The position numbers were made by a program, and so were the translations under genes. 64,000 bases of DNA, taken from assembly GCF_000147875.1 (NCBI RefSeq), contig NC_014507.1, forward strand, positions 186,001 to 250,000, in the 5' to 3' direction. Positions 1 through 64,000 of this stretch are shown here, piece by piece. The notes under the pieces are model-generated. The model was not told the DNA's origin. It did not search any database and saw only the letters and a list, made by a program, of their open reading frames with translations. Numbering within the stretch: position 1 is the first letter of the stretch; each line of letters begins with the position of its first letter. The DNA comes from Methanolacinia petrolearia DSM 11571. Its GTDB lineage: Archaea; Halobacteriota; Methanomicrobia; Methanomicrobiales; Methanomicrobiaceae.

Positions 1-1056
1 GTGGACTCCACCTTAAATGTGTTAGCTGACCCTGTTGTTGCAGTCGACGAATCCGGAATTATTACAAGGATCAATCCGGCGGCGGAGAACTTCACAGGTC
101 AGACGAAATGGGAGGCTGTAGGCAGTGATTTCTTCAGGATCTTCTCATTGGATCGCGAAAAAGTTCAGCCTGCAATGGATTCGCTAAAGAATGATGTCTT
201 TGAGAAGAGGACGCTGCTCTCGTGGGTCGACGGCCTTTCTCTTGTAACGAAGAAGGGCGAAACAAAACAGGTCTCGATGAATATAGGGTATGTGAGGGCT
301 GGCCGCCAGAATAATGCCGAATATTTCTTTGTCCTGATCCCTGACGAAGGTACCGCAACGAAGACCGCGGATGACACGGCGAACCATTACAGGATCATAC
401 TCGATGCTGTGGAGAACCCGATCTTCATGGTCGACGGGGATATCCGGATAGTCCTCTTCAACAGGGCTTTCCAGGAGACCTGCGGGAAGGCCGGGATCTC
501 ACTGAACGGCGTTGGAGATGAACCGGCATATGCTGTCCTCCCCCATTCTGTGTTCGGTGACGAATATGATTTCATGGATGCTTTTGAGGCCGGAACCGGC
601 TATGTCCGCGAGAGATTATGGAAGACGGACGGCGAAGTAAGAACATACAGGATTGAGACAATCCCTATATTCGAAAACGATCGCCCTATATATGCCGCAA
701 TAATTATGTCCGATATCTCGGAAGTCGTCGAGTTTGAGGAGAGGAACGGGAAGTTGTCGGTCAGTCTTCGTGCCTATACCCGGAACGTAGAGGATATAGG
801 CGATCTCTGCGCCGGACTGAAGGAGCCCCTGAACAATATCAGGAAGCATGCAGCTAAGGTAAGCCCTCCGTTCGAGTCCATGCAGATTGGTGCGGCTCTT
901 GCCGAACTCTCCGAACTCATATACAGCATCGACATGAAATGGCTTGAGTACGAGAAGGTGAAGAAGATGGTCGAGTCCGCAGGAGGATTTGATCTGGTAC
1001 CTGCCGTGAAAAGCATTGCCGAAGAAGGAGAGGGCGGGGGAGAAGGAGCCCACTGA
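1..1056 (+). CDS. PAS-domain sensor/regulator protein, 5' truncated by window edge
   Basis: The reading frame is open from the first base, so the GTG at position 1 is probably an internal codon and the true start lies outside. The visible 351 residues hold two PAS folds: about 1-110 (LADPVVAVDESGIITRIN, then ENFTG) and about 125-245 (ILDAVENPIFMVDGDIRIV, ending ...AAIIMSDIS). A helical C-terminal segment follows, with no histidine-kinase H, N or G boxes. The C-terminus (SIDMKWLEYEKVKKM) resembles that of the receiver-PAS protein at 13945-15012 (RTDEEWLKIKEM), so this is likely a paralogue whose missing N-terminus could be a receiver domain (inference). It would be a cytoplasmic signalling protein; the ligand is unknown. 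The gene ends in a TGA followed by a weak hairpin and T-run near 1086-1114. Confidence 0.75.
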   Translation: MDSTLNVLADPVVAVDESGIITRINPAAENFTGQTKWEAVGSDFFRIFSLDREKVQPAMDSLKNDVFEKRTLLSWVDGLSLVTKKGETKQVSMNIGYVRAGRQNNAEYFFVLIPDEGTATKTADDTANHYRIILDAVENPIFMVDGDIRIVLFNRAFQETCGKAGISLNGVGDEPAYAVLPHSVFGDEYDFMDAFEAGTGYVRERLWKTDGEVRTYRIETIPIFENDRPIYAAIIMSDISEVVEFEERNGKLSVSLRAYTRNVEDIGDLCAGLKEPLNNIRKHAAKVSPPFESMQIGAALAELSELIYSIDMKWLEYEKVKKMVESAGGFDLVPAVKSIAEEGEGGGEGAH

Positions 1057-1208
1057 ATACTGGTTTTTTATATCGTATCTGTTGTCCGCATGATCTTGCG
1101 GGCGGGCGGTTTTTACTATATAAAAATTCGGTTAAATTCCGCCCGGATTCCTGTGCGGCAGTGATGGTCCGTGCGCGCCACAGTTATTCGCAAAGTAATC
1201 CAAATTTG

Positions 1209-1234
1209 AAATAAACCGATTAGCAGGTTTATTT
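1209..1234. repeat. Perfect 9-bp inverted repeat in a 386-base gene-free gap
   Basis: AAATAAACC at 1209-1217 pairs exactly with GGTTTATTT at 1226-1234 across an 8-base loop. It lies in the AT-rich gap 1057-1442, which holds no convincing gene apart from the promoter of the small ORF at 1443. The same gap has a weak hairpin CCGC/GCGG at 1086-1101 with five Ts (1110-1114), which may end the PAS gene. It also has an imperfect inverted repeat at about 1302-1341 (TTTTTCCAAATTTCCG against CGGAATTTGAAAAA). Whether these are terminators or regulator sites cannot be decided from sequence alone. Confidence 0.4.
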
Positions 1235-1405
1235 TAGCACATTAACTCAATCTCATTCTTTGTGTTTTACAACTCCGAAATTTTTATTTAAAGATATCCC
1301 ATTTTTCCAAATTTCCGGTCTACGGGACGGAATTTGAAAAATGTTCCGTGTATGTTTCTTTTTACCTTTGAAACGGATTTTCCCGCCGTTGTTTTGACCA
1401 ACAGA

Positions 1406-1413
1406 TATTTATA
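1406..1413 (+). promoter_or_regulatory. TATA box for small ORF at 1443
   Basis: TATTTATA lies about 30 bases before the ATG at 1443. With archaeal spacing of roughly 25 bases from TATA centre to transcription start, the leader would be only a few bases and would barely include the TTTGGAG at 1434-1440. Confidence 0.4.
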
Positions 1414-1442
1414 CGGTTCCAATAAATCTTTGATTTGGAGAA

Positions 1443-1625
1443 ATGTTTCATTTAGGGTTTAACGAGATTTCCGGCTACCTGAAACCGATGAATTACAGCG
1501 ACCTGTACGAGCATGACGAGTGCTGGGACGGGAGCGGTTACAGTACATCCTCGCTTAATTACAGATCGTGCATCAGGTCCGGGGACATGATCACGCTGGT
1601 TTCGGAAAGAGACGAAGCCGACTGA
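1443..1625 (+). CDS. Small hypothetical protein (60 aa)
   Basis: I do not recognise this protein. It has 60 residues, is acidic and is rich in Tyr, Ser and Asp, with two Cys (in DECWD and RSCI), and has no transmembrane segment. Reality as a gene is supported by context: a TATA box at 1406-1413, a GGAG just before the ATG, and a hairpin followed by six Ts at 1662-1697 right after the stop. The ATG-to-GGAG spacing is short (2 bases), so the in-frame Met at residue 17 (MNYSDLYEHDE) is a possible alternative start. No function is proposed. Confidence 0.45.
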   Translation: MFHLGFNEISGYLKPMNYSDLYEHDECWDGSGYSTSSLNYRSCIRSGDMITLVSERDEAD

Positions 1626-1661
1626 ATAAAAAAACAAAATTCAGGAGAAACGCACACCGCT

Positions 1662-1697
1662 TGAGAGATGAATCCCTCTCAGGACACCCTCTTTTTT
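1662..1697 (+). terminator. Hairpin plus T-tract terminator after small ORF
   Basis: TGAGAG (1662-1667) pairs with CTCTCA (1676-1681), followed by TTTTTT at 1692-1697. It lies 37 bases after the stop of the 60-residue ORF and 48 bases before the 3' end of the convergent acetyltransferase gene. Confidence 0.45.
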
Positions 1698-1744
1698 GAG
1701 AATTTCGTATACTTCGTTGTATAAACTCGTATATGGTTTATAGC

Positions 1745-2587
1745 TCAGCCAAGTTCAAATGTAGTGACGCCGAATATTCTTTCGACCGGAAGCTCCGGGA
1801 TATCTCCGGTATACATTCTTGCAGTCCCGAATACTTCGCTCATATCTCTTTGTTTCGCTATTTTAACGGCTTCCTGGTTTATTTCCGGTGTATCAAAATA
1901 GAAGGTCTCTCCCCTGACGGAAAACGTCAGGCCTTCAAGAATCCTGTCTGCTATCTCCGGCGAATCTGCAAACAGGGGCCCTATCTTGTGCCCTTCCAGG
2001 CATTTTCTGACAACACCATAGCCTGCGATCCCACCGTCCGGGCCTGTATATGCAAGTGCGGTCGATTCCGGCATATTCAGCCATTTTTTAAGGAAGCTTT
2101 CTCTTCGTGCAGGGAAGTGGAGCGAATCGTAATCTGCCGTTTCTTTGAATGGAATGTTATTAATGTCGATCAGGTCGTCCTGCGGGCTTCCACAGGCGGT
2201 TCCTTCCCAACGGATGTTCCTGTATGCGAACCTGAATCCCGAGTGCCTGGAGTAATTGTCCTGCATCTCGTAGACCCCGTCGATCCCGAGGTTCCTGTCG
2301 CCCACGTGAGATGATGCAGTGCTCCAGAGCTCCCATCCTGCTCCTATATGCCGGAATTCCTCCTTTATGATAAAAAATCCGCCGAACGAAAAGTAGTCGT
2401 CGTAATTTGTCAGGGCGATGGTCCCGATAATCGCATCTTCCGATACTGCAACGAACCATCCGTCCGGGTCGACGGCATAGTGGCATTCGCTGTCGTGAAT
2501 TCCAGGATTCCATCCTTCTTTTCCTGCCCATTCGATGAAAAGGGGGATTTCCTTGGGGAGTGCCTTTCTTATAAGTATCTCTTCCAT
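1745..2587 (-). CDS. GNAT-family N-acetyltransferase, two-domain (YitH-like)
   Basis: This is a 280-residue predicted acyl-CoA-dependent N-acetyltransferase. The N-terminal half (about 4-130) reads as a GNAT fold: IRKALPKEIPLFIEWAGKEGWNPG, a core strand IIGTIALTNYDDYFSFGGFFII, then EEFRHIGAGWELW where the acetyl-CoA loop normally lies (Q/RxxGxG/A; here RHIGAG), then YSRHSGFRFAYRN. The C-terminal half (about 150-280), with AYTGPDGGIAGYGVVRKCLEGHKIGPLFAD, looks like the second acetyltransferase-related domain of the YitH type. The substrate cannot be told from sequence. It is a monocistronic minus-strand gene 37 bases downstream of the flavoprotein gene, which has the same orientation. Confidence 0.75.
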   Translation of the reverse strand: MEEILIRKALPKEIPLFIEWAGKEGWNPGIHDSECHYAVDPDGWFVAVSEDAIIGTIALTNYDDYFSFGGFFIIKEEFRHIGAGWELWSTASSHVGDRNLGIDGVYEMQDNYSRHSGFRFAYRNIRWEGTACGSPQDDLIDINNIPFKETADYDSLHFPARRESFLKKWLNMPESTALAYTGPDGGIAGYGVVRKCLEGHKIGPLFADSPEIADRILEGLTFSVRGETFYFDTPEINQEAVKIAKQRDMSEVFGTARMYTGDIPELPVERIFGVTTFELG

Positions 2588-2624
2588 AAACTGCCCGCGG
2601 GTTTATATTGGTATTCGGCTGTTT

Positions 2625-3197
2625 TCAGTTCATCTTATTGATGATATTTGCCACGTTCGCACCGAACTTGCTGATGACCGCAAGACCCTCGGAATCCTCT
2701 TCAACCTCACCCGGAGCCTTCCCGAACGCCATATTCCAGTAGTCCGAGCCTGCGACTATCATATCGTTGATGAAGTAGAACATGAGGAGCTCCTGTATTG
2801 TTGCAGTATGGCCTCCGCGTCTCGCCACTGCTATAGGCCCTCCGACCATTCCCGAGAGGAACCTGTCGCCGCCGTATGAAACCATTGAAATCCTCTGTAT
2901 GGCCGACATCATATCTCCCCTTGCGGTTCCAAAGTAGACCGGGGATGCCACGATCAGGCCTTTCGCATCCTTTATCTTATCGATTATCTCGTTGAGGCCG
3001 TCGTCCTTTATGGCACACTCGCCCTTCTTCTCCTTGCACGTATTGCAGGCGATACACGACTTAAATGACTTTCCCCGAAAAGATATTATCTCCGCCTCGC
3101 ACCCGTTCTTCTCTATCGCTTCGGCACATGTCCGGCAGAGAATATCCGTATTTCCGTTTGCACGCGGGCTTGCATTGAGTATTATCACTTTCTTCAT
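2625..3197 (-). CDS. Iron-sulfur flavoprotein / NADPH-dependent FMN reductase family
   Basis: This is a flavodoxin-fold protein of 190 residues. The N-terminus MKKVIILNASPRANGNTD carries the FMN phosphate loop (SPRANGNT). A compact cysteine motif follows, CIACNTCKEKKGEC (C-x2-C-x2-C-x6-C), the ligand pattern of archaeal Isf-type proteins that hold a 4Fe-4S cluster near FMN. ASPVYFGTARGDMMSAIQR matches the second flavin-binding loop. Known family members move electrons from ferredoxin or reduce oxygen species and quinones; the acceptor here is not known. The ATG at 3197 is chosen over an in-frame GTG three codons upstream because MKKVIIL fits the family N-terminus; neither has a clear ribosome site. 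Confidence 0.85.
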   Translation of the reverse strand: MKKVIILNASPRANGNTDILCRTCAEAIEKNGCEAEIISFRGKSFKSCIACNTCKEKKGECAIKDDGLNEIIDKIKDAKGLIVASPVYFGTARGDMMSAIQRISMVSYGGDRFLSGMVGGPIAVARRGGHTATIQELLMFYFINDMIVAGSDYWNMAFGKAPGEVEEDSEGLAVISKFGANVANIINKMN

Positions 3198-3281
3198 GGC
3201 TGTCACTATTATAATTGGATCTTTTTACTTCTTTTTCATATCCCCCCTGTTCCGGGAGTGCCTGCGTGAGCCTGCCTGAGC

Positions 3282-4121
3282 CTACGTGATTACTACCTTA
3301 TCGACAACTCTCCAGGCGATTGCGAATATGACTCCTGCAAAAAGCGCCAGGTATCCCAGTGAAACCAGCATGTCCGTTGTAGTATAGACAAAATGCATCC
3401 CGATTGCAGTGAAATCGCCGCCTATTGCGAAGTACCTGATCCCGGCCGTAAGATGCGTCAGCGGGTTGACCTCCGCTATCTGCTGGAGCACCACGGGAAG
3501 TCCGGTCGCCGGATACAGAGCATTAGAGACGAAGAAGAGCGGCATCGTAAGGAGAGTCGAGATCCCCTGGAAACCTTCGGGCGAGTCCATCTTCAGTGCA
3601 ATAATCGCCGACAGGGATATGAACGCAATCGAGAACAATGCTATGAACAGCAGTATTCCTGCAAGCGAGAATATTATCCCGAAGGGGCCTTTGCCGGTGA
3701 AGAAGGCCACCCCGAGGATCAGGCCGAATACTATGACTATAATCGCCTGTATCCATGATTTCGTAATCCCGGACATCGCGATCCCTATGATTATATCCTT
3801 CCTCGACATCGGGCTCGCCAGGATCTCCCTGAAAATTCCCCAGTTTTTATCGAATAAAAGAATGAACCCGCCGAATATATTCGTAAACAGGATCGTCGCG
3901 GCAATAACTCCCGCACACATGAACGTCAGGTAATCGACGCTCATAGTGCCGGAAACGGCTTCCCCGGTACCCCCGAGAATCCGGTCGAAGTTGCCCGCCA
4001 TCGCCATCCCGAAGAACCCGAGCCATAACGCAGGCTGGAGAAGGGACGAGAAGAGCTGGTGCTTGAACCTGAAGAACCTTGTCATGTCCCTTTTGTAGAT
4101 ATTCAGAAATCCGAATTTCAT
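3282..4121 (-). CDS. ABC-2 type exporter permease
   Basis: This is a membrane protein of 279 residues with about six hydrophobic segments: about 20-40, 55-85 (LTFMCAGVIAATILFTNIFGGFILL), 105-135, 140-165, 170-195 and 240-265. The conserved ABC-2 helix ISTLLTMPLFFVSNALYPATGLP appears in the middle. It is the transmembrane partner of the ATPase encoded immediately upstream and resembles the DrrB/NodJ family of drug or lipid exporters. Translation probably starts at 4121, preceded by AGGTGA five bases away; the in-frame GTG at 4130 lacks a site. The TGA of the ATPase gene overlaps this ribosome site, so the two are co-translated. The exported substrate is unknown. Confidence 0.85.
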   Translation of the reverse strand: MKFGFLNIYKRDMTRFFRFKHQLFSSLLQPALWLGFFGMAMAGNFDRILGGTGEAVSGTMSVDYLTFMCAGVIAATILFTNIFGGFILLFDKNWGIFREILASPMSRKDIIIGIAMSGITKSWIQAIIVIVFGLILGVAFFTGKGPFGIIFSLAGILLFIALFSIAFISLSAIIALKMDSPEGFQGISTLLTMPLFFVSNALYPATGLPVVLQQIAEVNPLTHLTAGIRYFAIGGDFTAIGMHFVYTTTDMLVSLGYLALFAGVIFAIAWRVVDKVVIT

Positions 4122-4131
4122 CCCTTTCACC

Positions 4132-5079
4132 TCACTCCCTCAGTGCACTCCCGGTATAGTGCATGAATACGTCGTCCATCGACGGTTTTTTCAGGTTCAC
4201 CGCCGTTATTTTGATCCCGTCAGTGTTGAGCCCGGCGATCAGTTCAGGCAGAATATGTGCACCGTCTTTCTCCGTCATTATCACGAGCCCGTCTTCATTC
4301 TCGGATATCGACTTAATATCGCCATTGACCCGGATCGCTTCCTCCGCACGTTTGCGTTCCGGAGTTTCAAGGCAGATTATGTCCTCGCCGAGGCTGTTTT
4401 TCAGTTCTTCCGGGGTTCCCGATGCGATGATCCTGCCGTGGTCGATTATCGATATCCTGTCCGAGAGCAGGTCCGCTTCGTCCATGTAATGAGTAGTAAG
4501 GAAGATCGTGGTTCCTTCCTCGTTGACCGCCCTGAGATACTCCCATGTCTTTCTCCGGGTCTGGGGATCGAGGCCGATCGTCGGCTCGTCCAGAAATAAA
4601 ACCGCCGGGCGTGTCATGAGCCCTCTTGCGATCTCAAGACGCCTTTTCATTCCGCCGGAGAGATTCTTTGTCAGAACATCCTTTTTGTCATGGAGTTCGA
4701 CGAGGGTGAGGAGCTCTTCGATTCTAGAATCTATCTCCTTCTTTTCCATCGAATAGAGATTTCCATGGAATTCAAGAGTCTCGTTTACGGTCATATCCCG
4801 GTCGAGGGTGATCTCCTGGAATACGATGCCTATCGAGTTCCTTACCGCCTTGGGTTCGCTGCCGAGGTCGTGGCCTGCAATTGCGACCTTTCCTTTCTGC
4901 AGGGGAAGAAGAGTTATGAGGACGTTTATTGCAGTACTCTTTCCCGCCCCGTTGGGTCCGAGAAAGGAGAAAATTTCGCCCGACTTCACACTGAAGCTTA
5001 TATTATCCACTGCCCTGAGATCGCCGTAGCTGTGTGATAGTCCTTCCACGTCAATGATAACTGAACCTTCCATCGGCAT
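4132..5079 (-). CDS. ABC exporter ATP-binding protein (DrrA-like)
   Basis: This is a cytoplasmic nucleotide-binding subunit of 315 residues. Walker A is GPNGAGKST (about residue 40), the signature is LSGGMKRRLE, Walker B is AVLFLDEP followed by IGLDPQTRR, and the switch histidine lies in LTTHYMDEADLLSDRI. The C-terminal extension of about 80 residues after ASGTPEELKNSLGE is usual for daunorubicin-resistance-type ATPases. It forms a two-gene exporter operon with the downstream permease. AGGAG lies three bases before the ATG; a second Met two codons on is possible. Confidence 0.9.
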   Translation of the reverse strand: MPMEGSVIIDVEGLSHSYGDLRAVDNISFSVKSGEIFSFLGPNGAGKSTAINVLITLLPLQKGKVAIAGHDLGSEPKAVRNSIGIVFQEITLDRDMTVNETLEFHGNLYSMEKKEIDSRIEELLTLVELHDKKDVLTKNLSGGMKRRLEIARGLMTRPAVLFLDEPTIGLDPQTRRKTWEYLRAVNEEGTTIFLTTHYMDEADLLSDRISIIDHGRIIASGTPEELKNSLGEDIICLETPERKRAEEAIRVNGDIKSISENEDGLVIMTEKDGAHILPELIAGLNTDGIKITAVNLKKPSMDDVFMHYTGSALRE

Positions 5080-5187
5080 TTACTCCTGCCGATAATGTTT
5101 GTCACGGCCTGATTTATACTGCTCTACAGCTGCCGTTTATTAAAGCCGGAGACTTCCTCCTGCAAAAGAGAAGCCTTTCACATCTTA

Positions 5188-5376
5188 TCAGAGGAAATCT
5201 TCGTCTCTTTCATCGGAAAAATAACCCATTTCCGTCAGATCATCGTCTTCATCGGTGTACCTGATCTCCAGGACGACCGATCCGTCTTCAAGAATATCCC
5301 CGATCTCGATATAGCTGTCTTCGGGTAGATCCAACTCCTTTTCAGTTCCGTCAGGTTTGCGTACGAGTACCCACAT
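5188..5376 (-). CDS. Small acidic hypothetical protein (62 aa)
   Basis: This is a 62-residue protein, MWVLVRKPDGTEKELDL..., ending in a strongly acidic tail (TDEDDDLTEMGYFSDERDEDFL). Alternating hydrophobic residues suggest a small beta-rich fold. I do not recognise the family. The start at 5376 is chosen because GGGAG lies nine bases before it; an upstream in-frame Met at 5454 would add a basic stretch with no ribosome site. An AT-rich TATA-like stretch lies 40-60 bases upstream of the start, around 5420-5435. It is a lone gene between the ABC exporter and the divergent uspA. Confidence 0.5.
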   Translation of the reverse strand: MWVLVRKPDGTEKELDLPEDSYIEIGDILEDGSVVLEIRYTDEDDDLTEMGYFSDERDEDFL

Positions 5377-5588
5377 ATACAAAAACTCCCTGGTGAAATC
5401 TGTCGATATTCTTACAGGGATTTTAAGATAATATAATCTTTTGCGAACCAGCAATCTTCGAACGGGTTTTCCTTTCCGATCCTTATCCTGCCTGAATTTT
5501 TCAATTTTTTTTATTTCCGTTTCTGAAGATCTTCTTCGTTATTTTAAAAAGAGTAAAGAACAAGAAGGAAAAGAGATCAGGAGTGATT

Positions 5589-6035
5589 ATGCTTAGGAAA
5601 ATACTTGTTGCGTGCGACGGTTCGCTCCAGTCGGAAAAGGCCCTTATTGCGGCAATCGAAGACTGTATGGCCGAGGACTCCGAACTGCATATAGTCCATA
5701 TAATGAATATCAAAAAATTCAGTGCAATCGATTCCGAGTCCTCCTATGACGGAGTCGAATCCCCGCACGACATCAGCAGGAAGTTCCTTGAAAAGAACAG
5801 GGATGAGACCGTGAATATGATCGACCGGGTATGCAGGGGGAGAGACATGATCTACACCCTCCATGTAAAAGGCGGAGATCCCAGGCACGAGATAATCGAT
5901 CTCGCAGCAGAGACCAGCGCCGACCTGATCGTCATGGGCTCTACGGGAAAAGGACTGGGGAGCAGGATTCTGCTCGGAAGTGTCTCCGCGTATGTCTCGG
6001 TTCACAGCCCCGTCTCAGCGCTTATAGTCAAATAG
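5589..6035 (+). CDS. Universal stress protein UspA family
   Basis: This is a 148-residue single Usp domain, starting MLRKILVACDGSLQSEKAL, with the conserved Asp in ACDGS. The C-terminal ATP-binding motif GSTGKGLGSRILLGSVS fits G-x2-G-x9-G-S/T, so an ATP-binding, homodimeric Usp is expected. The ATG at 5589 follows AGGAG by five bases; the GTG two codons upstream lies inside that site. It is cytoplasmic. A perfect hairpin follows the stop, and it is probably transcribed apart from the kinase gene 108 bases downstream. Confidence 0.9.
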   Translation: MLRKILVACDGSLQSEKALIAAIEDCMAEDSELHIVHIMNIKKFSAIDSESSYDGVESPHDISRKFLEKNRDETVNMIDRVCRGRDMIYTLHVKGGDPRHEIIDLAAETSADLIVMGSTGKGLGSRILLGSVSAYVSVHSPVSALIVK

Positions 6036-6041
6036 GCAGCA

Positions 6042-6066
6042 GGACCGGCGGGGGCATTCCCGGTCC
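6042..6066 (+). terminator. GC-rich hairpin after uspA
   Basis: GGACCGG (6042-6048) pairs exactly with CCGGTCC (6060-6066), seven bases after the uspA stop codon. There is no T-run, so it may be an attenuator or a 3' stabiliser rather than a classic terminator. Confidence 0.3.
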
Positions 6067-6143
6067 ATGCCCGATCTGTAAATATTATGCTGTCGGTGCG
6101 ACCATTTTACATAGGTAAATAATTCACATCAAGGGTTTTCGGT

Positions 6144-9100
6144 ATGACAATCAGGGTTCTTGTAGTCGACGACGAGGAAGGGATGCTCAGGAGTTACAGG
6201 AGAATCCTTAAGACCCTGAACTACGAGATCTGCGGAACCGCCCGAAATAACGAGGAGGCCGTAAAGGCCGCATGCGAGACTGTACCGGACGTAATCATCA
6301 TGGATGTCTCTCTCGGCGGGAGCAAGTCGGATGGAATAGACGCCGCAAGGGAGATCAACTCGTTCCTTGAAGTTCCGGTAATTTTTGTAAGCGCATTTGG
6401 AAATACTGCGGATACCGAAAGGATTGTCGAGCCGTGGTCTTACGGTTTTATCAAGAAGCCCTTCGATCTCATCGAGATCCAGAGCAGCATCGAGCTCGCC
6501 GTCAATAAATACCGCACATTCAAGTACGAAAGAGAGCTCCTGAAGAAGGACAGCATACTGAAGGCCGTAAACAGTGCGGCGACTCTGTTCCTTTCGAAAG
6601 AACCGTTCGAGGAAAGCCTTAGAAAGACGATCGAGCTTATCGGCAGGGCCGTCGAGTCGCGTTACATCTGCCTGTACCAGAACCTGGGAAATGCCGACGA
6701 GGTAAAAGGAGCGACATGCAACTATAAATGGTTCGCGGGAAGCAGGAGCGAACCGGAGAACTCCCCCTGCAGCGACATCGTCTATGACGAATCCTACTCC
6801 GGCTTCAAAGAATCCCTCTTCAGGGGAGACATAATAATGTACCCCGGCTGCGACGAAGGCCCGGAAGAGGTAATTTTTCCGTTTAACGTCCCCGTCCCGG
6901 TGATAAATATACCAATCTTCTGCGGGACCTTCTGGTGGGGCTTTCTCTCCATCGGGATGGGCGACAGCGAAGGGTCCGGGATGGACGTGGAGATGGAGGC
7001 GCTCGTTACGGCGGCGAGCATTCTCGGTTCAGCCTTAAACCAGAAGAGAATGAACGACGCCCTGATGAAACGGGAGGAGGAATACAGGAGTCTCTATAAG
7101 ATGATGAGACTCGTCTGTGACAATGTCCCCGATGCGATCTGGGTGAAGGGCAAGGACCGCAGGTATACTTTTGTCAACAGGACGTTCGCCGAAGACTTCA
7201 TTAAAACGGAAGATACCGACGAACCCCTGGGAAAAGGTATCGAATATTTTGCAGAAAGAGAGCGTGCTTTGCATTCCGGTGACGAATGCTGGCTCAATAT
7301 CGACGAAGGAGCCTTCGAAGCCGATTCAAAAGTCCTGGAATCCGGAATAAGCCTCAACACGGAATCCCGGTATTACATCTACGGGGAGCAGAAGCATCTC
7401 GATGTCTACAGGGCGCCCTTCTACGACGATGAAGGAAACCTCGTCGGCGTCGTCGGCTGTGCAAGGGACGAGACGAAACGAAAGAATATCGAGGACAATC
7501 TCAGGGAGTTAAACGAACGGTTCGAGACATTCATGAACGCTCTTCCCGGGCATGCGTTCATCAAATCCCCGTGCGGTGTCATAACTTACGTAAACTCCAA
7601 CAACTCGCTCGGGGACGGGTTGTATGCGGAGGACTGGATCGGAAAGAACGAGAAAGATATCCTCTACAACCTCGATCCTTCCGATATCATTGAATCCGAC
7701 AGGAAGGCCCTGGAGAGCGGTTTCCACAACAGGGTCGAAAGAATCGCGCTCGATGGAGGAGAGGAGCGGATCTACAATATTCTTAAATTTCCCATCGAAT
7801 CGGAGAACGAGGGAAAACAGGTCGGCGGGATCGTATTCGATATTACCGACAGGATTCTCGCCGAGGAATCTCTCCTGCGAAGCGAAGAACTCTCCTCCAT
7901 TCTTGTCAGCCAGATGCCTGTAATTGTATGGACAACCGACTCCGACCTGAAGATCAGTTACGCCGTCGGCAACTCGCTGAAAAATATCGGCTTTACACCG
8001 GAGTCCATACGCGGATTCTCATTTGCCGAGATACTCCGTGAAGTTGCCGACAACCTGAACGCACCGGTCGACGAAACTGTCGATTCGTACTCCGCCGCCC
8101 TTCATGGCGAGTCGTTTGTCCTTGAATCGAGCTTCAGGGGCAGGGAATTATACATCTATGTCCAGCCGTTCAGGGATAAAAACGGCAGGATCACCGGAAC
8201 GGCCGGCCTTGCCTACGACATAACCGACAATAAGATTGCCGAGAAGGCGCTGTTGGAAAGCGAGGAGAGATACAGGCGGCTTGTCGAGAGCATCAAGGTA
8301 AAGATCGTAATTGCACAGGACGAAAGAATCGTCTATGCAAACAGGTGTTTCTTCGATTTCCTCGGGATCACCCCGGAACACCTGGATAAAACTTCTTTTG
8401 GCGACCTTGTATGCCCGGAGGATCTCGAAAGAGTGAAAAATTATCATAAGGGGAGGATTTCAGGAGAGAAAGATCTTCCCTCGAACTACAGGATCTCGTG
8501 CTATTCCAGGGATGGGGAACTGAGGCTGCACGACCTCACCGTATCCCTCATAACGTGGAACGGGAAACCTGCGACACTCAACATTTTAATCGACATCGAG
8601 GATGAGAACCGCACGAAAGAGGAGCTTGAGAAATCCCTGCACGAAAAGATCCTTCTCCTTGAAGAGGTCCATCACAGGGTAAAGAACAACCTTGCACTGA
8701 TCAACTCGCTCCTCATGATGCAGATAAGAAATATCGATCATGCGAGGGTCAGGGAAGGTCTCCTGATGGCGAGGACGAGGATCTTCTCGATAGCAGCCGT
8801 TCACGAGGGGCTTTACAGGTCCGATTCGATATCGAGCATACCTGCAAAGGAGCATTTCAAAAAGATCGGGGAGGAGATCCTGGAAAATTACGACCCCGGA
8901 CACCGCCTGGCACTCGAGATCGACGGTGACGATGTGGAGCTCAGCCTGGCGCTCGCAACCCCGATCAGTCTTGTAATCAACGAACTTCTGATAAATGCAA
9001 TAAAATATGCCTATCCCGGCGGTGAAGAAGGCATCATCTCGATCAGTCTTGTAAACAGGGGCGATTCAATAGAGCTGAGACTTAAGGACGAGGGAGTCGG

Positions 9101-9248
9101 AATTCCCGGTGACTTCGTTTTAGAGGATGCCAAATCACTCGGCCTCAGCCTTGTAAGAAACATAATCACTTCGCAGCTTGAAGGCAGCATCTCGCTTGAC
9201 CCCGGCAAAGGGACGGAATGGATAATTGAAGTCCCGTTCGAATCCTAA
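6144..9248 (+). CDS. Hybrid sensor histidine kinase: REC-GAF-PASx4-HisKA_2-HATPase
   Basis: This is a soluble 1034-residue kinase. Residues 1-120 are a receiver domain with acidic pocket DD at 9-10, phospho-acceptor Asp54 (IIMDVS) and the conserved Lys in IKKPFD. About 135-295 looks like a GAF domain (FEESLRKTIELIGRAVESRYICLY... to ILGSALNQKR). Four PAS folds then follow, at about 310-450, 455-575, 580-700 and 705-825. The transmitter is of the HisKA_2 type, with HHRVKNN at 843-849, an N box VINELLINAIKYAY and a G box DEGVGIP. A receiver at the N-terminus means this kinase is itself an output of another kinase or is tuned by one. There is no membrane segment. The likely downstream partners are the receivers encoded at 13382 and 13945. 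Confidence 0.9.
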   Translation: MTIRVLVVDDEEGMLRSYRRILKTLNYEICGTARNNEEAVKAACETVPDVIIMDVSLGGSKSDGIDAAREINSFLEVPVIFVSAFGNTADTERIVEPWSYGFIKKPFDLIEIQSSIELAVNKYRTFKYERELLKKDSILKAVNSAATLFLSKEPFEESLRKTIELIGRAVESRYICLYQNLGNADEVKGATCNYKWFAGSRSEPENSPCSDIVYDESYSGFKESLFRGDIIMYPGCDEGPEEVIFPFNVPVPVINIPIFCGTFWWGFLSIGMGDSEGSGMDVEMEALVTAASILGSALNQKRMNDALMKREEEYRSLYKMMRLVCDNVPDAIWVKGKDRRYTFVNRTFAEDFIKTEDTDEPLGKGIEYFAERERALHSGDECWLNIDEGAFEADSKVLESGISLNTESRYYIYGEQKHLDVYRAPFYDDEGNLVGVVGCARDETKRKNIEDNLRELNERFETFMNALPGHAFIKSPCGVITYVNSNNSLGDGLYAEDWIGKNEKDILYNLDPSDIIESDRKALESGFHNRVERIALDGGEERIYNILKFPIESENEGKQVGGIVFDITDRILAEESLLRSEELSSILVSQMPVIVWTTDSDLKISYAVGNSLKNIGFTPESIRGFSFAEILREVADNLNAPVDETVDSYSAALHGESFVLESSFRGRELYIYVQPFRDKNGRITGTAGLAYDITDNKIAEKALLESEERYRRLVESIKVKIVIAQDERIVYANRCFFDFLGITPEHLDKTSFGDLVCPEDLERVKNYHKGRISGEKDLPSNYRISCYSRDGELRLHDLTVSLITWNGKPATLNILIDIEDENRTKEELEKSLHEKILLLEEVHHRVKNNLALINSLLMMQIRNIDHARVREGLLMARTRIFSIAAVHEGLYRSDSISSIPAKEHFKKIGEEILENYDPGHRLALEIDGDDVELSLALATPISLVINELLINAIKYAYPGGEEGIISISLVNRGDSIELRLKDEGVGIPGDFVLEDAKSLGLSLVRNIITSQLEGSISLDPGKGTEWIIEVPFES

Positions 9249-9320
9249 ATCCCCCCGTCCGGTAAAGCGGAGATGGCTTCAACAGGCATTATTTTTCAAT
9301 ATCCCTGCAATTTAACATGA

Positions 9321-9337
9321 AAATCACGTTGTGATTT
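9321..9337. repeat. Inverted repeat AAATCAC-GTT-GTGATTT
   Basis: A perfect 7-bp palindrome with a 3-base spacer lies 73 bases after the upstream kinase stop codon. No T-run follows. It may be an operator half of the pair with 9351-9370, or part of the 3' end of the upstream transcript. Confidence 0.35.
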
Positions 9338-9350
9338 GCATGAAACAGTA

Positions 9351-9370
9351 CATGAAAACTTCGTTTCATG
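9351..9370. promoter_or_regulatory. Palindrome upstream of kinase promoter, possible operator
   Basis: CATGAAA and TTTCATG form a perfect inverted repeat around ACTTCG, ending 15 bases before the TATA-like box of the membrane kinase gene. Further ATGAAA copies occur at about 9317 and 9340, giving three direct copies in 40 bases. The position fits a regulator-binding site, but no regulator can be named. Confidence 0.35.
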
Positions 9371-9384
9371 GACCTTTTCAGAAA

Positions 9385-9392
9385 ACTATAAA
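9385..9392 (+). promoter_or_regulatory. TATA box, apparently leaderless kinase gene
   Basis: ACTATAAA is centred about 28 bases before the GTG at 9417, the spacing expected between TATA box and transcription start. There is no Shine-Dalgarno match before this GTG, so the mRNA probably begins at or within a few bases of the start codon. Confidence 0.45.
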
Positions 9393-9416
9393 CTTCATAA
9401 TTTGTAACTGTCTATC

Positions 9417-12400
9417 GTGGACTTTGCTATCCTCCTGAGACAGAAACAGCTTTTCTGGCTTTCAATAATCGCTTTAATCAGCTTCTTCATGTCGGAAGTA
9501 GTCATATTCATGCTCTCAGGCGAGTCCTTTATCGTAATATCCCAGGTAATTTTCTTTTTGATCGTATTGATCTCTCTCCTGGTTCCTGAAAAAAGTCTGA
9601 TCATTAACGTGTTCATCGGATTCATATACCTGATCTTTTCGGCATTATCGGCAGGCCCGGATTTTTACGAGCTCGTTCCCTCGATGGTCCAGTTCTATGT
9701 ATTCATAAGCATGAGCATAATCATCTCGCGGATAATTCTTGAGGTGCGTTATAACGAGAAGAAGTACTATGGGCTCCTGGAGAATACGACCCGTGGCATA
9801 TGCATCTACGATTCCGAAGAGAGGAGCCTTGTCGAGAAGAACCACGCCTTCGTATACGATCCAAGTATCTTCTTTGAACGGGCCAGGAGCGTCAACCCGG
9901 ATTTCTTCGGGGCCCGCATTGAAAACGCAGGTAAATCCTCGACATTTGAGATAGAATACGAATCGGCGGACGGGGAGAAGCTCGAACTGCTGGTATTCGC
10001 CGAGAGGCTCTTTGAGAGATATATTCTTTTTATTGTAACTGATATCACTGAAAGCAAGAGGAATGTGGAGAACAGCCAGATTGTAAGTTCGCTCAGCAAT
10101 GCCTTATTAAGAGGCTCCAATATCGGTGCATCGTCTTCTTTCACCTCATATGCGGCAAGAAACATCTCGGATACATGCTGGGTTGGAATATACCTCCTGA
10201 ATGATGAAAAAAATGCTTACAGGCTGGTATCATCACATAATCTCCCCGAACCGTTTGAAAAATCTTTTTCGACGATAGATTTGGGGGATAGAATAGGGGA
10301 GCTTATCGCAGGCGGAGATACCGTTGAGATCGATTCCGCCGCCCTCGGGATCGTTCCGGCAGAAGAAGAACCACATCTCCAAAGAAGTGTCCTGATAGTC
10401 CCCGTATATATGACGAACAAACCGATAGGATGCATTTTTGCCGTAACCGATAAGGGAAAGAAGTTCTCAGAGTCGTCGAAAAATTCCCTCAACTCGATCG
10501 CACATATCTTCGGAAGCGCCCTTAAGAGGATAAACGCGGAAAAGGAGATAATAATCGCCAAGAGCAACCTAGAATCACTGTTCGAATCCCTTGACGACTT
10601 CATATTCATCTATGACAATGAGGGCGGAATAATCCATACGAATTCCACAGTCTCCGGGAAACTCGGCTATACCACACGCCAGCTTGAAGAAATGAACGTA
10701 GCGGCGATACATAGCAGTCCGTCATTCGAAGTGTTCGACAGGGAGATCAGGTCACGTATCTCGGATAAATCTATTACAATGCCCTTCAACCTGGTGAAGA
10801 GCAACGGCGAGAAGATCCCCGTCGAGATGAAGGCAGTGGTCGGCAAGTGGGGTGATTCCGAGGTATTTTTTGTAATAGACCGCGACGTGACCCTGAGAAA
10901 GAAGCATGAAGACGAGATAAGGTCAAGGGATGCAATTCTTGATGCGGTCAGTATTATTGCCGAAAACTTCCTCAGGGCCGATGCAGGGGCTGACAACATC
11001 AGCGAGAGTCTTGAAAGACTCGGAAAGGCCGCCGATGTGGCTTCGGTATGCCTGTTCGAGGTAAAATGGACCCTCAAGGATTCGTATTCACCGGAGAACG
11101 TGTATAAGTGGGTCAATGACGACAATGCGTTTGTTCCCAACGTTGAATCTCTAATCCGGCTCAGCGTATTCCAGGAATGGCGCGGCATGACAACATGTCC
11201 TCCTGAAATGGATAAGGTCGTGTATCTCGATATCGAATCCGTCTCCGGTGAGGACAGAAAGATCTTCGAAACACTGAACATAAAGACCCTGATTGCTGTC
11301 ATCCTGACAGTTGACGGCTCGTTCAGGGGGGTAATGTGCCTTGTTGAGAGCGTGAAAAGGATCTGGTCCGACATCGAAACGGAGGCCATAATGATTGCAG
11401 GCGATATCATCTCGTCTGCAATCGGGCGGGCGGAGACAGACGAGATCTTCAGGATTCCGATCGAAAGATCCCTTGTCGGTGTTTACCATATCCAGAATTT
11501 CACCTTCAAGTACGTCAACCCGAAGCTTGCCGAGATCTTCGGATATACCCGTGAAGAGATGCTCGGGGACCTAAATCTCGTCGAACTGGTACACCCGGAT
11601 TACAGGCAGCTGCTTATCGATACCGTTCAAAGTTTCAAATCTTCGGCAATAGATGGAAACGGAGGAACCGGTGGGAATATCCCCGATTTTCATATCGATG
11701 CCCGCGGTATTAAGAAAGATGGCACTCTCAATGACGTAGAGATCTACGGGAGCATGATGCTCCACAGTGGAAAGTTCTCTTTTATCGGGATGGTCATGGA
11801 CATCACCCAGAGAAAAGAAGCCGAAAGGAAACTGTATGAAAGCTCCGAGATGCTCGACCTGGCACTCAAAAGCACCAAACTCGGGATCTACGACTGGAAT
11901 CTCAGGGACGACAAATTATTCTACAGTGATGCCTTATTCACCATGCTCGGGTATTCGCCTGAGGACTATGAAGAAGGCAGGATGTCTTTCGACGCGATCA
12001 TACACCCCGACGACAAGGATGAAAAGAAGCGTAAACTCAGGGCCCATCTCGAAGGAAAGACTCCATACTATGAGACGGAGTACCGCCTGAGGACGAAGGA
12101 CGGGGAATGGCGGTGGATCGCAGCACGCGGCGAGGTCTTCGAACGTGATTCTTCAGGCAAAGCCGTGCGAATCACCGGAACGCACCTCGATATTACGGAA
12201 AGAAAGAACGCGGAAGAGAAGATCAGCCACTTAAACAGGGTACTCAAAGCCGTAAGAAACGTAAACGAACTGATCGTGAGGGAGACCGACATCAATAATC
12301 TGATAAACGGCGCATCGAAACTTCTCGTGGAAACGAGGGGATACCTGGATGCCTGGGTCATCCTTACCGACCGGTACGGGTCGTACCTGGACTCCGCAGG

Positions 12401-13385
12401 CTCCGGCGACCGGGAGGATGTGGCCGAGATTATCCGGAAGACGAAATCAGGGAATCCTCCCAAGATCCTTGTCGAGACCCTCAGGACCACTGAGATCGTG
12501 TCGCTCTCAAGACTCATGTACCCTGAAGGCGATCCGGCCGACGAGGGCGAACTGTTATGCCGCCGTCTCGATTACGGGGAGAACGTATTCGGCGTGGTAT
12601 TCGGTGTCATTATCATCTCGATCCCCTCAGGGCTCTCTGAAGACCAGGAGGAACTGGGACTATTCAACGAACTTGCAAGCGATATCTCCTTTGCAATTCA
12701 CGATATCCTGCTCCAGAACGAGAGGAAGAGCTACGAGGAGCAGATACTCAGCTCCCTTGAAGAGAAGACCGTTCTCCTGCAGGAAGTTCATCACAGGGTG
12801 AAGAACAATCTCCAGATAATCTCGGGCTTAATCAAGATGCAGTCACGCAACGTCGAAGACCCGTCGGCCCGCGATTCTCTTCTCAGGTGCGAGAACAGGA
12901 TAATGGCAATCGCGATGGTCCACGAGGCCCTTTACAGGTCGGAGAGCCTCTCCGATATCCACGCGAGGGAGCATTTCATAAATCTTGCCCAGAGCCTGAT
13001 CGATTCGCTCTCTTTTACGGAATACAAGGATATCAAACTTAAAACCGATATAGAGATAATCAGCCTGCCGATAAATATCGCCATACCGTGCAGTCTGATT
13101 ATCAACGAGATTATATCCAACGCGATAAAGTATGCATTTACAGGCAGGGATTCCGGTGAGATCTCGCTCGTGTTCAGGAGTGAAGACGAAAATTATTATC
13201 TCGAGGTCTCTGACAACGGTGTAGGCGTACCGGACGACTTCGACCTCGACAGATCCAAATCCCTCGGCATGCGGCTTGTCCGGAGGCTTGCCGTCGAACA
13301 GCTCAGGGGTACGGCCGAGATAATCACCGGGGAAGGGACAAGGTTTATCTTTATATTCCCCAAACATCCCGAGCAAGGGAAGTGA
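9417..13385 (+). CDS. Membrane-bound multi-PAS/GAF sensor histidine kinase
   Basis: This protein has 1322 residues. The N-terminus carries four or five transmembrane helices (about 10-110), with no large extracytoplasmic loop. Then come a PAS-like segment (about 115-215), GAF (about 225-365), PAS (about 385-500), GAF (about 505-675), two PAS domains with PAC ends (about 685-800 and 815-935; RWIAARGEVFER and GTHLDITERKNAEE), a third GAF (about 945-1105), and a HisKA_2 transmitter with HHRVKNN at 1125-1131, NEIISNAIKYAF and DNGVGVP. The helix array may sense the membrane or just anchor the protein. It overlaps the receiver gene that follows, so it is almost surely the cognate kinase for that receiver. 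The GTG start is supported by TATA spacing, not by a ribosome site. Confidence 0.88.
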   Translation: MDFAILLRQKQLFWLSIIALISFFMSEVVIFMLSGESFIVISQVIFFLIVLISLLVPEKSLIINVFIGFIYLIFSALSAGPDFYELVPSMVQFYVFISMSIIISRIILEVRYNEKKYYGLLENTTRGICIYDSEERSLVEKNHAFVYDPSIFFERARSVNPDFFGARIENAGKSSTFEIEYESADGEKLELLVFAERLFERYILFIVTDITESKRNVENSQIVSSLSNALLRGSNIGASSSFTSYAARNISDTCWVGIYLLNDEKNAYRLVSSHNLPEPFEKSFSTIDLGDRIGELIAGGDTVEIDSAALGIVPAEEEPHLQRSVLIVPVYMTNKPIGCIFAVTDKGKKFSESSKNSLNSIAHIFGSALKRINAEKEIIIAKSNLESLFESLDDFIFIYDNEGGIIHTNSTVSGKLGYTTRQLEEMNVAAIHSSPSFEVFDREIRSRISDKSITMPFNLVKSNGEKIPVEMKAVVGKWGDSEVFFVIDRDVTLRKKHEDEIRSRDAILDAVSIIAENFLRADAGADNISESLERLGKAADVASVCLFEVKWTLKDSYSPENVYKWVNDDNAFVPNVESLIRLSVFQEWRGMTTCPPEMDKVVYLDIESVSGEDRKIFETLNIKTLIAVILTVDGSFRGVMCLVESVKRIWSDIETEAIMIAGDIISSAIGRAETDEIFRIPIERSLVGVYHIQNFTFKYVNPKLAEIFGYTREEMLGDLNLVELVHPDYRQLLIDTVQSFKSSAIDGNGGTGGNIPDFHIDARGIKKDGTLNDVEIYGSMMLHSGKFSFIGMVMDITQRKEAERKLYESSEMLDLALKSTKLGIYDWNLRDDKLFYSDALFTMLGYSPEDYEEGRMSFDAIIHPDDKDEKKRKLRAHLEGKTPYYETEYRLRTKDGEWRWIAARGEVFERDSSGKAVRITGTHLDITERKNAEEKISHLNRVLKAVRNVNELIVRETDINNLINGASKLLVETRGYLDAWVILTDRYGSYLDSAGSGDREDVAEIIRKTKSGNPPKILVETLRTTEIVSLSRLMYPEGDPADEGELLCRRLDYGENVFGVVFGVIIISIPSGLSEDQEELGLFNELASDISFAIHDILLQNERKSYEEQILSSLEEKTVLLQEVHHRVKNNLQIISGLIKMQSRNVEDPSARDSLLRCENRIMAIAMVHEALYRSESLSDIHAREHFINLAQSLIDSLSFTEYKDIKLKTDIEIISLPINIAIPCSLIINEIISNAIKYAFTGRDSGEISLVFRSEDENYYLEVSDNGVGVPDDFDLDRSKSLGMRLVRRLAVEQLRGTAEIITGEGTRFIFIFPKHPEQGK

Positions 13386-13783
13386 TCCTGTTGGCAGAGG
13401 ATAAAAAGAGAATTCTTGTTGTTGAAGATGAAGGGATCGTGGCGATGACACTCGAGGACTCGCTCTTCAATCTCGGGTATGAGGTCGCCGGAACAGCAGA
13501 CGACAGCCGTTCGGCAATCGAGCTTGCCGAAAAGGAGAAGCCCGATCTCATATTGATGGATATCAGGCTCAGGGGAGATATCGACGGTATAGAGACTGTC
13601 GAAAGAATAAACGAAAAGATGGACGTACCCGTGATCTTTCTTACCGCACATTCGGATGAGGAGACCTTGTCGCGAATGCTGAAGACCCGACCGTACGGAT
13701 TCCTGGTAAAACCGTTCAGGGAAAAAGAGCTCTACGCTAATATCGAGGCTGCAATAGCCAGGCACAGGCTTTCCAAAAAATAA
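13382..13783 (+). CDS. Stand-alone response regulator receiver (CheY-like)
   Basis: This is a 133-residue single REC domain (KKRILVVEDEGIVAMTLEDSL). It has the acidic pair in VVEDE, the phospho-acceptor in LILMDIRLRGDIDG, the Thr of FLTAHSDEE and the Lys of LVKPFRE. No output domain follows, so it probably acts by protein contact or phosphorelay. The GTG at 13382 overlaps the TGA of the kinase gene (GTGA). A TTG at 13391 preceded by AAGTGATC is a real alternative and would give MAEDKKRIL. It is about two-thirds identical by eye to the receiver of the next gene, so the two look like a duplication. Confidence 0.88.
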   Translation: MILLAEDKKRILVVEDEGIVAMTLEDSLFNLGYEVAGTADDSRSAIELAEKEKPDLILMDIRLRGDIDGIETVERINEKMDVPVIFLTAHSDEETLSRMLKTRPYGFLVKPFREKELYANIEAAIARHRLSKK

Positions 13784-13900
13784 TCCGCTCTGACACGAAT
13801 ATCACGTATGCCGGAGACGGCTGTTTTGAGGCATGGGGGTGTGGTTGTTATGATTATATTTAAAAAAATGGCGAATTTGCGGTTCCTTTTGATCAGGTTT

Positions 13901-13908
13901 ATTTATAA
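13901..13908 (+). promoter_or_regulatory. TATA box for receiver-PAS gene
   Basis: ATTTATAA lies within TTTATTTATAA at 13898-13908. The expected transcription start is near 13930, which leaves a 15-base leader carrying GAGGGG before the ATG at 13945. Confidence 0.45.
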
Positions 13909-13944
13909 CCAGCAGTATAAGGTATGTATTGCGAGGGGTTATTG

Positions 13945-15012
13945 ATGAGCGGTAAAAGGATTCTTGTTGTTGAAGATGAAGTTATGGTGGCAATGACGCT
14001 CGAGGACACTCTTGAAGCTCTCGGGTACGAGGTTGCAGGAACCGTAGACAACGGCAGGGACGCAATCAGGCTGGCTGCCGAGAAGAAGCCCGATCTTATA
14101 CTGATGGATATCAGGATAAGAGGAGATATCGACGGCATAGAGACCGCCGACAGGATATCCGGGTCGATGGACATCCCGGTCGTCTTCCTTACAGCTCATT
14201 CCGACGAACAGACCCTTATGCGGGCTCTCAAGACCCAGCCTTACGGGTTCCTGATAAAGCCCTTCCGCGAGAGGGAGCTTTATTCCAATATCGAGATGGC
14301 GATACACAAGCACAGGGTGCTAAAGACCAGGAACCGGGATGGAGGGACTGAAAAGGAATCGCCGTCACCATACGGGACCGCCGTCGAAGCGGGACCGGCG
14401 ATTTCCCGTCTTCATGAAAAGGAAACGGTCGAGGTGGGGACCGATACCGAACGCCTGAAAAATCATGTTTTCGAATCTATTCAAAACCCGCTGTTCGTAT
14501 TGAACGGCAATATGAAGATCGTATTATACAACAGGAAGTTCGCCGAGCTTTGCGTCTTCTTCAATATATCCGAGTCCACCTTCAGGGCTTCTGCCGAAAA
14601 GGCAGGAATTTTTCCGCTCTTCGGGTCTACAAACGACTTCATGACCACATTTACCGAAGGCAGGGAGAACTTCTCAACCCTGGAGGTCATGACGGGGGAG
14701 ATCGGGCACACCCTGAAGATTACAAAAATCCCTGTAAAAGAAGGCCATATGGTTGCATACGTGATGGCGGTTATCGAAGACATCACCTATGAAAAGATGC
14801 TCGAAGACTCGGGCGAACTCTATCATAAGACCGCCGAAGGCATAATAAACCTCTCCCACGAGTTAAAGGGAATCCTCAAAGGTCATGAAGACCCCCGCCT
14901 GAACGAGATCGCCGATACATCCGACGACCTGGTGCTTGAATTCGCACGTACGGACGAGGAATGGCTTAAGATAAAAGAGATGCGGGACCTGAAAAAGATC
15001 TGGGACCTCTAA
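13945..15012 (+). CDS. Response regulator: REC-PAS with C-terminal helical domain
   Basis: This protein has 355 residues. REC is at about 1-120 (MSGKRILVVEDEVMVAMTLED; acceptor Asp in LILMDIRIRGD; Lys in LIKPFRE). A polar linker follows, then a PAS domain at about 170-290 (VFESIQNPLFVLNGNMKIVLYNRKF to MAVIEDITYEKM). The helical C-terminus (YHKTAEGIINLSHELKGIL) superficially resembles a kinase dimerisation helix but no ATPase domain follows, so it is not a kinase. ATG 13945 is chosen for GAGGGG six bases upstream over an earlier in-frame ATG at 13924. It probably receives phosphate from one of the two kinases upstream. It is the closest relative in the window of the truncated protein at 1-1056. 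Confidence 0.85.
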   Translation: MSGKRILVVEDEVMVAMTLEDTLEALGYEVAGTVDNGRDAIRLAAEKKPDLILMDIRIRGDIDGIETADRISGSMDIPVVFLTAHSDEQTLMRALKTQPYGFLIKPFRERELYSNIEMAIHKHRVLKTRNRDGGTEKESPSPYGTAVEAGPAISRLHEKETVEVGTDTERLKNHVFESIQNPLFVLNGNMKIVLYNRKFAELCVFFNISESTFRASAEKAGIFPLFGSTNDFMTTFTEGRENFSTLEVMTGEIGHTLKITKIPVKEGHMVAYVMAVIEDITYEKMLEDSGELYHKTAEGIINLSHELKGILKGHEDPRLNEIADTSDDLVLEFARTDEEWLKIKEMRDLKKIWDL

Positions 15013-15017
15013 TCTGT

Positions 15018-16271
15018 CTAAATCCCGTCTCTTGTCACCGGACATGTCATGCAGTGGGTACCTCCCCTGCCCCTGCTGAGTTCGCAGCCCTCGATCTCAA
15101 TTACGTCGATTCCCTCTTTTTCCATGCTTTTGTTCGTCCTGGCATTCCTCCTGTACGCGACGACGACACCGGGCCTTACTGCAAGGACGTTGTTCCCGTC
15201 GTCCCACTGCTCCCGTTCCGCCTCGTACCTGTCGCCGCCTGTCGGGATGATATTGAGGGCGTCGATCCCGAGTGCGTCTTCGATCGCCGGAACAAGACCG
15301 GCCTCTTCCCTGATCCTGAAGGTTCCCTCAACGTCGCCGGGGAAGAGCGACCATGTCCTGCTCTTCTCCAGGACTCCCGGGTACGCCGTGGCCGTATCCT
15401 CGTTTATCATAGTAAAGACGGTGTCGAGATGCATATGGCTCCGGTCCCTGCCGATATCGCACGCGACGATCCTCTCCGCTTCGTCTCCTGCGAAGAGGGT
15501 GGAAGCGAGATTTTCGATCATGCCTGAACCCGTCCTCTCGCTGATCCCCGCAAGGACGCATCCTTTCTTAAGCGGCATTATGTCCCCGCCTTCCAGCGTG
15601 TTTCTCCCGTAGCCCGGCGGGGGGACACCGGCTAAGTCCCCCTTCGGGTGCCAGCACTCGAAGCTGCTCTTCGAAAATTCCGGGTGGTACCTGTATATCG
15701 CGGAGACGTTGAGAGCCTCCCTTCTCCTGACATGCCAGTACATCGGGTTGATTGTGACTCCGCCGAAGATCCAGCTCGACGGGTCGCGGGAGAACAGGGT
15801 GTTCGGGAGCGGGGGGAGGATGTATGAATCGGGCCCTGCTGCGGCAGCGACGAGCGACCTGCTCTTAATTCCGCTCATACCCGGTATCTCCATCTCGTCT
15901 ACGGCGAGTCCTCCCGTGAGGTATCCCGCAAGGATCTCCGGCTCCTCCTCCATAAGGGCGTCCTTCAGCCGCCCGGCTATCGAGACCCCCGGTGCATCTC
16001 CGGGGAATACGCCCCCGAGGATGTACTCTCTCGCATCGCCCGACCGGAGTGTCTCTTCGAGGAGCCTGTCGAGCCGGAGGACTTCAACTCCGTTCTCTTC
16101 CAGTATCTTTGTAAACGCGTCGTGCTCTTCGATCCCCCGGTCGACCCACAGGAGTTCGTCGAAGAGATACTCGTCGTGGTTCGAGGGTGTTAGTCTCCTG
16201 AGAGCCATGTCCGGCCGGTGGACTATGACCGTCCTCAGCCTTCCGACCTCCGAGTATACTCCGGGCTTCAT
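15018..16271 (-). CDS. arcA: Arginine deiminase
   Basis: This 417-residue enzyme hydrolyses L-arginine to citrulline and ammonia, the first step of the arginine deiminase pathway, in the cytoplasm. The N-terminus GVYSEVGRLRTVIVHRP, the FDELLWVDRGIEEHD block, the HMHLDTVFTMI block with the catalytic His, and the C-terminal GGTHCMTCP with the nucleophile Cys407 are all present. The length matches bacterial ArcA (about 410-418). The ATG at 16271 overlaps the end of arcC by four bases, so it is the last gene of the arcB-arcC-arcA operon. No arginine/ornithine antiporter gene lies next to it. Confidence 0.95.
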   Translation of the reverse strand: MKPGVYSEVGRLRTVIVHRPDMALRRLTPSNHDEYLFDELLWVDRGIEEHDAFTKILEENGVEVLRLDRLLEETLRSGDAREYILGGVFPGDAPGVSIAGRLKDALMEEEPEILAGYLTGGLAVDEMEIPGMSGIKSRSLVAAAAGPDSYILPPLPNTLFSRDPSSWIFGGVTINPMYWHVRRREALNVSAIYRYHPEFSKSSFECWHPKGDLAGVPPPGYGRNTLEGGDIMPLKKGCVLAGISERTGSGMIENLASTLFAGDEAERIVACDIGRDRSHMHLDTVFTMINEDTATAYPGVLEKSRTWSLFPGDVEGTFRIREEAGLVPAIEDALGIDALNIIPTGGDRYEAEREQWDDGNNVLAVRPGVVVAYRRNARTNKSMEKEGIDVIEIEGCELSRGRGGTHCMTCPVTRDGI

Positions 16272-17203
16272 CTCGTCTCACTCTCCCGCCGGACAATCGT
16301 CCCCGCACTTCCCGCTGCAATCTCCGCGATCTCTTCGAGCGATCCTATCGCTGCAGGGTTCCCGGTCGCCTCTACGAACCTGCACGCCGCATCGACCTTC
16401 GGGCCCATCGATCCCGGCGGAAAATGATGCCGGTTTTCTCCCAGAAATCGCGGGGTGGTCTCCCCGATAAGCTCCCTGTCTTCCTCTTTCCAGTTGAGAT
16501 AAACCCCTTCGACATCCGTCGCCATTATGAACAGGTCGGCCCTGAGTTCTTCTGCCAGTATGGCACTTGCAAGGTCCTTGTCGATCACGGCCTCGATCCC
16601 CGAATATCCGCCTCCCGGTGAAGGTACGACCGGTATCCCTCCACCGCCCGTACAGATCACGATCGCACCCTTCTCTATCAGCCACCTGATCGGCTTCATT
16701 TCCAGTATCTTCACCGGCTCGGGAGAGGGAACGACCCGTCTCCAGTCGAAACCGTCCTGCCTGAACGTCCACCCCGTCGCATTCCCGACCTCTCCCGCCT
16801 GCTCCTTGGTATACACCGGGCCGACGAACTTTTCGGGATTTTCAAATGCGGTATCTGACGGATCGACAGCCGTCATCGTGAGCATTGTCGCGACCGGGAC
16901 GTCCGGTGGGAGAATATTCCTGAGTTCCTGCTCGATCAGGTAACCGATCATCCCTTCGGTCTCCGCCCCGAGGATGTCGAGCGGATATGGTTTACTCTTC
17001 GTATATGCCGCTGCCTGTAGTGCAAGGAGGCCGACCTGCGGCCCGTTTCCGTGCGTGAGAACCAGTTTGTATTCTTTGGCAAGCGGTGCCAGGGCCTCTG
17101 CAGCCCTGCGGACGTTCTCTCTCTGGACTGCGGGGTCCGGACTTTCTCCGCGTTTCAGGAGGGCGTTTCCCCCGAGTGCGACGAGAACCGTCCTCTCTTT
17201 CAT
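16268..17203 (-). CDS. arcC: Carbamate kinase
   Basis: This 311-residue amino-acid-kinase-fold enzyme makes ATP from carbamoyl phosphate and ADP, the energy-yielding last step of arginine fermentation. The N-terminus TVLVALGGNALLKRGE, LTHGNGPQVGLLALQ and GGGGIPVVPSPGGGYSGIEAVIDKDLASAILAEEL are typical of ArcC, with the phosphate-binding glycines and the conserved Lys and Asp in place. The length is normal. It sits one base after arcB and overlaps arcA, indicating a single transcript and a 1:1:1 gene order for the pathway. Confidence 0.95.
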   Translation of the reverse strand: MKERTVLVALGGNALLKRGESPDPAVQRENVRRAAEALAPLAKEYKLVLTHGNGPQVGLLALQAAAYTKSKPYPLDILGAETEGMIGYLIEQELRNILPPDVPVATMLTMTAVDPSDTAFENPEKFVGPVYTKEQAGEVGNATGWTFRQDGFDWRRVVPSPEPVKILEMKPIRWLIEKGAIVICTGGGGIPVVPSPGGGYSGIEAVIDKDLASAILAEELRADLFIMATDVEGVYLNWKEEDRELIGETTPRFLGENRHHFPPGSMGPKVDAACRFVEATGNPAAIGSLEEIAEIAAGSAGTIVRRESETR

Positions 17204-17204
17204 G

Positions 17205-18233
17205 CTATTTCTCCGGGCCGGACAGTGTCGCGACCATTATCGCCTTAATAGTATGCATCCTGTTCTCGGCCTGGTCGAAGACGACGGAATATTCCGATTC
17301 GAAGACCTCATCGGTGACTTCGAGGCTTTCAAGCCCGTATTTTTCGTAGATCTTCTCACCCAGTTCCGTCTCCCTGTTGTGAAACGACGGCAGGCAGTGC
17401 ATGAACCTGACCTTCGGATTTCCGGTCGCCTCTATCAGCTCCATATCGACCCTGTACGGGAGGAGGAGATCGATTCTCTCCTGCCACTTCCCGAACGGCT
17501 CGCCCATCGAGACCCAGACATCGGTATAGATGAAATCCACGCCCCTGACCGCCTCTCTCCTGTCGCTTGTAAGCATGAGCCTGGCACCGGTCTCCTCCGA
17601 AATCCTCCTGCATGTCTCTGTCAGGTCCGGGTCGGGCATCAGGCTCATCGGCCCACATATTCTTACGTCCATCCCGAGTTTTGCCCCGCCTGTCATGAGC
17701 GAATGCGCAACATTATTCCTGCAGTCGCCGGTGAAGCAGAACGAGATTTCCTTTGGATCTTTTCCCGAATGCTCGACCATAGTCATAATATCAGCAAGGA
17801 ACTGGGTCGGGTGGAACTCGTCCGTAAGACCGTTATATACCGGAACTCCCGAATATTCTGCAAGTATTTCGACACTCTCCTGTGAAAAACCCCGGTATTC
17901 TATCGCATCGTAGAGCCTTCCGAGAACCCTTGCCGTATCCTTCATGGATTCCTTGTATCCTATCATGGAGCCTTCCGGCCCGAGATACGTCACGTCGGCC
18001 CCCTGCTCCCTTGCCGCCACTTCGAACGAGCATCTCGTCCTTGTGGAGGCTTTCTCGAATATCAGGGCGATCTGTTTCCCACTGAGATGCTTTGTCTCTC
18101 TCCCGTCTGCTCTCGCCGATTTAAGCTGTTTTGCGAGCTCTACGAGGTTTATTATCTCTTCGCCCGAAAAGTCCAGCAGTTTTGTAAAGCTCTTGTGCCG
18201 GACGATTTCTTTTGTCATGTTTTTTTCAGTCAT
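17205..18233 (-). CDS. arcB: Ornithine carbamoyltransferase, catabolic-type context
   Basis: This 342-residue cytoplasmic enzyme here probably converts citrulline plus phosphate to ornithine and carbamoyl phosphate. The carbamoyl-phosphate loop is [13 protein letters not shown], and FHPTQFLAD and the ornithine/catalytic motif MHCLPSFH are present, followed by [21 protein letters not shown]. The HCLPxFH form and the segment after it look like bacterial ArcB/ArgF of the long type rather than the HCLPAHRG form of typical archaeal ArgF, which suggests transfer from bacteria (inference). The ATG at 18233 is chosen for GGGGTGATC four bases upstream; an in-frame start 7 codons earlier lacks a site. 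Confidence 0.92.
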
Positions 18234-18274
18234 TTCGATCACCCCGCTGCACAAAAAATGGCGTTGTTGCCGGG

Positions 18275-18284
18275 ATTATATAAT
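18275..18284 (-). promoter_or_regulatory. TATA box of the arc operon
   Basis: ATTATATAAT on the minus strand lies about 45 bases before the arcB ATG, placing transcription start near 18255 and giving a leader of roughly 20 bases with the GGGTGAT ribosome site. The sequence is palindromic and could also serve the divergent cupin gene at 18377, though that is farther away. Confidence 0.5.
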
Positions 18285-18376
18285 AGCAAAAAGTCTCTTC
18301 TTCAATATTTAGCGTTTCCGGTGCGCCGCAGGGTTTTTATCGGAGAAGAGTCATCTCATTTAGCAGTGTATGAGTT

Positions 18377-18712
18377 ATGACCGATAAAAACCGCAATGAG
18401 CTCAAAGGAAAGGTAATGACCATCGGAGACCTCGTGGAGTACCAGCCAGGGACTGTTTCGAGCCGGATGGTGATCAACAATAGTGCAGGCAGCGTTACAG
18501 TCTTCTCCTTCGACGACGGGGAGGAGATCTCTGAGCATACCGCACCGTTCGATGCGATGGTGACTATTCTTGAGGGGGAATGTTCGGTCCGCCTCTCCGG
18601 GGAGTTTTTCCTGATGAAGGCGGGAGAGACGATCATCTTCCCGGCAAATGAGCCGCATGCGGTGTCGGCGGTAACGAAATTCAAGATGATGCTTGTGATG
18701 ATCAAGGGCTGA
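18377..18712 (+). CDS. Small cupin-domain protein
   Basis: This is a 111-residue single cupin barrel. Cupin motif 1 is reduced: ISEHTAPFDAMVTILEGECSVRLSGE carries one His where the usual form has HxH. Motif 2 is LMKAGETIIFPANEPHAV, with the canonical P-x4-H. It probably binds a divalent metal and a small ligand; function is unknown and many such proteins are lone sensors or isomerases. There is no clear ribosome site before the ATG at 18377. An internal Met 13 codons later (MTIGDL) is possible. Divergent from the arc operon and upstream of the parvulin gene. Confidence 0.8.
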   Translation: MTDKNRNELKGKVMTIGDLVEYQPGTVSSRMVINNSAGSVTVFSFDDGEEISEHTAPFDAMVTILEGECSVRLSGEFFLMKAGETIIFPANEPHAVSAVTKFKMMLVMIKG

Positions 18713-18754
18713 TAAAACAAAACTCTAATTGTGAAAACGGTCAAATACCTATGG

Positions 18755-19036
18755 ATGGCAAAAAAAGTCAGGGCATCTCATATCCTTGTAAATTCCGAGA
18801 AGGAAGCAAAGGACATACTTGCAAAACTTAACTCAGGCGAAAATTTTGAGGAGCTTGCAAAGAAGTATTCGACATGCCCTTCGGGGAGAAAAGGTGGGGA
18901 TCTCGGCTGGTTCGGGAAGGGAATGATGGTTAAGGAGTTCGAGGACGCATCATTCTCGGCAAAGGATGGGGATGTTACGGGTCCGGTGAAGACTCAGTTT
19001 GGATACCATATCATAAAAATAACAGGGAATAAATAA
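18755..19036 (+). CDS. Peptidyl-prolyl cis-trans isomerase, parvulin type
   Basis: This is a 93-residue single parvulin (rotamase) domain, [12 protein letters not shown] through [11 protein letters not shown]. It has the conserved His in ASHILV, the core Cys in [20 protein letters not shown], and FGYHII at the end. It lacks a signal peptide or chaperone domain, like the small cytosolic parvulins of bacteria and some archaea, and should speed folding at proline bonds. The start at MAKKVR is preferred over a GTG eight codons upstream because the shorter form matches family length exactly. Confidence 0.92.
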
Positions 19037-19142
19037 ACCCTGTCGGTTCTTTAATTCAATTATTTTTAATTGATACGAAATTTTTATCATGAAAGGATTT
19101 ATACTATGAGCATCCTCCATAATCGTGGATTTGGGATTTGTT

Positions 19143-20057
19143 ATGGCAGATACAGTGGCGAAACCTTTTCTTAAGTGGGCGGGCGGGAAGACTCAGCTTC
19201 TGGATGAGTTTTTAAAACGAATTCCCCCTGAACTGAAAAACGGTGGAATCACCTCTTTTATCGAACCTTTTATCGGCGGCGGTGCGGTCTTTTTTAACCT
19301 GAACAGTATCTTTTCTTTCGAAGAATGTCATATCTTCGACAGTAACGAGGAACTTGTTCTGGCCTACAATGTCGTAAGGAAGGACGCTGAAGATCTTATC
19401 GGGTGCCTGGAAGGGATGTCAAGAGAATATCTAAAGCTTGATTCTCCCGGCAGAAGCGAATATTTCTACTCGGTTCGTGAAAGGTTCAACAAAGAAAGAA
19501 GCGGCATCAATTTCAAGAGGTACGGGAAGAAATGGGTTCCGAGGGCTGCACAGATAATATTTTTGAACAGGACCTGCTACAACGGCCTTTTTAGGGTGAA
19601 CTCGAAGGGCAGTTTCAACGTCCCGTTCGGGCGGTACAAGAACCCCAAGATTGTAAACCCCGATCTTTTGAGGGCGGACTCCGAGGTTCTTTCTAACACG
19701 AAGATACATTGCGGCGATTTTGCCGATTCCCTGAAATGCATCAGGGATGATTCGTTCGTGTACTTCGATCCTCCCTACAGGCCCCTGAGCCCGACGGCGT
19801 CTTTTACTACCTATTCGAGGAACGGGTTCGACGACTGCGAACAGAGGAGGCTTGCATCGTTTTTTAAGAAATGCGACGGGAAGGGTGCAAGGCTGATTCT
19901 CAGCAACTCGGACCCGAAGAACATCGACCCGGCCGACGATTTCTTCGACGCTCTCTACAGTGGTTTCAGGATCGAGAGGGTTCCTGCGAAGAGAATGATC
20001 AATTCCGACGGGGACAAGAGAGGAGAGATCAGCGAGATTCTTGTTATGAATTATTGA
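19143..20057 (+). CDS. Orphan Dam-type DNA adenine methyltransferase
   Basis: This is a 304-residue N6-adenine methyltransferase of the D12/Dam (alpha) class. The AdoMet-binding start is FLKWAGGKTQLLDEF, motif I is EPFIGGGAVFFNL, the target-recognition middle includes FLNRTCYNGLFRVN, and catalytic motif IV is DPPY (about residue 210), followed by PLSPTASFTTYSRNGFD. Such enzymes usually methylate GATC. No restriction endonuclease lies beside it, so it is likely a solitary epigenetic or repair-marking methylase. Start: ATG 19143 fits the family, but a TATA box (ATTTATAC, 19097-19104) lies the right distance upstream of an in-frame GTG at 19125, so a leaderless start six codons earlier is possible. 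Confidence 0.92.
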   Translation: MADTVAKPFLKWAGGKTQLLDEFLKRIPPELKNGGITSFIEPFIGGGAVFFNLNSIFSFEECHIFDSNEELVLAYNVVRKDAEDLIGCLEGMSREYLKLDSPGRSEYFYSVRERFNKERSGINFKRYGKKWVPRAAQIIFLNRTCYNGLFRVNSKGSFNVPFGRYKNPKIVNPDLLRADSEVLSNTKIHCGDFADSLKCIRDDSFVYFDPPYRPLSPTASFTTYSRNGFDDCEQRRLASFFKKCDGKGARLILSNSDPKNIDPADDFFDALYSGFRIERVPAKRMINSDGDKRGEISEILVMNY

Positions 20058-20103
20058 GATTTTTCATCAAAGCCTCTTTTCCGGATTTTCATAAACCGAT
20101 ATA

Positions 20104-20164
20104 TTGTCAGTCACGCCTGACAAAATTTTCCACCCCTTTTTTTGTCAACAATCCCTGACAAAAA
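20104..20164. terminator. Bidirectional terminator with two TGTCAG-type hairpins
   Basis: Two inverted repeats stand in tandem in the 109-base gap between convergent genes. TTGTCAG/CTGACAA lies at 20104-20123, and TTTTTTTGTCA/TGACAAAAA at 20137-20164. Both share the core TGTCA/TGACA. The T-run of the second works for the minus-strand direction and the C-T-rich stretch between them for the plus strand, fitting a shared terminator. Confidence 0.4.
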
Positions 20165-20166
20165 AC

Positions 20167-21561
20167 TCAATACCAACAGACATCATAATATGCCTTATCC
20201 TCCGAAACGGATTCACCCGAGACCGCGATCGTCCATTTCTTCTTGATGCTGTAGGCAGTGCTCAGGCCCGATATCGTCATCCTCACGCAGGAGTCGTCAT
20301 TATGATCGTCCTCGTCCGAGAAGCACCAGATCGAGCCGTCCGGCCCCGCGACCGAGAGCGAAAGTTCGTCGTCCGGGTCGTTCCACCTGAGCTCGAACGA
20401 GATCTGCGATTCGTTCTCCGAAGGCGTTAAAGAGTACCACTGGACCTCCCCTTCCTTTATGCTGGAATAAAACCTGATCTTCGTATCAGGTGTGGGAAAA
20501 GGGGTTGGATTTGATAAAAAAGAGCTGTTCTGCGTTCCGCCCGAGATCGCCTGTCCCTCTTCCGGAATTCCGAAGAGGTAGATATCGTTTGAGTTTTCTC
20601 CCCTGTCCGTCCATACCACGTAGTCGCCCGAGACCCGCGGGAAGTCCAGCCTTTCTCCTTCTTGTGAGATCACCGATGCATTCCCCGCTTTGGAATCATA
20701 CAGGTATATACTACCTCCATTCTCCAGGTCTTCGCCCTTCTGTCCGTAATATACCCAGACGACACAGTCGCCGGAGATATCCGGGTACATCTGGTATCCT
20801 GTCATCGGGGAGATTACCGACGTCATCTGCTTTTCGATATCGTACATGTAAACAGAATAATATTCGTCGTAGCTCTCAGCCCAGACGATCAGGTTCCCGT
20901 CGATAGCCGGCGGCTGGTAAGTCGAAGGAAGCCTGGCGACATTTGTCTTCTCCCCGGTCGTCATATTGTACAGCATAAGATAGATCGCGGAAGAACCCTG
21001 CTCCATGCTGATATAGACCAGGCGGTCTCCTGAAATTGCAGGAAGCAGGCAGTCGGTATCCTTACCTACTCCCTTTACTGCGTCACCGTAATCTCCGGTA
21101 GAGATGTCGTACATCCTCAAAAAAGACTGGTCCGCCGTCTTCTCCTCCCAGACCACCCTGTCGCCGTCGATCACCGGGTTGTCCTGTTTGTTGTTGGAGT
21201 AGAGGAATTTGAGAACATGCTCGTCTTCGTCGTAGAGGAAGATCGCCCTCTGGTCTGACCATACATAGCGAGAGCCCGAGAGATCGAGGCTGAACTTGCC
21301 CGAAGGATCGACGATCACCGTCTCCTGCCGTCCGGTCGAGATATCGAACTTATGAAGAGAGCTTCCGGTCGTATTGTCTGCATTCGGACCGTACTCTATC
21401 CATGCCACCGTATCGTTGTCGAATGCGATCGAGTTGAATTTCGCAGAATCACTCTTCGCTATTACGACAGGCTCCGGTGTCTTTATAGCTGCACACGGGT
21501 ATGCCGCGACAATCAGTATAACCAGACATATCGCACATACCAAAAACCCCCTCTTTAACAT
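20167..21561 (-). CDS. Secreted beta-propeller (TolB-like) protein
   Basis: This is a 464-residue protein with an N-terminal signal peptide (MLKRGFLVCAICLVILIVAAYPCAA). The body, about 30-350, is a repeated beta-propeller blade pattern: SLDLSGSRYVWSD, PVIDGDRVVWEE, PAISGDRLVYIS, PAIDGNLIVWAES, PDISGDCVVWVYYG and PRVSGDYVVWTDRG, each followed by a YDIxTG- or LYD-type strand. The C-terminal 100 residues (IRFYSSIKEGEVQWYSLTPSENES) look like a separate beta sandwich. It would sit outside the membrane. It lacks a C-terminal anchor, so it is released or held by a partner. It starts three bases after the DUF3821-like gene, in one operon. Confidence 0.75.
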   Translation of the reverse strand: MLKRGFLVCAICLVILIVAAYPCAAIKTPEPVVIAKSDSAKFNSIAFDNDTVAWIEYGPNADNTTGSSLHKFDISTGRQETVIVDPSGKFSLDLSGSRYVWSDQRAIFLYDEDEHVLKFLYSNNKQDNPVIDGDRVVWEEKTADQSFLRMYDISTGDYGDAVKGVGKDTDCLLPAISGDRLVYISMEQGSSAIYLMLYNMTTGEKTNVARLPSTYQPPAIDGNLIVWAESYDEYYSVYMYDIEKQMTSVISPMTGYQMYPDISGDCVVWVYYGQKGEDLENGGSIYLYDSKAGNASVISQEGERLDFPRVSGDYVVWTDRGENSNDIYLFGIPEEGQAISGGTQNSSFLSNPTPFPTPDTKIRFYSSIKEGEVQWYSLTPSENESQISFELRWNDPDDELSLSVAGPDGSIWCFSDEDDHNDDSCVRMTISGLSTAYSIKKKWTIAVSGESVSEDKAYYDVCWY

Positions 21562-21564
21562 GTA

Positions 21565-23001
21565 TTATCGTTTCTTATAGATTACAACTGCACAGACAGC
21601 GATAACGAAAATCAGCCCTGCCTCGAACATGATGACCGCCGTCGGCACTGTACCCGCGTTGTTTGAAGGTGGACTCTCAGTTGTTATATCCTTTGTCTCC
21701 GGGTCGATAGTGAATGATTCGACGAGGAGCGAATCTTTGTCGACTTCCCCGGCCGAATACGTCTTGTCGTATATGTTGATCACGGTGGTTGCCTCTGCCA
21801 GGCCGCCGGGGTTCGATATGGTCGCGACGAACTCGCCGGTTCCAGAAGAGGATGTGTTATACTCTGCATTCCAGTTGTTCGGGTCGCCTTCGTTTACCTC
21901 TATTCCGGTGATCTGTGTGGCGAATTCGCCTGAATCCGGGACCGAGGAAGGCTCGATCGTGAGAGCCAGCTGCGATCCGGGGTTGAGGTTGGTAGTCCCT
22001 GTAAAGTTTACCGTCGAACCGCTGACCGCATCAGGCAGGTAACCGTCCGCAACTCCTGAAATATTGATCCACGGTTCTTCGAGGATCAGCATGAACTGCT
22101 GGTAGGGATTATTACCTTCGCTTATCTTAAGATATCCCTCCCCGAAGTAAGAGATTTTCTCTTCGATCTCCGAAAGCTCATCTTCCGTTCCTGTGACGGC
22201 GTATATGTTGTACTTGCCTGAAAGAAGTTCCATCGTCTCGTTTGCCGAGAGGAGCTGGTTATTCGAACTTATTTTTCCTCTCTCGTCGGTCCGGAGCATC
22301 TTGACCTTTTCATATATGTTGGCTGAACTCGAGGACGACTTCCTGTTTATCCAAACCATAATATTTTTGCCTGCAACTCCGTTTCCTTCGATACTCAGGG
22401 ATTCCCCTTTTGCCAGTTTTCCGTCCGTCTGGACGAGGTCGGGCCTGAAAACAAGGTTCATTCCCGAATTTGGCGTTGTGTATGTGGTCTGGTAGTAGAA
22501 GCTGTTCTCCTTCATTTCCGACTGTTCCAGGTCCGGCCCTTTTGCACCGGGTTCGTAGACCTCGACCATCTTCACGTTTCCGGTGGAGTATGATATACGC
22601 AGGTTTTTGGCGATCTTGTTCTGATCGTCTCCTCTCTTCCAGACGACAAGAGTATAATCGCCGGGAGCCCGCCAACTGACGGTGGTACTATATCCCCATG
22701 TCGGCTTGTCTCCCTGGAAACTCGAATAACTCATGCCTCTCGTCTGCTGATTCGGGTCGGGATCGCCCTGCACGTCTTTCACGTCGGCGCAGTACCCTTC
22801 GAGGATATAGTGCCCGATTATCGCTTCTTCTCCAGGCGAAGTGGTTCCCGTAATCTCCAGTAAGTCGTCCCAGATTATCTGGTCGGGGATCGGGTCTATG
22901 GTGAAATTGTCTCCGGCCGCTGCCGGAAGTGCGAGGCAGCAGAGGATAAATAATGAAATTATTGTGATTCCTGTTATTTTTTTATGATATTCGGACCCCA
23001 T
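21565..23001 (-). CDS. Membrane-anchored surface protein, DUF3821-like
   Basis: This is a 478-residue exported protein with a signal peptide (about 8-29, ITIISLFILCCLALPAAA) and a single C-terminal helix with a basic stop (VIMFEAGLIFVIAVCAVVIYKKR). The N-terminal 150 residues (FTIDPIPDQIIWDDLLEITG..., YSTTVSWRAPGDYTLVVWKRG) match the architecture of DUF3821 proteins found mainly in Methanomicrobiales. Later segments are Ig-like beta folds (SGSTVNFTGTTNLNPGSQLAL). Several N-x-S/T sites suggest S-layer-type glycosylation. It is first in the two-gene operon with the beta-propeller gene. GGTGAC precedes the ATG. Function is unknown. Confidence 0.75.
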   Translation of the reverse strand: MGSEYHKKITGITIISLFILCCLALPAAAGDNFTIDPIPDQIIWDDLLEITGTTSPGEEAIIGHYILEGYCADVKDVQGDPDPNQQTRGMSYSSFQGDKPTWGYSTTVSWRAPGDYTLVVWKRGDDQNKIAKNLRISYSTGNVKMVEVYEPGAKGPDLEQSEMKENSFYYQTTYTTPNSGMNLVFRPDLVQTDGKLAKGESLSIEGNGVAGKNIMVWINRKSSSSSANIYEKVKMLRTDERGKISSNNQLLSANETMELLSGKYNIYAVTGTEDELSEIEEKISYFGEGYLKISEGNNPYQQFMLILEEPWINISGVADGYLPDAVSGSTVNFTGTTNLNPGSQLALTIEPSSVPDSGEFATQITGIEVNEGDPNNWNAEYNTSSSGTGEFVATISNPGGLAEATTVINIYDKTYSAGEVDKDSLLVESFTIDPETKDITTESPPSNNAGTVPTAVIMFEAGLIFVIAVCAVVIYKKR

Positions 23002-23197
23002 TGTATAGTCACCAGTTGTTAGATGAATCTTTATAGCTATATGTAAATGATTTCTGTGAGATTTATCGTATTATTACCTGCCCGGGTTTCGGACTGTTTT
23101 CGGGCGGACGGTTTCCGTTTTGCATTATTCCTTTGATTCCGGTATATATTGACTCCTCTCACAGAAGATTAATAATAAATGCAGATTAAAAACTCAG

Positions 23198-23989
23198 ATG
23201 GTAAGGGCTATGAGAGTAAAAAAGCAGAACCGGATATCAGGTGTCATCTATGCAGCGGCCCTGCTCATACTGGTTTCATCCCTGATTTCATCCGCAGGAG
23301 CGACATCCATGCAGTATTCCGTCCAGAACTGGGATGAAGCCCCTCCTGTAAACGAAGAGTCGAAAGCGCCGGTCCCCCTGGACCTGTGGCAGGTTTCCCC
23401 CCTCGTACTTGCCGCCGTGACTCTTGCCATGATATCCCCGGTTATGGTCCTACCAGCTGAGATTATCCTGGGCGGGATAGGTCTTGTTGCCCTGAATTTC
23501 CGCCGCGTCGAGGTTAAGACCGTGCTCGATCACGAGCTGAGGAACGGCATATACAGGCATGTCCTTGATAATCCGGGCGTGTGCTTTACGGATATCGAGA
23601 AGGGTCTCGATGTCAACAGGGGAACCCTGGATTACCACTTAAAGGTCCTGAGGCGGGAGCACAGGATCGCAGTTTTGACAAAGAACGGGCGGAGTTTCTA
23701 TTTCGAAAATTCCGGCAGGTATACACGCGAGGAGATGGAGATGCTCGCGATCCTCCGGAACGATACCGAGTTTACAATCTGTGAATATCTCCTTGATTCG
23801 CCGGGCGCATCGAGGAACGAGATAGTCTCCCTCATAAAAACCACATGTTCGACGGTATCGTGGCACATGAAAAGGCTGACAGATTCCGGGCTTGTCTGTT
23901 CGACGAAGGACGGAAGGATTGTCAGCTACCACCTGTCCGGCCCTGCGAAAAGAATTGTCGAGGACATTTCGGGAAGCAGGTGCGTATAG
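23198..23989 (+). CDS. Membrane-anchored winged-helix transcriptional regulator
   Basis: This 263-residue protein carries an N-terminal signal-like helix (about 15-36), a short outside loop, and a second hydrophobic hairpin (about 65-105, SPLVLAAVTLAMISPVMVLPAEIILGG). Then come two winged-helix DNA-binding domains: about 112-175 (ELRNGIYRHVLDNPGVCFTDIEKGLDVNRGTLDYHLKVL) and about 190-255 (ICEYLLDSPGASRNEIVSLIKTTCSTVSWHMKRL). The layout suggests a one-component membrane sensor that binds DNA from the membrane. It diverges from the surface-protein operon, so it may regulate that operon or itself. The start is uncertain: ATG 23198 or ATG 23210 (AAGGG nearby). A TATA-like GGTATATATT lies at about 23140. 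Confidence 0.8.
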   Translation: MVRAMRVKKQNRISGVIYAAALLILVSSLISSAGATSMQYSVQNWDEAPPVNEESKAPVPLDLWQVSPLVLAAVTLAMISPVMVLPAEIILGGIGLVALNFRRVEVKTVLDHELRNGIYRHVLDNPGVCFTDIEKGLDVNRGTLDYHLKVLRREHRIAVLTKNGRSFYFENSGRYTREEMEMLAILRNDTEFTICEYLLDSPGASRNEIVSLIKTTCSTVSWHMKRLTDSGLVCSTKDGRIVSYHLSGPAKRIVEDISGSRCV

Positions 23990-24136
23990 GGATTCATCAG
24001 TTTTCCCTCAATTTTGAAATCCGGGATATCGATATTCCAACAAATTTTCCTGAAATAATCCTCCTGCGCCTGTCTACTGGTATCGGGATGTTATAATTGT
24101 CTTGAAATAAGGGGTTTTTACTTAAGCGGGAAGAAA

Positions 24137-24565
24137 ATGAAGATAGAGAGCGGGACAAAGTTTGTTATTGTCGTAATAGTGGCTGTAATTATTGTAGTAG
24201 CGGCGATTACGGCCTTATTGTCCTGTATGAATATGTTGCCTGCGACAGGAGTGAAAAATCCGCAGGATAACCCGTCACTCGACGAGCTGAATAAGGCTCT
24301 AAGCGATCCCGAGGTCGTCGAATTACTGGGTAACAGGAATTTTACTTCAATCGTTTTTTCGAAGTTCGAAAATTCCCCTATGGAAGAGGATTACACCCAG
24401 ATAGTTTTTCACCCGGAGGACCCGGACCCTGAAGATCGTTTTTTTCCTTCGATGATAGTCGTTAAGATAAATGAATCCGGGCAGGTTTTCAGTGCCTATG
24501 AGACATATCCGGCTTATCGTCAGCTTGTCGTTGGCGAATTATTTTTAATCCCGGAGTATCAGTAA
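24137..24565 (+). CDS. Hypothetical single-pass membrane protein (142 aa)
   Basis: I do not recognise the family. One strong transmembrane helix lies at about 8-30 (KFVIVVIVAVIIVVAAITALL), followed by an acidic extracytoplasmic domain of about 110 residues with a predicted alternating-strand pattern (SIVFSKFENS, YTQIVFHPED, SMIVVKINESGQVFSAYETYP). Two or three N-x-S/T sites are present. The 3' end overlaps the convergent protease gene by seven bases. GGGAAG precedes the ATG. Confidence 0.6.
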   Translation: MKIESGTKFVIVVIVAVIIVVAAITALLSCMNMLPATGVKNPQDNPSLDELNKALSDPEVVELLGNRNFTSIVFSKFENSPMEEDYTQIVFHPEDPDPEDRFFPSMIVVKINESGQVFSAYETYPAYRQLVVGELFLIPEYQ

Positions 24566-25446
24566 TCCGCCGTTTGATATTTTATCCCGTTTCTTTCGAG
24601 AAACTGGCTGATTGTTACGGGGTGTACGCCTACGCCGAGATTTATGAACTGGTTCTCCTCGACCTCTTTGCCGTTTCTGTTTATCTTCGGCGAAAAACCG
24701 AGAGGGAGATGTGCGGTGTGGCTCTGAATCCCCCAGATTACTCCGTTGGTGTCGAATATCGGCCCTCCGCTCTGTCCCCTGAGTCCGGGGGATGATGTCT
24801 CGATGAAGAGGTTGTCAAAGCCATCTTTTGTTTTTTCACCTTTTAGTGTTCTCGTTGCTATTCCGTCTATGGGGAATAAGGCCATCGGGAACGGGTTGTT
24901 TAAAAACCGGAAGAATTCCCTGCCGTCAGTTTTGACGAGTTCTGAGTTTATGCTGTTAAACGGGAATCCTAATTTGCATACCGATCTTCCGGGCGTTATT
25001 TCTGTCGGCTGTTTGAAGACCGGGTATTCAACGGATTCCTGCGGTTTGAAATCTTTTAATTTTGCTATGGCGATGTCGAGTTGTGTGTTCGAGATCACCC
25101 TTTCGACAGTATACTGGTTTTTATCGATAAATGCGACGTCCGAAAAATTGGTGACCCACTTTCCATCTTTATTTATCTTCGAGATTTTTTTCCGCTTCTG
25201 GTTTTCGTTCAGTTTACTGTCCGAATTTATTTTATCGACTTCCAAATTGCATGCTTCTACGTTCTTTTGATCCTGCTGGAATTTGAATCTCGGAATGAAC
25301 AGGTGTGCTACGGTTATTATCCATCCTTCATCGTTTAACAGGACGCAGGCTCCTATCGGGCTTTCCGTTTTGCCCCCGATTGTGCTGAAGGAGCATACAA
25401 CCGGCCAGGTGAATTTCATCGCTTTCTGAATTGCCTGTGAAAACAT
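24559..25446 (-). CDS. Trypsin-like serine protease without signal peptide
   Basis: This is a 295-residue protein with a chymotrypsin-fold catalytic triad readable in order: His48 (WIITVAHLF), Asp124 (QLDIAIAKL) and Ser226 (GLRGQSGGPIF). Between His and Asp lies an insert of about 45 residues very rich in Lys, Asn and Asp (about 57-102). There is no PDZ domain, signal peptide or transmembrane helix, so it is probably cytoplasmic, unlike DegP. Such lone proteases occur in bacterial and archaeal defence and quality-control loci, but no partner gene is visible here. The coding sequence is AT-richer than its neighbours, suggesting acquisition (inference). Confidence 0.8.
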   Translation of the reverse strand: MFSQAIQKAMKFTWPVVCSFSTIGGKTESPIGACVLLNDEGWIITVAHLFIPRFKFQQDQKNVEACNLEVDKINSDSKLNENQKRKKISKINKDGKWVTNFSDVAFIDKNQYTVERVISNTQLDIAIAKLKDFKPQESVEYPVFKQPTEITPGRSVCKLGFPFNSINSELVKTDGREFFRFLNNPFPMALFPIDGIATRTLKGEKTKDGFDNLFIETSSPGLRGQSGGPIFDTNGVIWGIQSHTAHLPLGFSPKINRNGKEVEENQFINLGVGVHPVTISQFLERNGIKYQTADY

Positions 25447-25569
25447 TCTTAGTTGCTAATTGGGACTGATTATATTTATTCGTTGATTTGTACTGGAGAA
25501 AGCTAGAAAAATCTCAGATCTGCATAATGGATATAATGAATGAATCTGGTAAAATAAAAAACACAAAAG

Positions 25570-25653
25570 CGCCGAGAGGGAGATTTGAACTCCCGAGGTG
25601 CGGACACCAGTAGCTTTCGAGGCTACCGCCTTCCCGGACTAGACTATCTCGGC
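25570..25653 (-). tRNA. tRNA-Ser (anticodon CGA)
   Basis: Read on the minus strand, the acceptor stem GCCGAGA pairs with TCTCGGC, discriminator G. The anticodon stem GTAGC/GCTAC closes the loop CTCGAAA, giving anticodon CGA for the UCG serine codon. A long variable arm (GGTG/CACC) makes it type II, as expected for Ser. The T arm is GGGAG-TTCAAAT-CTCCC. It is 84 bases, has no intron, and the 3' CCA is not encoded. Confidence 0.95.
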
Positions 25654-25863
25654 AAATAATAATTTGCTCAAATTACAGTGCACTAAGCGTTTCGCATTCT
25701 GCTCCCTGCGCAATGCCGGTTCTATATATTGGACATTACAAGAAATAAGCATACCGCTGTTATCTCTGCCCTGCCGAAATTATTGACGCACTGTTATATC
25801 AAAACCCGGTTATAGAATTAAGGTAGAAACCGGGAGAAGACCGGGCGGGAGCTGGTGAGGAAG

Positions 25864-26067
25864 ATGAAGTGCAGAGTCCATTTCAAAAGGGAATCGAAAG
25901 ATATCGAATACGAATTTTACGAAGGCGAAAAACTCTCTGAGATGCTTCTCTCCTTCGGCCTCATCCCCGACACCGTGATAATCCTTGTAGACGGCCGCCC
26001 CGTTCCCGAGGACGAATACATAGCCGAAACCGGATACGTCATCATGGAAACCGCTTCGAGAGGCTAA
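25864..26067 (+). CDS. Ubiquitin-fold ThiS/MoaD-like small protein lacking GG tail
   Basis: This 67-residue protein, MKCRVHFKRESKDIEYEFYEGEKLSEMLLSFGL... then VIILVDGRPVPEDEYI, has the beta-grasp pattern of ThiS/MoaD/SAMP sulfur carriers, including VDGRPVPED. Those carriers end in Gly-Gly for thiocarboxylation; this one ends TASRG, with Arg in place of the penultimate Gly. It may be a non-carrier relative, or use the single terminal Gly. ATG 25864 is chosen because GGTGA ends five bases before it; a GTG three codons upstream lies inside that site. It is a lone gene between the tRNA and the betaine importer. No thiF or moeB is nearby. Confidence 0.7.
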   Translation: MKCRVHFKRESKDIEYEFYEGEKLSEMLLSFGLIPDTVIILVDGRPVPEDEYIAETGYVIMETASRG

Positions 26068-26102
26068 AAAAAGGAAAAAAATTCTAAAAATTAATAAAAG
26101 TT

Positions 26103-27017
26103 TCAGGAGATCCAGCCGTTCACGGTCTCCTCATTCGCCTCGATCCATGCAGCCGCAGCCTCGTCCTCCGAAGCTCCGCCCTCTATGTCCAGCATGACGG
26201 CCGACATGTCGTCTGCGGTCCAGTTGAAGTTCTGAAGAATCGTGTAGACTCCCGGCTTGTCCTCCTTCAGTCCCTGCCTTGCAAGGGTTGCGATATACTC
26301 GTCGCCGCCGTAGACTCCCTTCGGGTCTTCGAGGTACTTGAGATCGTATCTTGAAAACATCCAGTGCGGGGTCCACCCGGTAACCACGATCCAGTCCTCG
26401 TCCTTGTAGGCCTTCGCAAGCTCTGCGGTCATTCCCGCACTGCTGCTCGAAAGAAGCGTGTAATCGAGGCCGTATTCGTCAATCGCCTCCTCGGTGTTCT
26501 GCATAATTCCCGCACCCGGCTCGATACCCGTGATCGTGCTGTCGAACTTGTCCGCAACGCCGTTCATCTCGTCTATCGAATCGATCGTGACATACGTCGG
26601 GACGACAAGGCCGATCTTCGTTCCCTCCATGTTCCTTCCGACGAGATCGATGTCGTCACCGTACGTGTCCCAGTAGTTCGCCTGGGTCGAAGGAAGCCAT
26701 GCGGAGACCGAACAATCTACATCTCCGTCGGCCAGCGCCTGGTAGAGCGGTCCGGCATCCACTGCATAGAGCTCGACATCGTATCCTGCCTTCTCAAACG
26801 CCTGCTTCAGCACGTTGGTGCTCGCAATCTCGGAATCCCAGAGCACGTAACCGATGCTAACCTCGTCCTTGCTCTCCGTTCCCGTCGTTGGCGTGGCCGT
26901 AGCAGTAGTTGTCTGTTCTCCGGTCTGTCCCGTATCGCTTCCCGTACACCCTGCAAAGAGCGTAAAAGCGAACAATACCAAAATTATGAGTCCTATTGCT
27001 TTAAATTTGCCAGTCAT
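26103..27017 (-). CDS. proX: Glycine-betaine/proline ABC transporter substrate-binding lipoprotein
   Basis: This is a 304-residue secreted binding protein. The N-terminus has a hydrophobic signal and lipobox LFAGC, with lipidation Cys24, then a Thr-rich linker (about 30-48). The mature domain SIGYVLWDSEIASTNVLKQAFEKAGYDVEL matches the OpuAC/ProX fold, with Trp residues (VTGWTPHWMF, SAWLPSTQANYW) that would form the aromatic betaine cage. It captures an osmoprotectant such as glycine betaine for import. It is the last gene of the proV-proW-proX operon, with a 141-base gap after proW that may hold its own promoter or a processing site. Confidence 0.9.
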   Translation of the reverse strand: MTGKFKAIGLIILVLFAFTLFAGCTGSDTGQTGEQTTTATATPTTGTESKDEVSIGYVLWDSEIASTNVLKQAFEKAGYDVELYAVDAGPLYQALADGDVDCSVSAWLPSTQANYWDTYGDDIDLVGRNMEGTKIGLVVPTYVTIDSIDEMNGVADKFDSTITGIEPGAGIMQNTEEAIDEYGLDYTLLSSSSAGMTAELAKAYKDEDWIVVTGWTPHWMFSRYDLKYLEDPKGVYGGDEYIATLARQGLKEDKPGVYTILQNFNWTADDMSAVMLDIEGGASEDEAAAAWIEANEETVNGWIS

Positions 27018-27158
27018 AACCAGTCCTCGTTTGTTTTCGGCATAGAAAGGATGGACGTCCTTAAAATATGCCTGAAAATGTCACAAAAAGGAAAAATTGT
27101 CCTTTTTAAAAATTATCTTTTTGACCTTATAAATGTGTATGGGTTTTCCTGTTTATCT

Positions 27159-28013
27159 TCAGGCCGTTGTTTTGATCAGGTTCTGGGAGAGCCTGTCGAG
27201 TATTATCGCGATAATCACGATGGCGAGTCCGGCCTCGAAACCCATCCCGATATCAACCCTCTGGATTCCGACAAGCACATTGTACCCAAGACCCCCTGCA
27301 CCAATCATCGAGGCGATGACCGTCATTGAGAGCGAGAGCATTATACACTGGTTCACACCCGCCATTATGGTTGGCATTGCGACCGGAAGCTGGACTTTGA
27401 TAAGTTTTTGGTTCGGCGTCGCACCGAATGAATCCGCCACCTCGTTCAACTCTTTGGGGATCTGCCTGATGCCGAGGTTCGTAAGCCTTATTGCGGGCGG
27501 CATCGCGAATATGACCGTCGCAATAACACCCGGAACGTCTCCCAGAGCGAAGAAGATTACCGCAGGAATAAGGTATACGAACGAAGGCATCGTCTGCATA
27601 AAGTCAAGGAACGGTCGCAGTACCCTGTCAAATATATCGTTTCTCGATGCCGTGATCCCCGTCGGAATCGCGATCAAAAGAGCGATGAAGGTCGATGTGA
27701 TGACAAGTGCGAGCGTCTCCATCGACTCCGGCCAGAGGCGGAGGTTCTGTATTAAAAGAAGCCCTGCCGCGATAAAAACCGGCATCTTCCAGTCTTTGTT
27801 CGATACATACCAGCCCGCCGCCGCAAGGATGAGTATGATGATGAAAGAGGGGATAAAGAGCAGAAGATCCTTGATTGCGGATATGAAAACGTCAAGAACA
27901 AAACGAATCGTGTCGAGAAGCCACCCGAAGTAGGTGTCGATCCAGTCGACGATGTACTCGACCGCCTCGCCCAGTGGAATCTTCGGAAAGATCGCATATG
28001 AATCGCCTGCCAT
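27159..28013 (-). CDS. proW: Glycine-betaine/proline ABC transporter permease
   Basis: This is a 284-residue inner-membrane permease with about six or seven helices. The conserved permease loop reads EVADSFGATPNQKLIKVQLPVAMPTIMAGVNQCIMLSLSMTVIASMIG, the EAA-type motif that contacts the ATPase. The N-terminal amphipathic region (IPLGEAVEYIVDWIDTYFGWLLDTIRFVLDV) is typical of ProW/OpuAB. It starts two bases after proV stops, so the two are co-translated. It works with ProV and ProX in uptake of compatible solutes under osmotic stress. Confidence 0.93.
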   Translation of the reverse strand: MAGDSYAIFPKIPLGEAVEYIVDWIDTYFGWLLDTIRFVLDVFISAIKDLLLFIPSFIIILILAAAGWYVSNKDWKMPVFIAAGLLLIQNLRLWPESMETLALVITSTFIALLIAIPTGITASRNDIFDRVLRPFLDFMQTMPSFVYLIPAVIFFALGDVPGVIATVIFAMPPAIRLTNLGIRQIPKELNEVADSFGATPNQKLIKVQLPVAMPTIMAGVNQCIMLSLSMTVIASMIGAGGLGYNVLVGIQRVDIGMGFEAGLAIVIIAIILDRLSQNLIKTTA

Positions 28014-28015
28014 CT

Positions 28016-29236
28016 TCAGACCTCCATCCTCGAAAGGGCGGCGAGAACCGATCCCTTGATGATTATGCCCTTTATTTTTTGTTCGTCATCGAGGACCGGG
28101 ATAGGTATTCCGGACTCCGCCACCAGGGGGATGATCTCCGTTACCGGTGTGTCAGGGCTGACGGACGGGATATCCCGTTTGATTATGCCTTCGAGACCGA
28201 GGCCGTTCTTTTTCGCCTCAGTCGCATCGTCGACAAGCACGAGCCCTTCATATTTCCTGTGCTTCGAGACCGCGAATACGCTCGATATCCCGTATTCCTC
28301 CATCAGGTGAAGGGCGTTGTTCGGACCGGACGAAACTGAAACAAGCGGCTCGGGCCTCTTCATCACATCCTTTGCCGAGAGTACTTTTGTCATGTCGACA
28401 TCCTCGACGAACTTTTCGACGTATTTCGTCTCGGGGTTAGTAAGGATATCCTCGGCGGTTCCCACCTGGACTGTGCCCCCGTCCTTCATCAGCGCTATTC
28501 TGTCGCCGAGCTTCAGCGCCTCGTCGAGGTCGTGGCTCACGAAGATTATCGTCTTGTTCACCCTGTCCTGCAGGTCGAGGAGTTCGTCCTGCATCTCCCT
28601 TCTTATCATGGGATCGAGGGCACTGAACGCTTCGTCCATCAGGAGAATGTCGCAGTCGCCCGCAAGAGCCCTTGCAAGTCCGACACGCTGCTGCATTCCG
28701 CCGGAAAGTTCCGAGGGCATGCTGTTTTCGTAGCCTTCAAGCCCGACGAGACTTATCGCCTTCTCTGCCTTCCGGTGTCTCTCTTCAACCGTAATGCCCT
28801 GGATCTCGAGCGGAAACGCGACGTTGTCGAGGACCGTCCTGTGGGGAAGAAGTGCAAAACCCTGGAAGATCATCCCGATCTTGTTTCTCCGGAACTCCCG
28901 GAGCTCTTCTTCGTTCATCTCCCGGATGTTCTCCCCGTCCACGAGGATTTCACCTGATGTCGGCTCGACAAGGCGGTTTAAGCACCTTAAAAGTGTCGAT
29001 TTGCCGCATCCCGAAAGCCCCATGAGGACGAAGATCTCGCCTTCGTATACCTCAAACGAGACATTGTTGAGCGCAACGTTCTGCTGTGTCGCCTCCATGA
29101 TCTCTTTCTTCGATCTTCCTCTCTCCAGCATTTCGAGCGCCGCTTCGGGCCTCGGGCCGAATATTTTTACAAGGCTTCGGGCTTCGACCTTGACTTTCTT
29201 GTTATCTCCTATGTTATCTTCTTCCGGTATGTCCAT
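28016..29236 (-). CDS. proV: Glycine-betaine/proline ABC transporter ATPase with CBS domains
   Basis: This is a 406-residue ATP-binding subunit. Walker A is GLSGCGKST, the signature LSGGMQQRVGLARALA, Walker B ILLMDEAFSALDP, and the switch His lies in FVSHDLDEAL. The N-terminal extension KIFGPRPEAALEMLERGRSKKEI is characteristic of ProV/OpuAA. The C-terminal 130 residues carry two CBS repeats (LSAKDVMKRPEPLVSV... and IIKRDIPSVSPDTPVTEIIPLV), which in OpuA sense ionic strength. TTTGGTGAC precedes the ATG by about five bases. It is first in the operon. Confidence 0.94.
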   Translation of the reverse strand: MDIPEEDNIGDNKKVKVEARSLVKIFGPRPEAALEMLERGRSKKEIMEATQQNVALNNVSFEVYEGEIFVLMGLSGCGKSTLLRCLNRLVEPTSGEILVDGENIREMNEEELREFRRNKIGMIFQGFALLPHRTVLDNVAFPLEIQGITVEERHRKAEKAISLVGLEGYENSMPSELSGGMQQRVGLARALAGDCDILLMDEAFSALDPMIRREMQDELLDLQDRVNKTIIFVSHDLDEALKLGDRIALMKDGGTVQVGTAEDILTNPETKYVEKFVEDVDMTKVLSAKDVMKRPEPLVSVSSGPNNALHLMEEYGISSVFAVSKHRKYEGLVLVDDATEAKKNGLGLEGIIKRDIPSVSPDTPVTEIIPLVAESGIPIPVLDDEQKIKGIIIKGSVLAALSRMEV

Positions 29237-29572
29237 ATCGTGTCACCAAAGCCCCCCGGTGGTTTTGTTACATTTCAATATCTTTTTCATCTTTGGTAAC
29301 TGTTTGCAATTCCCGATATAATTGGAATATTTGTAAAAAAGGATTCTATAATTTAATATTTTTACAATTTGATAAAATAAATACATCTAAAAATGCGAAT
29401 ATAAATTGCGATTCAATCCTGTTTTTAGGATTATGCCGAAATAAGTTCTTTAATCAAAGATTAAGATGGCATATGGTAATATTTTTGGTTATGGGGGGAG
29501 AGCTGGGATTAATATTCTTTATTATAAATGTCCGGGCCGTTGGGCAACCCGGGAATGTTTTTTTCGGCTGTT
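29237..29572. other. 336-base gene-free gap with GC hairpin and T-run
   Basis: This is an AT-rich stretch between the diverging 5' end of proV and the 3' end of msrA, and no credible coding frame is seen. It holds the proV upstream region and a near-palindrome TCTTTAATC-AAA-GATTAAGA at about 29449-29468. It also holds a plus-strand hairpin, CCGGG (29532-29536) with CCCGG (29548-29552), followed by seven Ts at 29558-29564. That hairpin has terminator form for a plus-strand transcript, although no plus-strand gene precedes it. Confidence 0.35.
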
Positions 29573-30082
29573 TTACTCCCTCTTCCCGAGATCCACCCTA
29601 CACTCCGGGTTGACACCCTGGTTTCTTATCTTGAAGAGATACTTCTGGTGGTACTCCTCCGCCTCCCAAAACTTCCCGAGAGGGACTACCTCGGTGACGA
29701 TCTCTTTTCCACCGAACCTACTTTCATCTTCGAGCTCCCTGACGAAATTCTCCGCCTCGTTCTTCTGGAGTTCGTCCCTGCAGAAGATCGCGGACCTGTA
29801 CTGCGTCCCGACATCGGGCCCCTGTTTGTTGAGCGTCGTCGGGTCGTGCATATTGAAAAATTCTTTAAGGAGGTCCCTGTACGAAACGGCTTCGGGTGCG
29901 AATGTGACCTCAACTGCTTCCGCATGTCCGGTATTTCCTGTGCAGACGTCCTCGTAACACGGGTTGTCGAGTTTCCCGCCAGTATACCCTACACGGGTCC
30001 TGATTACTCCCCTAACCTTCCCGAAGGCCTCTTCGACGTGCCAGAAGCATCCTCCGGCAAACACTACTGTCTCCTCTGACAT
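29573..30082 (-). CDS. msrA: Peptide methionine-S-sulfoxide reductase MsrA
   Basis: This 169-residue enzyme reduces methionine-S-sulfoxide in proteins and free Met in the cytoplasm. VVFAGGCFWHVEEAF holds the catalytic Cys in GCFW, and GYTGGKLDNPCYEDVCTGNTGHAEAVEV and NMHDPTTLNKQGPDVGTQYRSAIF are canonical. No C-terminal resolving Cys or fused MsrB domain is seen, so recycling would use an internal Cys (C45 or C50 region) or a low-molecular thiol. ATG 30082 is chosen over a TTG three codons upstream. It is monocistronic. Confidence 0.95.
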   Translation of the reverse strand: MSEETVVFAGGCFWHVEEAFGKVRGVIRTRVGYTGGKLDNPCYEDVCTGNTGHAEAVEVTFAPEAVSYRDLLKEFFNMHDPTTLNKQGPDVGTQYRSAIFCRDELQKNEAENFVRELEDESRFGGKEIVTEVVPLGKFWEAEEYHQKYLFKIRNQGVNPECRVDLGKRE

Positions 30083-30184
30083 AATACCCAATGGGGGGAT
30101 TCTGTTTTATCAAGGTATTGGTCGTTTGGAGATCCTGATCAGGATATGTGTCTGGTGAAAAGAAAGGATAGCAGGAATTTCAGT

Positions 30185-31498
30185 TTATCCTGTGATTTCC
30201 GCACTCTGCATCCTGTCTATTTTGAGAACTGCCGATGCCAGGGCGAAGATGAGAATTCCGTTTAGAACAAGAATTCCTGCAATTGCCATGCCCGGAATAA
30301 TTCCCGGAAGGAACATCGATGCACCGAAACTTATTGAGACGAAATTAAGGATTGTCTGAATAATCAGAAGATTTTTTAAAACCGGCGGAATCGGATCATT
30401 TTCTGCTCCCTGCTTCCCGCGGTTTAGCAACACGGGCCCGAAGCGCTTCAGGAGAAGGATCACACCGCCTGCGATGTTCAGAAACCCGATAAGCTCTGTC
30501 AGAATTCCTGTAGTTATTCCCGGAACTACACATGAGAATATTCCTGCTCCGGCGAACACGACTCCTATTACCATCAGGAGCCATGAGCGCCTGCATTCCC
30601 CTGCAGGAGTTTCGCCGAGCGCCATCATCTGTATGGCCATTACAACCATCAGGAGGCCCAGCTGGCCGTCGGGGGAGAACGGGATCATCCCCAGGTTTAC
30701 CGGGACGAGCAGGAATCCGAGGAGGACGAGCAGGAACCCCACAGGAATTATTATTGCTACCTGGAGTGGAATTGCCGCCACAGAAAAAAGCAATGTTCTC
30801 TTCTCCGCAGATTCGGATAGTATCTTCTCCTCTTCCTGTGGATAAATGGTGTTCGTCCTGTGAAGGCAGAACGAAAGATAAAAGATGCATACGCCGTAGA
30901 CAAGGAGAATTGCTGCTGTCAGCGTATCTTCGGCAATCCCAGGAAGGAGTGTTATGATCCCGAGTATTGCCGATATAATATATACGAGAGCACATGCAAG
31001 AGTCAGGTGCCGCAGGACCCCGGGCACAGCCAGCCACCGCTTTGCCTTCCCATCTGCAAGAAAGAGCTGAAGGAGAAGTGAAATCCCCCCGAAAAACAGC
31101 ATGAGCCCTGCAAGAATCCTGACGAAATCCGAAAGATAACCGGGGATGAAGCATGCGATCATCCCGGCTGCGGTGGTGCAGACCCCAATTATGATAACTA
31201 TCCACGATCGCCGGATGTCACCGAAAGGTGTTCTTCCAAGAGCGATTATCTGAAGTGAGACAATTACAAGAAAGAGACCATATGTGCTGTCCGGAGTGTA
31301 TGGAAGTTCTCCTGTATGGATCCTGAACAAAAGAGTTCCGAATATCAGCATAAAAATTCCGAAGATAAAGAGTATTACAACCTCAAAAGAGAGGTCCCCA
31401 AAAAATTCCTTCTTCATTTCAATATTGTTCCCGCCGTTATCGTCCTGTCCCAATCCCGTTTCCTCCTCTACATCCGTCCGGAATTCATTCCGGTGCAT
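30185..31498 (-). CDS. Internally duplicated polytopic membrane protein, unknown function
   Basis: This is a 437-residue integral membrane protein with about 12 hydrophobic segments. The two halves are clearly duplicated. Residues about 85-120 (LGRTPFGDIRRSWIVIIIG, then CFIPG) align with about 300-335 (LGETPAGECRRSWLLMVIG, then CVVPG). The preceding helices match too (TYGLFLVIVSLQIIAL with QLGLLMVVMAIQMMAL). The soluble N-terminus (about 30 residues) is acidic and may be absent if translation starts at Met28 (MKKEFFGDL). It is not recognised as a named transporter family, and the pseudo-twofold repeat suggests a channel or transporter. It stands alone. Confidence 0.65.
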   Translation of the reverse strand: MHRNEFRTDVEEETGLGQDDNGGNNIEMKKEFFGDLSFEVVILFIFGIFMLIFGTLLFRIHTGELPYTPDSTYGLFLVIVSLQIIALGRTPFGDIRRSWIVIIIGVCTTAAGMIACFIPGYLSDFVRILAGLMLFFGGISLLLQLFLADGKAKRWLAVPGVLRHLTLACALVYIISAILGIITLLPGIAEDTLTAAILLVYGVCIFYLSFCLHRTNTIYPQEEEKILSESAEKRTLLFSVAAIPLQVAIIIPVGFLLVLLGFLLVPVNLGMIPFSPDGQLGLLMVVMAIQMMALGETPAGECRRSWLLMVIGVVFAGAGIFSCVVPGITTGILTELIGFLNIAGGVILLLKRFGPVLLNRGKQGAENDPIPPVLKNLLIIQTILNFVSISFGASMFLPGIIPGMAIAGILVLNGILIFALASAVLKIDRMQSAEITG

Positions 31499-31678
31499 TA
31501 TGATTCAATTATAATCAATAATTTCATAATTGATTTATAATTTATGATTTATTTTGGTGCTTTATCCAAAATTCAGGGATATCGGGATGCTGCTGTTTTT
31601 AATTCCGGTATTTATGAATATCCTGGTGTCGTTGAAAGAATACCTTGATATACAGGCTTTTTTAATAAAAGAATTATT

Positions 31679-32473
31679 ATGTTTCGACTTCAGGACGATT
31701 TTACATACCTGATGCCCGTTCATTTTGGGGGAGGCAGGTTTACTCCCGACAGGGTTGTCCGCCAGAGGACGACGACACTTGCAATGACCTATGAAACCGA
31801 CAGGGGTCTTCTTGAGCAGTATATTCCCGAAGGGTTCGAACTGATCTCGCCCGAGGTGCAGGTTATATTCAGTAAATTCACTGAGATCGACTGGATGCAG
31901 GGCGGGCAGTACAATCTCGTCAATGTTGCATCGCCTGTCCGCTTCAGCGGCCAAAAGGACGATCTTGAAGGCTCGTACACTCTTGTCGTATGGGAGAACA
32001 GGACCGCACCTATTCTCGGTGGACGCGAACAGACCGGAATTCCCAAGATCTATGCCGATATCGAGGACCTGCACATCCTCAGGCCGCATTACATGACAAA
32101 CGCCAGCTATGAAGGGAGCACGTTCCTGAACCTTGAATTTGAGGCGGAAGAGGAGATAACCGGCGTCGAAATGGATGCAATGAGATCGGGATTTTCGTCG
32201 GTAAATGCTATAGGGTGGAGATATATCCCGAAGGTCGGGGCTCCCGGTGCCGAACTGAGTCAGTTCGTTCTTTACCCTCAGGGCATGAAGGTCGAACATG
32301 CAGTGGCCGGGAAGGGAAGCCTGAAATGGACGACCCTTACCCCTATGCAGAATCCCGCACAGTACTACATTGTAAACAGTCTTGCGGCTCTGCCGGTTGA
32401 AAAGATTAAACAGTCGGTTTTGTTCGAGGGGGAGACCTTCCTTCATGCGATGGGTGCCCGGGTAATTGAATAA
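31679..32473 (+). CDS. Acetoacetate decarboxylase family protein
   Basis: This 264-residue soluble protein resembles the ADC family. [40 protein letters not shown], then [24 protein letters not shown] carry the REx(2-4)GxPK region, where the family's Schiff-base Lys lies. Classical ADC makes acetone from acetoacetate; many homologues in this family use other acids, so the substrate is open. It is followed 32 bases later by a short-chain dehydrogenase gene on the same strand, pointing to a shared pathway on a keto or hydroxy compound. The promoter lies in the very AT-rich 180-base gap at 31499-31678. Confidence 0.8.
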
Positions 32474-32505
32474 AATAATAAGATCTATTGAAAAAGAGGA
32501 GAATT

Positions 32506-33342
32506 ATGGTAGATTCGGATCATTACAGGAACAGGATCTGCATCGTTACAGGTGCAAATTCGGGTATAGGATATGCAATCTCGGCTGAACTTTTGAAGAG
32601 GGGAGCGGTCGTTTACATGACGGGAAGAAGCCCGGATAAAATATCAAAGGCTGCGGAGGATTTTTCTTCGTATGGAGGGAATGTGCGAAAACTCGTTATG
32701 GACGTCACGAAACAGGAGGATGTCCGGAAAGGGATAGCTCATGTTGCGGCAGAGGCGGGAAGGATCGATCTTCTCTTCAACAACGCCGGAGTTGGCGGGA
32801 CGATCCCGTTTGAGAAGGCGACAATCGAAGACTGGAAAAAGATCATCGATACGAACATCTGGAGTGTCATTTACGGGGTTTCGGCAGCCGTTCCAATTAT
32901 GTTGAAACAGGGTGAAGGTCATATAGTCAACACCTCCTCCATTGCCGGGATCGTTCCGCCTCCTTTTCAGGCGCTGTATTCACTCACAAAATATGGTGTT
33001 ACGGGTATGACCGAGTGCCTGAAGTACGAGTACGCGGAGAAAGGTCTAAGATTCTCGACCATATGCCCTGCAAACATTGCAACCCCGATCTTCAACAAGA
33101 GTATTGACGGTACGGCACACGGTGAGCTGAGGATACCGGACGATGCATATCCCGCCGACGAGGCGGCATCGCTGATCCTTGACAGGGTTTCGGAGAACAA
33201 AGGTATAATCGTCGTCCCGGAAGAGCCGTACACCGACATGTGGAAAGGCTATGTCCTCGGGGAAAGTGTTGTCGAAGACGAGCTCTACAAGATGGCCCGG
33301 CAGAGAAGGGAGGCCTTTGAGAAAGGCGGATCATACTTCTGA
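32506..33342 (+). CDS. Short-chain dehydrogenase/reductase (classical SDR)
   Basis: This is a 278-residue Rossmann-fold oxidoreductase. The cofactor loop is TGANSGIG, TGRS follows the second strand (favouring NADP(H)), NNAGVGG is present, and the catalytic Ser (NTSSIAG) and YSLTK (YxxxK) lie at the usual spacing. The C-terminus is normal in length. ATG 32506 is chosen for GAGGAG four bases upstream over an earlier in-frame ATG at 32488. It is probably co-transcribed with the acetoacetate-decarboxylase-like gene. The substrate is unknown. Confidence 0.88.
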   Translation: MVDSDHYRNRICIVTGANSGIGYAISAELLKRGAVVYMTGRSPDKISKAAEDFSSYGGNVRKLVMDVTKQEDVRKGIAHVAAEAGRIDLLFNNAGVGGTIPFEKATIEDWKKIIDTNIWSVIYGVSAAVPIMLKQGEGHIVNTSSIAGIVPPPFQALYSLTKYGVTGMTECLKYEYAEKGLRFSTICPANIATPIFNKSIDGTAHGELRIPDDAYPADEAASLILDRVSENKGIIVVPEEPYTDMWKGYVLGESVVEDELYKMARQRREAFEKGGSYF

Positions 33343-33447
33343 TAAAAGAGCAAGTATTATAGTTTCACTGTAAATACTTCTTAACACTGAAATGGTTGAC
33401 GGAGCTTGTACCGCCTGGGAACTGCCTTCGTTTTCATGGGATTTTAT

Positions 33448-36048
33448 ATGGGGAACGAATTATCGGAGGACACCTTGGCTGTATCAGCAGATTGCCGCCT
33501 GCCCGGCTTTAATGGCAGGTCTGGTCTATACAGGTTTATTTTAACTTTAATTCTATTTTTAGGACTGTTAGTGATCGCAGCCCCGGTATCGGCTGAGGTA
33601 TGGACGCTGAATACGACAGACTCGATCGAGGCCAATATCTCGCTCGCCTCTCCAGGAGATACTCTTATCCTGAATCCGGGAACATATCAGCAGTACAATA
33701 TCACGGTTTCAAAGAACGTGACAATAATGTCCAATATTTCCGCAGGCGGGAGTGCGGGGAATACGATAATCGACGCGATGAATTCCGGCAGGATCTTTTA
33801 TGATAACAGTACGGCAGGCTATACGCTCACAATCGAGGGTCTGACACTGACGAATGGAAGCCTTTCTGACGAAGAAGGCGGAGCAATCTGCACAACCAAC
33901 GGCAGTGTCGAGATCTCGTCTTCGGTCATAACCGACTGTTCGGCGCTGACTTTGGGAAACGGCGGTGCGATCTACTCGTCAAGCGGCAACGTTATCGCAA
34001 CGTCCTGCACGTTTAACGACTGTTTCTCGAATACCGGGGGTGCAATCTGTGCCGCGGTCGTTAATACGACGTCATGCAGTTTCACGAGATGCGGATCATC
34101 GGTCTGCCTGGGCGGTGCAATCTCATCGGATGACGTGACGGCGATATCGTGCAGTTTCACCGGCTGTTTTGCATGGTCCGGTGGGGGGATCTTTTCCGAT
34201 GCGGTAACGGTCCGGTCGTGTAATTTCACGGACTGTGCTGCGTATACTTCCACAGGTATCGGCGGAGGGATATCGTCTGATGATGTCGTCGCAGAGTCAT
34301 GTAGTTTCATAAACTGTAGTTCGAAGGGTGATGGCGGCGGCATTTATTCCAACACTACTTCTGTTGTATTCTGTGATTTCACTGACTGCAAGGCGGTCTA
34401 TGACGGCGGCGGGATCTCTTCCCTCGATGCGACAGTAACCTCCTGTTCCTTCACCAGCTGTTATGGCACGGGTGGCTATAGTTATGGTGGCGGCATCTGC
34501 TCCAATTATGACGCCGGCGGAACTTTCCTGATCTCCTCTTCTTCCTTTACAGGTTGCCGGGCAAGTGCCGGCGGTGGATTGTATTCGGAATTGTCCACTG
34601 TCACCGTTATTTCATGCACTTTTATCAATTGCAGGGGAATCGATTCCGGCGGTGCGATCTTATCAATGGACAACAATTATCTTACTATCAGCTCCTGCAC
34701 CTTTACCGGCTGTTCGGCGTTGAATTATGCCGGAGCAATCCTTTCTGATACTGATTATACAACCTATGCCACAATCACGTCCTCCGACTTCACTAACTGT
34801 TCGGCAGAAAATATGTATGGGGGTGTAATATACGCCAATTACAGTATTTCCGCTATTCATTATTGCAGGATCTACGACTGCAATGGCGGGACTGCGGTTG
34901 TGATGGAGGACGGGACAATGGATGCGGAGAACAACTGGTGGGGAACGAATTCGGACCCGTCCGGTTACACGAAGGCGTTAAGCGGAGGACCGGTCGACGT
35001 CTCTCCGTGGCTTGTTCTCGGCACCGCCCCCTCGCCTTCTTCGATAACAGCCGGCGACTCATCCATCGTCAGTGCTGACCTGACTCGTAATTCGGCGGAC
35101 GAAGACACATCTCCGGGGGGATATGTTCCGGATGGAATCCCGGTTACGTTCACCCTTGCAGGCGGTCCGGGAAGCCTTTCGTCTCTTTCAGGTGCTACAG
35201 TTTCGGGAGTTTCGGCAACCACTTATTCTTCATCTTCCCCCGGGACTGCAACGATTGCCGCCACCGTGGACAATCAGATAGCTAACTGCACGGTACAGGT
35301 AAATTCCGGAGGGGGATCATCGTCCGGCGGGAGCGGAGGGTCTAACACCGATACAGGCATAGGTTTCGCTGAAGACCTGAAGGCTGGTGAAAACGTCTCG
35401 CTGGAGATGAACAAAGGTGCGGTTTACAGGGTGGATCTGACCGCAAAAACGGATATTGAAAAACTGATGATAACGGTCCGAAAAGACAGTTCTGTCCCGT
35501 CTTCTGTCGGAGAACCGGATTGGGATGTCTACGAGTACGAGGAAGTGACTCTCTACTATGCGGATGAATCTGATCTCTCCGATCTGATGTTTTACTTCAA
35601 GGTAAAGAAGAGCTGGCCGGCATCGAACGGATATGGTTACGGAGATGTCTTGATGCTGCGTTTCAACGAAGAAACTGACGAATGGGAGGAACTTACTACA
35701 ACGTTCACAGGTGAAGACGGGACATACTATTATTACAGTGCCGAAACTCCGTCATTCTCGTGGTTTGCAATCGCCGTATCCGAAGATGCGACAATAATCC
35801 CGGAGGGAACAGAGACTGAGGTCGCTACGCAGGCCGCAACATCTGTAAATACCCCGTCGTCTTCCGTCGCAACAGCTGTGTCTACAACTTCACCCGGCAA
35901 TTCTTCTATTGCCGAAGGGGAAAAATCCCTGACTTCTCTTGCCATCCCGGCACTTGCCGTTATACTGGTAATAATAGCAGTTATCGGGCTTGTAAGCCGC
36001 AAAAAGAAGGATGAATATCCGGACTGGTGGGACCACGGGCGGAGATGA
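33448..36048 (+). CDS. Large surface protein: cysteine-patterned beta-helix repeats plus PGF-pre-PGF domain
   Basis: This is an exported protein of 866 residues from this start. The signal peptide RFILTLILFLGLLVIAAPVSA precedes EVWTLNTT. The next 450 residues form a right-handed beta-helix of Pmp-like units. Each carries GGAI or GGGI and a strand of the type SCSFTGC/TSCTFNDC, with two Cys four residues apart repeated roughly every 22-28 residues. A linker with an Ig-like fold follows (about 520-630), then a Gly/Ser hinge (GGGSSSGGSGGS). Next is a PGF-pre-PGF domain (ENVSLEMNKGAVYRVDLTAKTDIEKL to FSWFAIAVSED), a Thr/Ser-rich stalk and a C-terminal helix before RKKKDEYPDWWDH. The start is uncertain: 33406 (TTG), 33436 and 33448 (GGGA upstream). 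Confidence 0.82.
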   Translation: MGNELSEDTLAVSADCRLPGFNGRSGLYRFILTLILFLGLLVIAAPVSAEVWTLNTTDSIEANISLASPGDTLILNPGTYQQYNITVSKNVTIMSNISAGGSAGNTIIDAMNSGRIFYDNSTAGYTLTIEGLTLTNGSLSDEEGGAICTTNGSVEISSSVITDCSALTLGNGGAIYSSSGNVIATSCTFNDCFSNTGGAICAAVVNTTSCSFTRCGSSVCLGGAISSDDVTAISCSFTGCFAWSGGGIFSDAVTVRSCNFTDCAAYTSTGIGGGISSDDVVAESCSFINCSSKGDGGGIYSNTTSVVFCDFTDCKAVYDGGGISSLDATVTSCSFTSCYGTGGYSYGGGICSNYDAGGTFLISSSSFTGCRASAGGGLYSELSTVTVISCTFINCRGIDSGGAILSMDNNYLTISSCTFTGCSALNYAGAILSDTDYTTYATITSSDFTNCSAENMYGGVIYANYSISAIHYCRIYDCNGGTAVVMEDGTMDAENNWWGTNSDPSGYTKALSGGPVDVSPWLVLGTAPSPSSITAGDSSIVSADLTRNSADEDTSPGGYVPDGIPVTFTLAGGPGSLSSLSGATVSGVSATTYSSSSPGTATIAATVDNQIANCTVQVNSGGGSSSGGSGGSNTDTGIGFAEDLKAGENVSLEMNKGAVYRVDLTAKTDIEKLMITVRKDSSVPSSVGEPDWDVYEYEEVTLYYADESDLSDLMFYFKVKKSWPASNGYGYGDVLMLRFNEETDEWEELTTTFTGEDGTYYYYSAETPSFSWFAIAVSEDATIIPEGTETEVATQAATSVNTPSSSVATAVSTTSPGNSSIAEGEKSLTSLAIPALAVILVIIAVIGLVSRKKKDEYPDWWDHGRR

Positions 36049-36103
36049 ATCTGCCTGAAAAATATCTGTTTTTAATTTGAAATAGACTAAAAAAAGATTG
36101 AAA

Positions 36104-37693
36104 TTATCTGTTCATCTGGGCGGCAGACTTTGAAACCATCATGTCGTCTACCCTGATGAGAAGTGCCGCAGTCTCTGCCGCACTCTGGATTGCCTGTCTC
36201 TTGACACGCATCGGCTCTATTACGCCGTCGTCATACATGTTCACGATCTTTCCGGTGAACACGTTGATTCCTGCGTATTTCTCCCCGTTTGCATGTGCTG
36301 ACTTCAGGTCTACGAGGATGTCGATCGGGTCGAGTCCCGAGTTCTCCGCAAGGGTGTTCGGGATCGCTTCGAAGATGTTAGCGAACGCATCGATTGCAAG
36401 CTGTGTCCTTCCGCCTACAGTAGCCGCATACGAGCGGAGACCGAGGCAGAGTTCAGCGTCTATTGCACCGGCGCCGACAACATACTTCCCGTCCTCAAGT
36501 GCATCCATCACGACACGAGCCGCATCATATGCCGCACGCTCGAGTTCGTCGACGAAGATCTGGTTGGAGCCCTTCAGGAGGATCGTGACGATCTTTCCGT
36601 TCTTGCACCCGGTAAACTTCGTCGCTTTGATATCTTTCATCTCCTCGACGCTCTCGGCGTTTCCGAAGACCGATTCGTCGAGATCCTTTACCGAGTTGAC
36701 GATCGTTCCGTGGAGTGCACGGGAGAAAGACTTCATGTCCTTCTCGGGTACGTCCTGGATTGCAAGGATTCCTGCATGGGAAAGGTGGTACTGGACTGCG
36801 TCGGCGATTCCCTTCTGGCAGAGAACCACATTTGCACCGGATGCAACGATCAGATCTGCATATTCCTTCAGCTTCGCCTTCTCACTGTCCGAAAATGCTT
36901 CCATCTGCTCGGAGGTTGTGATCTTGATCTTCGACTTCGTCTCGGTCTTCTTTATCTCGAGAGGCTGGGCGAGAAGTGCGACCTTTGCGTTCGTGACCTT
37001 CTTCGGCATTCCCTCGTCGCAGCGTGTCTTGTCGATCATAAACCCGGAGAGAAGTTCAGCCTCTTCGAGACTGTCGCCTACAACCGTCTTGATCTTAACA
37101 TCGTCCTCGTCGATTGCATATTTCCCATTCTCGTCCTTCTCGGCAACAGCGAGCACGGCATCAACAACGATCGAGGAGATCTTATCCTTCATCATCTCGA
37201 TCGACTTGCCTGTAACGGCCGTGTTTGCAACTTTTACGAGGAGTTCCCTGTCCTCTCCTTTGGACTCAATCGCGTTTTCGTTGAGGATCTCAAGTGCCTT
37301 CTCCATTGCGAGAGTATATCCGTTGGCGATGACCGTCGGGTGGATCTTCTTTGCAAAGAGTCTTTCCGCCTCTTCCATGAGTTCGCCGATGAGAATGCAG
37401 GATGTCGTAGTGCCGTCGCCGACCTCGTCGTCCTGGGCCTCTGCAACCGATATCATCATCTTAGCTGCGGGGTGCTCTACCGAAATCTCATGAAGAATAG
37501 TTGCACCGTCGTTTGTGATTACCACATCTCCCGACGGGGATACGAGCATCTTGTCCATTCCGCGGGGACCGAGGGTCGTGCGGACAGCACTTGCAATGGC
37601 TTTGCAGGCCATGATATTCGAGTGCTGCGCCTCCCTTCCGCTTGTAACGTCGACATTATCGCGTAAAATTATAATGGGCTGTCCAGCTAACAT
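36104..37693 (-). CDS. Thermosome subunit (group II chaperonin)
   Basis: This is a 529-residue ATP-dependent chaperonin subunit forming a double ring with a built-in lid. [41 protein letters not shown] with the catalytic Asp, and [17 protein letters not shown] are canonical. The C-terminus ends [11 protein letters not shown], without the Gly-Gly-Met tail many thermosomes have. The start [10 protein letters not shown] at 37693 is chosen because AGGAG lies seven bases upstream and it matches the family N-terminus. An in-frame ATG at 37720 coincides with the predicted transcription start and would be leaderless. No second subunit gene lies here. Confidence 0.93.
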
Positions 37694-37740
37694 ATTACGT
37701 GCTCCTATGTGATCTGCCATAAATGTGGTTTTGAAGTTCT

Positions 37741-37750
37741 ATATATAATA
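37741..37750 (-). promoter_or_regulatory. TATA box of the thermosome gene
   Basis: TATTATATAT on the minus strand, centred near 37745, predicts transcription from about 37720. That gives a leader of about 27 bases that includes AGGAG before the ATG at 37693. Confidence 0.5.
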
Positions 37751-37796
37751 TCCGATCTATATCTATTCATGTTGCAGTTATTAAAAAAGTTTTCTC

Positions 37797-37817
37797 CCCG
37801 GATTATAACGATCCGGG
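37797..37817 (-). terminator. Hairpin terminator after cheW
   Basis: CCCGGAT (37797-37803) pairs perfectly with ATCCGGG (37811-37817). On the minus strand it is followed by GAGAAAACTTTTTT. It lies 24 bases after the cheW stop, closing the prs-nob1-PRTase-cheW operon. Confidence 0.45.
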
Positions 37818-37840
37818 TTCTTTCTGATCATCGCCGCATC

Positions 37841-38311
37841 TTACAGGTTTTCGATATTTAAACCGGCAAGAATCAGGTTCATATCAAGCCAGATTATGAG
37901 ATCCGTCTTGCCTGCTGCGCCTGATTCCTCTGTCTTCTCTTTGATTATGCCCTTGACAAAAGCTTCCTTTGAAAAAGAGTTGTCCATACTATCGATATTT
38001 TCTTCCTCGACCTGGATGACGCTGCGGACATTGTCGACGATGATGCCAACATTCGATCCGCCTGATGCATCGGGCATGAGGACGATTATCTTCTGGGTCT
38101 CTTCGTTCTCGTGCTCAGGAAGATTTAGTATCCTGTTCAGGTTGAGAATGTTTGTAATCTCGCCCCTGAGGTTGATAATGCCCGCTATATGTGGTGGAGC
38201 CCTTGGAACTGGAGTAATAGGCATCATCTCCACGATCTCTCTTGCGAGATGAATATCCAGTGCGTAAAGCGTTCCTCCTATCTCAAAAACAACAACATCT
38301 ATTAATGCCAT
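37841..38311 (-). CDS. cheW: CheW chemotaxis coupling protein
   Basis: This is a 156-residue SH3-like adaptor linking chemoreceptors to CheA at the membrane. IDVVVFEIGGTLYALDIHLAREIVEMMPITPVPRAPPHIAGIINLRGEI is the canonical CheW core with the NLRG motif, and VGIIVDNVRSVIQVEEENI follows. No cheA, cheY or receptor gene lies beside it; it ends a nucleotide-metabolism operon. ATG 38311 is chosen for AGGAGG upstream over a longer frame that would overlap the preceding gene. Confidence 0.92.
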   Translation of the reverse strand: MALIDVVVFEIGGTLYALDIHLAREIVEMMPITPVPRAPPHIAGIINLRGEITNILNLNRILNLPEHENEETQKIIVLMPDASGGSNVGIIVDNVRSVIQVEEENIDSMDNSFSKEAFVKGIIKEKTEESGAAGKTDLIIWLDMNLILAGLNIENL

Positions 38312-38327
38312 TTTCGTATCCTCCTGA

Positions 38328-38951
38328 TTAGTCGATCCTTTCGACCTTAACCAGCGAATAGAGCGGAACACCGCCGATCTCTTTCAGTCCTCTCTTGTCG
38401 AAGAGTACTAAAATCCCCACAGGCTCCCCTCCGTGCTTACGGATATATTCTATTGCCTCTGTAATTGTATTTCCGGTGGTAACAACATCGTCCACGATCA
38501 GGCACGATCTGTTAGAAACACCCGCAAAACTGCTGTTGAGCGATCCCGAGGGGCTGTCGCCCTGTGCATGCTTCTTCGGGTGGTACATCGCGAACATTGC
38601 ACCTTCATTTCCGGCTATAAGAGTCGCAAGGGGGATTCCTGAATGTGCGATGCCTATGACCACATCCGGAAAGCCGCTGCCTTCCTCTTCGGAAAGTCCC
38701 GCCTGTTCGCGTGCAAAATAAAATCTCTGCGCCATCATCGATGCGGCAAGGCAGAGGTTGTTCGAATCGCAGCTTATACTCGACCAGTCTATGAGTACGT
38801 CTCTGGGCACGTCTCCTCCGCTCTTTTCCCTGGTCAGGAGCCATGTCACAGTCTCTGCGGAGAGGCTGAGCTCATCCGAGATCTGGCTGGTGCTCCGGCC
38901 TTCCGAGTGGAGAAGCCTGGCTTTGCTGATGAGTTCGTCAAGGGATGACAT
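38328..38951 (-). CDS. gfcR: PyrE-like phosphoribosyltransferase with N-terminal HTH (GfcR type)
   Basis: This protein has 207 residues. The N-terminal 45 (DELISKARLLHSEGRSTSQISDELSLSAETVTWLL) form a helix-turn-helix. The rest is a type I phosphoribosyltransferase fold with PRPP loop CLIVDDVVTTGNTITEA and the flexible region PKKHAQGDSPSGSLNSSFAGV. Haloarchaeal GfcR, of the same layout, is a transcription regulator of sugar metabolism. By family it may bind PRPP or a nucleotide and control genes rather than make OMP (inference). It sits between nob1 and cheW with gaps of 21 and 16 bases. Confidence 0.85.
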   Translation of the reverse strand: MSSLDELISKARLLHSEGRSTSQISDELSLSAETVTWLLTREKSGGDVPRDVLIDWSSISCDSNNLCLAASMMAQRFYFAREQAGLSEEEGSGFPDVVIGIAHSGIPLATLIAGNEGAMFAMYHPKKHAQGDSPSGSLNSSFAGVSNRSCLIVDDVVTTGNTITEAIEYIRKHGGEPVGILVLFDKRGLKEIGGVPLYSLVKVERID

Positions 38952-38972
38952 AAAAATAGAATCAGCCTGCGA

Positions 38973-39434
38973 TCACTTAACCTTTCTTTTTATCTCCAGC
39001 CCGCAGACCTCGCAGATGCCCGGTTCGCTGTAGTACCTGCCGCAACCGGTGCACCTGTAACGCCACTTTTTTTTCTTTGCCGCCCTCTGCTGGAGCGGGA
39101 TCACCTCGATTCCCATGTGCTGTGCGGTATTCGAGAGTGCGAAGTCGTCGGTAGCGACTGCGGCTCCTGTCTCGTATGCAAGTGCCGCCACATCGATATC
39201 GGTCGCGGAGAGAACGGAGATGTCGCCGCTCTTCGTTGCGGCTTTTTTGACCTCTTCGACAGATTTTCTATCCGGGCCGGTAACGATGAGGCCGGATTCG
39301 CGGTATTTTTCAAATCTCATCTTCGAGTTGAGGTCCTTTAATTCCTCAAAGACGGCGGATGGGACTATGAGATCTCCGTCGAGGGGGAGATCGGTAAAAA
39401 AGAATGTCGAATCTGTTACTATCTTTCTCTTCAT
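38973..39434 (-). CDS. nob1: rRNA maturation endonuclease Nob1
   Basis: This 153-residue PIN-domain nuclease cuts the 3' end of pre-16S rRNA. The PIN acidic residues are seen in VTDSTFFF, the Glu of VFEELKDLN, SATDIDVAALAYE and VATDDFALSNTAQHMG. A C-terminal zinc ribbon CTGCGRYYSEPGICEVCG supplies four Cys ligands. The start ATG overlaps the prs stop (ATGA), so it is translationally coupled to prs. An upstream extension of the frame through prs is not a real N-terminus. Confidence 0.92.
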   Translation of the reverse strand: MKRKIVTDSTFFFTDLPLDGDLIVPSAVFEELKDLNSKMRFEKYRESGLIVTGPDRKSVEEVKKAATKSGDISVLSATDIDVAALAYETGAAVATDDFALSNTAQHMGIEVIPLQQRAAKKKKWRYRCTGCGRYYSEPGICEVCGLEIKRKVK

Positions 39435-40282
39435 CTTCCACGCAGTGCGGCTGAGATCGATTCCGCCGCTGAGAAGCTGCTTGCACCCGACTCTATCGTA
39501 TCGCTTGCTGCGACGGATTTGATGCCTGCAGCCGCGAGTCTGGCGTAGCCGCCGTTTGTAAACACACCGTGGACGCATGCGGCATGCACCTCGGCCGCCC
39601 CCTGCTCTTTCAGCATCCCTGCGGCAGTTGCAAGGGTTCCGCCGGTGGATATGATGTCGTCGACTATGAAGACCGTCCTTCCGTTCGCATCCATGTTCTT
39701 CGGAGCGATGTTAACTTCGGTTCCCGAGAGGCGGATCTTTTGCAGGTGGTCGTGCTCGAAGCCTCCGAATGACGCGACATCAGATGCAAAGTCTGCGGCT
39801 CCCTCGTCCGGAGCAAGGATGAGGGGATTTCCCGGCTTCATCGAGCGGATGTAGTCGCTGATCCTCTCTGCGATGCTTATGTTCTCTGCAGGGACCTCGA
39901 AATGATCGAGGACCGTGTTCTCGTGAATATTGATCGTATAAACCCTGTCTATTCCCTGCGAAAGAGCTAGTGCAACGGCCCTTGCACTGATCGGTTCGCC
40001 CGGCCTGAACTTCTTGTCCTGCCTTGCATAGCCCATGTAAGGAATTACAAGCGAAAGGCTGTCAGCCTCTTCGCAGGCGTCGATCAGCAGGAGGAGCTGG
40101 ATCAGCGAGTCGCTGTTTGTAATGCTGCCTATAATCACCAAATCTTCTGCCGGGGCATCAGCCCTTACGTAGAGTTCGCCGTCGGGAAACGATCTGAATT
40201 CTGCCGAAAGCAGTTCGGCGCCTAATATATGAGCGGTTTTCGCCGCAAGAACCTGGGAATGCTCTGCACCAATGATCTTCAT
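39431..40282 (-). CDS. prs: Ribose-phosphate pyrophosphokinase
   Basis: This 283-residue enzyme makes PRPP from ribose-5-phosphate and ATP for nucleotide, His and Trp synthesis. PDGELYVR, YARQDKKFRPGEPISARAVA and NIHENTVLDHFEVP are family marks, and the PRPP-binding loop is VFIVDDIISTGGTLATAA. It is shorter than bacterial Prs, as is usual in archaea. AGGTAAT lies four bases before the ATG. It is the first gene of the operon and diverges from lonB with an 82-base intergenic region. Confidence 0.95.
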   Translation of the reverse strand: MKIIGAEHSQVLAAKTAHILGAELLSAEFRSFPDGELYVRADAPAEDLVIIGSITNSDSLIQLLLLIDACEEADSLSLVIPYMGYARQDKKFRPGEPISARAVALALSQGIDRVYTINIHENTVLDHFEVPAENISIAERISDYIRSMKPGNPLILAPDEGAADFASDVASFGGFEHDHLQKIRLSGTEVNIAPKNMDANGRTVFIVDDIISTGGTLATAAGMLKEQGAAEVHAACVHGVFTNGGYARLAAAGIKSVAASDTIESGASSFSAAESISAALRGR

Positions 40283-40364
40283 CAGGATTACCTATTCTGG
40301 AAAGTACTTAAAGTATCGAAATGAACCATATAAGCACTATCGTTTGTCAGAGGTACACATACCA

Positions 40365-42446
40365 ATGAATAATGAAGATACAATAAATGAAAATATCGAT
40401 AAACCGGAAGATATTGTCGAATCGCCGGTTAATGAAACCCCTTCTGCTCCTGAGGATGCCGGTTTTACCGCTGACCCCGGGAAGCCCGGAGAAGGCCCGA
40501 AACTTATCGCCGCCGACACAGGGGATCACTCTACCGAAGATGCCGGCCAGCCGGGGATTAAGACCGAGGAGATCGATCTCGATACCCTGAACTCTTCATC
40601 CGAGATCGAGGTCCCCAAGAGGCTCATCGACCAGGTCATCGGCCAGGACCATGCGGTAGAGGTCATCAAGAAAGCCGCAATCCAGCGCAGGCACGTGATG
40701 ATGATAGGAACGCCGGGTACAGGCAAATCGATGCTTGCAAAGGCGATGGCCGAACTTCTGCCCAAAGAGGACCTCCAGGACATTCTGGTCTATCCCAACT
40801 CCGACGACTCCAACACGCCGATCGTAAGGACTGTCAAGGCGGGAAGGGGCAAGGAGATCGTCAACGCCCACAAGGCCGAGGCGAAGAAGCGTGCCCAGAC
40901 AAGAAATACGATGATAATGCTCCTCGTATTCGGAATAATGGGGTACGCCATAATCACCGGACAGCTGCTTATGGGAATCATCGGTGCGGCGTTCATCTTC
41001 ATGGCGCTCCAGTACACCAGGCCGAAAGAGGAGGCAATGGTCCCGAAGCTGCTCGTATCCAGCCAGAAGGAGGGCAACGCACCTTACGTCGACGGAACCG
41101 GTGCACATGCAGGTGCACTGCTCGGCGACGTCCGCCACGATCCGTTCCAGTCCGGAGGTCTCGAGACCCCTGCACACGACCGTGTAGAGGCGGGTGCGAT
41201 CCACAAGGCGAACAAGGGTGTTCTCTTTATAGATGAGATCAATACCCTGACGCCCCATTCCCAGCAGAATCTCTTAACAGCCTTACAGGAGGGAGAGTTC
41301 CCTATAACAGGCCAGAGCGAGAGATCGAGTGGTGCGATGGTCAAAACCGAACCCGTGCCGTGCAGGTTCGTCATGATCGCGGCAGGAAACGTGGATGCCA
41401 TCGAAGGGATGCACCCGGCTCTCAGGTCGCGTATCCGTGGATACGGTTACGAACTCTTCATGCAGGACTCGATGCCCGACACCGAGGAGAACCAAAAGAA
41501 GTTCATCCGTTTCATTGCACAGGAAGTAAAGAACGACGGGAAGATTCCGCCGTTCGACAAGGGTGCGATCGAGGAGATCATGAGAGAGGCACGCCGCCGG
41601 AGCAACAGGAAGGGACATATTACACTGAAGCTTCGTGACATGGGTGGGCTGATCCGTGTTGCGGGAGATATGGCCCGGCAGGACGATTCGGAAATTACGA
41701 CCGCAGAACATGTCTTAAAGGCAAAAGAGATCGCAAGGTCTGTCGAGGACCAGATCTCCGGCGAGATCACGCAGAGGAGCCGCGAGTACGAGTTGACGGT
41801 CGTAAGCGGCTCCGAGATCGGAAGGGTAAATGGTCTTGCGGTCGTCGGCCACGACTCTGGCCAGGTCCTCCCGATTATGGCGGAAGCGACACCGACGCAG
41901 AGCAAGGTCGGCGGAGAGGTCATTGCAACGGGTCTCCTGAAGGAGATCGCACAGGAGTCGATAAAGAACATCAGTGCGATCATCAAGAAGCTGACCCAGA
42001 AGGATATCAAGGACATGGATATCCACATCCAGTTCATCGGGACATACAACGGGGTCGAGGGAGACTCGGCCTCGGTCAGCGTTGCAACAGCGGTAATCAG
42101 TGCAATAGAGGGAATCCCGGTCAGGCAGGACGTAGCGATGACCGGTTCGCTCTCGGTAAGGGGCAATGTACTCCCGATAGGAGGAGTCACCTACAAGATC
42201 GAGGCAGCCGCAAAGGCGGGCATTACGACGATCATCATTCCCGAGTCGAACCTTGCCGACGTTCTCATCGAGGATCGCTACAAGGAGATGGTCACTATAA
42301 TACCGGTCAAAAAGTTCGAGGATGTGCTTGATATCGCACTTGTGCCGGAGAAGAAGAAGGATTTCATGGAGAGGGTAAAGGAGCTTGCAAAGATCACTCC
42401 CTCGGAGATAAACATAAAAGCTCCCCCAAAACCTCTCCATGGGTGA
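40365..42446 (+). CDS. lonB: Archaeal membrane-anchored Lon protease (LonB)
   Basis: This is a 693-residue ATP-dependent protease. The acidic N-terminal 80 residues precede the AAA+ module: Walker A GTPGTGKS and Walker B VLFIDEIN. A pair of transmembrane helices (MLLVFGIMGYAIITGQ and MGIIGAAFIFMAL) is inserted between Walker A and B, as in LonB. The C-terminal peptidase has the catalytic Ser568 in GDSASVS and Lys611 in VTYKIEAA, 43 residues apart as in known LonB. It degrades damaged and membrane proteins. A TATA-like CATATAA lies at 40327-40333. The ATG at 40365 follows GAGGTA by about 8 bases; an upstream frame to 40272 overlaps prs and is rejected. Confidence 0.95.
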   Translation: MNNEDTINENIDKPEDIVESPVNETPSAPEDAGFTADPGKPGEGPKLIAADTGDHSTEDAGQPGIKTEEIDLDTLNSSSEIEVPKRLIDQVIGQDHAVEVIKKAAIQRRHVMMIGTPGTGKSMLAKAMAELLPKEDLQDILVYPNSDDSNTPIVRTVKAGRGKEIVNAHKAEAKKRAQTRNTMIMLLVFGIMGYAIITGQLLMGIIGAAFIFMALQYTRPKEEAMVPKLLVSSQKEGNAPYVDGTGAHAGALLGDVRHDPFQSGGLETPAHDRVEAGAIHKANKGVLFIDEINTLTPHSQQNLLTALQEGEFPITGQSERSSGAMVKTEPVPCRFVMIAAGNVDAIEGMHPALRSRIRGYGYELFMQDSMPDTEENQKKFIRFIAQEVKNDGKIPPFDKGAIEEIMREARRRSNRKGHITLKLRDMGGLIRVAGDMARQDDSEITTAEHVLKAKEIARSVEDQISGEITQRSREYELTVVSGSEIGRVNGLAVVGHDSGQVLPIMAEATPTQSKVGGEVIATGLLKEIAQESIKNISAIIKKLTQKDIKDMDIHIQFIGTYNGVEGDSASVSVATAVISAIEGIPVRQDVAMTGSLSVRGNVLPIGGVTYKIEAAAKAGITTIIIPESNLADVLIEDRYKEMVTIIPVKKFEDVLDIALVPEKKKDFMERVKELAKITPSEINIKAPPKPLHG

Positions 42447-42508
42447 ATATCACCCGCAATTATAATAATAAACAATAATTTACAATTGCATTTTTCAGGG
42501 GTTTTAGA

Positions 42509-43837
42509 ATGGAAGAACCAAGATATTATGATATTCGGCATGTGAGCGGGGTCTCTACCCATATAGATATCGAGAACGGGAGGATCGACTCTGCCGGAAG
42601 CAGTTTTTACGATGTCGCACTTCTCCGCGTTCTCGGGAAGAAGGGCTGGGGCCTTGTCAGCATCGAGAACTTTTCCGGCAAAACAAAGAAGGATATCGAG
42701 GGTTTCATCCGTGAAGCTATGCGTTATGCATCGGTTACGGAGGAAGAAGTCATTCTTGGAGATGCACCCTCCGGCCTTCTTGATGTCCCGAAGATTGAAA
42801 ATAATCCCGCTGATGTCTCACTCGAGGAGAAGTGCGACCTGCTCCGGGCGATTGAGTCTTCGGCCCGTATAGACGGGATCGTAAGCACCCGTGCGGGATA
42901 CGTGGAAGGATCTTCCACGGTTTATTTCACCGATTCCTGCGGGAACGAGTATTCGTATCCCGTATGCCGGTCAGGTTATGGGATTAACGCGATCGCAGGC
43001 CGTAACGGGAACATGCAGGCGGCAAGGGAGAGCGAGAGAACAATCGCAGGGCTGAACATGTACCACAAGGAGCACAAAGGAATGGAAGCGGCTGAAAGGG
43101 CGCTGAAGCTTCTCGAAGCGGCTCCTGCGAAGGGCGGGATCATGAACGCAGTCTTGGACCAGGAGCTCGCCGGAGTCTTCGCACACGAGGCGGTCGGCCA
43201 TGCAAGCGAGGGAGATCTCGTCAAGGAAGGAGTTTCGGTGCTTAAAGGCCGTATCGGAGAGAAGATCGGCGATTCTGCCCTTTCGGTCACGGACGATCCG
43301 ACCCTTCACGAGTTCGGGTTCATGCCGCTGGATGCGGAAGGCGTCAGGCCGAAGAAGACCGCGATTATCAAAAAAGGTGTCCTTAACTCATATATCCACA
43401 ACAGGCAGACCCTTGCACTCATCGGCGACGGAGATGCAGGTCATGCCCGTGCCGAGGGCGGAGCGGTTCCCCAGGTCAGGATGAGCAACACATTCATAGA
43501 GAACGGGGACTCCACATACGACGAGATTGTGGCAGAGTGCAGGAACGGTGTTCTGCTGAAGGGCTCAAGAGGAGGACAGGTCGATCCTGGCAGGGGAGTA
43601 TTCCAGTTCAACGCCGAATACGGCTATGTGATCGAGAACGGCGAACTCGCGGGTATGATAAGGGACGTCTCCCTCTCAGGCGATATCCTGAAAACGATGC
43701 ACAACATCGTCCTCTGCGGCAACGACCTGCGGCTCAACCAGGGTTATTGTGGAAAAGGCGGGCAGTCCGTCCCGGTTACGGACGGATCGCCGCATGTTCT
43801 GCTGAAGGACGCAGTGGTAGGTGGTCAGGGTGTCTGA
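42509..43837 (+). CDS. tldD: TldD-family metalloprotease subunit
   Basis: This is a 442-residue catalytic subunit of the TldD/TldE complex. The zinc-binding HExxxH is in FAHEAVGHASEGD, and the GNxxxxR region and the C-terminal GKGGQSVPVTDGSPH with further ligands are present. The family cleaves unfolded peptides and matures some peptide antibiotics; in archaea its job is less clear. The start at 42509 follows a long AT-rich leader with no strong ribosome site. It overlaps tldE by eight bases, so the two subunits are co-translated. Confidence 0.92.
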   Translation: MEEPRYYDIRHVSGVSTHIDIENGRIDSAGSSFYDVALLRVLGKKGWGLVSIENFSGKTKKDIEGFIREAMRYASVTEEEVILGDAPSGLLDVPKIENNPADVSLEEKCDLLRAIESSARIDGIVSTRAGYVEGSSTVYFTDSCGNEYSYPVCRSGYGINAIAGRNGNMQAARESERTIAGLNMYHKEHKGMEAAERALKLLEAAPAKGGIMNAVLDQELAGVFAHEAVGHASEGDLVKEGVSVLKGRIGEKIGDSALSVTDDPTLHEFGFMPLDAEGVRPKKTAIIKKGVLNSYIHNRQTLALIGDGDAGHARAEGGAVPQVRMSNTFIENGDSTYDEIVAECRNGVLLKGSRGGQVDPGRGVFQFNAEYGYVIENGELAGMIRDVSLSGDILKTMHNIVLCGNDLRLNQGYCGKGGQSVPVTDGSPHVLLKDAVVGGQGV

Positions 43838-45125
43838 ATTCGACAGCGATTCCATAATCGACGATATCATCCGGAAGGGGCAGAAGATAGCGGACGAGGT
43901 CGAGGTAGCCTACGAATCCGGGAAAAGCATCCATGCAACCCTTAAGGGACGGGAGATTGGCGAGGCCGGTGTCTCGGATTCGTGGGTATTCTGTATCCGC
44001 ATTATCGACGGCGGAAAGATAGGGTGCTCGACTACGAACGATCCCGCAAGATGGGAGAAATGCCTTGAAGCGGCGAAGGCCGGCTCTAAGTTTGCCGCGG
44101 GACAGGACTGGGAAGGTCTTCCGGGTCCGTCTGCAACGAACGGAACTCCGGAGAGTGTATTCGACGAGAAGCTTGCACTCGATTCATCTCTTATTTCTGG
44201 ATATATCGAGGATCTGCTGAACGGCGCCTCGGAATATTCTGTAGATGTCGCAGGGGGCGGTGCTTCGGCGTCTGCTTCATCTTATAAACTGGCAAATTCG
44301 GCAGGTCTCGTATATGAAGGAGCCAGAACCCGAATTGGTGTCTCCCTTGAGACCATATCCGGGACTTCGACCGGATACGAGAGCGACATTGTCTGCTTTG
44401 CCGACAGGATCAACCCGTATGATGTCGGGAAGCAGGCGGCATACCTTGCGGCACATTCTGTGGGTGCCGGGGAGATCGACACCGGGACGTATGATGTCGT
44501 CCTCTCACCGATTGCGGCCAGCCAGCTTATCGGAGGAATTGTCGTTCCGGCACTGTCCGGGAAGAATGTGAAGGCCGGGCGATCTTATTTCGCCGATAAG
44601 CTCGGGGAGCAGTGTCTTGACGAGTCGTTTACTCTCAGGGACGATCCATTCCACGGGCAGGGTTCGTGGGTGAGGGATGCCGAAGGTGTCCCGACGAGGG
44701 TCCTGGATCTCATTAAAGACGGGGTCGTAAACGAATTTTCGTATGACTTAAAAACCGCATACAGGTACGGCGAGAAATCGACCGGCAGTGCGGTCAGATC
44801 GGGCGATTCGCCCTCGATAGGTTTCCACAACCTCTACTTTGAAGGCGAAAGGCAGGATATCTTCGACGAGAAGGTTCTCTATGTCCACGACGTAATCGGT
44901 GCACATACCGCGAACGGTATTACCGGCGACTTCTCGGTCGAGACCTCTAACTCGACTTGGAGGGAAGGAGGAGAGGATACCGATGCTGTCCGGGCGGCGA
45001 TGCTCTCCGGGAATGTATTTGAAATGCTTAAATCGATAGCGGGTGTGTCGAAAGAGCCGAGGGAGCTTGGAAACGTGATTATGCCCTCGGTGAGATTTAA
45101 TAATCTTCGGGTCGTTGGTAAATAG
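43830..45125 (+). CDS. tldE: TldE/PmbA-family protein, partner of TldD
   Basis: This is a 431-residue homologue of TldD without the HExxxH zinc site, hence the structural partner. LDSSLISGYIEDLLNGAS, TYDVVLSPIAASQLIGGIV, GVPTRVLDLIKDGVVNEF and SNSTWREGGEDTDAVRAAM are typical. GTG 43830 is preferred because AGGTGGT lies five bases before it; an in-frame GTG at 43821 lies inside tldD without a site. It is followed after two bases by a BofA-like gene. Confidence 0.9.
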   Translation: MSEFDSDSIIDDIIRKGQKIADEVEVAYESGKSIHATLKGREIGEAGVSDSWVFCIRIIDGGKIGCSTTNDPARWEKCLEAAKAGSKFAAGQDWEGLPGPSATNGTPESVFDEKLALDSSLISGYIEDLLNGASEYSVDVAGGGASASASSYKLANSAGLVYEGARTRIGVSLETISGTSTGYESDIVCFADRINPYDVGKQAAYLAAHSVGAGEIDTGTYDVVLSPIAASQLIGGIVVPALSGKNVKAGRSYFADKLGEQCLDESFTLRDDPFHGQGSWVRDAEGVPTRVLDLIKDGVVNEFSYDLKTAYRYGEKSTGSAVRSGDSPSIGFHNLYFEGERQDIFDEKVLYVHDVIGAHTANGITGDFSVETSNSTWREGGEDTDAVRAAMLSGNVFEMLKSIAGVSKEPRELGNVIMPSVRFNNLRVVGK

Positions 45126-45127
45126 TA

Positions 45128-45382
45128 ATGATTGATACGCTGATCACTGTCCTTATCGCGGCAGGTATTGTCATAGTGCTTTGGTATTTCCTGAAGAACG
45201 TAACGACGCTGATTGTCAATTCGATCGTCGGAATAGTCACGATTGTAATTATCAGCCAGCTCAATATTCTCGGGATGGAATCGTTCAAACTCACCTGGGG
45301 AGCGGTCCTCGTCTGTGCACTCGGCGGCCTCCCCGGTGCGATCCTGCTGATCGTTTTGAATTTTGCAGGGATTTCGATATAA
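45128..45382 (+). CDS. BofA-like small membrane protein
   Basis: This is an 84-residue, strongly hydrophobic protein with two to three helices (about 1-20, 28-50, 58-82). TLIVNSIVGIVTIVII... and GALGGLPGAILLIVLNFAGI resemble the SigmaK-processing inhibitor BofA family (here CALGGLPGAILLI). Archaea have no sigma-K, so the role is unknown. It lies directly downstream of tldD-tldE, two bases after the tldE stop, and is likely in that operon, suggesting a membrane partner of a protease system (inference). Confidence 0.75.
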   Translation: MIDTLITVLIAAGIVIVLWYFLKNVTTLIVNSIVGIVTIVIISQLNILGMESFKLTWGAVLVCALGGLPGAILLIVLNFAGISI

Positions 45383-45531
45383 TTTTTTTATAGTTCTCCC
45401 TGAAATCTTTTTTTTTGCTTTTTTGATATTATCGTCACATATTCCGGGAATAAATGGTCCGATGTTGTGAAAATAATTCGCAATATTAAAATGAATTGTT
45501 ACCGATTTTGTTATATTGCGGGGGGGAAATT

Positions 45532-46200
45532 ATGCCCTTTAATGAAAAGAAAAAAAATTCTGTAAATAACCAGGGACTTGTAGTAGTTTTAATCCTTTTA
45601 GTCATCGTTATTTCTGTCTCTTCGGGATGTCTCGATTCTATCAGCAAAAGAGCTGAGATCACACGTCAGCTGGAACAGGCGGAACCGCTTATGGAGAACG
45701 TTGAATCTGAAATTGCCGACATGAATGTCTATCTGAGTGACCCCGGGAACTCTGATCCTGTCGAAGTGCAATCCCGATTAGCAGTTCTGAAATCCGATAT
45801 GAACGAGATAAATACGATAATGGCCGGTATCGACCGTTCGGCTCTTACTGAAAGCGAGAGGGAGGATCTGGATGCCGGGTTATTCGCCATGGAATATATG
45901 TCTGATTTTATCGATTCCGTTTCTGTTCGCCTGCCCGAAATGCTCCGGATAGCGAATAATATGGAAGATGCAGCGGAGGCCCATAATGTTCAGCGTGCAC
46001 GATCTGCAATGCATGATATGCATGACCTGATTGAATCGTTTTTATCCGATCTGGACGTTCTTGAAGAAAAGCTTGTAGAAAAGCAGGCAAATTCGGATTC
46101 GGAGAAAATGAATGAATTCTGCTCGCAGAATCTTGCTCAGATCAGGGACTGGAAGTCACAGTTCAAAACGCTCCAGAAAGAAATAGATGAGGTTTTATAA
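45532..46200 (+). CDS. Hypothetical lipoprotein with long coiled coil
   Basis: This is a 222-residue protein. A signal helix (about 17-37, GLVVVLILLVIVISVSSGC) ends in a lipobox-like SSGC, followed by LDSISKRAEITRQLEQAEPLMENVESEIADMN. The remainder is charged and heptad-like (about 50-215), with no enzymatic motif. It should be an extracytoplasmic lipid-anchored coiled coil. I do not recognise the family. ATG 45532 is chosen after the GGGGGG stretch; an earlier in-frame ATG at 45496 is less likely. The 3' end is 33 bases from the convergent hepT. Confidence 0.55.
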   Translation: MPFNEKKKNSVNNQGLVVVLILLVIVISVSSGCLDSISKRAEITRQLEQAEPLMENVESEIADMNVYLSDPGNSDPVEVQSRLAVLKSDMNEINTIMAGIDRSALTESEREDLDAGLFAMEYMSDFIDSVSVRLPEMLRIANNMEDAAEAHNVQRARSAMHDMHDLIESFLSDLDVLEEKLVEKQANSDSEKMNEFCSQNLAQIRDWKSQFKTLQKEIDEVL

Positions 46201-46233
46201 GTTATTTGACTTCCCTTTTTTTGAATGAAAAAA

Positions 46234-46566
46234 TTATTTTAAAGCCTGTTTTAATGATTTGATAAGTGGAGGAAGGTCATTTTTTACTGTGTCCCAGACG
46301 ATGTCGTAGTTAATATCGAAATATCCATGAATTAATCTGTTTCTCATACTGATCATATGTTTCCATGGGATTGCCGGATATTTCTCCTGAAAGTCTGCCG
46401 AAACAAGATTGGCAGCCTCACCAATGATTTCAAGAAGTCTTATGAGAGCAAGTCCGTAGATTTCATCTGAATCAAGATCCTTTCTTTGAATTCTGCCTGA
46501 AATTTCAAGCGCCTTCTCTGCCGCGTCAACAGCATGAAGAACATAGATCCTGTCATTACGTTCCAT
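46234..46566 (-). CDS. hepT: HEPN-domain RNase toxin, HepT-like
   Basis: This is a 110-residue all-helical HEPN protein (formerly DUF86). The catalytic R-x4-H-x-Y motif is [10 protein letters not shown] (about residue 78-87), and [11 protein letters not shown] and the C-terminal [14 protein letters not shown] are family marks. HepT toxins cut tRNA or mRNA and are blocked when the partner MNT nucleotidyltransferase adds AMP to the Tyr of RxxxxHxY. ATG 46566 overlaps the mntA stop; a GTG four codons earlier is possible. It forms a two-gene toxin-antitoxin cassette. Confidence 0.9.
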
Positions 46567-46861
46567 AGCAGACTTCACTGTTACTGATTACTTCCGCCCT
46601 GAAGTACCTGCTCAGGTCGCCGGGGGTCCTGAGATCGATCTTCCTGTTTCCAAAAATAACTGAAAGTTCTTCCTCCAGATCAAAAATTTTGAAAAGTCCA
46701 GGGGTATGATTGTCTTCAAATTCCACGAGGATGTCGACATCGCTGTCAGGTCCGAAGTCATCCCGGAGTACGGACCCGAAGAGAGCGAATCTTCTTATAT
46801 GATTCCTTTTGCAGAACTCCGCGATCTTTTTTTTCGGGACTTTCAGGTTGGATTCATTCAT
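46556..46861 (-). CDS. mntA: MNT-domain nucleotidyltransferase antitoxin, MntA-like
   Basis: This is a 101-residue minimal nucleotidyltransferase. [26 protein letters not shown] shows the GS-x10-D-x-D active site intact, so an active AMP-transferring antitoxin is expected, modifying the HepT tyrosine. It precedes and overlaps hepT, the usual order. AT-rich sequence upstream to 46987 contains its promoter. Such cassettes move between genomes and often lie in variable regions, and the next kilobase is indeed unusual. Confidence 0.9.
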
Positions 46862-46987
46862 AATTTTCAGCTGTGTTTTTGTTATCAGTTGATCCTAATA
46901 TGTGCCTGATATGTTAAATTATTGCTTAAGAATGCATATGCAATAGATTTATTGAAAAAATAAAAAGTAATCTTAGGTAATTCGGAC

Positions 46988-47869
46988 TCAGATGTTTCCG
47001 CCGCCTGAATATGCGGGGGTCTTCTTTTTCTTCGATTCGACAAACGCATTCTCGATGAGATCGCGATCGATCATGTCCGGGATCTCACCGGTCTTTGCAA
47101 AGTTATAGAGCAGTGCCACGAGGATTCCGTGGAGAGTCGACGCCAGAACAGCGGTTGAAAGCAGAACGATCAGGAAGAGCCCGAACGCCGCGATCGTTAC
47201 AGTTTGTATCCCGAGAGCGATTGATCCTATTGCAAGGAAGAACAGGATGAACGCGGGAATATAGATGAGGACGAAAGAAAACCCGGATACCACCGTTTCG
47301 CCCCAGGTCTTCTTGAAAAGGTTCCATGACTCCTTGATCGAGCCAGGGATGCCCTGTTCTTCGAATATGAGAATCGGTATTACGAAGAACGTGACAAGCT
47401 CCCATGCAGCTGCTATGAGCGACGATATAATCGTTGCAACGATATTGTCCCTGTTGCGGATCATGCTCAGGATAAGCCCGATTGTCGCCTGGATCAATGC
47501 CCATACAGCAAGCTTTCCGATATGAGAGGCCGACGCTCCTATTCCCTGCCCCATCGTCGGGTTGTTCCCCTTCATTACCTCGGTTGCGTTCGAAATGACG
47601 GCACCTTTGAAGAAAATGGTAATCAGGTATATTACGAAGTAGAATGCGAACAGGAATACTATCCACATCGCGTACTGGGTCGCTCCCCAGGATTCCGTGT
47701 CGGCGCCGGTCGAGCTGAAGATCATCAGTGCAGGAAATATGAACACTACCAGAACAAGCAGACTCAGAATCGCCGAGATCACCGGGAAGAGTGCAAGACT
47801 TTTCTCGGCCTTTAATATTGCGAATGTAGCCTTGAAAAGCCTCCACCCGCGTGAAATTCGTCCGGTCAT
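46988..47869 (-). CDS. Polytopic membrane protein, DUF6159-like
   Basis: This is a 293-residue protein with six or so hydrophobic helices (about 25-52, 68-95, 112-132, 140-165, 190-222, 225-255). The N-terminus GRISRGWRLFKATFAILKAEKSLALFPVISA and the segment GIPGSIKESWNLFKKTWGETVVSGF resemble the DUF6159 / YihY-like family of archaeal membrane proteins of unknown role. It stands alone, 119 bases from mntA. The TATA-like sequence upstream is CTATAACC/TTATAACC at about 47891-47908 (minus strand). Confidence 0.65.
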   Translation of the reverse strand: MTGRISRGWRLFKATFAILKAEKSLALFPVISAILSLLVLVVFIFPALMIFSSTGADTESWGATQYAMWIVFLFAFYFVIYLITIFFKGAVISNATEVMKGNNPTMGQGIGASASHIGKLAVWALIQATIGLILSMIRNRDNIVATIISSLIAAAWELVTFFVIPILIFEEQGIPGSIKESWNLFKKTWGETVVSGFSFVLIYIPAFILFFLAIGSIALGIQTVTIAAFGLFLIVLLSTAVLASTLHGILVALLYNFAKTGEIPDMIDRDLIENAFVESKKKKTPAYSGGGNI

Positions 47870-47962
47870 TGAATAGAGTTGGGGGTTTTTGGTTATAACG
47901 GTTATAGTTCAATCTTATGATTTCAATATCGAAGTTAGTTCTTCTGACTATTTCTGATTACT

Positions 47963-48240
47963 AGGGGCATAAGCCCCTGCGGGGCAACCCTGGCATTATT
48001 GAATAGTATCAAGGGAGGGGAAAGGTTCCCCCTCCCTATTACCCTCCCCCACATGGCGATAGGTCACAGTTGGGGATGAACGGGCATCCCCTCCTGCTCC
48101 ATAAAGGGCTGTCGCCCTTTCAATGTCTCTAAAAGTTTGTTCTCCCCGGCCGAAAGGCCGGGTTATCGCCATAGCGTAAAGCCCTGGGGTCAGGGCGTGT
48201 TCGCGGAGCGGATGCGAAGCGAACTTGCGCAAGGGTTGCC
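47963..48240. ncRNA. Highly structured GC-rich noncoding element (candidate RNA or repeat)
   Basis: In the 457-base gap 47870-48326 no credible gene exists, yet perfect complementary segments are dense. AGGGGC/GCCCCT (47963-47978) and the overlapping alternative GCCCC/GGGGC (47973-47985) come first. Then GGGAGGGG/CCCCTCCC (48013-48036), GGGGATG/CATCCCC (48072-48091), AAAGGGC/GCCCTTT (48103-48120), CCCGGCC-GAAA-GGCCGGG (48145-48162), GCCCTG/CAGGGC (48181-48196) and GTTCGC/GCGAAC (48199-48224). Two long-range pairs enclose them: GGCAACCC (47983-47990) with GGGTTGCC (48233-48240), and ATGGCGATA (48053-48061) with TATCGCCAT (48164-48172), the latter enclosing three hairpins. The GAAA tetraloop favours the plus strand. 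It may be a folded RNA or a mobile repeat; there is no second copy in this window. Confidence 0.45.
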
Positions 48241-48326
48241 TTAGGAAAAATCTTGTTATTAGTCATCAGGAGATTGGGGAATCCTCCACCCTCTTGTCCG
48301 GCTTATTACAATATTTACAAAAAAAC

Positions 48327-49025
48327 TCAGAAGACACTGGCCTCGGAATAGACGTTAATCTCGTCTTCCTCGATCTCGTAGGGCTTGATCTCTCTGGAAT
48401 GATTCGAACTCCTCATCTTGACGACCTCAACAGCCGTGTGAACCTCGGCGAGATCGTCCGGGCGGATGTACTTCAGGACGACGACAGTGTCCGCAAGATA
48501 CTCTATAAGGCCGTACCGGCTTGCATATGCGTCGTTCCTGTTGTGTTCGCTCGTCATGAGAACAGTGCATTTCAGGTCGCGGAGGATCTCGACAAGCCTG
48601 AACATCTCGAGCCTCCTCTGTGATTCGTCGTCGAAGAGGCCCTCGAAGAGGGAGATCGGGTCGACTATAACCCTTTTTGCGCCAATCTCGTAGATAAGTT
48701 CTGGAAGTTCATTCCTGATGCTGTTTATAGAGAGGTTGAAATCCGTAGGATCGAGCTTGATCACGAAAAGAGTCAGGTCACGGTACTTTTCCAGTTCGAA
48801 ACCACGATCCTCGATCTTTTCATAGATGCTTTCCTTCTTCTCCTCAAGACTGATGTATACCACTGTTTCATTATTTTTAAGGCCGTCATATGCAAACTGG
48901 AGGGCAAAAGTGGTCTTTCCGGTACCGTATGTCCCGATGATCGAACAGATGCTGCCTTCGATAAGCCCTCCGTCCATCATCTCGTCGAGACCGTCGATAC
49001 CCATCCTGACCCTGTTCTTCTTCAT
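48327..49025 (-). CDS. KaiC-like RecA-superfamily ATPase (single domain)
   Basis: This is a 232-residue protein. MGIDGLDEMMDGGLIEGSICSIIGTYGTGKTTFALQF carries an intact Walker A (GTYGTGKTT), and RVIVDPISLF is Walker B. The tail after VKMRSSNHSREIKPYEIEEDEINVY is typical of archaeal KaiC/GvpD-like and FlaH-like ATPases. It has no second KaiC domain. The start overlaps the stop of the degenerate homologue upstream by four bases, so the two form one translational unit and probably one complex. Its position, diverging from an archaellum-type ATPase, suggests a FlaH-like regulatory role for that machine (inference). Confidence 0.82.
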   Translation of the reverse strand: MKKNRVRMGIDGLDEMMDGGLIEGSICSIIGTYGTGKTTFALQFAYDGLKNNETVVYISLEEKKESIYEKIEDRGFELEKYRDLTLFVIKLDPTDFNLSINSIRNELPELIYEIGAKRVIVDPISLFEGLFDDESQRRLEMFRLVEILRDLKCTVLMTSEHNRNDAYASRYGLIEYLADTVVVLKYIRPDDLAEVHTAVEVVKMRSSNHSREIKPYEIEEDEINVYSEASVF

Positions 49026-49852
49026 ATAACTACCCTGATGTTGCTGACCTCGAATCCGGCTTCCGTCGTGATCTTCGATGCGAACTTTACAAGATCATTT
49101 TCTTCGAGGTGCGGCATGGCCCCATCGAACTTGACGAAGTACATGATCCTCTGCCTCTTTCTCCCCGTGGTCTCCTCCCACCTGAAGTCAACGATTGCAT
49201 CGCAGCAGTCTGCAACCTCCATGAGTTTGCTGCGTTCGAAGATGCCTTCAGAGACAAGTATGTATATCGTGGTTCTCCATGTTTTCGCGACTCTCTGCAA
49301 TCCTCTCAGGAACTCTATGAGCTGATTCCATTCATCAGGGTTGTTAATCGTTGTATTCAGGTCCGTCAGCGAATCGATGATGATCAGGCTTTTGTTCTTG
49401 ATCTTTCTGAGACTATTCGTCAGTTCGGCGACAAGGCTGTCGGAAACTTTGCCTTTTTCCTTTTCAGTAAGAAGCGAGGTATGCGAGTACCATCCCCTCG
49501 GGACAACACTCTTTTCGAAATAGAAGTTGGAGAGATCAATAAAAGAGATATTCTCTTCTATTCCTGCTACAAGGTCCTTCTTATATGAAATTTTGATCTC
49601 ATCGATAATCGACGACGTAAGTCTTGTGAAGGATACATAGACCATCTGTTCGGGAAGGATTCTGTTATCTCCGTTTTGGCCGGCCGCTTTCATTTTTGAA
49701 AGATATATCATTGAACTCTGGACAAATTCCCTGTTCCCGGCTCCCTGTTCACCGATGAGCAGGACAACCGATCCCGGCGGAACTCCTCCGTCCAGTACTG
49801 GATCGAGGGAAGATATCCCGGTCGGCATACGCTCGTTCAGATTGTCATTCAT
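49022..49852 (-). CDS. Degenerate KaiC/RecA-fold protein with destroyed P-loop
   Basis: This 276-residue protein keeps the KaiC layout, MPTGISSLDPVLDGGVPPGSVVLLIGEQGAGNREF. The Walker A Lys and Thr are Asn40 and Arg41 (GEQGAGNR), so nucleotide hydrolysis at this site is unlikely. A Walker-B-like LIIIDSLTDL remains. It contains an inserted charged segment (LLTEKEKGKVSDSL). It resembles haloarchaeal KaiC-derived 'HTR-like' proteins. It is co-translated with the intact KaiC-like ATPase, so it is plausibly a pseudo-ATPase partner. The divergent promoter region 49853-50046 separates it from the archaellum-like genes. Confidence 0.75.
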   Translation of the reverse strand: MNDNLNERMPTGISSLDPVLDGGVPPGSVVLLIGEQGAGNREFVQSSMIYLSKMKAAGQNGDNRILPEQMVYVSFTRLTSSIIDEIKISYKKDLVAGIEENISFIDLSNFYFEKSVVPRGWYSHTSLLTEKEKGKVSDSLVAELTNSLRKIKNKSLIIIDSLTDLNTTINNPDEWNQLIEFLRGLQRVAKTWRTTIYILVSEGIFERSKLMEVADCCDAIVDFRWEETTGRKRQRIMYFVKFDGAMPHLEENDLVKFASKITTEAGFEVSNIRVVI

Positions 49853-50000
49853 CCTACTGATAAATTCATCTGCCTTTTATGTAAACATTTTGCTGAAACC
49901 AAACGCTAAAACTTCCACCTGCGGACGAAGCCATAAAATCAGACGGATTCTGATTATGATAATTTATATATGAACAGCTGTCTTTTATTAAATCAGGACC

Positions 50001-50009
50001 GTATATATT
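50001..50009 (+). promoter_or_regulatory. TATA box of archaellum-like operon
   Basis: GTATATATT lies about 42 bases before the ATG at 50047, with TGGAG about eight bases before that ATG. A second candidate, ATTTATATA at about 49962-49970, faces the same divergent region and may serve the opposite strand. Confidence 0.45.
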
Positions 50010-50046
50010 GCCCGAAGACTAATTTGATACACTGGAGTTATGTAAT

Positions 50047-52308
50047 ATGCCTTTTCCCGGTTTTCATAAGAAAAAGAAGACTGATCCTTCTGTCGGCAAA
50101 GAACCCGAAGAGCCGAAACTCGAGGATATTTTAAAGAAGATCAACGGAGTGAATGATGCCGGAAAAGAAGAGAATAAAGAACCGGCAGATCTGCCCGACA
50201 AACCGAATATCGAGGATATTATAAAAAATATCAAAAGAGCTGATGATGCGGGAAAAGAAGAGGGAAGCGAACCTGCAGGCACGCCTGAACCCGATTCTCT
50301 TTCATCGTCCATTGCAGAAGAGGCGCCGGTGCCAGCCAGTGAGGAACCCCGGGAATCGGTAGAGGTAACTGCCCATGAAGAGCCTGAAGAAAGAGTAATC
50401 AGTGCAGAAGATTCTGTCGAACCCGTAGGATCAGTTGAGGGAACTGCCCCTGAGATTCCTGGGGTAAGCGTGGTTCTGATAGAAGATTCCACCGATCCCG
50501 AATTGATTCAGGAACACCCTGAAGAGCCGGAAAAAGATGAAATTACCGAAAAGGAGGAAATCGGAAACATAGAAGAACCGTCTGATCAGCCCGTCAGGGA
50601 ACCGGTAAAGGAGCGGGAAGAGGAATGGCCTGAGTCCGTTGAGAAAGCAGAGACCACCGGGAAGGACGAGGGCGGAGGGGAGGACCTCTCGTATATAAAA
50701 AAGAAGAAAAAAACAACAAAGGCACGAATTCAGGATGAAAAAAAGGGCCTGCTCCTGAAGAAGAAGATCGAAAAGATCCGCCTGTATGATTTCGGGACAG
50801 ACGGGCCTCTTGTGGACCCTATCCTTCCTGAAGGATACGTTCTCAGGGATGAATACTGGATACACGAAGGAAGATCAAAGGTGCTTATAGCGAAGAGTCC
50901 CGAAAATCATCTCGAAGAGTATCTTCTCTATGAACCGAAATTATCCAGTTTCGAAAGAGAGCTCGCAGAGAGGCTCTATGAAGACATGAGGGATGTCCTG
51001 ATTCTTACGGACGAGGAGATTCTCGAGGATCGCGAGAGTGTCCTTATGGATAAGATGAACTACCTCCTTCATGAGTATAAGGTTAAAATAGAGGATGATG
51101 CCCTCTTTAAACTCCAGTATTATCTTCTCAGGAACTTTCTCGGGTGGTCGAAGCTCGACTCCCTCATGTTCGACCCGAACATCGAGGACATATCATGCGA
51201 CGGCTCGGACATACCTTTATTCCTTTACCACAGGAAATTCAGGAATATAAAGACGAATATCTCCTTCGATGAAGACACTCTATATTCTCTTGCCATACTC
51301 CTTGCACAGAGGTCGGGGAAGCATATATCCGTCTCCCAGCCAATGCTGGATGCAACCCTTCCTGACGGTTCGCGTCTACAGCTGACCCTCGGAAAGGTGG
51401 TTACAAGCAGGGGAACCTCGTTTACAATTCGTAAATTCCGTGAAGAGCCGTTTACACCTATCGAACTCATCGACTACGGCACGTTCAATGTCGACCAGCT
51501 CGTCTACTTTTGGCTTGCAATCGAGAACAATAAGAGCCTGCTATTCGTAGGGGGAACAGCGAGCGGAAAGACGACATCGCTCAACGCCGTCTCGCTCTTT
51601 ATCCCGCCCCTGTCAAAAGTGGTGAGTATTGAGGATACAAGGGAGATCACTCTCTTCCATGACAACTGGCTTGCGACGGTTACGAGGGAGGCTGTAGTCG
51701 AGACATCCGGGGCCAAGGTCGATATGTTCGACCTGCTGAAGGCAGCAATGAGGCAGAGGCCGGAATACATCCTTGTCGGTGAGGTGAGGGGTGTCGAGGC
51801 CCAGACTCTTTTCCAGGCAATGAATACCGGGCATACAACCTTCTCGACTCTTCACGCAAACAGCGTGGACGCCGCTATCCACAGGCTTGAAAATCCCCCC
51901 CTGAACGTTCCGAGGAACATGGTTCAGGCGCTTGACATAGTTTCGATACAGGCGCTTGTATACAGGGGGCAGGACAGGGTCAGGAGAGCTATGGAGATCG
52001 TAGAGATAGCGGGAATCGATCCCGGAACAGGAAATCTCCGTGTAAATACTGTTTTTGAATACGACCCTGTAAAGGATATTCATACATATTCAGGCAGATC
52101 GCAGGTATATTCGAAGATCCTTGAGATGCGTGGCTGGAGCCGGGAGGAGATGAACGAGGAGATCGAGAAGAGGCGCAGAATAATCCAGGCCATGCACGAC
52201 CAGGGAATTATTGATTATATAAATGTCACCAAGATATTCCAGGCCTATTTCATCAATTCCTCCAACGTTCTCGAAAATATAGGCGATCTTAAGAAGGCAT
52301 TTTTATGA
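50047..52308 (+). CDS. Type IV pilus/archaellum-family assembly ATPase (FlaI/PilB-like) with long acidic N-terminus
   Basis: This protein has 753 residues. The first 235 or so are acidic and low complexity, with two tandem copies of a 31-residue unit (KLEDILKKINGVNDAGKEE and NIEDIIKNIKRADDAGKEE). From about 245 comes a VirB11/GspE-type ATPase: an N-terminal domain with DEYWIHEGRSKVLIAKSP, then Walker A GGTASGKTT, VVSIEDTREITLFHDNW (Asp box), MRQRPEYILVGEVRGVEA (Walker B) and FSTLHANSVDAAIHRL (His box). The C-terminus is normal for the family. It would power assembly of a surface filament. It overlaps the membrane-platform gene by four bases. Confidence 0.9.
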   Translation: MPFPGFHKKKKTDPSVGKEPEEPKLEDILKKINGVNDAGKEENKEPADLPDKPNIEDIIKNIKRADDAGKEEGSEPAGTPEPDSLSSSIAEEAPVPASEEPRESVEVTAHEEPEERVISAEDSVEPVGSVEGTAPEIPGVSVVLIEDSTDPELIQEHPEEPEKDEITEKEEIGNIEEPSDQPVREPVKEREEEWPESVEKAETTGKDEGGGEDLSYIKKKKKTTKARIQDEKKGLLLKKKIEKIRLYDFGTDGPLVDPILPEGYVLRDEYWIHEGRSKVLIAKSPENHLEEYLLYEPKLSSFERELAERLYEDMRDVLILTDEEILEDRESVLMDKMNYLLHEYKVKIEDDALFKLQYYLLRNFLGWSKLDSLMFDPNIEDISCDGSDIPLFLYHRKFRNIKTNISFDEDTLYSLAILLAQRSGKHISVSQPMLDATLPDGSRLQLTLGKVVTSRGTSFTIRKFREEPFTPIELIDYGTFNVDQLVYFWLAIENNKSLLFVGGTASGKTTSLNAVSLFIPPLSKVVSIEDTREITLFHDNWLATVTREAVVETSGAKVDMFDLLKAAMRQRPEYILVGEVRGVEAQTLFQAMNTGHTTFSTLHANSVDAAIHRLENPPLNVPRNMVQALDIVSIQALVYRGQDRVRRAMEIVEIAGIDPGTGNLRVNTVFEYDPVKDIHTYSGRSQVYSKILEMRGWSREEMNEEIEKRRRIIQAMHDQGIIDYINVTKIFQAYFINSSNVLENIGDLKKAFL

Positions 52309-54245
52309 TAGTCGACAGGTATGTCAGCTGGAAACTTAAGAGGAACCCCGATGCATTTATGCAGCTCCATGCGGATTTGATATCCGCAAGGATGGGCATC
52401 ACTCTCAACCGTTTCCTGCAGATATGCCTGATCAGTGCCCTGTTGGCCGGGTTTTCCGCAGGAATTGCGGCCGCTCTTTTTGCTTCACTTATTTATATTC
52501 CGAGAGTTTCGATACAGATCTACAATGTATTCAATCTCCAGCTTCCGTCATATTATATCCCACAGCTGAACCAGACGAACTTTGCCATTCTGGCATTTTT
52601 TGTGATATTTATCCTGCTGTCGTTTATCTCGTACCATGTAATGATCAGGTATCCTTCGATCAAGAAAGCATCCAGGACGACAAAGATCAATCTCTCCCTG
52701 CACAACGCGGTTTCGTATATGTTTGCAATGAGAAGGGGTGGTGCCGAGATGCTCGATATATTCAGGTCGATGTCTGAGAATGCCGTCGTTTACGGTGAAG
52801 TCGCTATCGAGTTCAGGCAGGTTTTAAGAGATGCCGAATACTTCGGCCACGACCTGATCTCCGCACTGGAAAACCTCAGCATGACCACACCTTCGGAGAA
52901 ACTCAAGGATTTCCTGGAAGATCTGGTATCCGTCACCGGAAGCGGCGGAAACATCTCCGAATATCTTGAAGGGAGGGTGAGAATGTACCAGGAGGAGGCG
53001 AGGTTCGAACAGCTTCAGTTTCTCTCGACCCTTCAGATAGTTGCCGAAGCATATGTTACCGTCTTTGTCGCAGGACCTCTGTTCCTGGTTATAATTATGG
53101 TCGTTATGGGAATGGTCGGGTCATCTGCCGTTCTTGAATTCGCCCTGGTTACATATGTCCTTCTTCCCATAGGTGCAGTGATATTCATTCTCTTTATCGA
53201 TATGATGTCGCTTTCCGATGAGGTTGCGGAGAGATATACACGCATTACCGAGATGAAACAGTTCATCGATGTTCCGATCGAAGATAAAGAGGATGATGTT
53301 CGCAATTACAAGGCCCTGGACTGGTACGACCGCCTGAAGGCGATACGGGGTTTTCTCACCAGTCCATTCGACTGGTTCATAGTAAACGCGAACAGGACCC
53401 TTTATTTCACGGTACCGCTTGCTCTTATATACATTATTGCCGTCTATCTGGTTACACCTCAGTACTCGGATACTGAGCTCTATATTGCTGTGGTCGACGA
53501 TCACGTGATAATCGCCATGCTTATAGTAATCCTTCCGTATGCCGTTTTTTTTGAGTTTTGGCGCAGGAAACTCAAGTCAATCGAATCCTCGATTCCGGAT
53601 TTCCTGGAGAGACTTTCGGGTATAAACAGAGTCGGCCTCACTATAGCGGGTGCAATCAATGTTCTTGTCAAGGCCAATCTTGGGCTTATTTCTTACGAGA
53701 TACGGAGAATAAAGAGGGATCTGGAATGGGGTGCGAGTGTAAATGATGCACTTATACGCTTTGAAGAGCGTGTGAATACTGCGGCAATTGCGAGAACTGT
53801 AACGCTGATTACCAAGGCCAGCGAGATGACCGGGGATATTGGCGAGGTGCTCGGTATTGCATCGGCCGATGCAAGGATGAGCGAGACTCTCAAGAAGGAG
53901 AGGCAGGGTGAGATGTTCATCTATACCGTAATCATCTACCTTGCGTTCTTCGTATTCATCTTCGTGGTCGCGGTACTGAATACGAACTTCCTCGAAATTC
54001 TTGAACAGCTCAGCAATATGACAACTAGTTCCGGGTCGTCGATCGCCGGGGCATCGGAGTTTTCGATGGCTGCTAATATGGATGTCGATGTATTCAGGCG
54101 TCTGTTATATCATACCTGCCTTATACAGGCGATATTTTCAGGCATCATTGCAGGTCAGATGGGTGAGGGAATGGTAAAATCGGGCATAAAACACGCCGGG
54201 ATTATGCTCATTATAGCACTGGTGATATTCAACCTGTTCATATAG
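52305..54245 (+). CDS. Archaellum/pilus membrane platform protein (FlaJ/TadC family, fused double domain)
   Basis: This is a 646-residue polytopic protein with two T2SS-F type domains. The first has AVSYMFAMRRGGAEMLDIFRSM..., SEYLEGRVRMYQEEARFEQLQFLSTL. The second has ERLSGINRVGLTIAGAINVLV..., FEERVNTAAIARTVTLITKASEMTGDIGEVLGIASADAR. About nine hydrophobic helices lie between and around them. Archaeal FlaJ-like proteins have this duplicated layout, so it is the inner-membrane platform pairing with the ATPase. It is translationally coupled to the upstream gene (ATGA overlap). An empty 210-base gap follows, with a TATA box for the archaellin. Confidence 0.9.
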   Translation: MIVDRYVSWKLKRNPDAFMQLHADLISARMGITLNRFLQICLISALLAGFSAGIAAALFASLIYIPRVSIQIYNVFNLQLPSYYIPQLNQTNFAILAFFVIFILLSFISYHVMIRYPSIKKASRTTKINLSLHNAVSYMFAMRRGGAEMLDIFRSMSENAVVYGEVAIEFRQVLRDAEYFGHDLISALENLSMTTPSEKLKDFLEDLVSVTGSGGNISEYLEGRVRMYQEEARFEQLQFLSTLQIVAEAYVTVFVAGPLFLVIIMVVMGMVGSSAVLEFALVTYVLLPIGAVIFILFIDMMSLSDEVAERYTRITEMKQFIDVPIEDKEDDVRNYKALDWYDRLKAIRGFLTSPFDWFIVNANRTLYFTVPLALIYIIAVYLVTPQYSDTELYIAVVDDHVIIAMLIVILPYAVFFEFWRRKLKSIESSIPDFLERLSGINRVGLTIAGAINVLVKANLGLISYEIRRIKRDLEWGASVNDALIRFEERVNTAAIARTVTLITKASEMTGDIGEVLGIASADARMSETLKKERQGEMFIYTVIIYLAFFVFIFVVAVLNTNFLEILEQLSNMTTSSGSSIAGASEFSMAANMDVDVFRRLLYHTCLIQAIFSGIIAGQMGEGMVKSGIKHAGIMLIIALVIFNLFI

Positions 54246-54418
54246 GTCGTGTGAATTCCTCTTTAACAGGATGATTGATATATATTCATATAGAGTATGT
54301 GACTCCTAAGAAACAGATGCCTTAAAACAATCCCTGAAAATAAATAATATTGATTCTTTATTCTGTAAACGGGTGCAAATACAATAATAACTAAATAAAT
54401 TGTCAGGTTATAATTATC

Positions 54419-54426
54419 TTATAAAC
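54419..54426 (+). promoter_or_regulatory. TATA box of archaellin gene
   Basis: TTATAAAC lies about 30 bases before the ATG at 54456, giving a short leader. The gap 54246-54455 has no gene. Confidence 0.45.
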
Positions 54427-54455
54427 GACAAGTCAGGGTTTGCCAGGGTTAATAT

Positions 54456-55043
54456 ATGTTGAGATTGCAGGAGCGATGCGAAGGCTTCACCGGCCTGGAG
54501 GCAGCTATTGTTTTGATAGCTTTTATTGTAGTTGCATCCGTTTTCGCATTCTCGGTGATCGGTGCGGGGTATTTTGCAACCCAGCAGACCCAGAGCACTG
54601 CATACACTGCACTTCAGCAGACAGGTTCGACTCTTGAGATCCTGGGATATGTGCACGGAATAAAAAGAGCGGACGACGAGATAGGTGCCATACAATTCAA
54701 CGTTGGTCTCGCCCCGGGAGGCAAATATATAGATTTCAGCAAGATGGTTCTCACCTGGACCACCAGAGACGAGATCAGAACCTATGATGCGAACGAGCCT
54801 CTTTACAATACCACGATCGATGAAGGAAAATGGGGGATTATGGGGATCAAACCCACGGATGCGACCGGTGATACGGTTCTTGAACCTGGTGAAACATATA
54901 CGATCTATGTCAACCTGACCTCCGGGGAGGAGCTCGGTCCCGGAGATGAATTTTCGCTTGAACTTACATCTACATCGGCAATGTCCCTGATAATCAGCAG
55001 AAGTGCACCCTGGCAGATCGACAATATAAATACCCTCTATTGA
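54456..55043 (+). CDS. Archaellin-like major filament protein
   Basis: This is a 195-residue class III signal-peptide protein. The short charged leader MLRLQERCEG is followed by FTGLEAAIVLIAFIVVASVFAF, the hydrophobic archaellin core; cleavage would fall at Gly10-Phe11. The mature domain is beta-rich (YIDFSKMVLTWTTRDEIRTYD) with two N-x-T sites (YNTT, VNLT) for N-glycosylation. The length is typical of archaellins. A Cys in the leader (C8) is unusual. It has its own TATA box at 54419. It would form the filament assembled by the two genes upstream. No prepilin peptidase or accessory flaCDEFG is here, so these are elsewhere or not used. Confidence 0.88.
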   Translation: MLRLQERCEGFTGLEAAIVLIAFIVVASVFAFSVIGAGYFATQQTQSTAYTALQQTGSTLEILGYVHGIKRADDEIGAIQFNVGLAPGGKYIDFSKMVLTWTTRDEIRTYDANEPLYNTTIDEGKWGIMGIKPTDATGDTVLEPGETYTIYVNLTSGEELGPGDEFSLELTSTSAMSLIISRSAPWQIDNINTLY

Positions 55044-55066
55044 ACATATTCTTCTTCATTGCTGTT

Positions 55067-55966
55067 ATGAGAGATTTCGAGGCTGAAAACCTTAAAAAGA
55101 AAAGAGTGGCCCGCCTTTCGATATTGTCAAATACATTTCTTGTCTTCATGAAGCTGGGTGCCGGCCTTGCAGTGGGCTCGATAAGTATAATCTCGGAGGC
55201 TGTTCATTCGGCCGTGGATCTCATTGCATCGGCGATTGCTTATATCTCCGTAAAGAAATCAGCAGTTCCCCCGGATATGTGCCACGAGTACGGGCACGGG
55301 AAATTCGAGGACATGTCGGGAATTATCGAGGCGCTCCTGATAGTGGTCGCATCACTTATTATCCTTTACGAGGCTGTCATGAACCTTGTAAGCGGCCATG
55401 ATATCGCCTCAGAACAACTGCTCTCCGTCGGAATAGCCGTGATGCTGATCTCGACCATAATGAACCTCTATGTCTCAACGAAACTCTTCTCCGTTGCAAA
55501 GGATACCGGCTCGATTGCTCTCGAGAGCGATGCCTGGCACCTGCGGACCGATGTCTTTACTTCTGCGGGTGTGATGGTCGGCCTTATTCTTATACGGATT
55601 ACCGGTTTTGTCCAGTTTGATGCGATAATTGCTATAGGAATCTCGTTTGTCATCCTGCATGCCGCCCACGATCTCATAAAAAGATCCTTCGCTCACCTTA
55701 CCGACAGGTCGCTTCCTGACGATGAGATGGAGGAGATCCGGGAGGTACTCATGAGGTTCTGCGGGAACAACGTAAGTTTCCACGCGATAAGGTCGAGGAG
55801 AGCAGGGCCCGATCGTTTCGTCGAGTTTCATCTTACGGTCCCGGGCGATTCAAGTGTAAACGATTCGCATGAACTGACCGACAGGATCGAGGCTGCCTTA
55901 AAGTCGAAACTCGGGCGGATTTTCGTTACGATTCATGTAGAACCTGCCAAAAACAAAAAGGATTAA
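55067..55966 (+). CDS. Cation diffusion facilitator transporter
   Basis: This is a 299-residue CDF-family metal/H+ antiporter. Six transmembrane helices carry the two HxxxD pairs that bind metal in TM2 and TM5: SEAVHSAVDLIAS and SDAWHLRTDVFTS. A cytoplasmic C-terminal domain (about 210-299) has the typical VSFHAIRSRRAGPDRFVEFHLTVPGD. Substrates are usually Zn, Fe or Mn. ATG 55067 is chosen over a weak earlier in-frame start (55040) that lies in the archaellin end. It follows the archaellin gene with no clear independent promoter. Confidence 0.9.
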   Translation: MRDFEAENLKKKRVARLSILSNTFLVFMKLGAGLAVGSISIISEAVHSAVDLIASAIAYISVKKSAVPPDMCHEYGHGKFEDMSGIIEALLIVVASLIILYEAVMNLVSGHDIASEQLLSVGIAVMLISTIMNLYVSTKLFSVAKDTGSIALESDAWHLRTDVFTSAGVMVGLILIRITGFVQFDAIIAIGISFVILHAAHDLIKRSFAHLTDRSLPDDEMEEIREVLMRFCGNNVSFHAIRSRRAGPDRFVEFHLTVPGDSSVNDSHELTDRIEAALKSKLGRIFVTIHVEPAKNKKD

Positions 55967-56003
55967 ATCAATCCCTGCCGATTATCTCTCAGGTGAAACT
56001 GTA

Positions 56004-56156
56004 ATGTGTTCAGGAGCCGGTGGTTTCGACGTTGAACTGACACAGCGTCTCAAACCAAAAAAATACAAGTGCAGGAGCTGCGGGGCGACATTCGAGAGCG
56101 TGTCAAAGCACCCGGTCTGCCCCACCTGCCAGTCGGAATCAGTAGATGAAGTATGA
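56004..56156 (+). CDS. 50-residue zinc-ribbon protein
   Basis: The ATG at 56004 has AGGTGA eight bases upstream and opens a 50-codon frame, MCSGAGGFDVELTQRLKPKKYKC... ending SESVDEV. It carries CRSCGATFESVSKHPVCPTC, two CxxC pairs that would bind one zinc. Similar tiny ribbons occur as RNA- or protein-binding adaptors. It overlaps the next gene by 11 bases, indicating coupled translation. I recognise no named family. It probably belongs with the unknown gene downstream rather than with the CDF transporter. Confidence 0.7.
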   Translation: MCSGAGGFDVELTQRLKPKKYKCRSCGATFESVSKHPVCPTCQSESVDEV

Positions 56157-56625
56157 TATCCCTCTTGATGACGAGCTTCTTTTAATCAGGAGAGGGGACC
56201 CTTTTTTGCTCGTTGCAAAGGCACAGGAGCTTTTCGTGCTGTGCATAGAGACATATGATAAGGAATTATGCCAGACCGTCGAGGCAGGGGACCTGATCGT
56301 TGCCTCCGCGCCGGAGGGAGGAGACGTGAGGCAGGCGGAGATCCTGGTCGAACTCGTGAGGACTTATCACCAGCCTGTCTTTGTTATGCCGAAGGATCAT
56401 CCCGGCTCTGCGAGGCTTTCGATGGTTGTCTCCGCAGGGCCCGCCGTAATCCCCAAATGCGATATCGTACGCGGGACACACCCCGAACAGGACGTGATCT
56501 GTGCATCGGAAGAGTTCGGAAACCTGCGGCTGTCTTCAGTGAACGGGGGAGTGGAGATCTCGCTTCCGGAGTTGGAGGAGACATTTTTTTCGATATCGAA
56601 GATTCAAACCATAGTGGCCCGTTAA
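56146..56625 (+). CDS. Conserved hypothetical protein co-translated with the zinc ribbon
   Basis: This is a 159-residue alpha/beta protein: MKYDIPLDDELLLIRRGDPFLLVAKAQELFVLCIETYD, ... AGDLIVASAPEGGDVRQAEILVELVRTYHQPVFVMPKDHPGSARLSMVVSAGP. Strand-helix alternation suggests a Rossmann-like or mononucleotide-binding fold, with no recognisable catalytic signature. I do not know its family. It overlaps the zinc-ribbon gene and ends 150 bases before the ATP synthase operon, and nothing ties it to that operon. Confidence 0.65.
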   Translation: MKYDIPLDDELLLIRRGDPFLLVAKAQELFVLCIETYDKELCQTVEAGDLIVASAPEGGDVRQAEILVELVRTYHQPVFVMPKDHPGSARLSMVVSAGPAVIPKCDIVRGTHPEQDVICASEEFGNLRLSSVNGGVEISLPELEETFFSISKIQTIVAR

Positions 56626-56775
56626 ACTCCGGGCCTTTCCCACCGTAGATCGGCGTCTGCTGAAAATGAAATTCACTTTTATCTCGAGACCTTAAAGGGC
56701 ATCGCAACTTGAAATAAAAATCATTAATAGCCTTCCTTGATGATAGTTAATGTATTGCCGTGAGAGGAGGGTTGG

Positions 56776-57099
56776 ATGAAGACTGAGGTCCTCAAGAGCA
56801 TCAAAGAGACAGAAGAAGAGTACAAATCAATGATCAGCACTGCCCACGAAGAAAAGAAGCGCGCAATCGCTAATTCGGAGCAGGAAGCTGGAAATCTTAT
56901 TGCGAAAGCAAAGTCAGATGCCGAAGAGTACAAGAACAAGCGCATCGCAGACGCAAGGGCTGAGGCAGCCAAACAATACGCAGAGATCGTCAAAGAAGGC
57001 GAGAAGCGAGCTGAAGCTCTGAAAAAGAACGCAGCCTCCAACCTTGACAAAGCAGTGGAACAACTTGTTTCACAGTTCAAGGTGAAGGTCAATGTTTAA
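56776..57099 (+). CDS. atpH: A-type ATP synthase subunit H
   Basis: This is a 107-residue, almost wholly helical coiled-coil protein (KETEEEYKSMISTAHEEKKRAIANSEQEAGNLIAKAKSDAEEYK...), rich in Ala, Glu and Lys. It is a peripheral-stalk component pairing with subunit E. It is first in the operon and preceded by a strong GAGGAGGGTTGG ribosome site. Its 3' end overlaps subunit I by eight bases. The promoter lies in the AT-rich part of 56700-56760, though no clean TATA stands out. Confidence 0.88.
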   Translation: MKTEVLKSIKETEEEYKSMISTAHEEKKRAIANSEQEAGNLIAKAKSDAEEYKNKRIADARAEAAKQYAEIVKEGEKRAEALKKNAASNLDKAVEQLVSQFKVKVNV

Positions 57100-59065
57100 A
57101 GTCCAGAGGATGAGCAAGCTGCTCATCGCAGCGTCTAAAGATCAGCTTGAACCGGTTATTCGTGAGTTGTACCGTCACAATGTCTTTCATATAGAGGACT
57201 TTGTCGACCAGGGGGAGGAGGAGTATGAAGGCTTTAAGATCGGGAGACCGATGGAAGGAGCCTCGTCTACCTCCGGAAAGCTTCTAAGGATTCGCTCGCT
57301 GGCCAACATGATCGGCGTTTCTCCCGATAATGTAGAGTCAGTAGCAGTGCAGGGTAAAGGTGCACTTTCGACAAAGATCGAGAGTGAACTCCCGAAGATT
57401 GAAGAGGAGATCGGTTCCCTCGTGGAACGGCGGAACTCTCTCGAAAGCAGTCTCAGGGAATGTGTCCAGAAACAGGCGGACCTTGAAACCTTTGCAAAAG
57501 TCCCGATGGATCTTTCCCTTCTCCGGGGATATGACGGCTTCGACGTTTTTGCAGGAACTATTCCGCAGGACATCGAGCTGCCGGTCGATTGTGAAAAATA
57601 TTTCACCGACCAGGTTCCCGGAAATCTCCTGATCGCAGTCGTGCCCAAAGAATCGTCGCAGGAAGCCGAGAGGTTCCTTGTCGATTCAGGGTTTACGGCT
57701 GTTGCCATTCCCAACGAGGATGGCACTGCAGAGTCCAATATTGAAAAGTACACTCAGGAGATCACCCGTCTCGAGAGCGAGATTGGTAAGATGTCGGAGC
57801 AGATAACTGCTCAGAAAGAAAAATACGCCGAATTCCTGGTGGCATGCGAAGAACTGCTCACGGCAGATGTAGAGCGTGCAGAAGCACCGTTGAGATTCGC
57901 AACTACCGAAGAGGCATTTGTTGCCGAAGGGTGGGTGCCATCGGATGTAGTGGAAGGCCTTACAAGCGATCTCCAGGCTGCCACTGGCGGAAAGGTGTTC
58001 GTCACCGAAGAGGAGATCAACTATGATGAGGATATTGTACCTATCGAGTACGACAGTCCAAACTGGGCAAAGCCGACAGAGGCTTTGATGGACATATACT
58101 CGAGGCCGCAGTATACCGAGTTCGATCCGACGCTTCTTGTCGCGATCGTATTCCCGATATTCTTCGGATTTATTCTCGGAGATATCGCATATGGTGCAAT
58201 TCTTTTGATTATGAGCTTCTGGCTCCGCAAATTCGTCAAAGACAGTATTGCAGGAAACCAGCTGCTCGATGTTTTAAGAAATGCAAGCGTAGCAAGTATA
58301 ATATTTGGTGTTTTGTACAGCGAATTCCTTGGTTTTGCATGTCCGTGGAACCCTATTATCATGAGCCGCCACTTCAATATCGGGGCGGAGCACGCAGGTC
58401 ACGGGCCTGATGCGATCCTTCTGCTGATTGTTACGGCATGGGTCGGTATTCTGCATATTACACTCGGAAGAGCTATTCACGCCAGAAATGCAAAGGTTCA
58501 GCTTCACCCCGGAGAGCACCGCAGCAAGGTGATCTTTGCCCAGATCGGGTGGATCATCGTCATGTGGGGTATTCTCCTGATGATATGGACTATCGCACCG
58601 ATCCCAATGATGCCCGATCTTACAGGCGCAATGGCGATTGCAGGCTACAATATCTTCCTGCTCGTCGGAGCACTGATGATTCTTGTTGGTATTATCGGAA
58701 TCGGAAGGGATAGTGCACTTGAACTTATGGAACTTCCGACAATCATCAGCCACGTGCTGTCCTATACACGTCTGGCTGCAGTCGGTCTCTCGTCAGTCGC
58801 AATCGCGGCCGTAGTCAACTATATTGCTATCGGAATGATGATCGAGCCGGCGATTGCCGATTTCGGAATTGTAAGTATTGTAATGATTATCGTGGGAATC
58901 TTCGTATTCCTCATAGGACACACATTAAACACCGCACTTGGTCTTCTTGGCGGTGGTCTACACTCTATTCGTCTGCACTACGTGGAATTTTTCACGAAGT
59001 TCTACCAGGGCGGCGGCAAAAAATACGAACCGTTTGGAATTATTAGGAAATTTACGGAGGATTAA
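57092..59065 (+). CDS. atpI: A-type ATP synthase subunit I (a)
   Basis: This is a 657-residue membrane stator and ion-channel subunit. The N-terminal 340 residues are soluble with coiled coils (EEEIGSLVERRNSLESSLRECVQKQ). The C-terminus has seven to eight helices, starting near FDPTLLVAIVFPIFFGFILGD. The essential channel Arg is in ISHVLSYTRLAAVGLSS. Together with the K ring it forms the ion path. It overlaps atpH and is followed after three bases by atpK. Confidence 0.95.
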   Translation: MFKVQRMSKLLIAASKDQLEPVIRELYRHNVFHIEDFVDQGEEEYEGFKIGRPMEGASSTSGKLLRIRSLANMIGVSPDNVESVAVQGKGALSTKIESELPKIEEEIGSLVERRNSLESSLRECVQKQADLETFAKVPMDLSLLRGYDGFDVFAGTIPQDIELPVDCEKYFTDQVPGNLLIAVVPKESSQEAERFLVDSGFTAVAIPNEDGTAESNIEKYTQEITRLESEIGKMSEQITAQKEKYAEFLVACEELLTADVERAEAPLRFATTEEAFVAEGWVPSDVVEGLTSDLQAATGGKVFVTEEEINYDEDIVPIEYDSPNWAKPTEALMDIYSRPQYTEFDPTLLVAIVFPIFFGFILGDIAYGAILLIMSFWLRKFVKDSIAGNQLLDVLRNASVASIIFGVLYSEFLGFACPWNPIIMSRHFNIGAEHAGHGPDAILLLIVTAWVGILHITLGRAIHARNAKVQLHPGEHRSKVIFAQIGWIIVMWGILLMIWTIAPIPMMPDLTGAMAIAGYNIFLLVGALMILVGIIGIGRDSALELMELPTIISHVLSYTRLAAVGLSSVAIAAVVNYIAIGMMIEPAIADFGIVSIVMIIVGIFVFLIGHTLNTALGLLGGGLHSIRLHYVEFFTKFYQGGGKKYEPFGIIRKFTED

Positions 59066-59068
59066 AAA

Positions 59069-59317
59069 ATGGTTGATACAATGACACTTGAAGTGGCTCA
59101 GGCCTCGGCAGTAGGATTCAAAGCAATCGGTGCAGGTCTCGCAGTAGGTCTTGCAGGAATGGGTACCGGTCTTGCACAGCTCGGTATCGGTGGAGCAGCA
59201 GTAGGAGCAACCGCAGAGAACAAAGAGATGTTCGGTCTTGCACTTCTCTTCACGGTCATTCCGGAAACAGTCGTTATCTTTGGTCTTGTAGTTGCACTTC
59301 TTCTGCTCTTCACATAA
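59069..59317 (+). CDS. atpK: A-type ATP synthase subunit K (c, proteolipid)
   Basis: This is an 82-residue two-helix hairpin that forms the rotor ring. Helix 1 is AIGAGLAVGLAGMGTGLAQLGIGG and helix 2 is GLALLFTVIPETVVIFGLVVALLLLF, with the ion-binding Glu in PET. Gln in helix 1 (AQLG) plus Glu-Thr in helix 2 fits the sodium-ligand set seen in Na+ c subunits, so Na+ use is likely but unproven. Many methanogens have a longer leader; this copy is the simple two-helix form. Confidence 0.93.
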   Translation: MVDTMTLEVAQASAVGFKAIGAGLAVGLAGMGTGLAQLGIGGAAVGATAENKEMFGLALLFTVIPETVVIFGLVVALLLLFT

Positions 59318-59343
59318 AACGGATTCCAGGAGAAGATAAGACA

Positions 59344-59922
59344 ATGGCATTGGATGCTGTAGTCGGCGAGATAAAGGCAAAGGGCGAAAAAGAGGCCGCT
59401 GCAATCAAAGCGGAAGGCAAAGCGGAAGCCGACAGGATTCTTGCGGAAGCCGGAGAGCAGGTTGCAGCCATAAAGACCTCGGCTGAGGAGGATGCCGCAA
59501 GGCAGTCCGCCCAGATTGTCAACAGGGAGATTGCCGCAGGAAACCTGGCAGTAAAGCGCCAGATTCTGAACGCAGAGAAGGCCCTGCTGGACGAGGTCCA
59601 TGCCGCAACTGTCAAAGCAATCAGCGATCTGCCGGAGGATTTCCATAAGAAAGCGGTTCGCGAGCTTTGCAAGGCGGCAGCAAAAGAGCTGGGAGAGGGT
59701 GTATTCTACTGCAACGAACGCGACAAGGCGGCAGTGGAGCATGCAATCTCCGACTTGAAAACCCTCGCCGGGTTCTCGCTGGCAGGAACAAAAAATATCT
59801 CAGGTGGCGTCATTGCCGAGAGCAAAGACGGGCAGCTGCAGCTGGATTACAGTTACGGCTCCTATCTTACCGAGGTCTGGGAGACCGGACTTAGGGACGC
59901 ATCAGAGAAGCTCTTCGGGTAG
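59344..59922 (+). CDS. atpE: A-type ATP synthase subunit E
   Basis: This is a 192-residue peripheral-stalk subunit. The N-terminal 100 residues form a long coiled coil (KAEGKAEADRILAEAGEQVAAIKTSAEED), and the C-terminal globular half (FYCNERDKAAVEHAISDL..., GGVIAESKDGQLQLDYSYGSYL) contacts the catalytic head. It is second-partner to H. It starts 26 bases after atpK and is followed by atpC after 15 bases. Confidence 0.93.
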   Translation: MALDAVVGEIKAKGEKEAAAIKAEGKAEADRILAEAGEQVAAIKTSAEEDAARQSAQIVNREIAAGNLAVKRQILNAEKALLDEVHAATVKAISDLPEDFHKKAVRELCKAAAKELGEGVFYCNERDKAAVEHAISDLKTLAGFSLAGTKNISGGVIAESKDGQLQLDYSYGSYLTEVWETGLRDASEKLFG

Positions 59923-59937
59923 AGAGGGAGGCAGAAA

Positions 59938-60996
59938 ATGGCTGCAGTAAATACTACAGGCCCTGCTCCCTACATATACGCCTGCACCCGTATGAAGGTG
60001 AGAAAGGCGTCCCTCATCCCGCGTGAGGAGTATATGCGCATGCTCAACATGGAGCTGCCCGAGATCGCAAGGATCATCGAAGAGACGCACTACAAGGCTG
60101 AGATAGATGAGCTCAATTCATCTTTCTCGGGGATCGACCTGTTCGAGATTGCACTGTCGTGGAATCTTGCAAAGGATTACCAGAGGGTAATTGCGATGGT
60201 GCCCGGTCACCTTAAGGGATTCACCAAGTGCTATCTCCTTCGCTGGGACATACAGAATGTCCTGACGATCATGCGTGGGAAGTCGCAGGGTGTTCCGCAG
60301 GGAAAGATCAAAGAGATAACGATCCCTGCAGGAAGCCTCGACAAGGCAGCTCTCGACAAACTCATCGCGGATGACTCGGTCGACAGGATCGTGGAGAACC
60401 TCAGGGGTCATGAACTCTATCCCGTTTTCGAGCGGGAGATGGCCGGAGCCGTTGAATCGGGCTCTTTCGCCCGTATGGAGAACGAGCTCTACAAGGCATA
60501 CTACGCGGATATCATTCACGCGGCCAAGAGCGGAGTTAAAGGCGGATACGTGTTTCTGCAGTATATCCGTCTGGCCATCGATACGAAGAACCTGATGACG
60601 GTATTCCGTGTAAAGGGTTCTCTTGAGAGCGACGACCTGCGCGAACTTATGATCCCCGGCGGAACTTTCTCGGTCGACGAGCTTGTTCGCCTGGCCGGTT
60701 CGGAGAGCAGCGACGAGATTATCGAGACGATCAGGAACCGCCTGAATATCGAATCGTTCACGGAAGTTCTTGAAAAATTCAGGGAAGAGAAATCGGTGCA
60801 CAAGATCGAGACCGCACTTACGAAGGCGAAGCTCGCTCAGCTCGACAAACTGGCGAAACGCTACCAGTTTTCGGTGTGTCCGATTCTGCTCTACCTCGAA
60901 CTCAAGCAGTATGAGGTTTCGAATATCCGTGCCGTAGCACGCGGCAAGGCGTCGAAGCTCGATGCCGAAAGTATCGAGGCATGCATGGTGGTGTAA
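59938..60996 (+). CDS. atpC: A-type ATP synthase subunit C
   Basis: This is a 352-residue helical subunit (V-ATPase d/AC39 family) that seats the central stalk on the K ring. YIYACTRMKVRKASLIPREEYMRMLNM, FSRMENELYKAYYADIIHAAK and the C-terminal YELKQYEVSNIRAVARGKASKL region are typical (LELKQYEVSNIRAVARGK here). It has no transmembrane helix. It ends three bases before atpF. Confidence 0.93.
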   Translation: MAAVNTTGPAPYIYACTRMKVRKASLIPREEYMRMLNMELPEIARIIEETHYKAEIDELNSSFSGIDLFEIALSWNLAKDYQRVIAMVPGHLKGFTKCYLLRWDIQNVLTIMRGKSQGVPQGKIKEITIPAGSLDKAALDKLIADDSVDRIVENLRGHELYPVFEREMAGAVESGSFARMENELYKAYYADIIHAAKSGVKGGYVFLQYIRLAIDTKNLMTVFRVKGSLESDDLRELMIPGGTFSVDELVRLAGSESSDEIIETIRNRLNIESFTEVLEKFREEKSVHKIETALTKAKLAQLDKLAKRYQFSVCPILLYLELKQYEVSNIRAVARGKASKLDAESIEACMVV

Positions 60997-60999
60997 GAG

Positions 61000-61302
61000 A
61001 TGGAGATCGCAGTTATCGGAAACAGTGAATTCATTCTCGGGTTCCGCCTTGCAGGCATCCAGAAGACCTATGCGGCAGAGGAAAGCGATGCAATCGCCGA
61101 CCTCGTGACAATGGTCCTGGATGACGCCGAGGTCGGCATACTCGTAATGAACGGCGAAGATATGGCAAAACTGCCGCTCAGGATGCGCACCACCCTCTCG
61201 GATTCGGTAAAGCCGACGGTTATCGCCATCGGCGGCGAAGAGGGCGGACTTTCCATCAGAGAGAGAATTAAGAGATCAGTGGGTGTTGATCTGTGGAAGT
61301 AA
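61000..61302 (+). CDS. atpF: A-type ATP synthase subunit F
   Basis: This is a 100-residue central-stalk subunit, [24 protein letters not shown], with a Rossmann-like beta-alpha fold and the conserved [16 protein letters not shown] start. It contacts subunits D and A/B and takes part in coupling. Its last ten bases overlap the GTG start of atpA, so translation is coupled. Confidence 0.94.
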
Positions 61303-63041
61303 AAGGAAAATCAAAAGGAATTCTAAAGAGGATTTCCGGGCCGGTCGTAACTGCCGTCGACCTTGACGCCCACATGTACGATGTGGTGAAGGTCGGAGAC
61401 GAGCAGCTCATGGGTGAGGTCATCAAGATTGACGGTGACAACGTCATCATCCAGGTTTACGAAGCGACCGACGGTATCCGGCCGGGGGAGCCTGTGGAGA
61501 ACACGGGAATGTCCCTCGCGGTAGAGCTCGGACCCGGTCTTCTGACAAGTATCTACGACGGTATTCAGAGGCCTCTCGAAGTGCTCATGGAGAAGATGGG
61601 CAGCTTCATCGAGCGTGGAGTGTCAGCTCCGGGTCTTGATCATGCAAAGAAGTGGGAATTTAAGCCCTTAAAGAAGAAGGGCGACGAAGTAGTCCCCGGT
61701 GAAATCATCGGAGAGGTCCAGGAGACGAACATCGTCACCAAGATCATGATCCCGCCGACCTTCAAGGGCGGAAAGATCAAGGAGATCAAGAAGGGCGAGT
61801 TCACTGTAGACGAGATCGTCTGCGTTCTCGACTCCGGCGAAGAGGTCGCTATGATGCAGAAGTGGCCTGTCCGTGTCCCGAGACCTGTTACGGAGAAGAA
61901 GAACCCGGACATCCCGCTGATTACAGGACAGCGTATTCTCGACGGTCTGTTCCCTATTGCAAAGGGCGGAACGGCAGCTATCCCCGGACCATTCGGGTCG
62001 GGAAAGACTGTTACCCAGCAGGCTCTCGCAAAGTGGTCCGATGCCGAGATTGTGGTCTACATCGGATGCGGTGAGCGTGGAAACGAGATGACCGAGGTTC
62101 TTACAGAGTTCCCTGAACTCGAGGACCCGAAGACCGGAAAGCCTCTCATGGAGAGGACGATTCTTATCGCGAACACCTCGAACATGCCTGTTGCGGCACG
62201 TGAGGCATCGGTTTACACCGGTATCACGATCGCCGAGTACTTCCGTGACATGGGATACGACGTATCGCTGATGGCAGACTCGACTTCCCGCTGGGCAGAG
62301 GCAATGCGTGAAATTTCGTCACGTCTTGAAGAGATGCCCGGAGAAGAAGGTTACCCGGCATACCTGTCGGCCCGTCTCTCCGAGTTCTACGAGCGTGCGG
62401 GACGTGTGGAGACACTTAACCACGATTTCGGTTCGATTACGGTTATCGGTGCGGTCTCCCCGCCCGGTGGCGACTTCTCCGAGCCTGTTACGCAGAACAC
62501 TCTGCGTATCGTAAAGTGCTTCTGGGCGCTTGATGCAAAGCTGTCGCAGCGCCGTCACTTCCCGGCTATCAACTGGCTGAACTCGTACTCGCTTTACCTC
62601 GATTCGCTTTCGTCATACTATGACGAGAAGATTTCGCCTGAGTGGAACCCGCTCAGGACATGGGCGATGGCTGTTCTCCAGAAGGAGTCGGAACTGCAGG
62701 AGATCGTACAGCTTGTAGGATCGGACGCACTGCCCGACGAGGAGCAGGTGACTATCGAGGTTGCACGTCTTCTCCGTGAGGTCTTCCTCCAGCAGAACGC
62801 GTTCGACCCCGTCGATACATACTGTTCGATGGAGAAGCAGTTCGACATCATGAAGGCGATCAAGAAGTACGCGGACCTCGGCTACGACGCACAGAAGTCC
62901 GGCGCACCGATCGCGGCTGTAGTCGGCGTCAAGGCGAAGAACGAGCTTGCACAGATCAAGTTCATCGCCGAGTACAAGCCCGAACTCGGGAAGATCCTGA
63001 AGCAGATGGACGAAGAGTTTGCCAAGGTTAAGGAGGCCTGA
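61293..63041 (+). CDS. atpA: A-type ATP synthase catalytic subunit A
   Basis: This is the 582-residue catalytic subunit, making ATP from ADP and phosphate in the cytoplasmic head. The P-loop is GPFGSGKTV, the archaeal A-subunit form, followed by [17 protein letters not shown] (catalytic Glu region) and [15 protein letters not shown]. The non-homologous insert typical of A subunits lies at about 110-190. The start GTG ([19 protein letters not shown]) overlaps atpF. It ends five bases before atpB. Confidence 0.97.
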
Positions 63042-63046
63042 TTAAG

Positions 63047-64000
63047 ATGAAGGAGTATCGCACAGTTACAAAGGTCCAGGGACCGCTTGTATTCGTCGAG
63101 AAGACGGAGCCGGTCGGTTATTCCGAACTTGTGAACGTCGTCCAGGCCGACGGCCAGATCAAACGCGGTCAGGTTCTTGATACCTCCGACGAGATTGTCG
63201 TCGTCCAGATCTTCGAGTCGACTGCCGGTATCGGAAAGGACTCTGGCATCAGGTTCCTCGGCGAGACTATCAAGATGCCTGTCGGAAAGGACATGCTCGG
63301 TCGTATCCTCTCCGGCGGCGGTAAGCCGAAGGACGGCGGACCCGAGATCGTGCCTGAAAAGAGGCTCGAGATCACCGGTGCCGCAATCAACCCGTATGCA
63401 CGTGCATCGCCTGATGAGTTTATCCAGACGGGTATCTCGACAATCGACGCAACGAACACACTCGTTCGTGGTCAGAAGCTCCCGATCTTCTCGGGTTCAG
63501 GTCTTCCGCACAACGAGATCGCTCTCCAGATCGCCCGTCAGGCAAAGGTGCCGGGCTCGGACGAGCAGTTCGCTGTCGTATTCGCTGCAATGGGTATCAC
63601 AAAGGAAGAAGAGAACCAGTTCATGGCCGACTTCGAGAGGACAGGCGCCCTCGAACACGCCGTAGTGTTCCTCAACCTTGCGGACGACCCGGCTGTTGAG
63701 CGTATCATCACGCCGCGTCTCGCACTTACGACCGCAGAATACCTCGCATTCGAGCTCGATTACCACGTGCTTGTCATTCTTACGGATATGACAAACTACT
63801 GTGAGGCTCTCCGCCAGATCGGTGCTGCACGTGAAGAGGTTCCCGGACGTCGTGGTTACCCCGGTTACATGTATACCGATCTCGCATCGCTCTACGAGCG
63901 TGCAGGTATCATCAAGGGCAAGAAGGGTTCGGTTACCCAGTTTTCGATCCTTACGATGCCCGGCGACGATATCACCCACCCGATTCCGGATCTTTCCGGG
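63047..64000 (+). CDS. atpB: A-type ATP synthase regulatory subunit B, 3' truncated
   Basis: The frame starts at ATG 63047 ([27 protein letters not shown]) and is still open at the window edge after 318 codons, ending HPIPDLSG. Family length is about 460 residues, so the last third is missing. The region that holds the P-loop in A reads [13 protein letters not shown], without GKT, as expected for the non-catalytic B subunit; [25 protein letters not shown] is conserved. Subunit D and any later genes lie beyond the edge. AGG(A)G sites upstream are shared with the end of atpA. Confidence 0.97.

Follow-up and report, generated by a model that had tools for sequence, protein, structure and literature searches.

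A dense cluster of hairpins in the chromosome of Methanolacinia petrolearia is very probably one copy of a high-copy, modular, hairpin-rich and non-coding repeat, a non-autonomous mobile element or the remains of one, with a fragment of a second copy lying inverted alongside. As judged from sequence comparison, the repeat is best placed among the small interspersed repeats as a new family, BOX/BIME-like and carrying an ISL3-related 3' module. It is present in many copies, is modular, lies between genes and keeps its structure. Its sites are shared with a sister species and hold differing occupants, and a MITE containing its 3' module in a related genus is bounded by target duplications. The following course of events is proposed. 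(i) A transposase acting in trans on structured ends would have spread the copies. (ii) A link between this spread and replication would account for orientations that follow the replication arms. (iii) Old sites would subsequently have undergone local duplication, nesting and deletion, giving the mosaics and the apparent flips. (iv) The hairpins would be recognized as DNA, and an effect on the mRNA ends of neighbouring genes, if any, would be secondary.

Anatomy of the hairpin cluster

The window is the whole stretch of 64,000 nucleotides that was analysed, and positions are given within it. The original prediction described dense, exact hairpins at 47963–48240, and every motif it named is in place. 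These are the exact pairs GGCAACCC (47983)/GGGTTGCC (48233) and ATGGCGATA (48053)/TATCGCCAT (48164), the sequence CCCGGCC-GAAA-GGCCGGG (48145), and the alternative partners AGGGGC (47963), GCCCCT (47973) and GGGGC (47981). Further stems are GGGAGGGG..CCCCTCCC at 48013, GGGATG..CATCCC at 48073, AAAGGGC..GCCCTTT at 48103, GCCCTG..CAGGGC at 48181 and GTTCGC..GCGAAC at 48199. Exact 7-bp local stems number four in the cluster, against a mean of 0.32 per 278 bases, the highest density anywhere in the window. RNA folding gives z = −4.8 for the plus strand and −7.6 for the minus strand, and no dinucleotide shuffle folds as well (0/100). The stems exceed chance, and a real multi-hairpin structure is confirmed.

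The cluster sits in a gap of 457 bases flanked by two minus-strand genes, one for a DUF6159 membrane protein and one for a KaiC-like protein. It contains a single open reading frame of at least 50 codons (78 aa, minus strand), which has no Pfam match, in agreement with the predicted absence of a credible gene. The neighbours were also correctly named: Pfam identifies a HepT-like (PF01934) and MNT nucleotidyltransferase (PF18765/PF01909) pair at 46234–46861 and two KaiC-like ATPases nearby.

Homology and module maps place the feature proper at about 48012–48240 on the minus strand, as one copy of a modular dispersed repeat, and not over the whole of 47963–48240. The window minus strand is the canonical orientation. 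The canonical element is about 210–340 bases long. Its 5' part comprises an H0 hairpin GGGGCATAAGCCCC (A' copies only), an A or A' hairpin domain and a GCGATA junction. The middle holds an Hp hairpin CCCGGCC..GGCCGGG, optional D hairpins and an AT-rich spacer, and the 3' part consists of a B hairpin, the motif GACYTATCRC, a G-rich mirror GGGGGAGGGTNNNAGGGAGGGGG and a terminal arm CCCCCTCCC. The parts assigned in the window are as follows; G000 denotes the M. petrolearia genome and C1 its contig.

48012..48240 (5' end 48240, 3' end 48012), minus strand: A-type repeat copy of about 229 bp, assigned by homology to about 40 genome places, module maps and a covariance-model match (G000:C1:234012-234104:-)
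48174..48240, minus strand: A domain, in which GGCAACCC precedes a predicted three-way arrangement, GCGCAAG..CTTTRCGC around the GTTCGC..GCGAAC and GCCCTG..CAGGGC hairpins (position, fold, 31 A-type sequences)
48164..48173, minus strand: junction J (GGCGATA), which could pair at long range with TATCGCC at 48053–48059 (pair present; no significant covariation in 49 copies)
48145..48162, minus strand: Hp hairpin CCCGGCC-TTTC-GGCCGGG, short form (module map; compensatory changes in A' copies)
48103..48120, minus strand: D2-like hairpin AAAGGGC..GCCCTTT, an optional module whose insertion point varies among copies (module maps)
48052..48100, minus strand: B hairpin (GGAGC..GAC) and conserved motif GACYTATCRC (alignments; compensatory changes)
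48028..48050, minus strand: G-rich mirror repeat GGGGGAGGGTAATAGGGAGGGGG (four-G-tract motif in 58/71 copies)
48013..48036, minus strand: terminal hairpin T, GGGAGGGGGAACCTTTCCCCTCCC, the 3' end of the element (flank and end analysis)
47963..47991, plus strand: inverted 5'-end remnant (H0 hairpin GGGGCATAAGCCCC and GGGGCAACCC) of a second, truncated A'-type copy (module maps)

Several features to which the original prediction gave weight take on another meaning in this arrangement. The stem GGCAACCC/GGGTTGCC, thought to close the whole element, joins the element to the inverted remnant of another copy and is therefore a junction product. Inverted A/A' combinations of this kind recur in the module maps at four further loci (L044, L055, L071 and L073). 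The H0/A' unit conserves the mutually exclusive stems of the 5' end, which in the window belong to the remnant and fall outside the element proper. The GAAA tetraloop exists on the plus strand, but only there, and most other copies carry an additional GGACGCTACCC..GGGTAGCCTC hairpin at the Hp tip. The mirror-symmetric G-rich tract could form a G-quadruplex or a purine triplex. Of the 66 copies scored at 48028–48050 and homologous positions, 65 have A or T as the base that interrupts the mirror.

Copies, genomic sites and ends

A BLAST-type search of the genome (2,843,290 bases, one contig) returned 67 matches at about 40 places. A covariance model was built from the 3' part of the repeat, a strong match being one of at least 50 bits. 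It found 61 strong matches in the chromosome, at 53 places more than 2 kb apart, so that the copies are many, dispersed and intergenic. With about 60 copies per genome, the notion of a unique or switching RNA is not supported. Two congeneric genomes carry comparable loads. Module maps of 40 loci show defined modules in variable combinations. When 150 genomes of the order were drawn, 52 matched the 3'-module model; the strong matches came from several genera of the family and, outside it, from the single genome G138, which belongs to another family. Among the weak matches in further families, of which only a few were inspected, is a different palindrome. Viral contigs gave no match to the repeat. 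Contigs of the sister genome G001 end inside repeat copies (L075, L076 and L080), so draft genomes may undercount the repeat.

The 40 places comprise 19 convergent, 15 tandem and six divergent gaps. Convergent gaps are thus more frequent than in the window, where they make up 4 of 21 (Fisher p = 0.03, with ORF-based gene calls). No constant gene neighbour accompanies the copies at these 40 places. In the sister species, sites with roughly 86–95% identical flanks are usually occupied by the element too. Since sites are so largely shared, recent mobility in Methanolacinia is not demonstrated. Five orthologous sites hold elements of opposite orientation and often of another type (L070/L077, L041/L086, L060/L139, L145/L078 and L207/L084). 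Head-to-head pairs also occur, for example at L140, a pattern that suggests differential loss, among lineages, of members from clusters of inverted copies.

The two ends of the Methanolacinia element are unlike each other. Copies have near-terminal palindromes and lack terminal inverted repeats (TIRs). The ends of 55 copies show neither a flanking inverted repeat nor an excess of direct repeats indicative of target-site duplication; a weak direct-repeat excess in the 40-nt flanks includes the tandem copy L058. By its own ends, then, the repeat does not qualify as a MITE. The 5' flank showed no conserved target tetranucleotide, the terminal hairpin is not followed by a T run, and a clean empty site was not found. 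For L083, the counterpart L205 is without the module but contains other repeats, which makes it an ambiguous candidate for an empty site. A mobile repeat, named in the original prediction as the alternative to an RNA, is the better reading of the two, although the terminal repeats and target duplications expected of it are absent from the Methanolacinia copies and present in a relative.

The 3' module, insertion sequences and replication

That relative belongs to a related genus (genome G014), in which the 3' module lies inside an element of 385 bp that is present as 15 full-length, nearly identical copies (G014:C1, 15 places, L119–L132 and L159–L176). The element ends in imperfect 21-bp TIRs, GACTCTTCGCCATATTTCTGA / GGTTCTTCTCCATTTTTCTGA, and 13 of the 15 copies are flanked by perfect target duplications of 8 bp; it is a MITE. 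A longer copy of 662 bp (L129) retains more internal sequence, including an N-terminal ISL3-like peptide (CPKCG), which is a resemblance only, with no Pfam match in G014. In a further genome (G005), the 3' module directly adjoins sequence for the C terminus of an ISL3-family transposase (PF01610), and a similar inverted end lies beyond. The MITE is thus apparently of ISL3 descent, and in those genera the 3' module would belong to the end of an ISL3-type element. The B hairpin, GACYTATCRC, the G-rich mirror and the terminal hairpin are common to this ISL3-related MITE and the Methanolacinia repeat. TIRs and 8-bp duplications set the MITE apart; both are missing from the Methanolacinia repeat, which has the A, H0 and Hp modules instead. 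At L180 (G014:C1:1050500-1054500), a transposase ORF of 323 aa, IS1634-type by eye, and IS21-like ORFs lie beside a MITE fragment. This transposase has relatives at roughly ten sites in G014 and at a few in G012. As a partner of the MITE, the IS1634-like transposase was rejected, being outside the TIR.

Orientation relative to GC-skew arms, estimated from 20 sampled windows per genome, follows the same rule in both genera. The G-rich strand is opposite the positive-skew strand at 14 of 15 MITE places in G014 (p = 0.001), and the exception sits near the skew switch. The bias in M. petrolearia is modest, with 33 of 47 copies obeying the rule (p = 0.008). It first came to light when the chromosome was divided into halves at its midpoint; with a correction for the choice of arms, an arc scan gives p = 0.03. 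The direction of neighbouring genes fails to explain it. Replication-coupled orientation is known for several insertion-sequence families, IS200/IS605 included (PMC5371812), and the skew bias therefore fits a mobile origin. This orientation signal can be tested in more genomes.

The same bias is compatible with a special case of the mobile-repeat reading, in which the repeat would be a palindrome-ended element of IS200/IS605 type that travelled in single-stranded form with the help of a Y1 transposase since lost. Like the PATEs of Haloquadratum walsbyi (PMC3119063), the repeat is archaeal, has no TIRs, carries palindromes near its ends (H0 in A' copies, and T), does not duplicate its target and is too short to encode a transposase. 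PATE palindromes, however, match IS605-type transposons (PMC3119063), and no transposon of this type with ends matching the repeat was found in the M. petrolearia genome. A search of this genome for the Y1 transposase (PF01797) gave no match while detecting its controls, and the flanks of the single TnpB-like gene hold no repeat modules. Y1 transposase and TnpB were accordingly dismissed as mobilizers, the one absent and the other without matching ends, and the repeat is not classed as a PATE. The special case is unlikely, given also the lack of a conserved target tetranucleotide and the presence of the 3' module in an ISL3-type element that does duplicate its target. A search of the M. petrolearia genome for an ISL3 transposase likewise found none; the failure to find a mobilizer in this genome weighs against the mobile-repeat reading.

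A bolder, and quite unlikely, extension of the mobile-repeat reading treats the 90-bp B/G-mirror/T module as a portable cis-acting structure. It would have been exchanged between otherwise unrelated archaeal mobile elements, the TIR-bounded ISL3-type MITE and the TIR-less modular repeat, and would tie insertion or survival to one replication strand, for example through folding on the G-rich strand. If this were true, the same skew orientation in two genera would be explained.

Structural conservation and comparable repeats

Hairpin structure is kept by compensatory change, the internal hairpins going beyond controls. The B hairpin and T arm show 44 doubly changed cells against 17 in shuffled alignments, with slid controls reaching at most 10; the 5' (A') domain shows 43 against 16.5, with slid controls at most 13. 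The multi-hairpin structure that had been predicted is thereby borne out as a conserved one. Neither long-range pair is upheld, the outer one being the junction product described above. The J/B2 pair ATGGCGATA/TATCGCCAT, 9 bp in the window copy, had been taken for a long-range stem enclosing three hairpins. Among 49 copies, only GATA/TATC is kept; this core is almost without variation and hence uninformative on pairing, and the extension pairs no better than shuffled sequence. J/B2 was therefore rejected as a conserved helix.

Whether the hairpins act as RNA or as DNA is not separated by these data, and a strand-specific RNA has left no clear sign. Outside the T helix, G-U combinations occupy 15 cells and A-C combinations 22, an A-C cell on one strand being G-U on the other. 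The T helix has 28 G-U and 9 A-C cells, counts that are not decisive because its 3' arm is misaligned by variation in loop length. Median folding z over 40 copies is −4.95 for the sense and −5.05 for the antisense strand, although 27 of the 40 reach a lower energy on the sense strand. As neither strand folds better overall and G-U is not above A-C outside the T helix, RNA is not favoured over DNA hairpins.

These observations bear on the proposal that the repeat is a conserved family of structured non-coding RNA, either a small RNA or a cis-regulatory RNA, that is multicopy, retains an RNA function and is read from the minus strand. In its favour are the compensatory changes seen in several helices, a fold far better than that of shuffles and the conservation of the 3' module across several genera. 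The proposal is nevertheless very unlikely in view of the similar folding of both strands, the G-U and A-C counts, the want of a constant gene neighbour and the opposite directions taken at orthologous sites; moreover, an Rfam search found nothing at the gathering thresholds, and below these its matches were at chance level. The case carries a caution: even where a single intergenic gap holds a strongly folding sequence with genuine compensatory changes, that sequence may not be a unique RNA. Least probable of all is that the repeat has been domesticated to act at 3' ends, as a bidirectional terminator or mRNA stabilizer selected at many loci between convergent genes. The convergent-gap excess, the strong hairpins at the ends and the retention of sites in the sister species despite changing occupants speak for this; against it stand the 21 of 40 places that are not convergent (six of them divergent), the hairpin without a following T run and the same convergent excess in BOX and RUP, which are read as parasitic (PMC3049150).

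The mobile repeat preferred here has its closest parallels among bacterial interspersed repeats. BOX repeats of Streptococcus pneumoniae are built of boxA, boxB and boxC modules and are in excess in convergent gaps (PMC3049150). The Methanolacinia repeat resembles them as a small, modular interspersed repeat of high copy number, with a strong fold, an excess between convergent genes and no easily comparable empty site. It differs in its archaeal host, in having modules in either orientation and in sharing its 3' module with a transposon-derived element; a relation in sequence is not claimed. BIME/REP elements are likewise intergenic mosaics of palindromic units in partly alternating orientation, but the Methanolacinia units are far longer than the 20–40 bp REP, and the Y1-type transposase family associated with REP was not found in the genome. 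Archaeal methanogens would thus carry modular repeats of BOX-like kind, with one module linked to an ISL3-type element. No published description of the repeat was found in the literature searched, and it is not mentioned in the available parts of the genome reports of the strain (PMC3035365, as Methanoplanus petrolearius SEBR 4847) and of the genus revision.

Related motifs occur in other settings. In another family of the order, L135 (G075) and L136 (G050) contain a long palindrome, TATCGCCATAGGGGGGAGGGGACAGGGGAGGGGGG..CCCCCCTCCCCGTCAGCCCCTTCCCCC..GCGATA, which resembles the J and G-mirror parts of the Methanolacinia repeat. A second repeat family is present in the M. petrolearia genome itself, at L210 (G000:C1:1695000-1695900) and at other weak matches to the covariance model. 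It has a B-like hairpin and GGCCTATCAC, then GAGAGGCCCCGGGGTCGGGGCC, in three tandem copies with a period of about 320–330 bases, and it shares the motif GRCCTATCRC, without the G-rich mirror.
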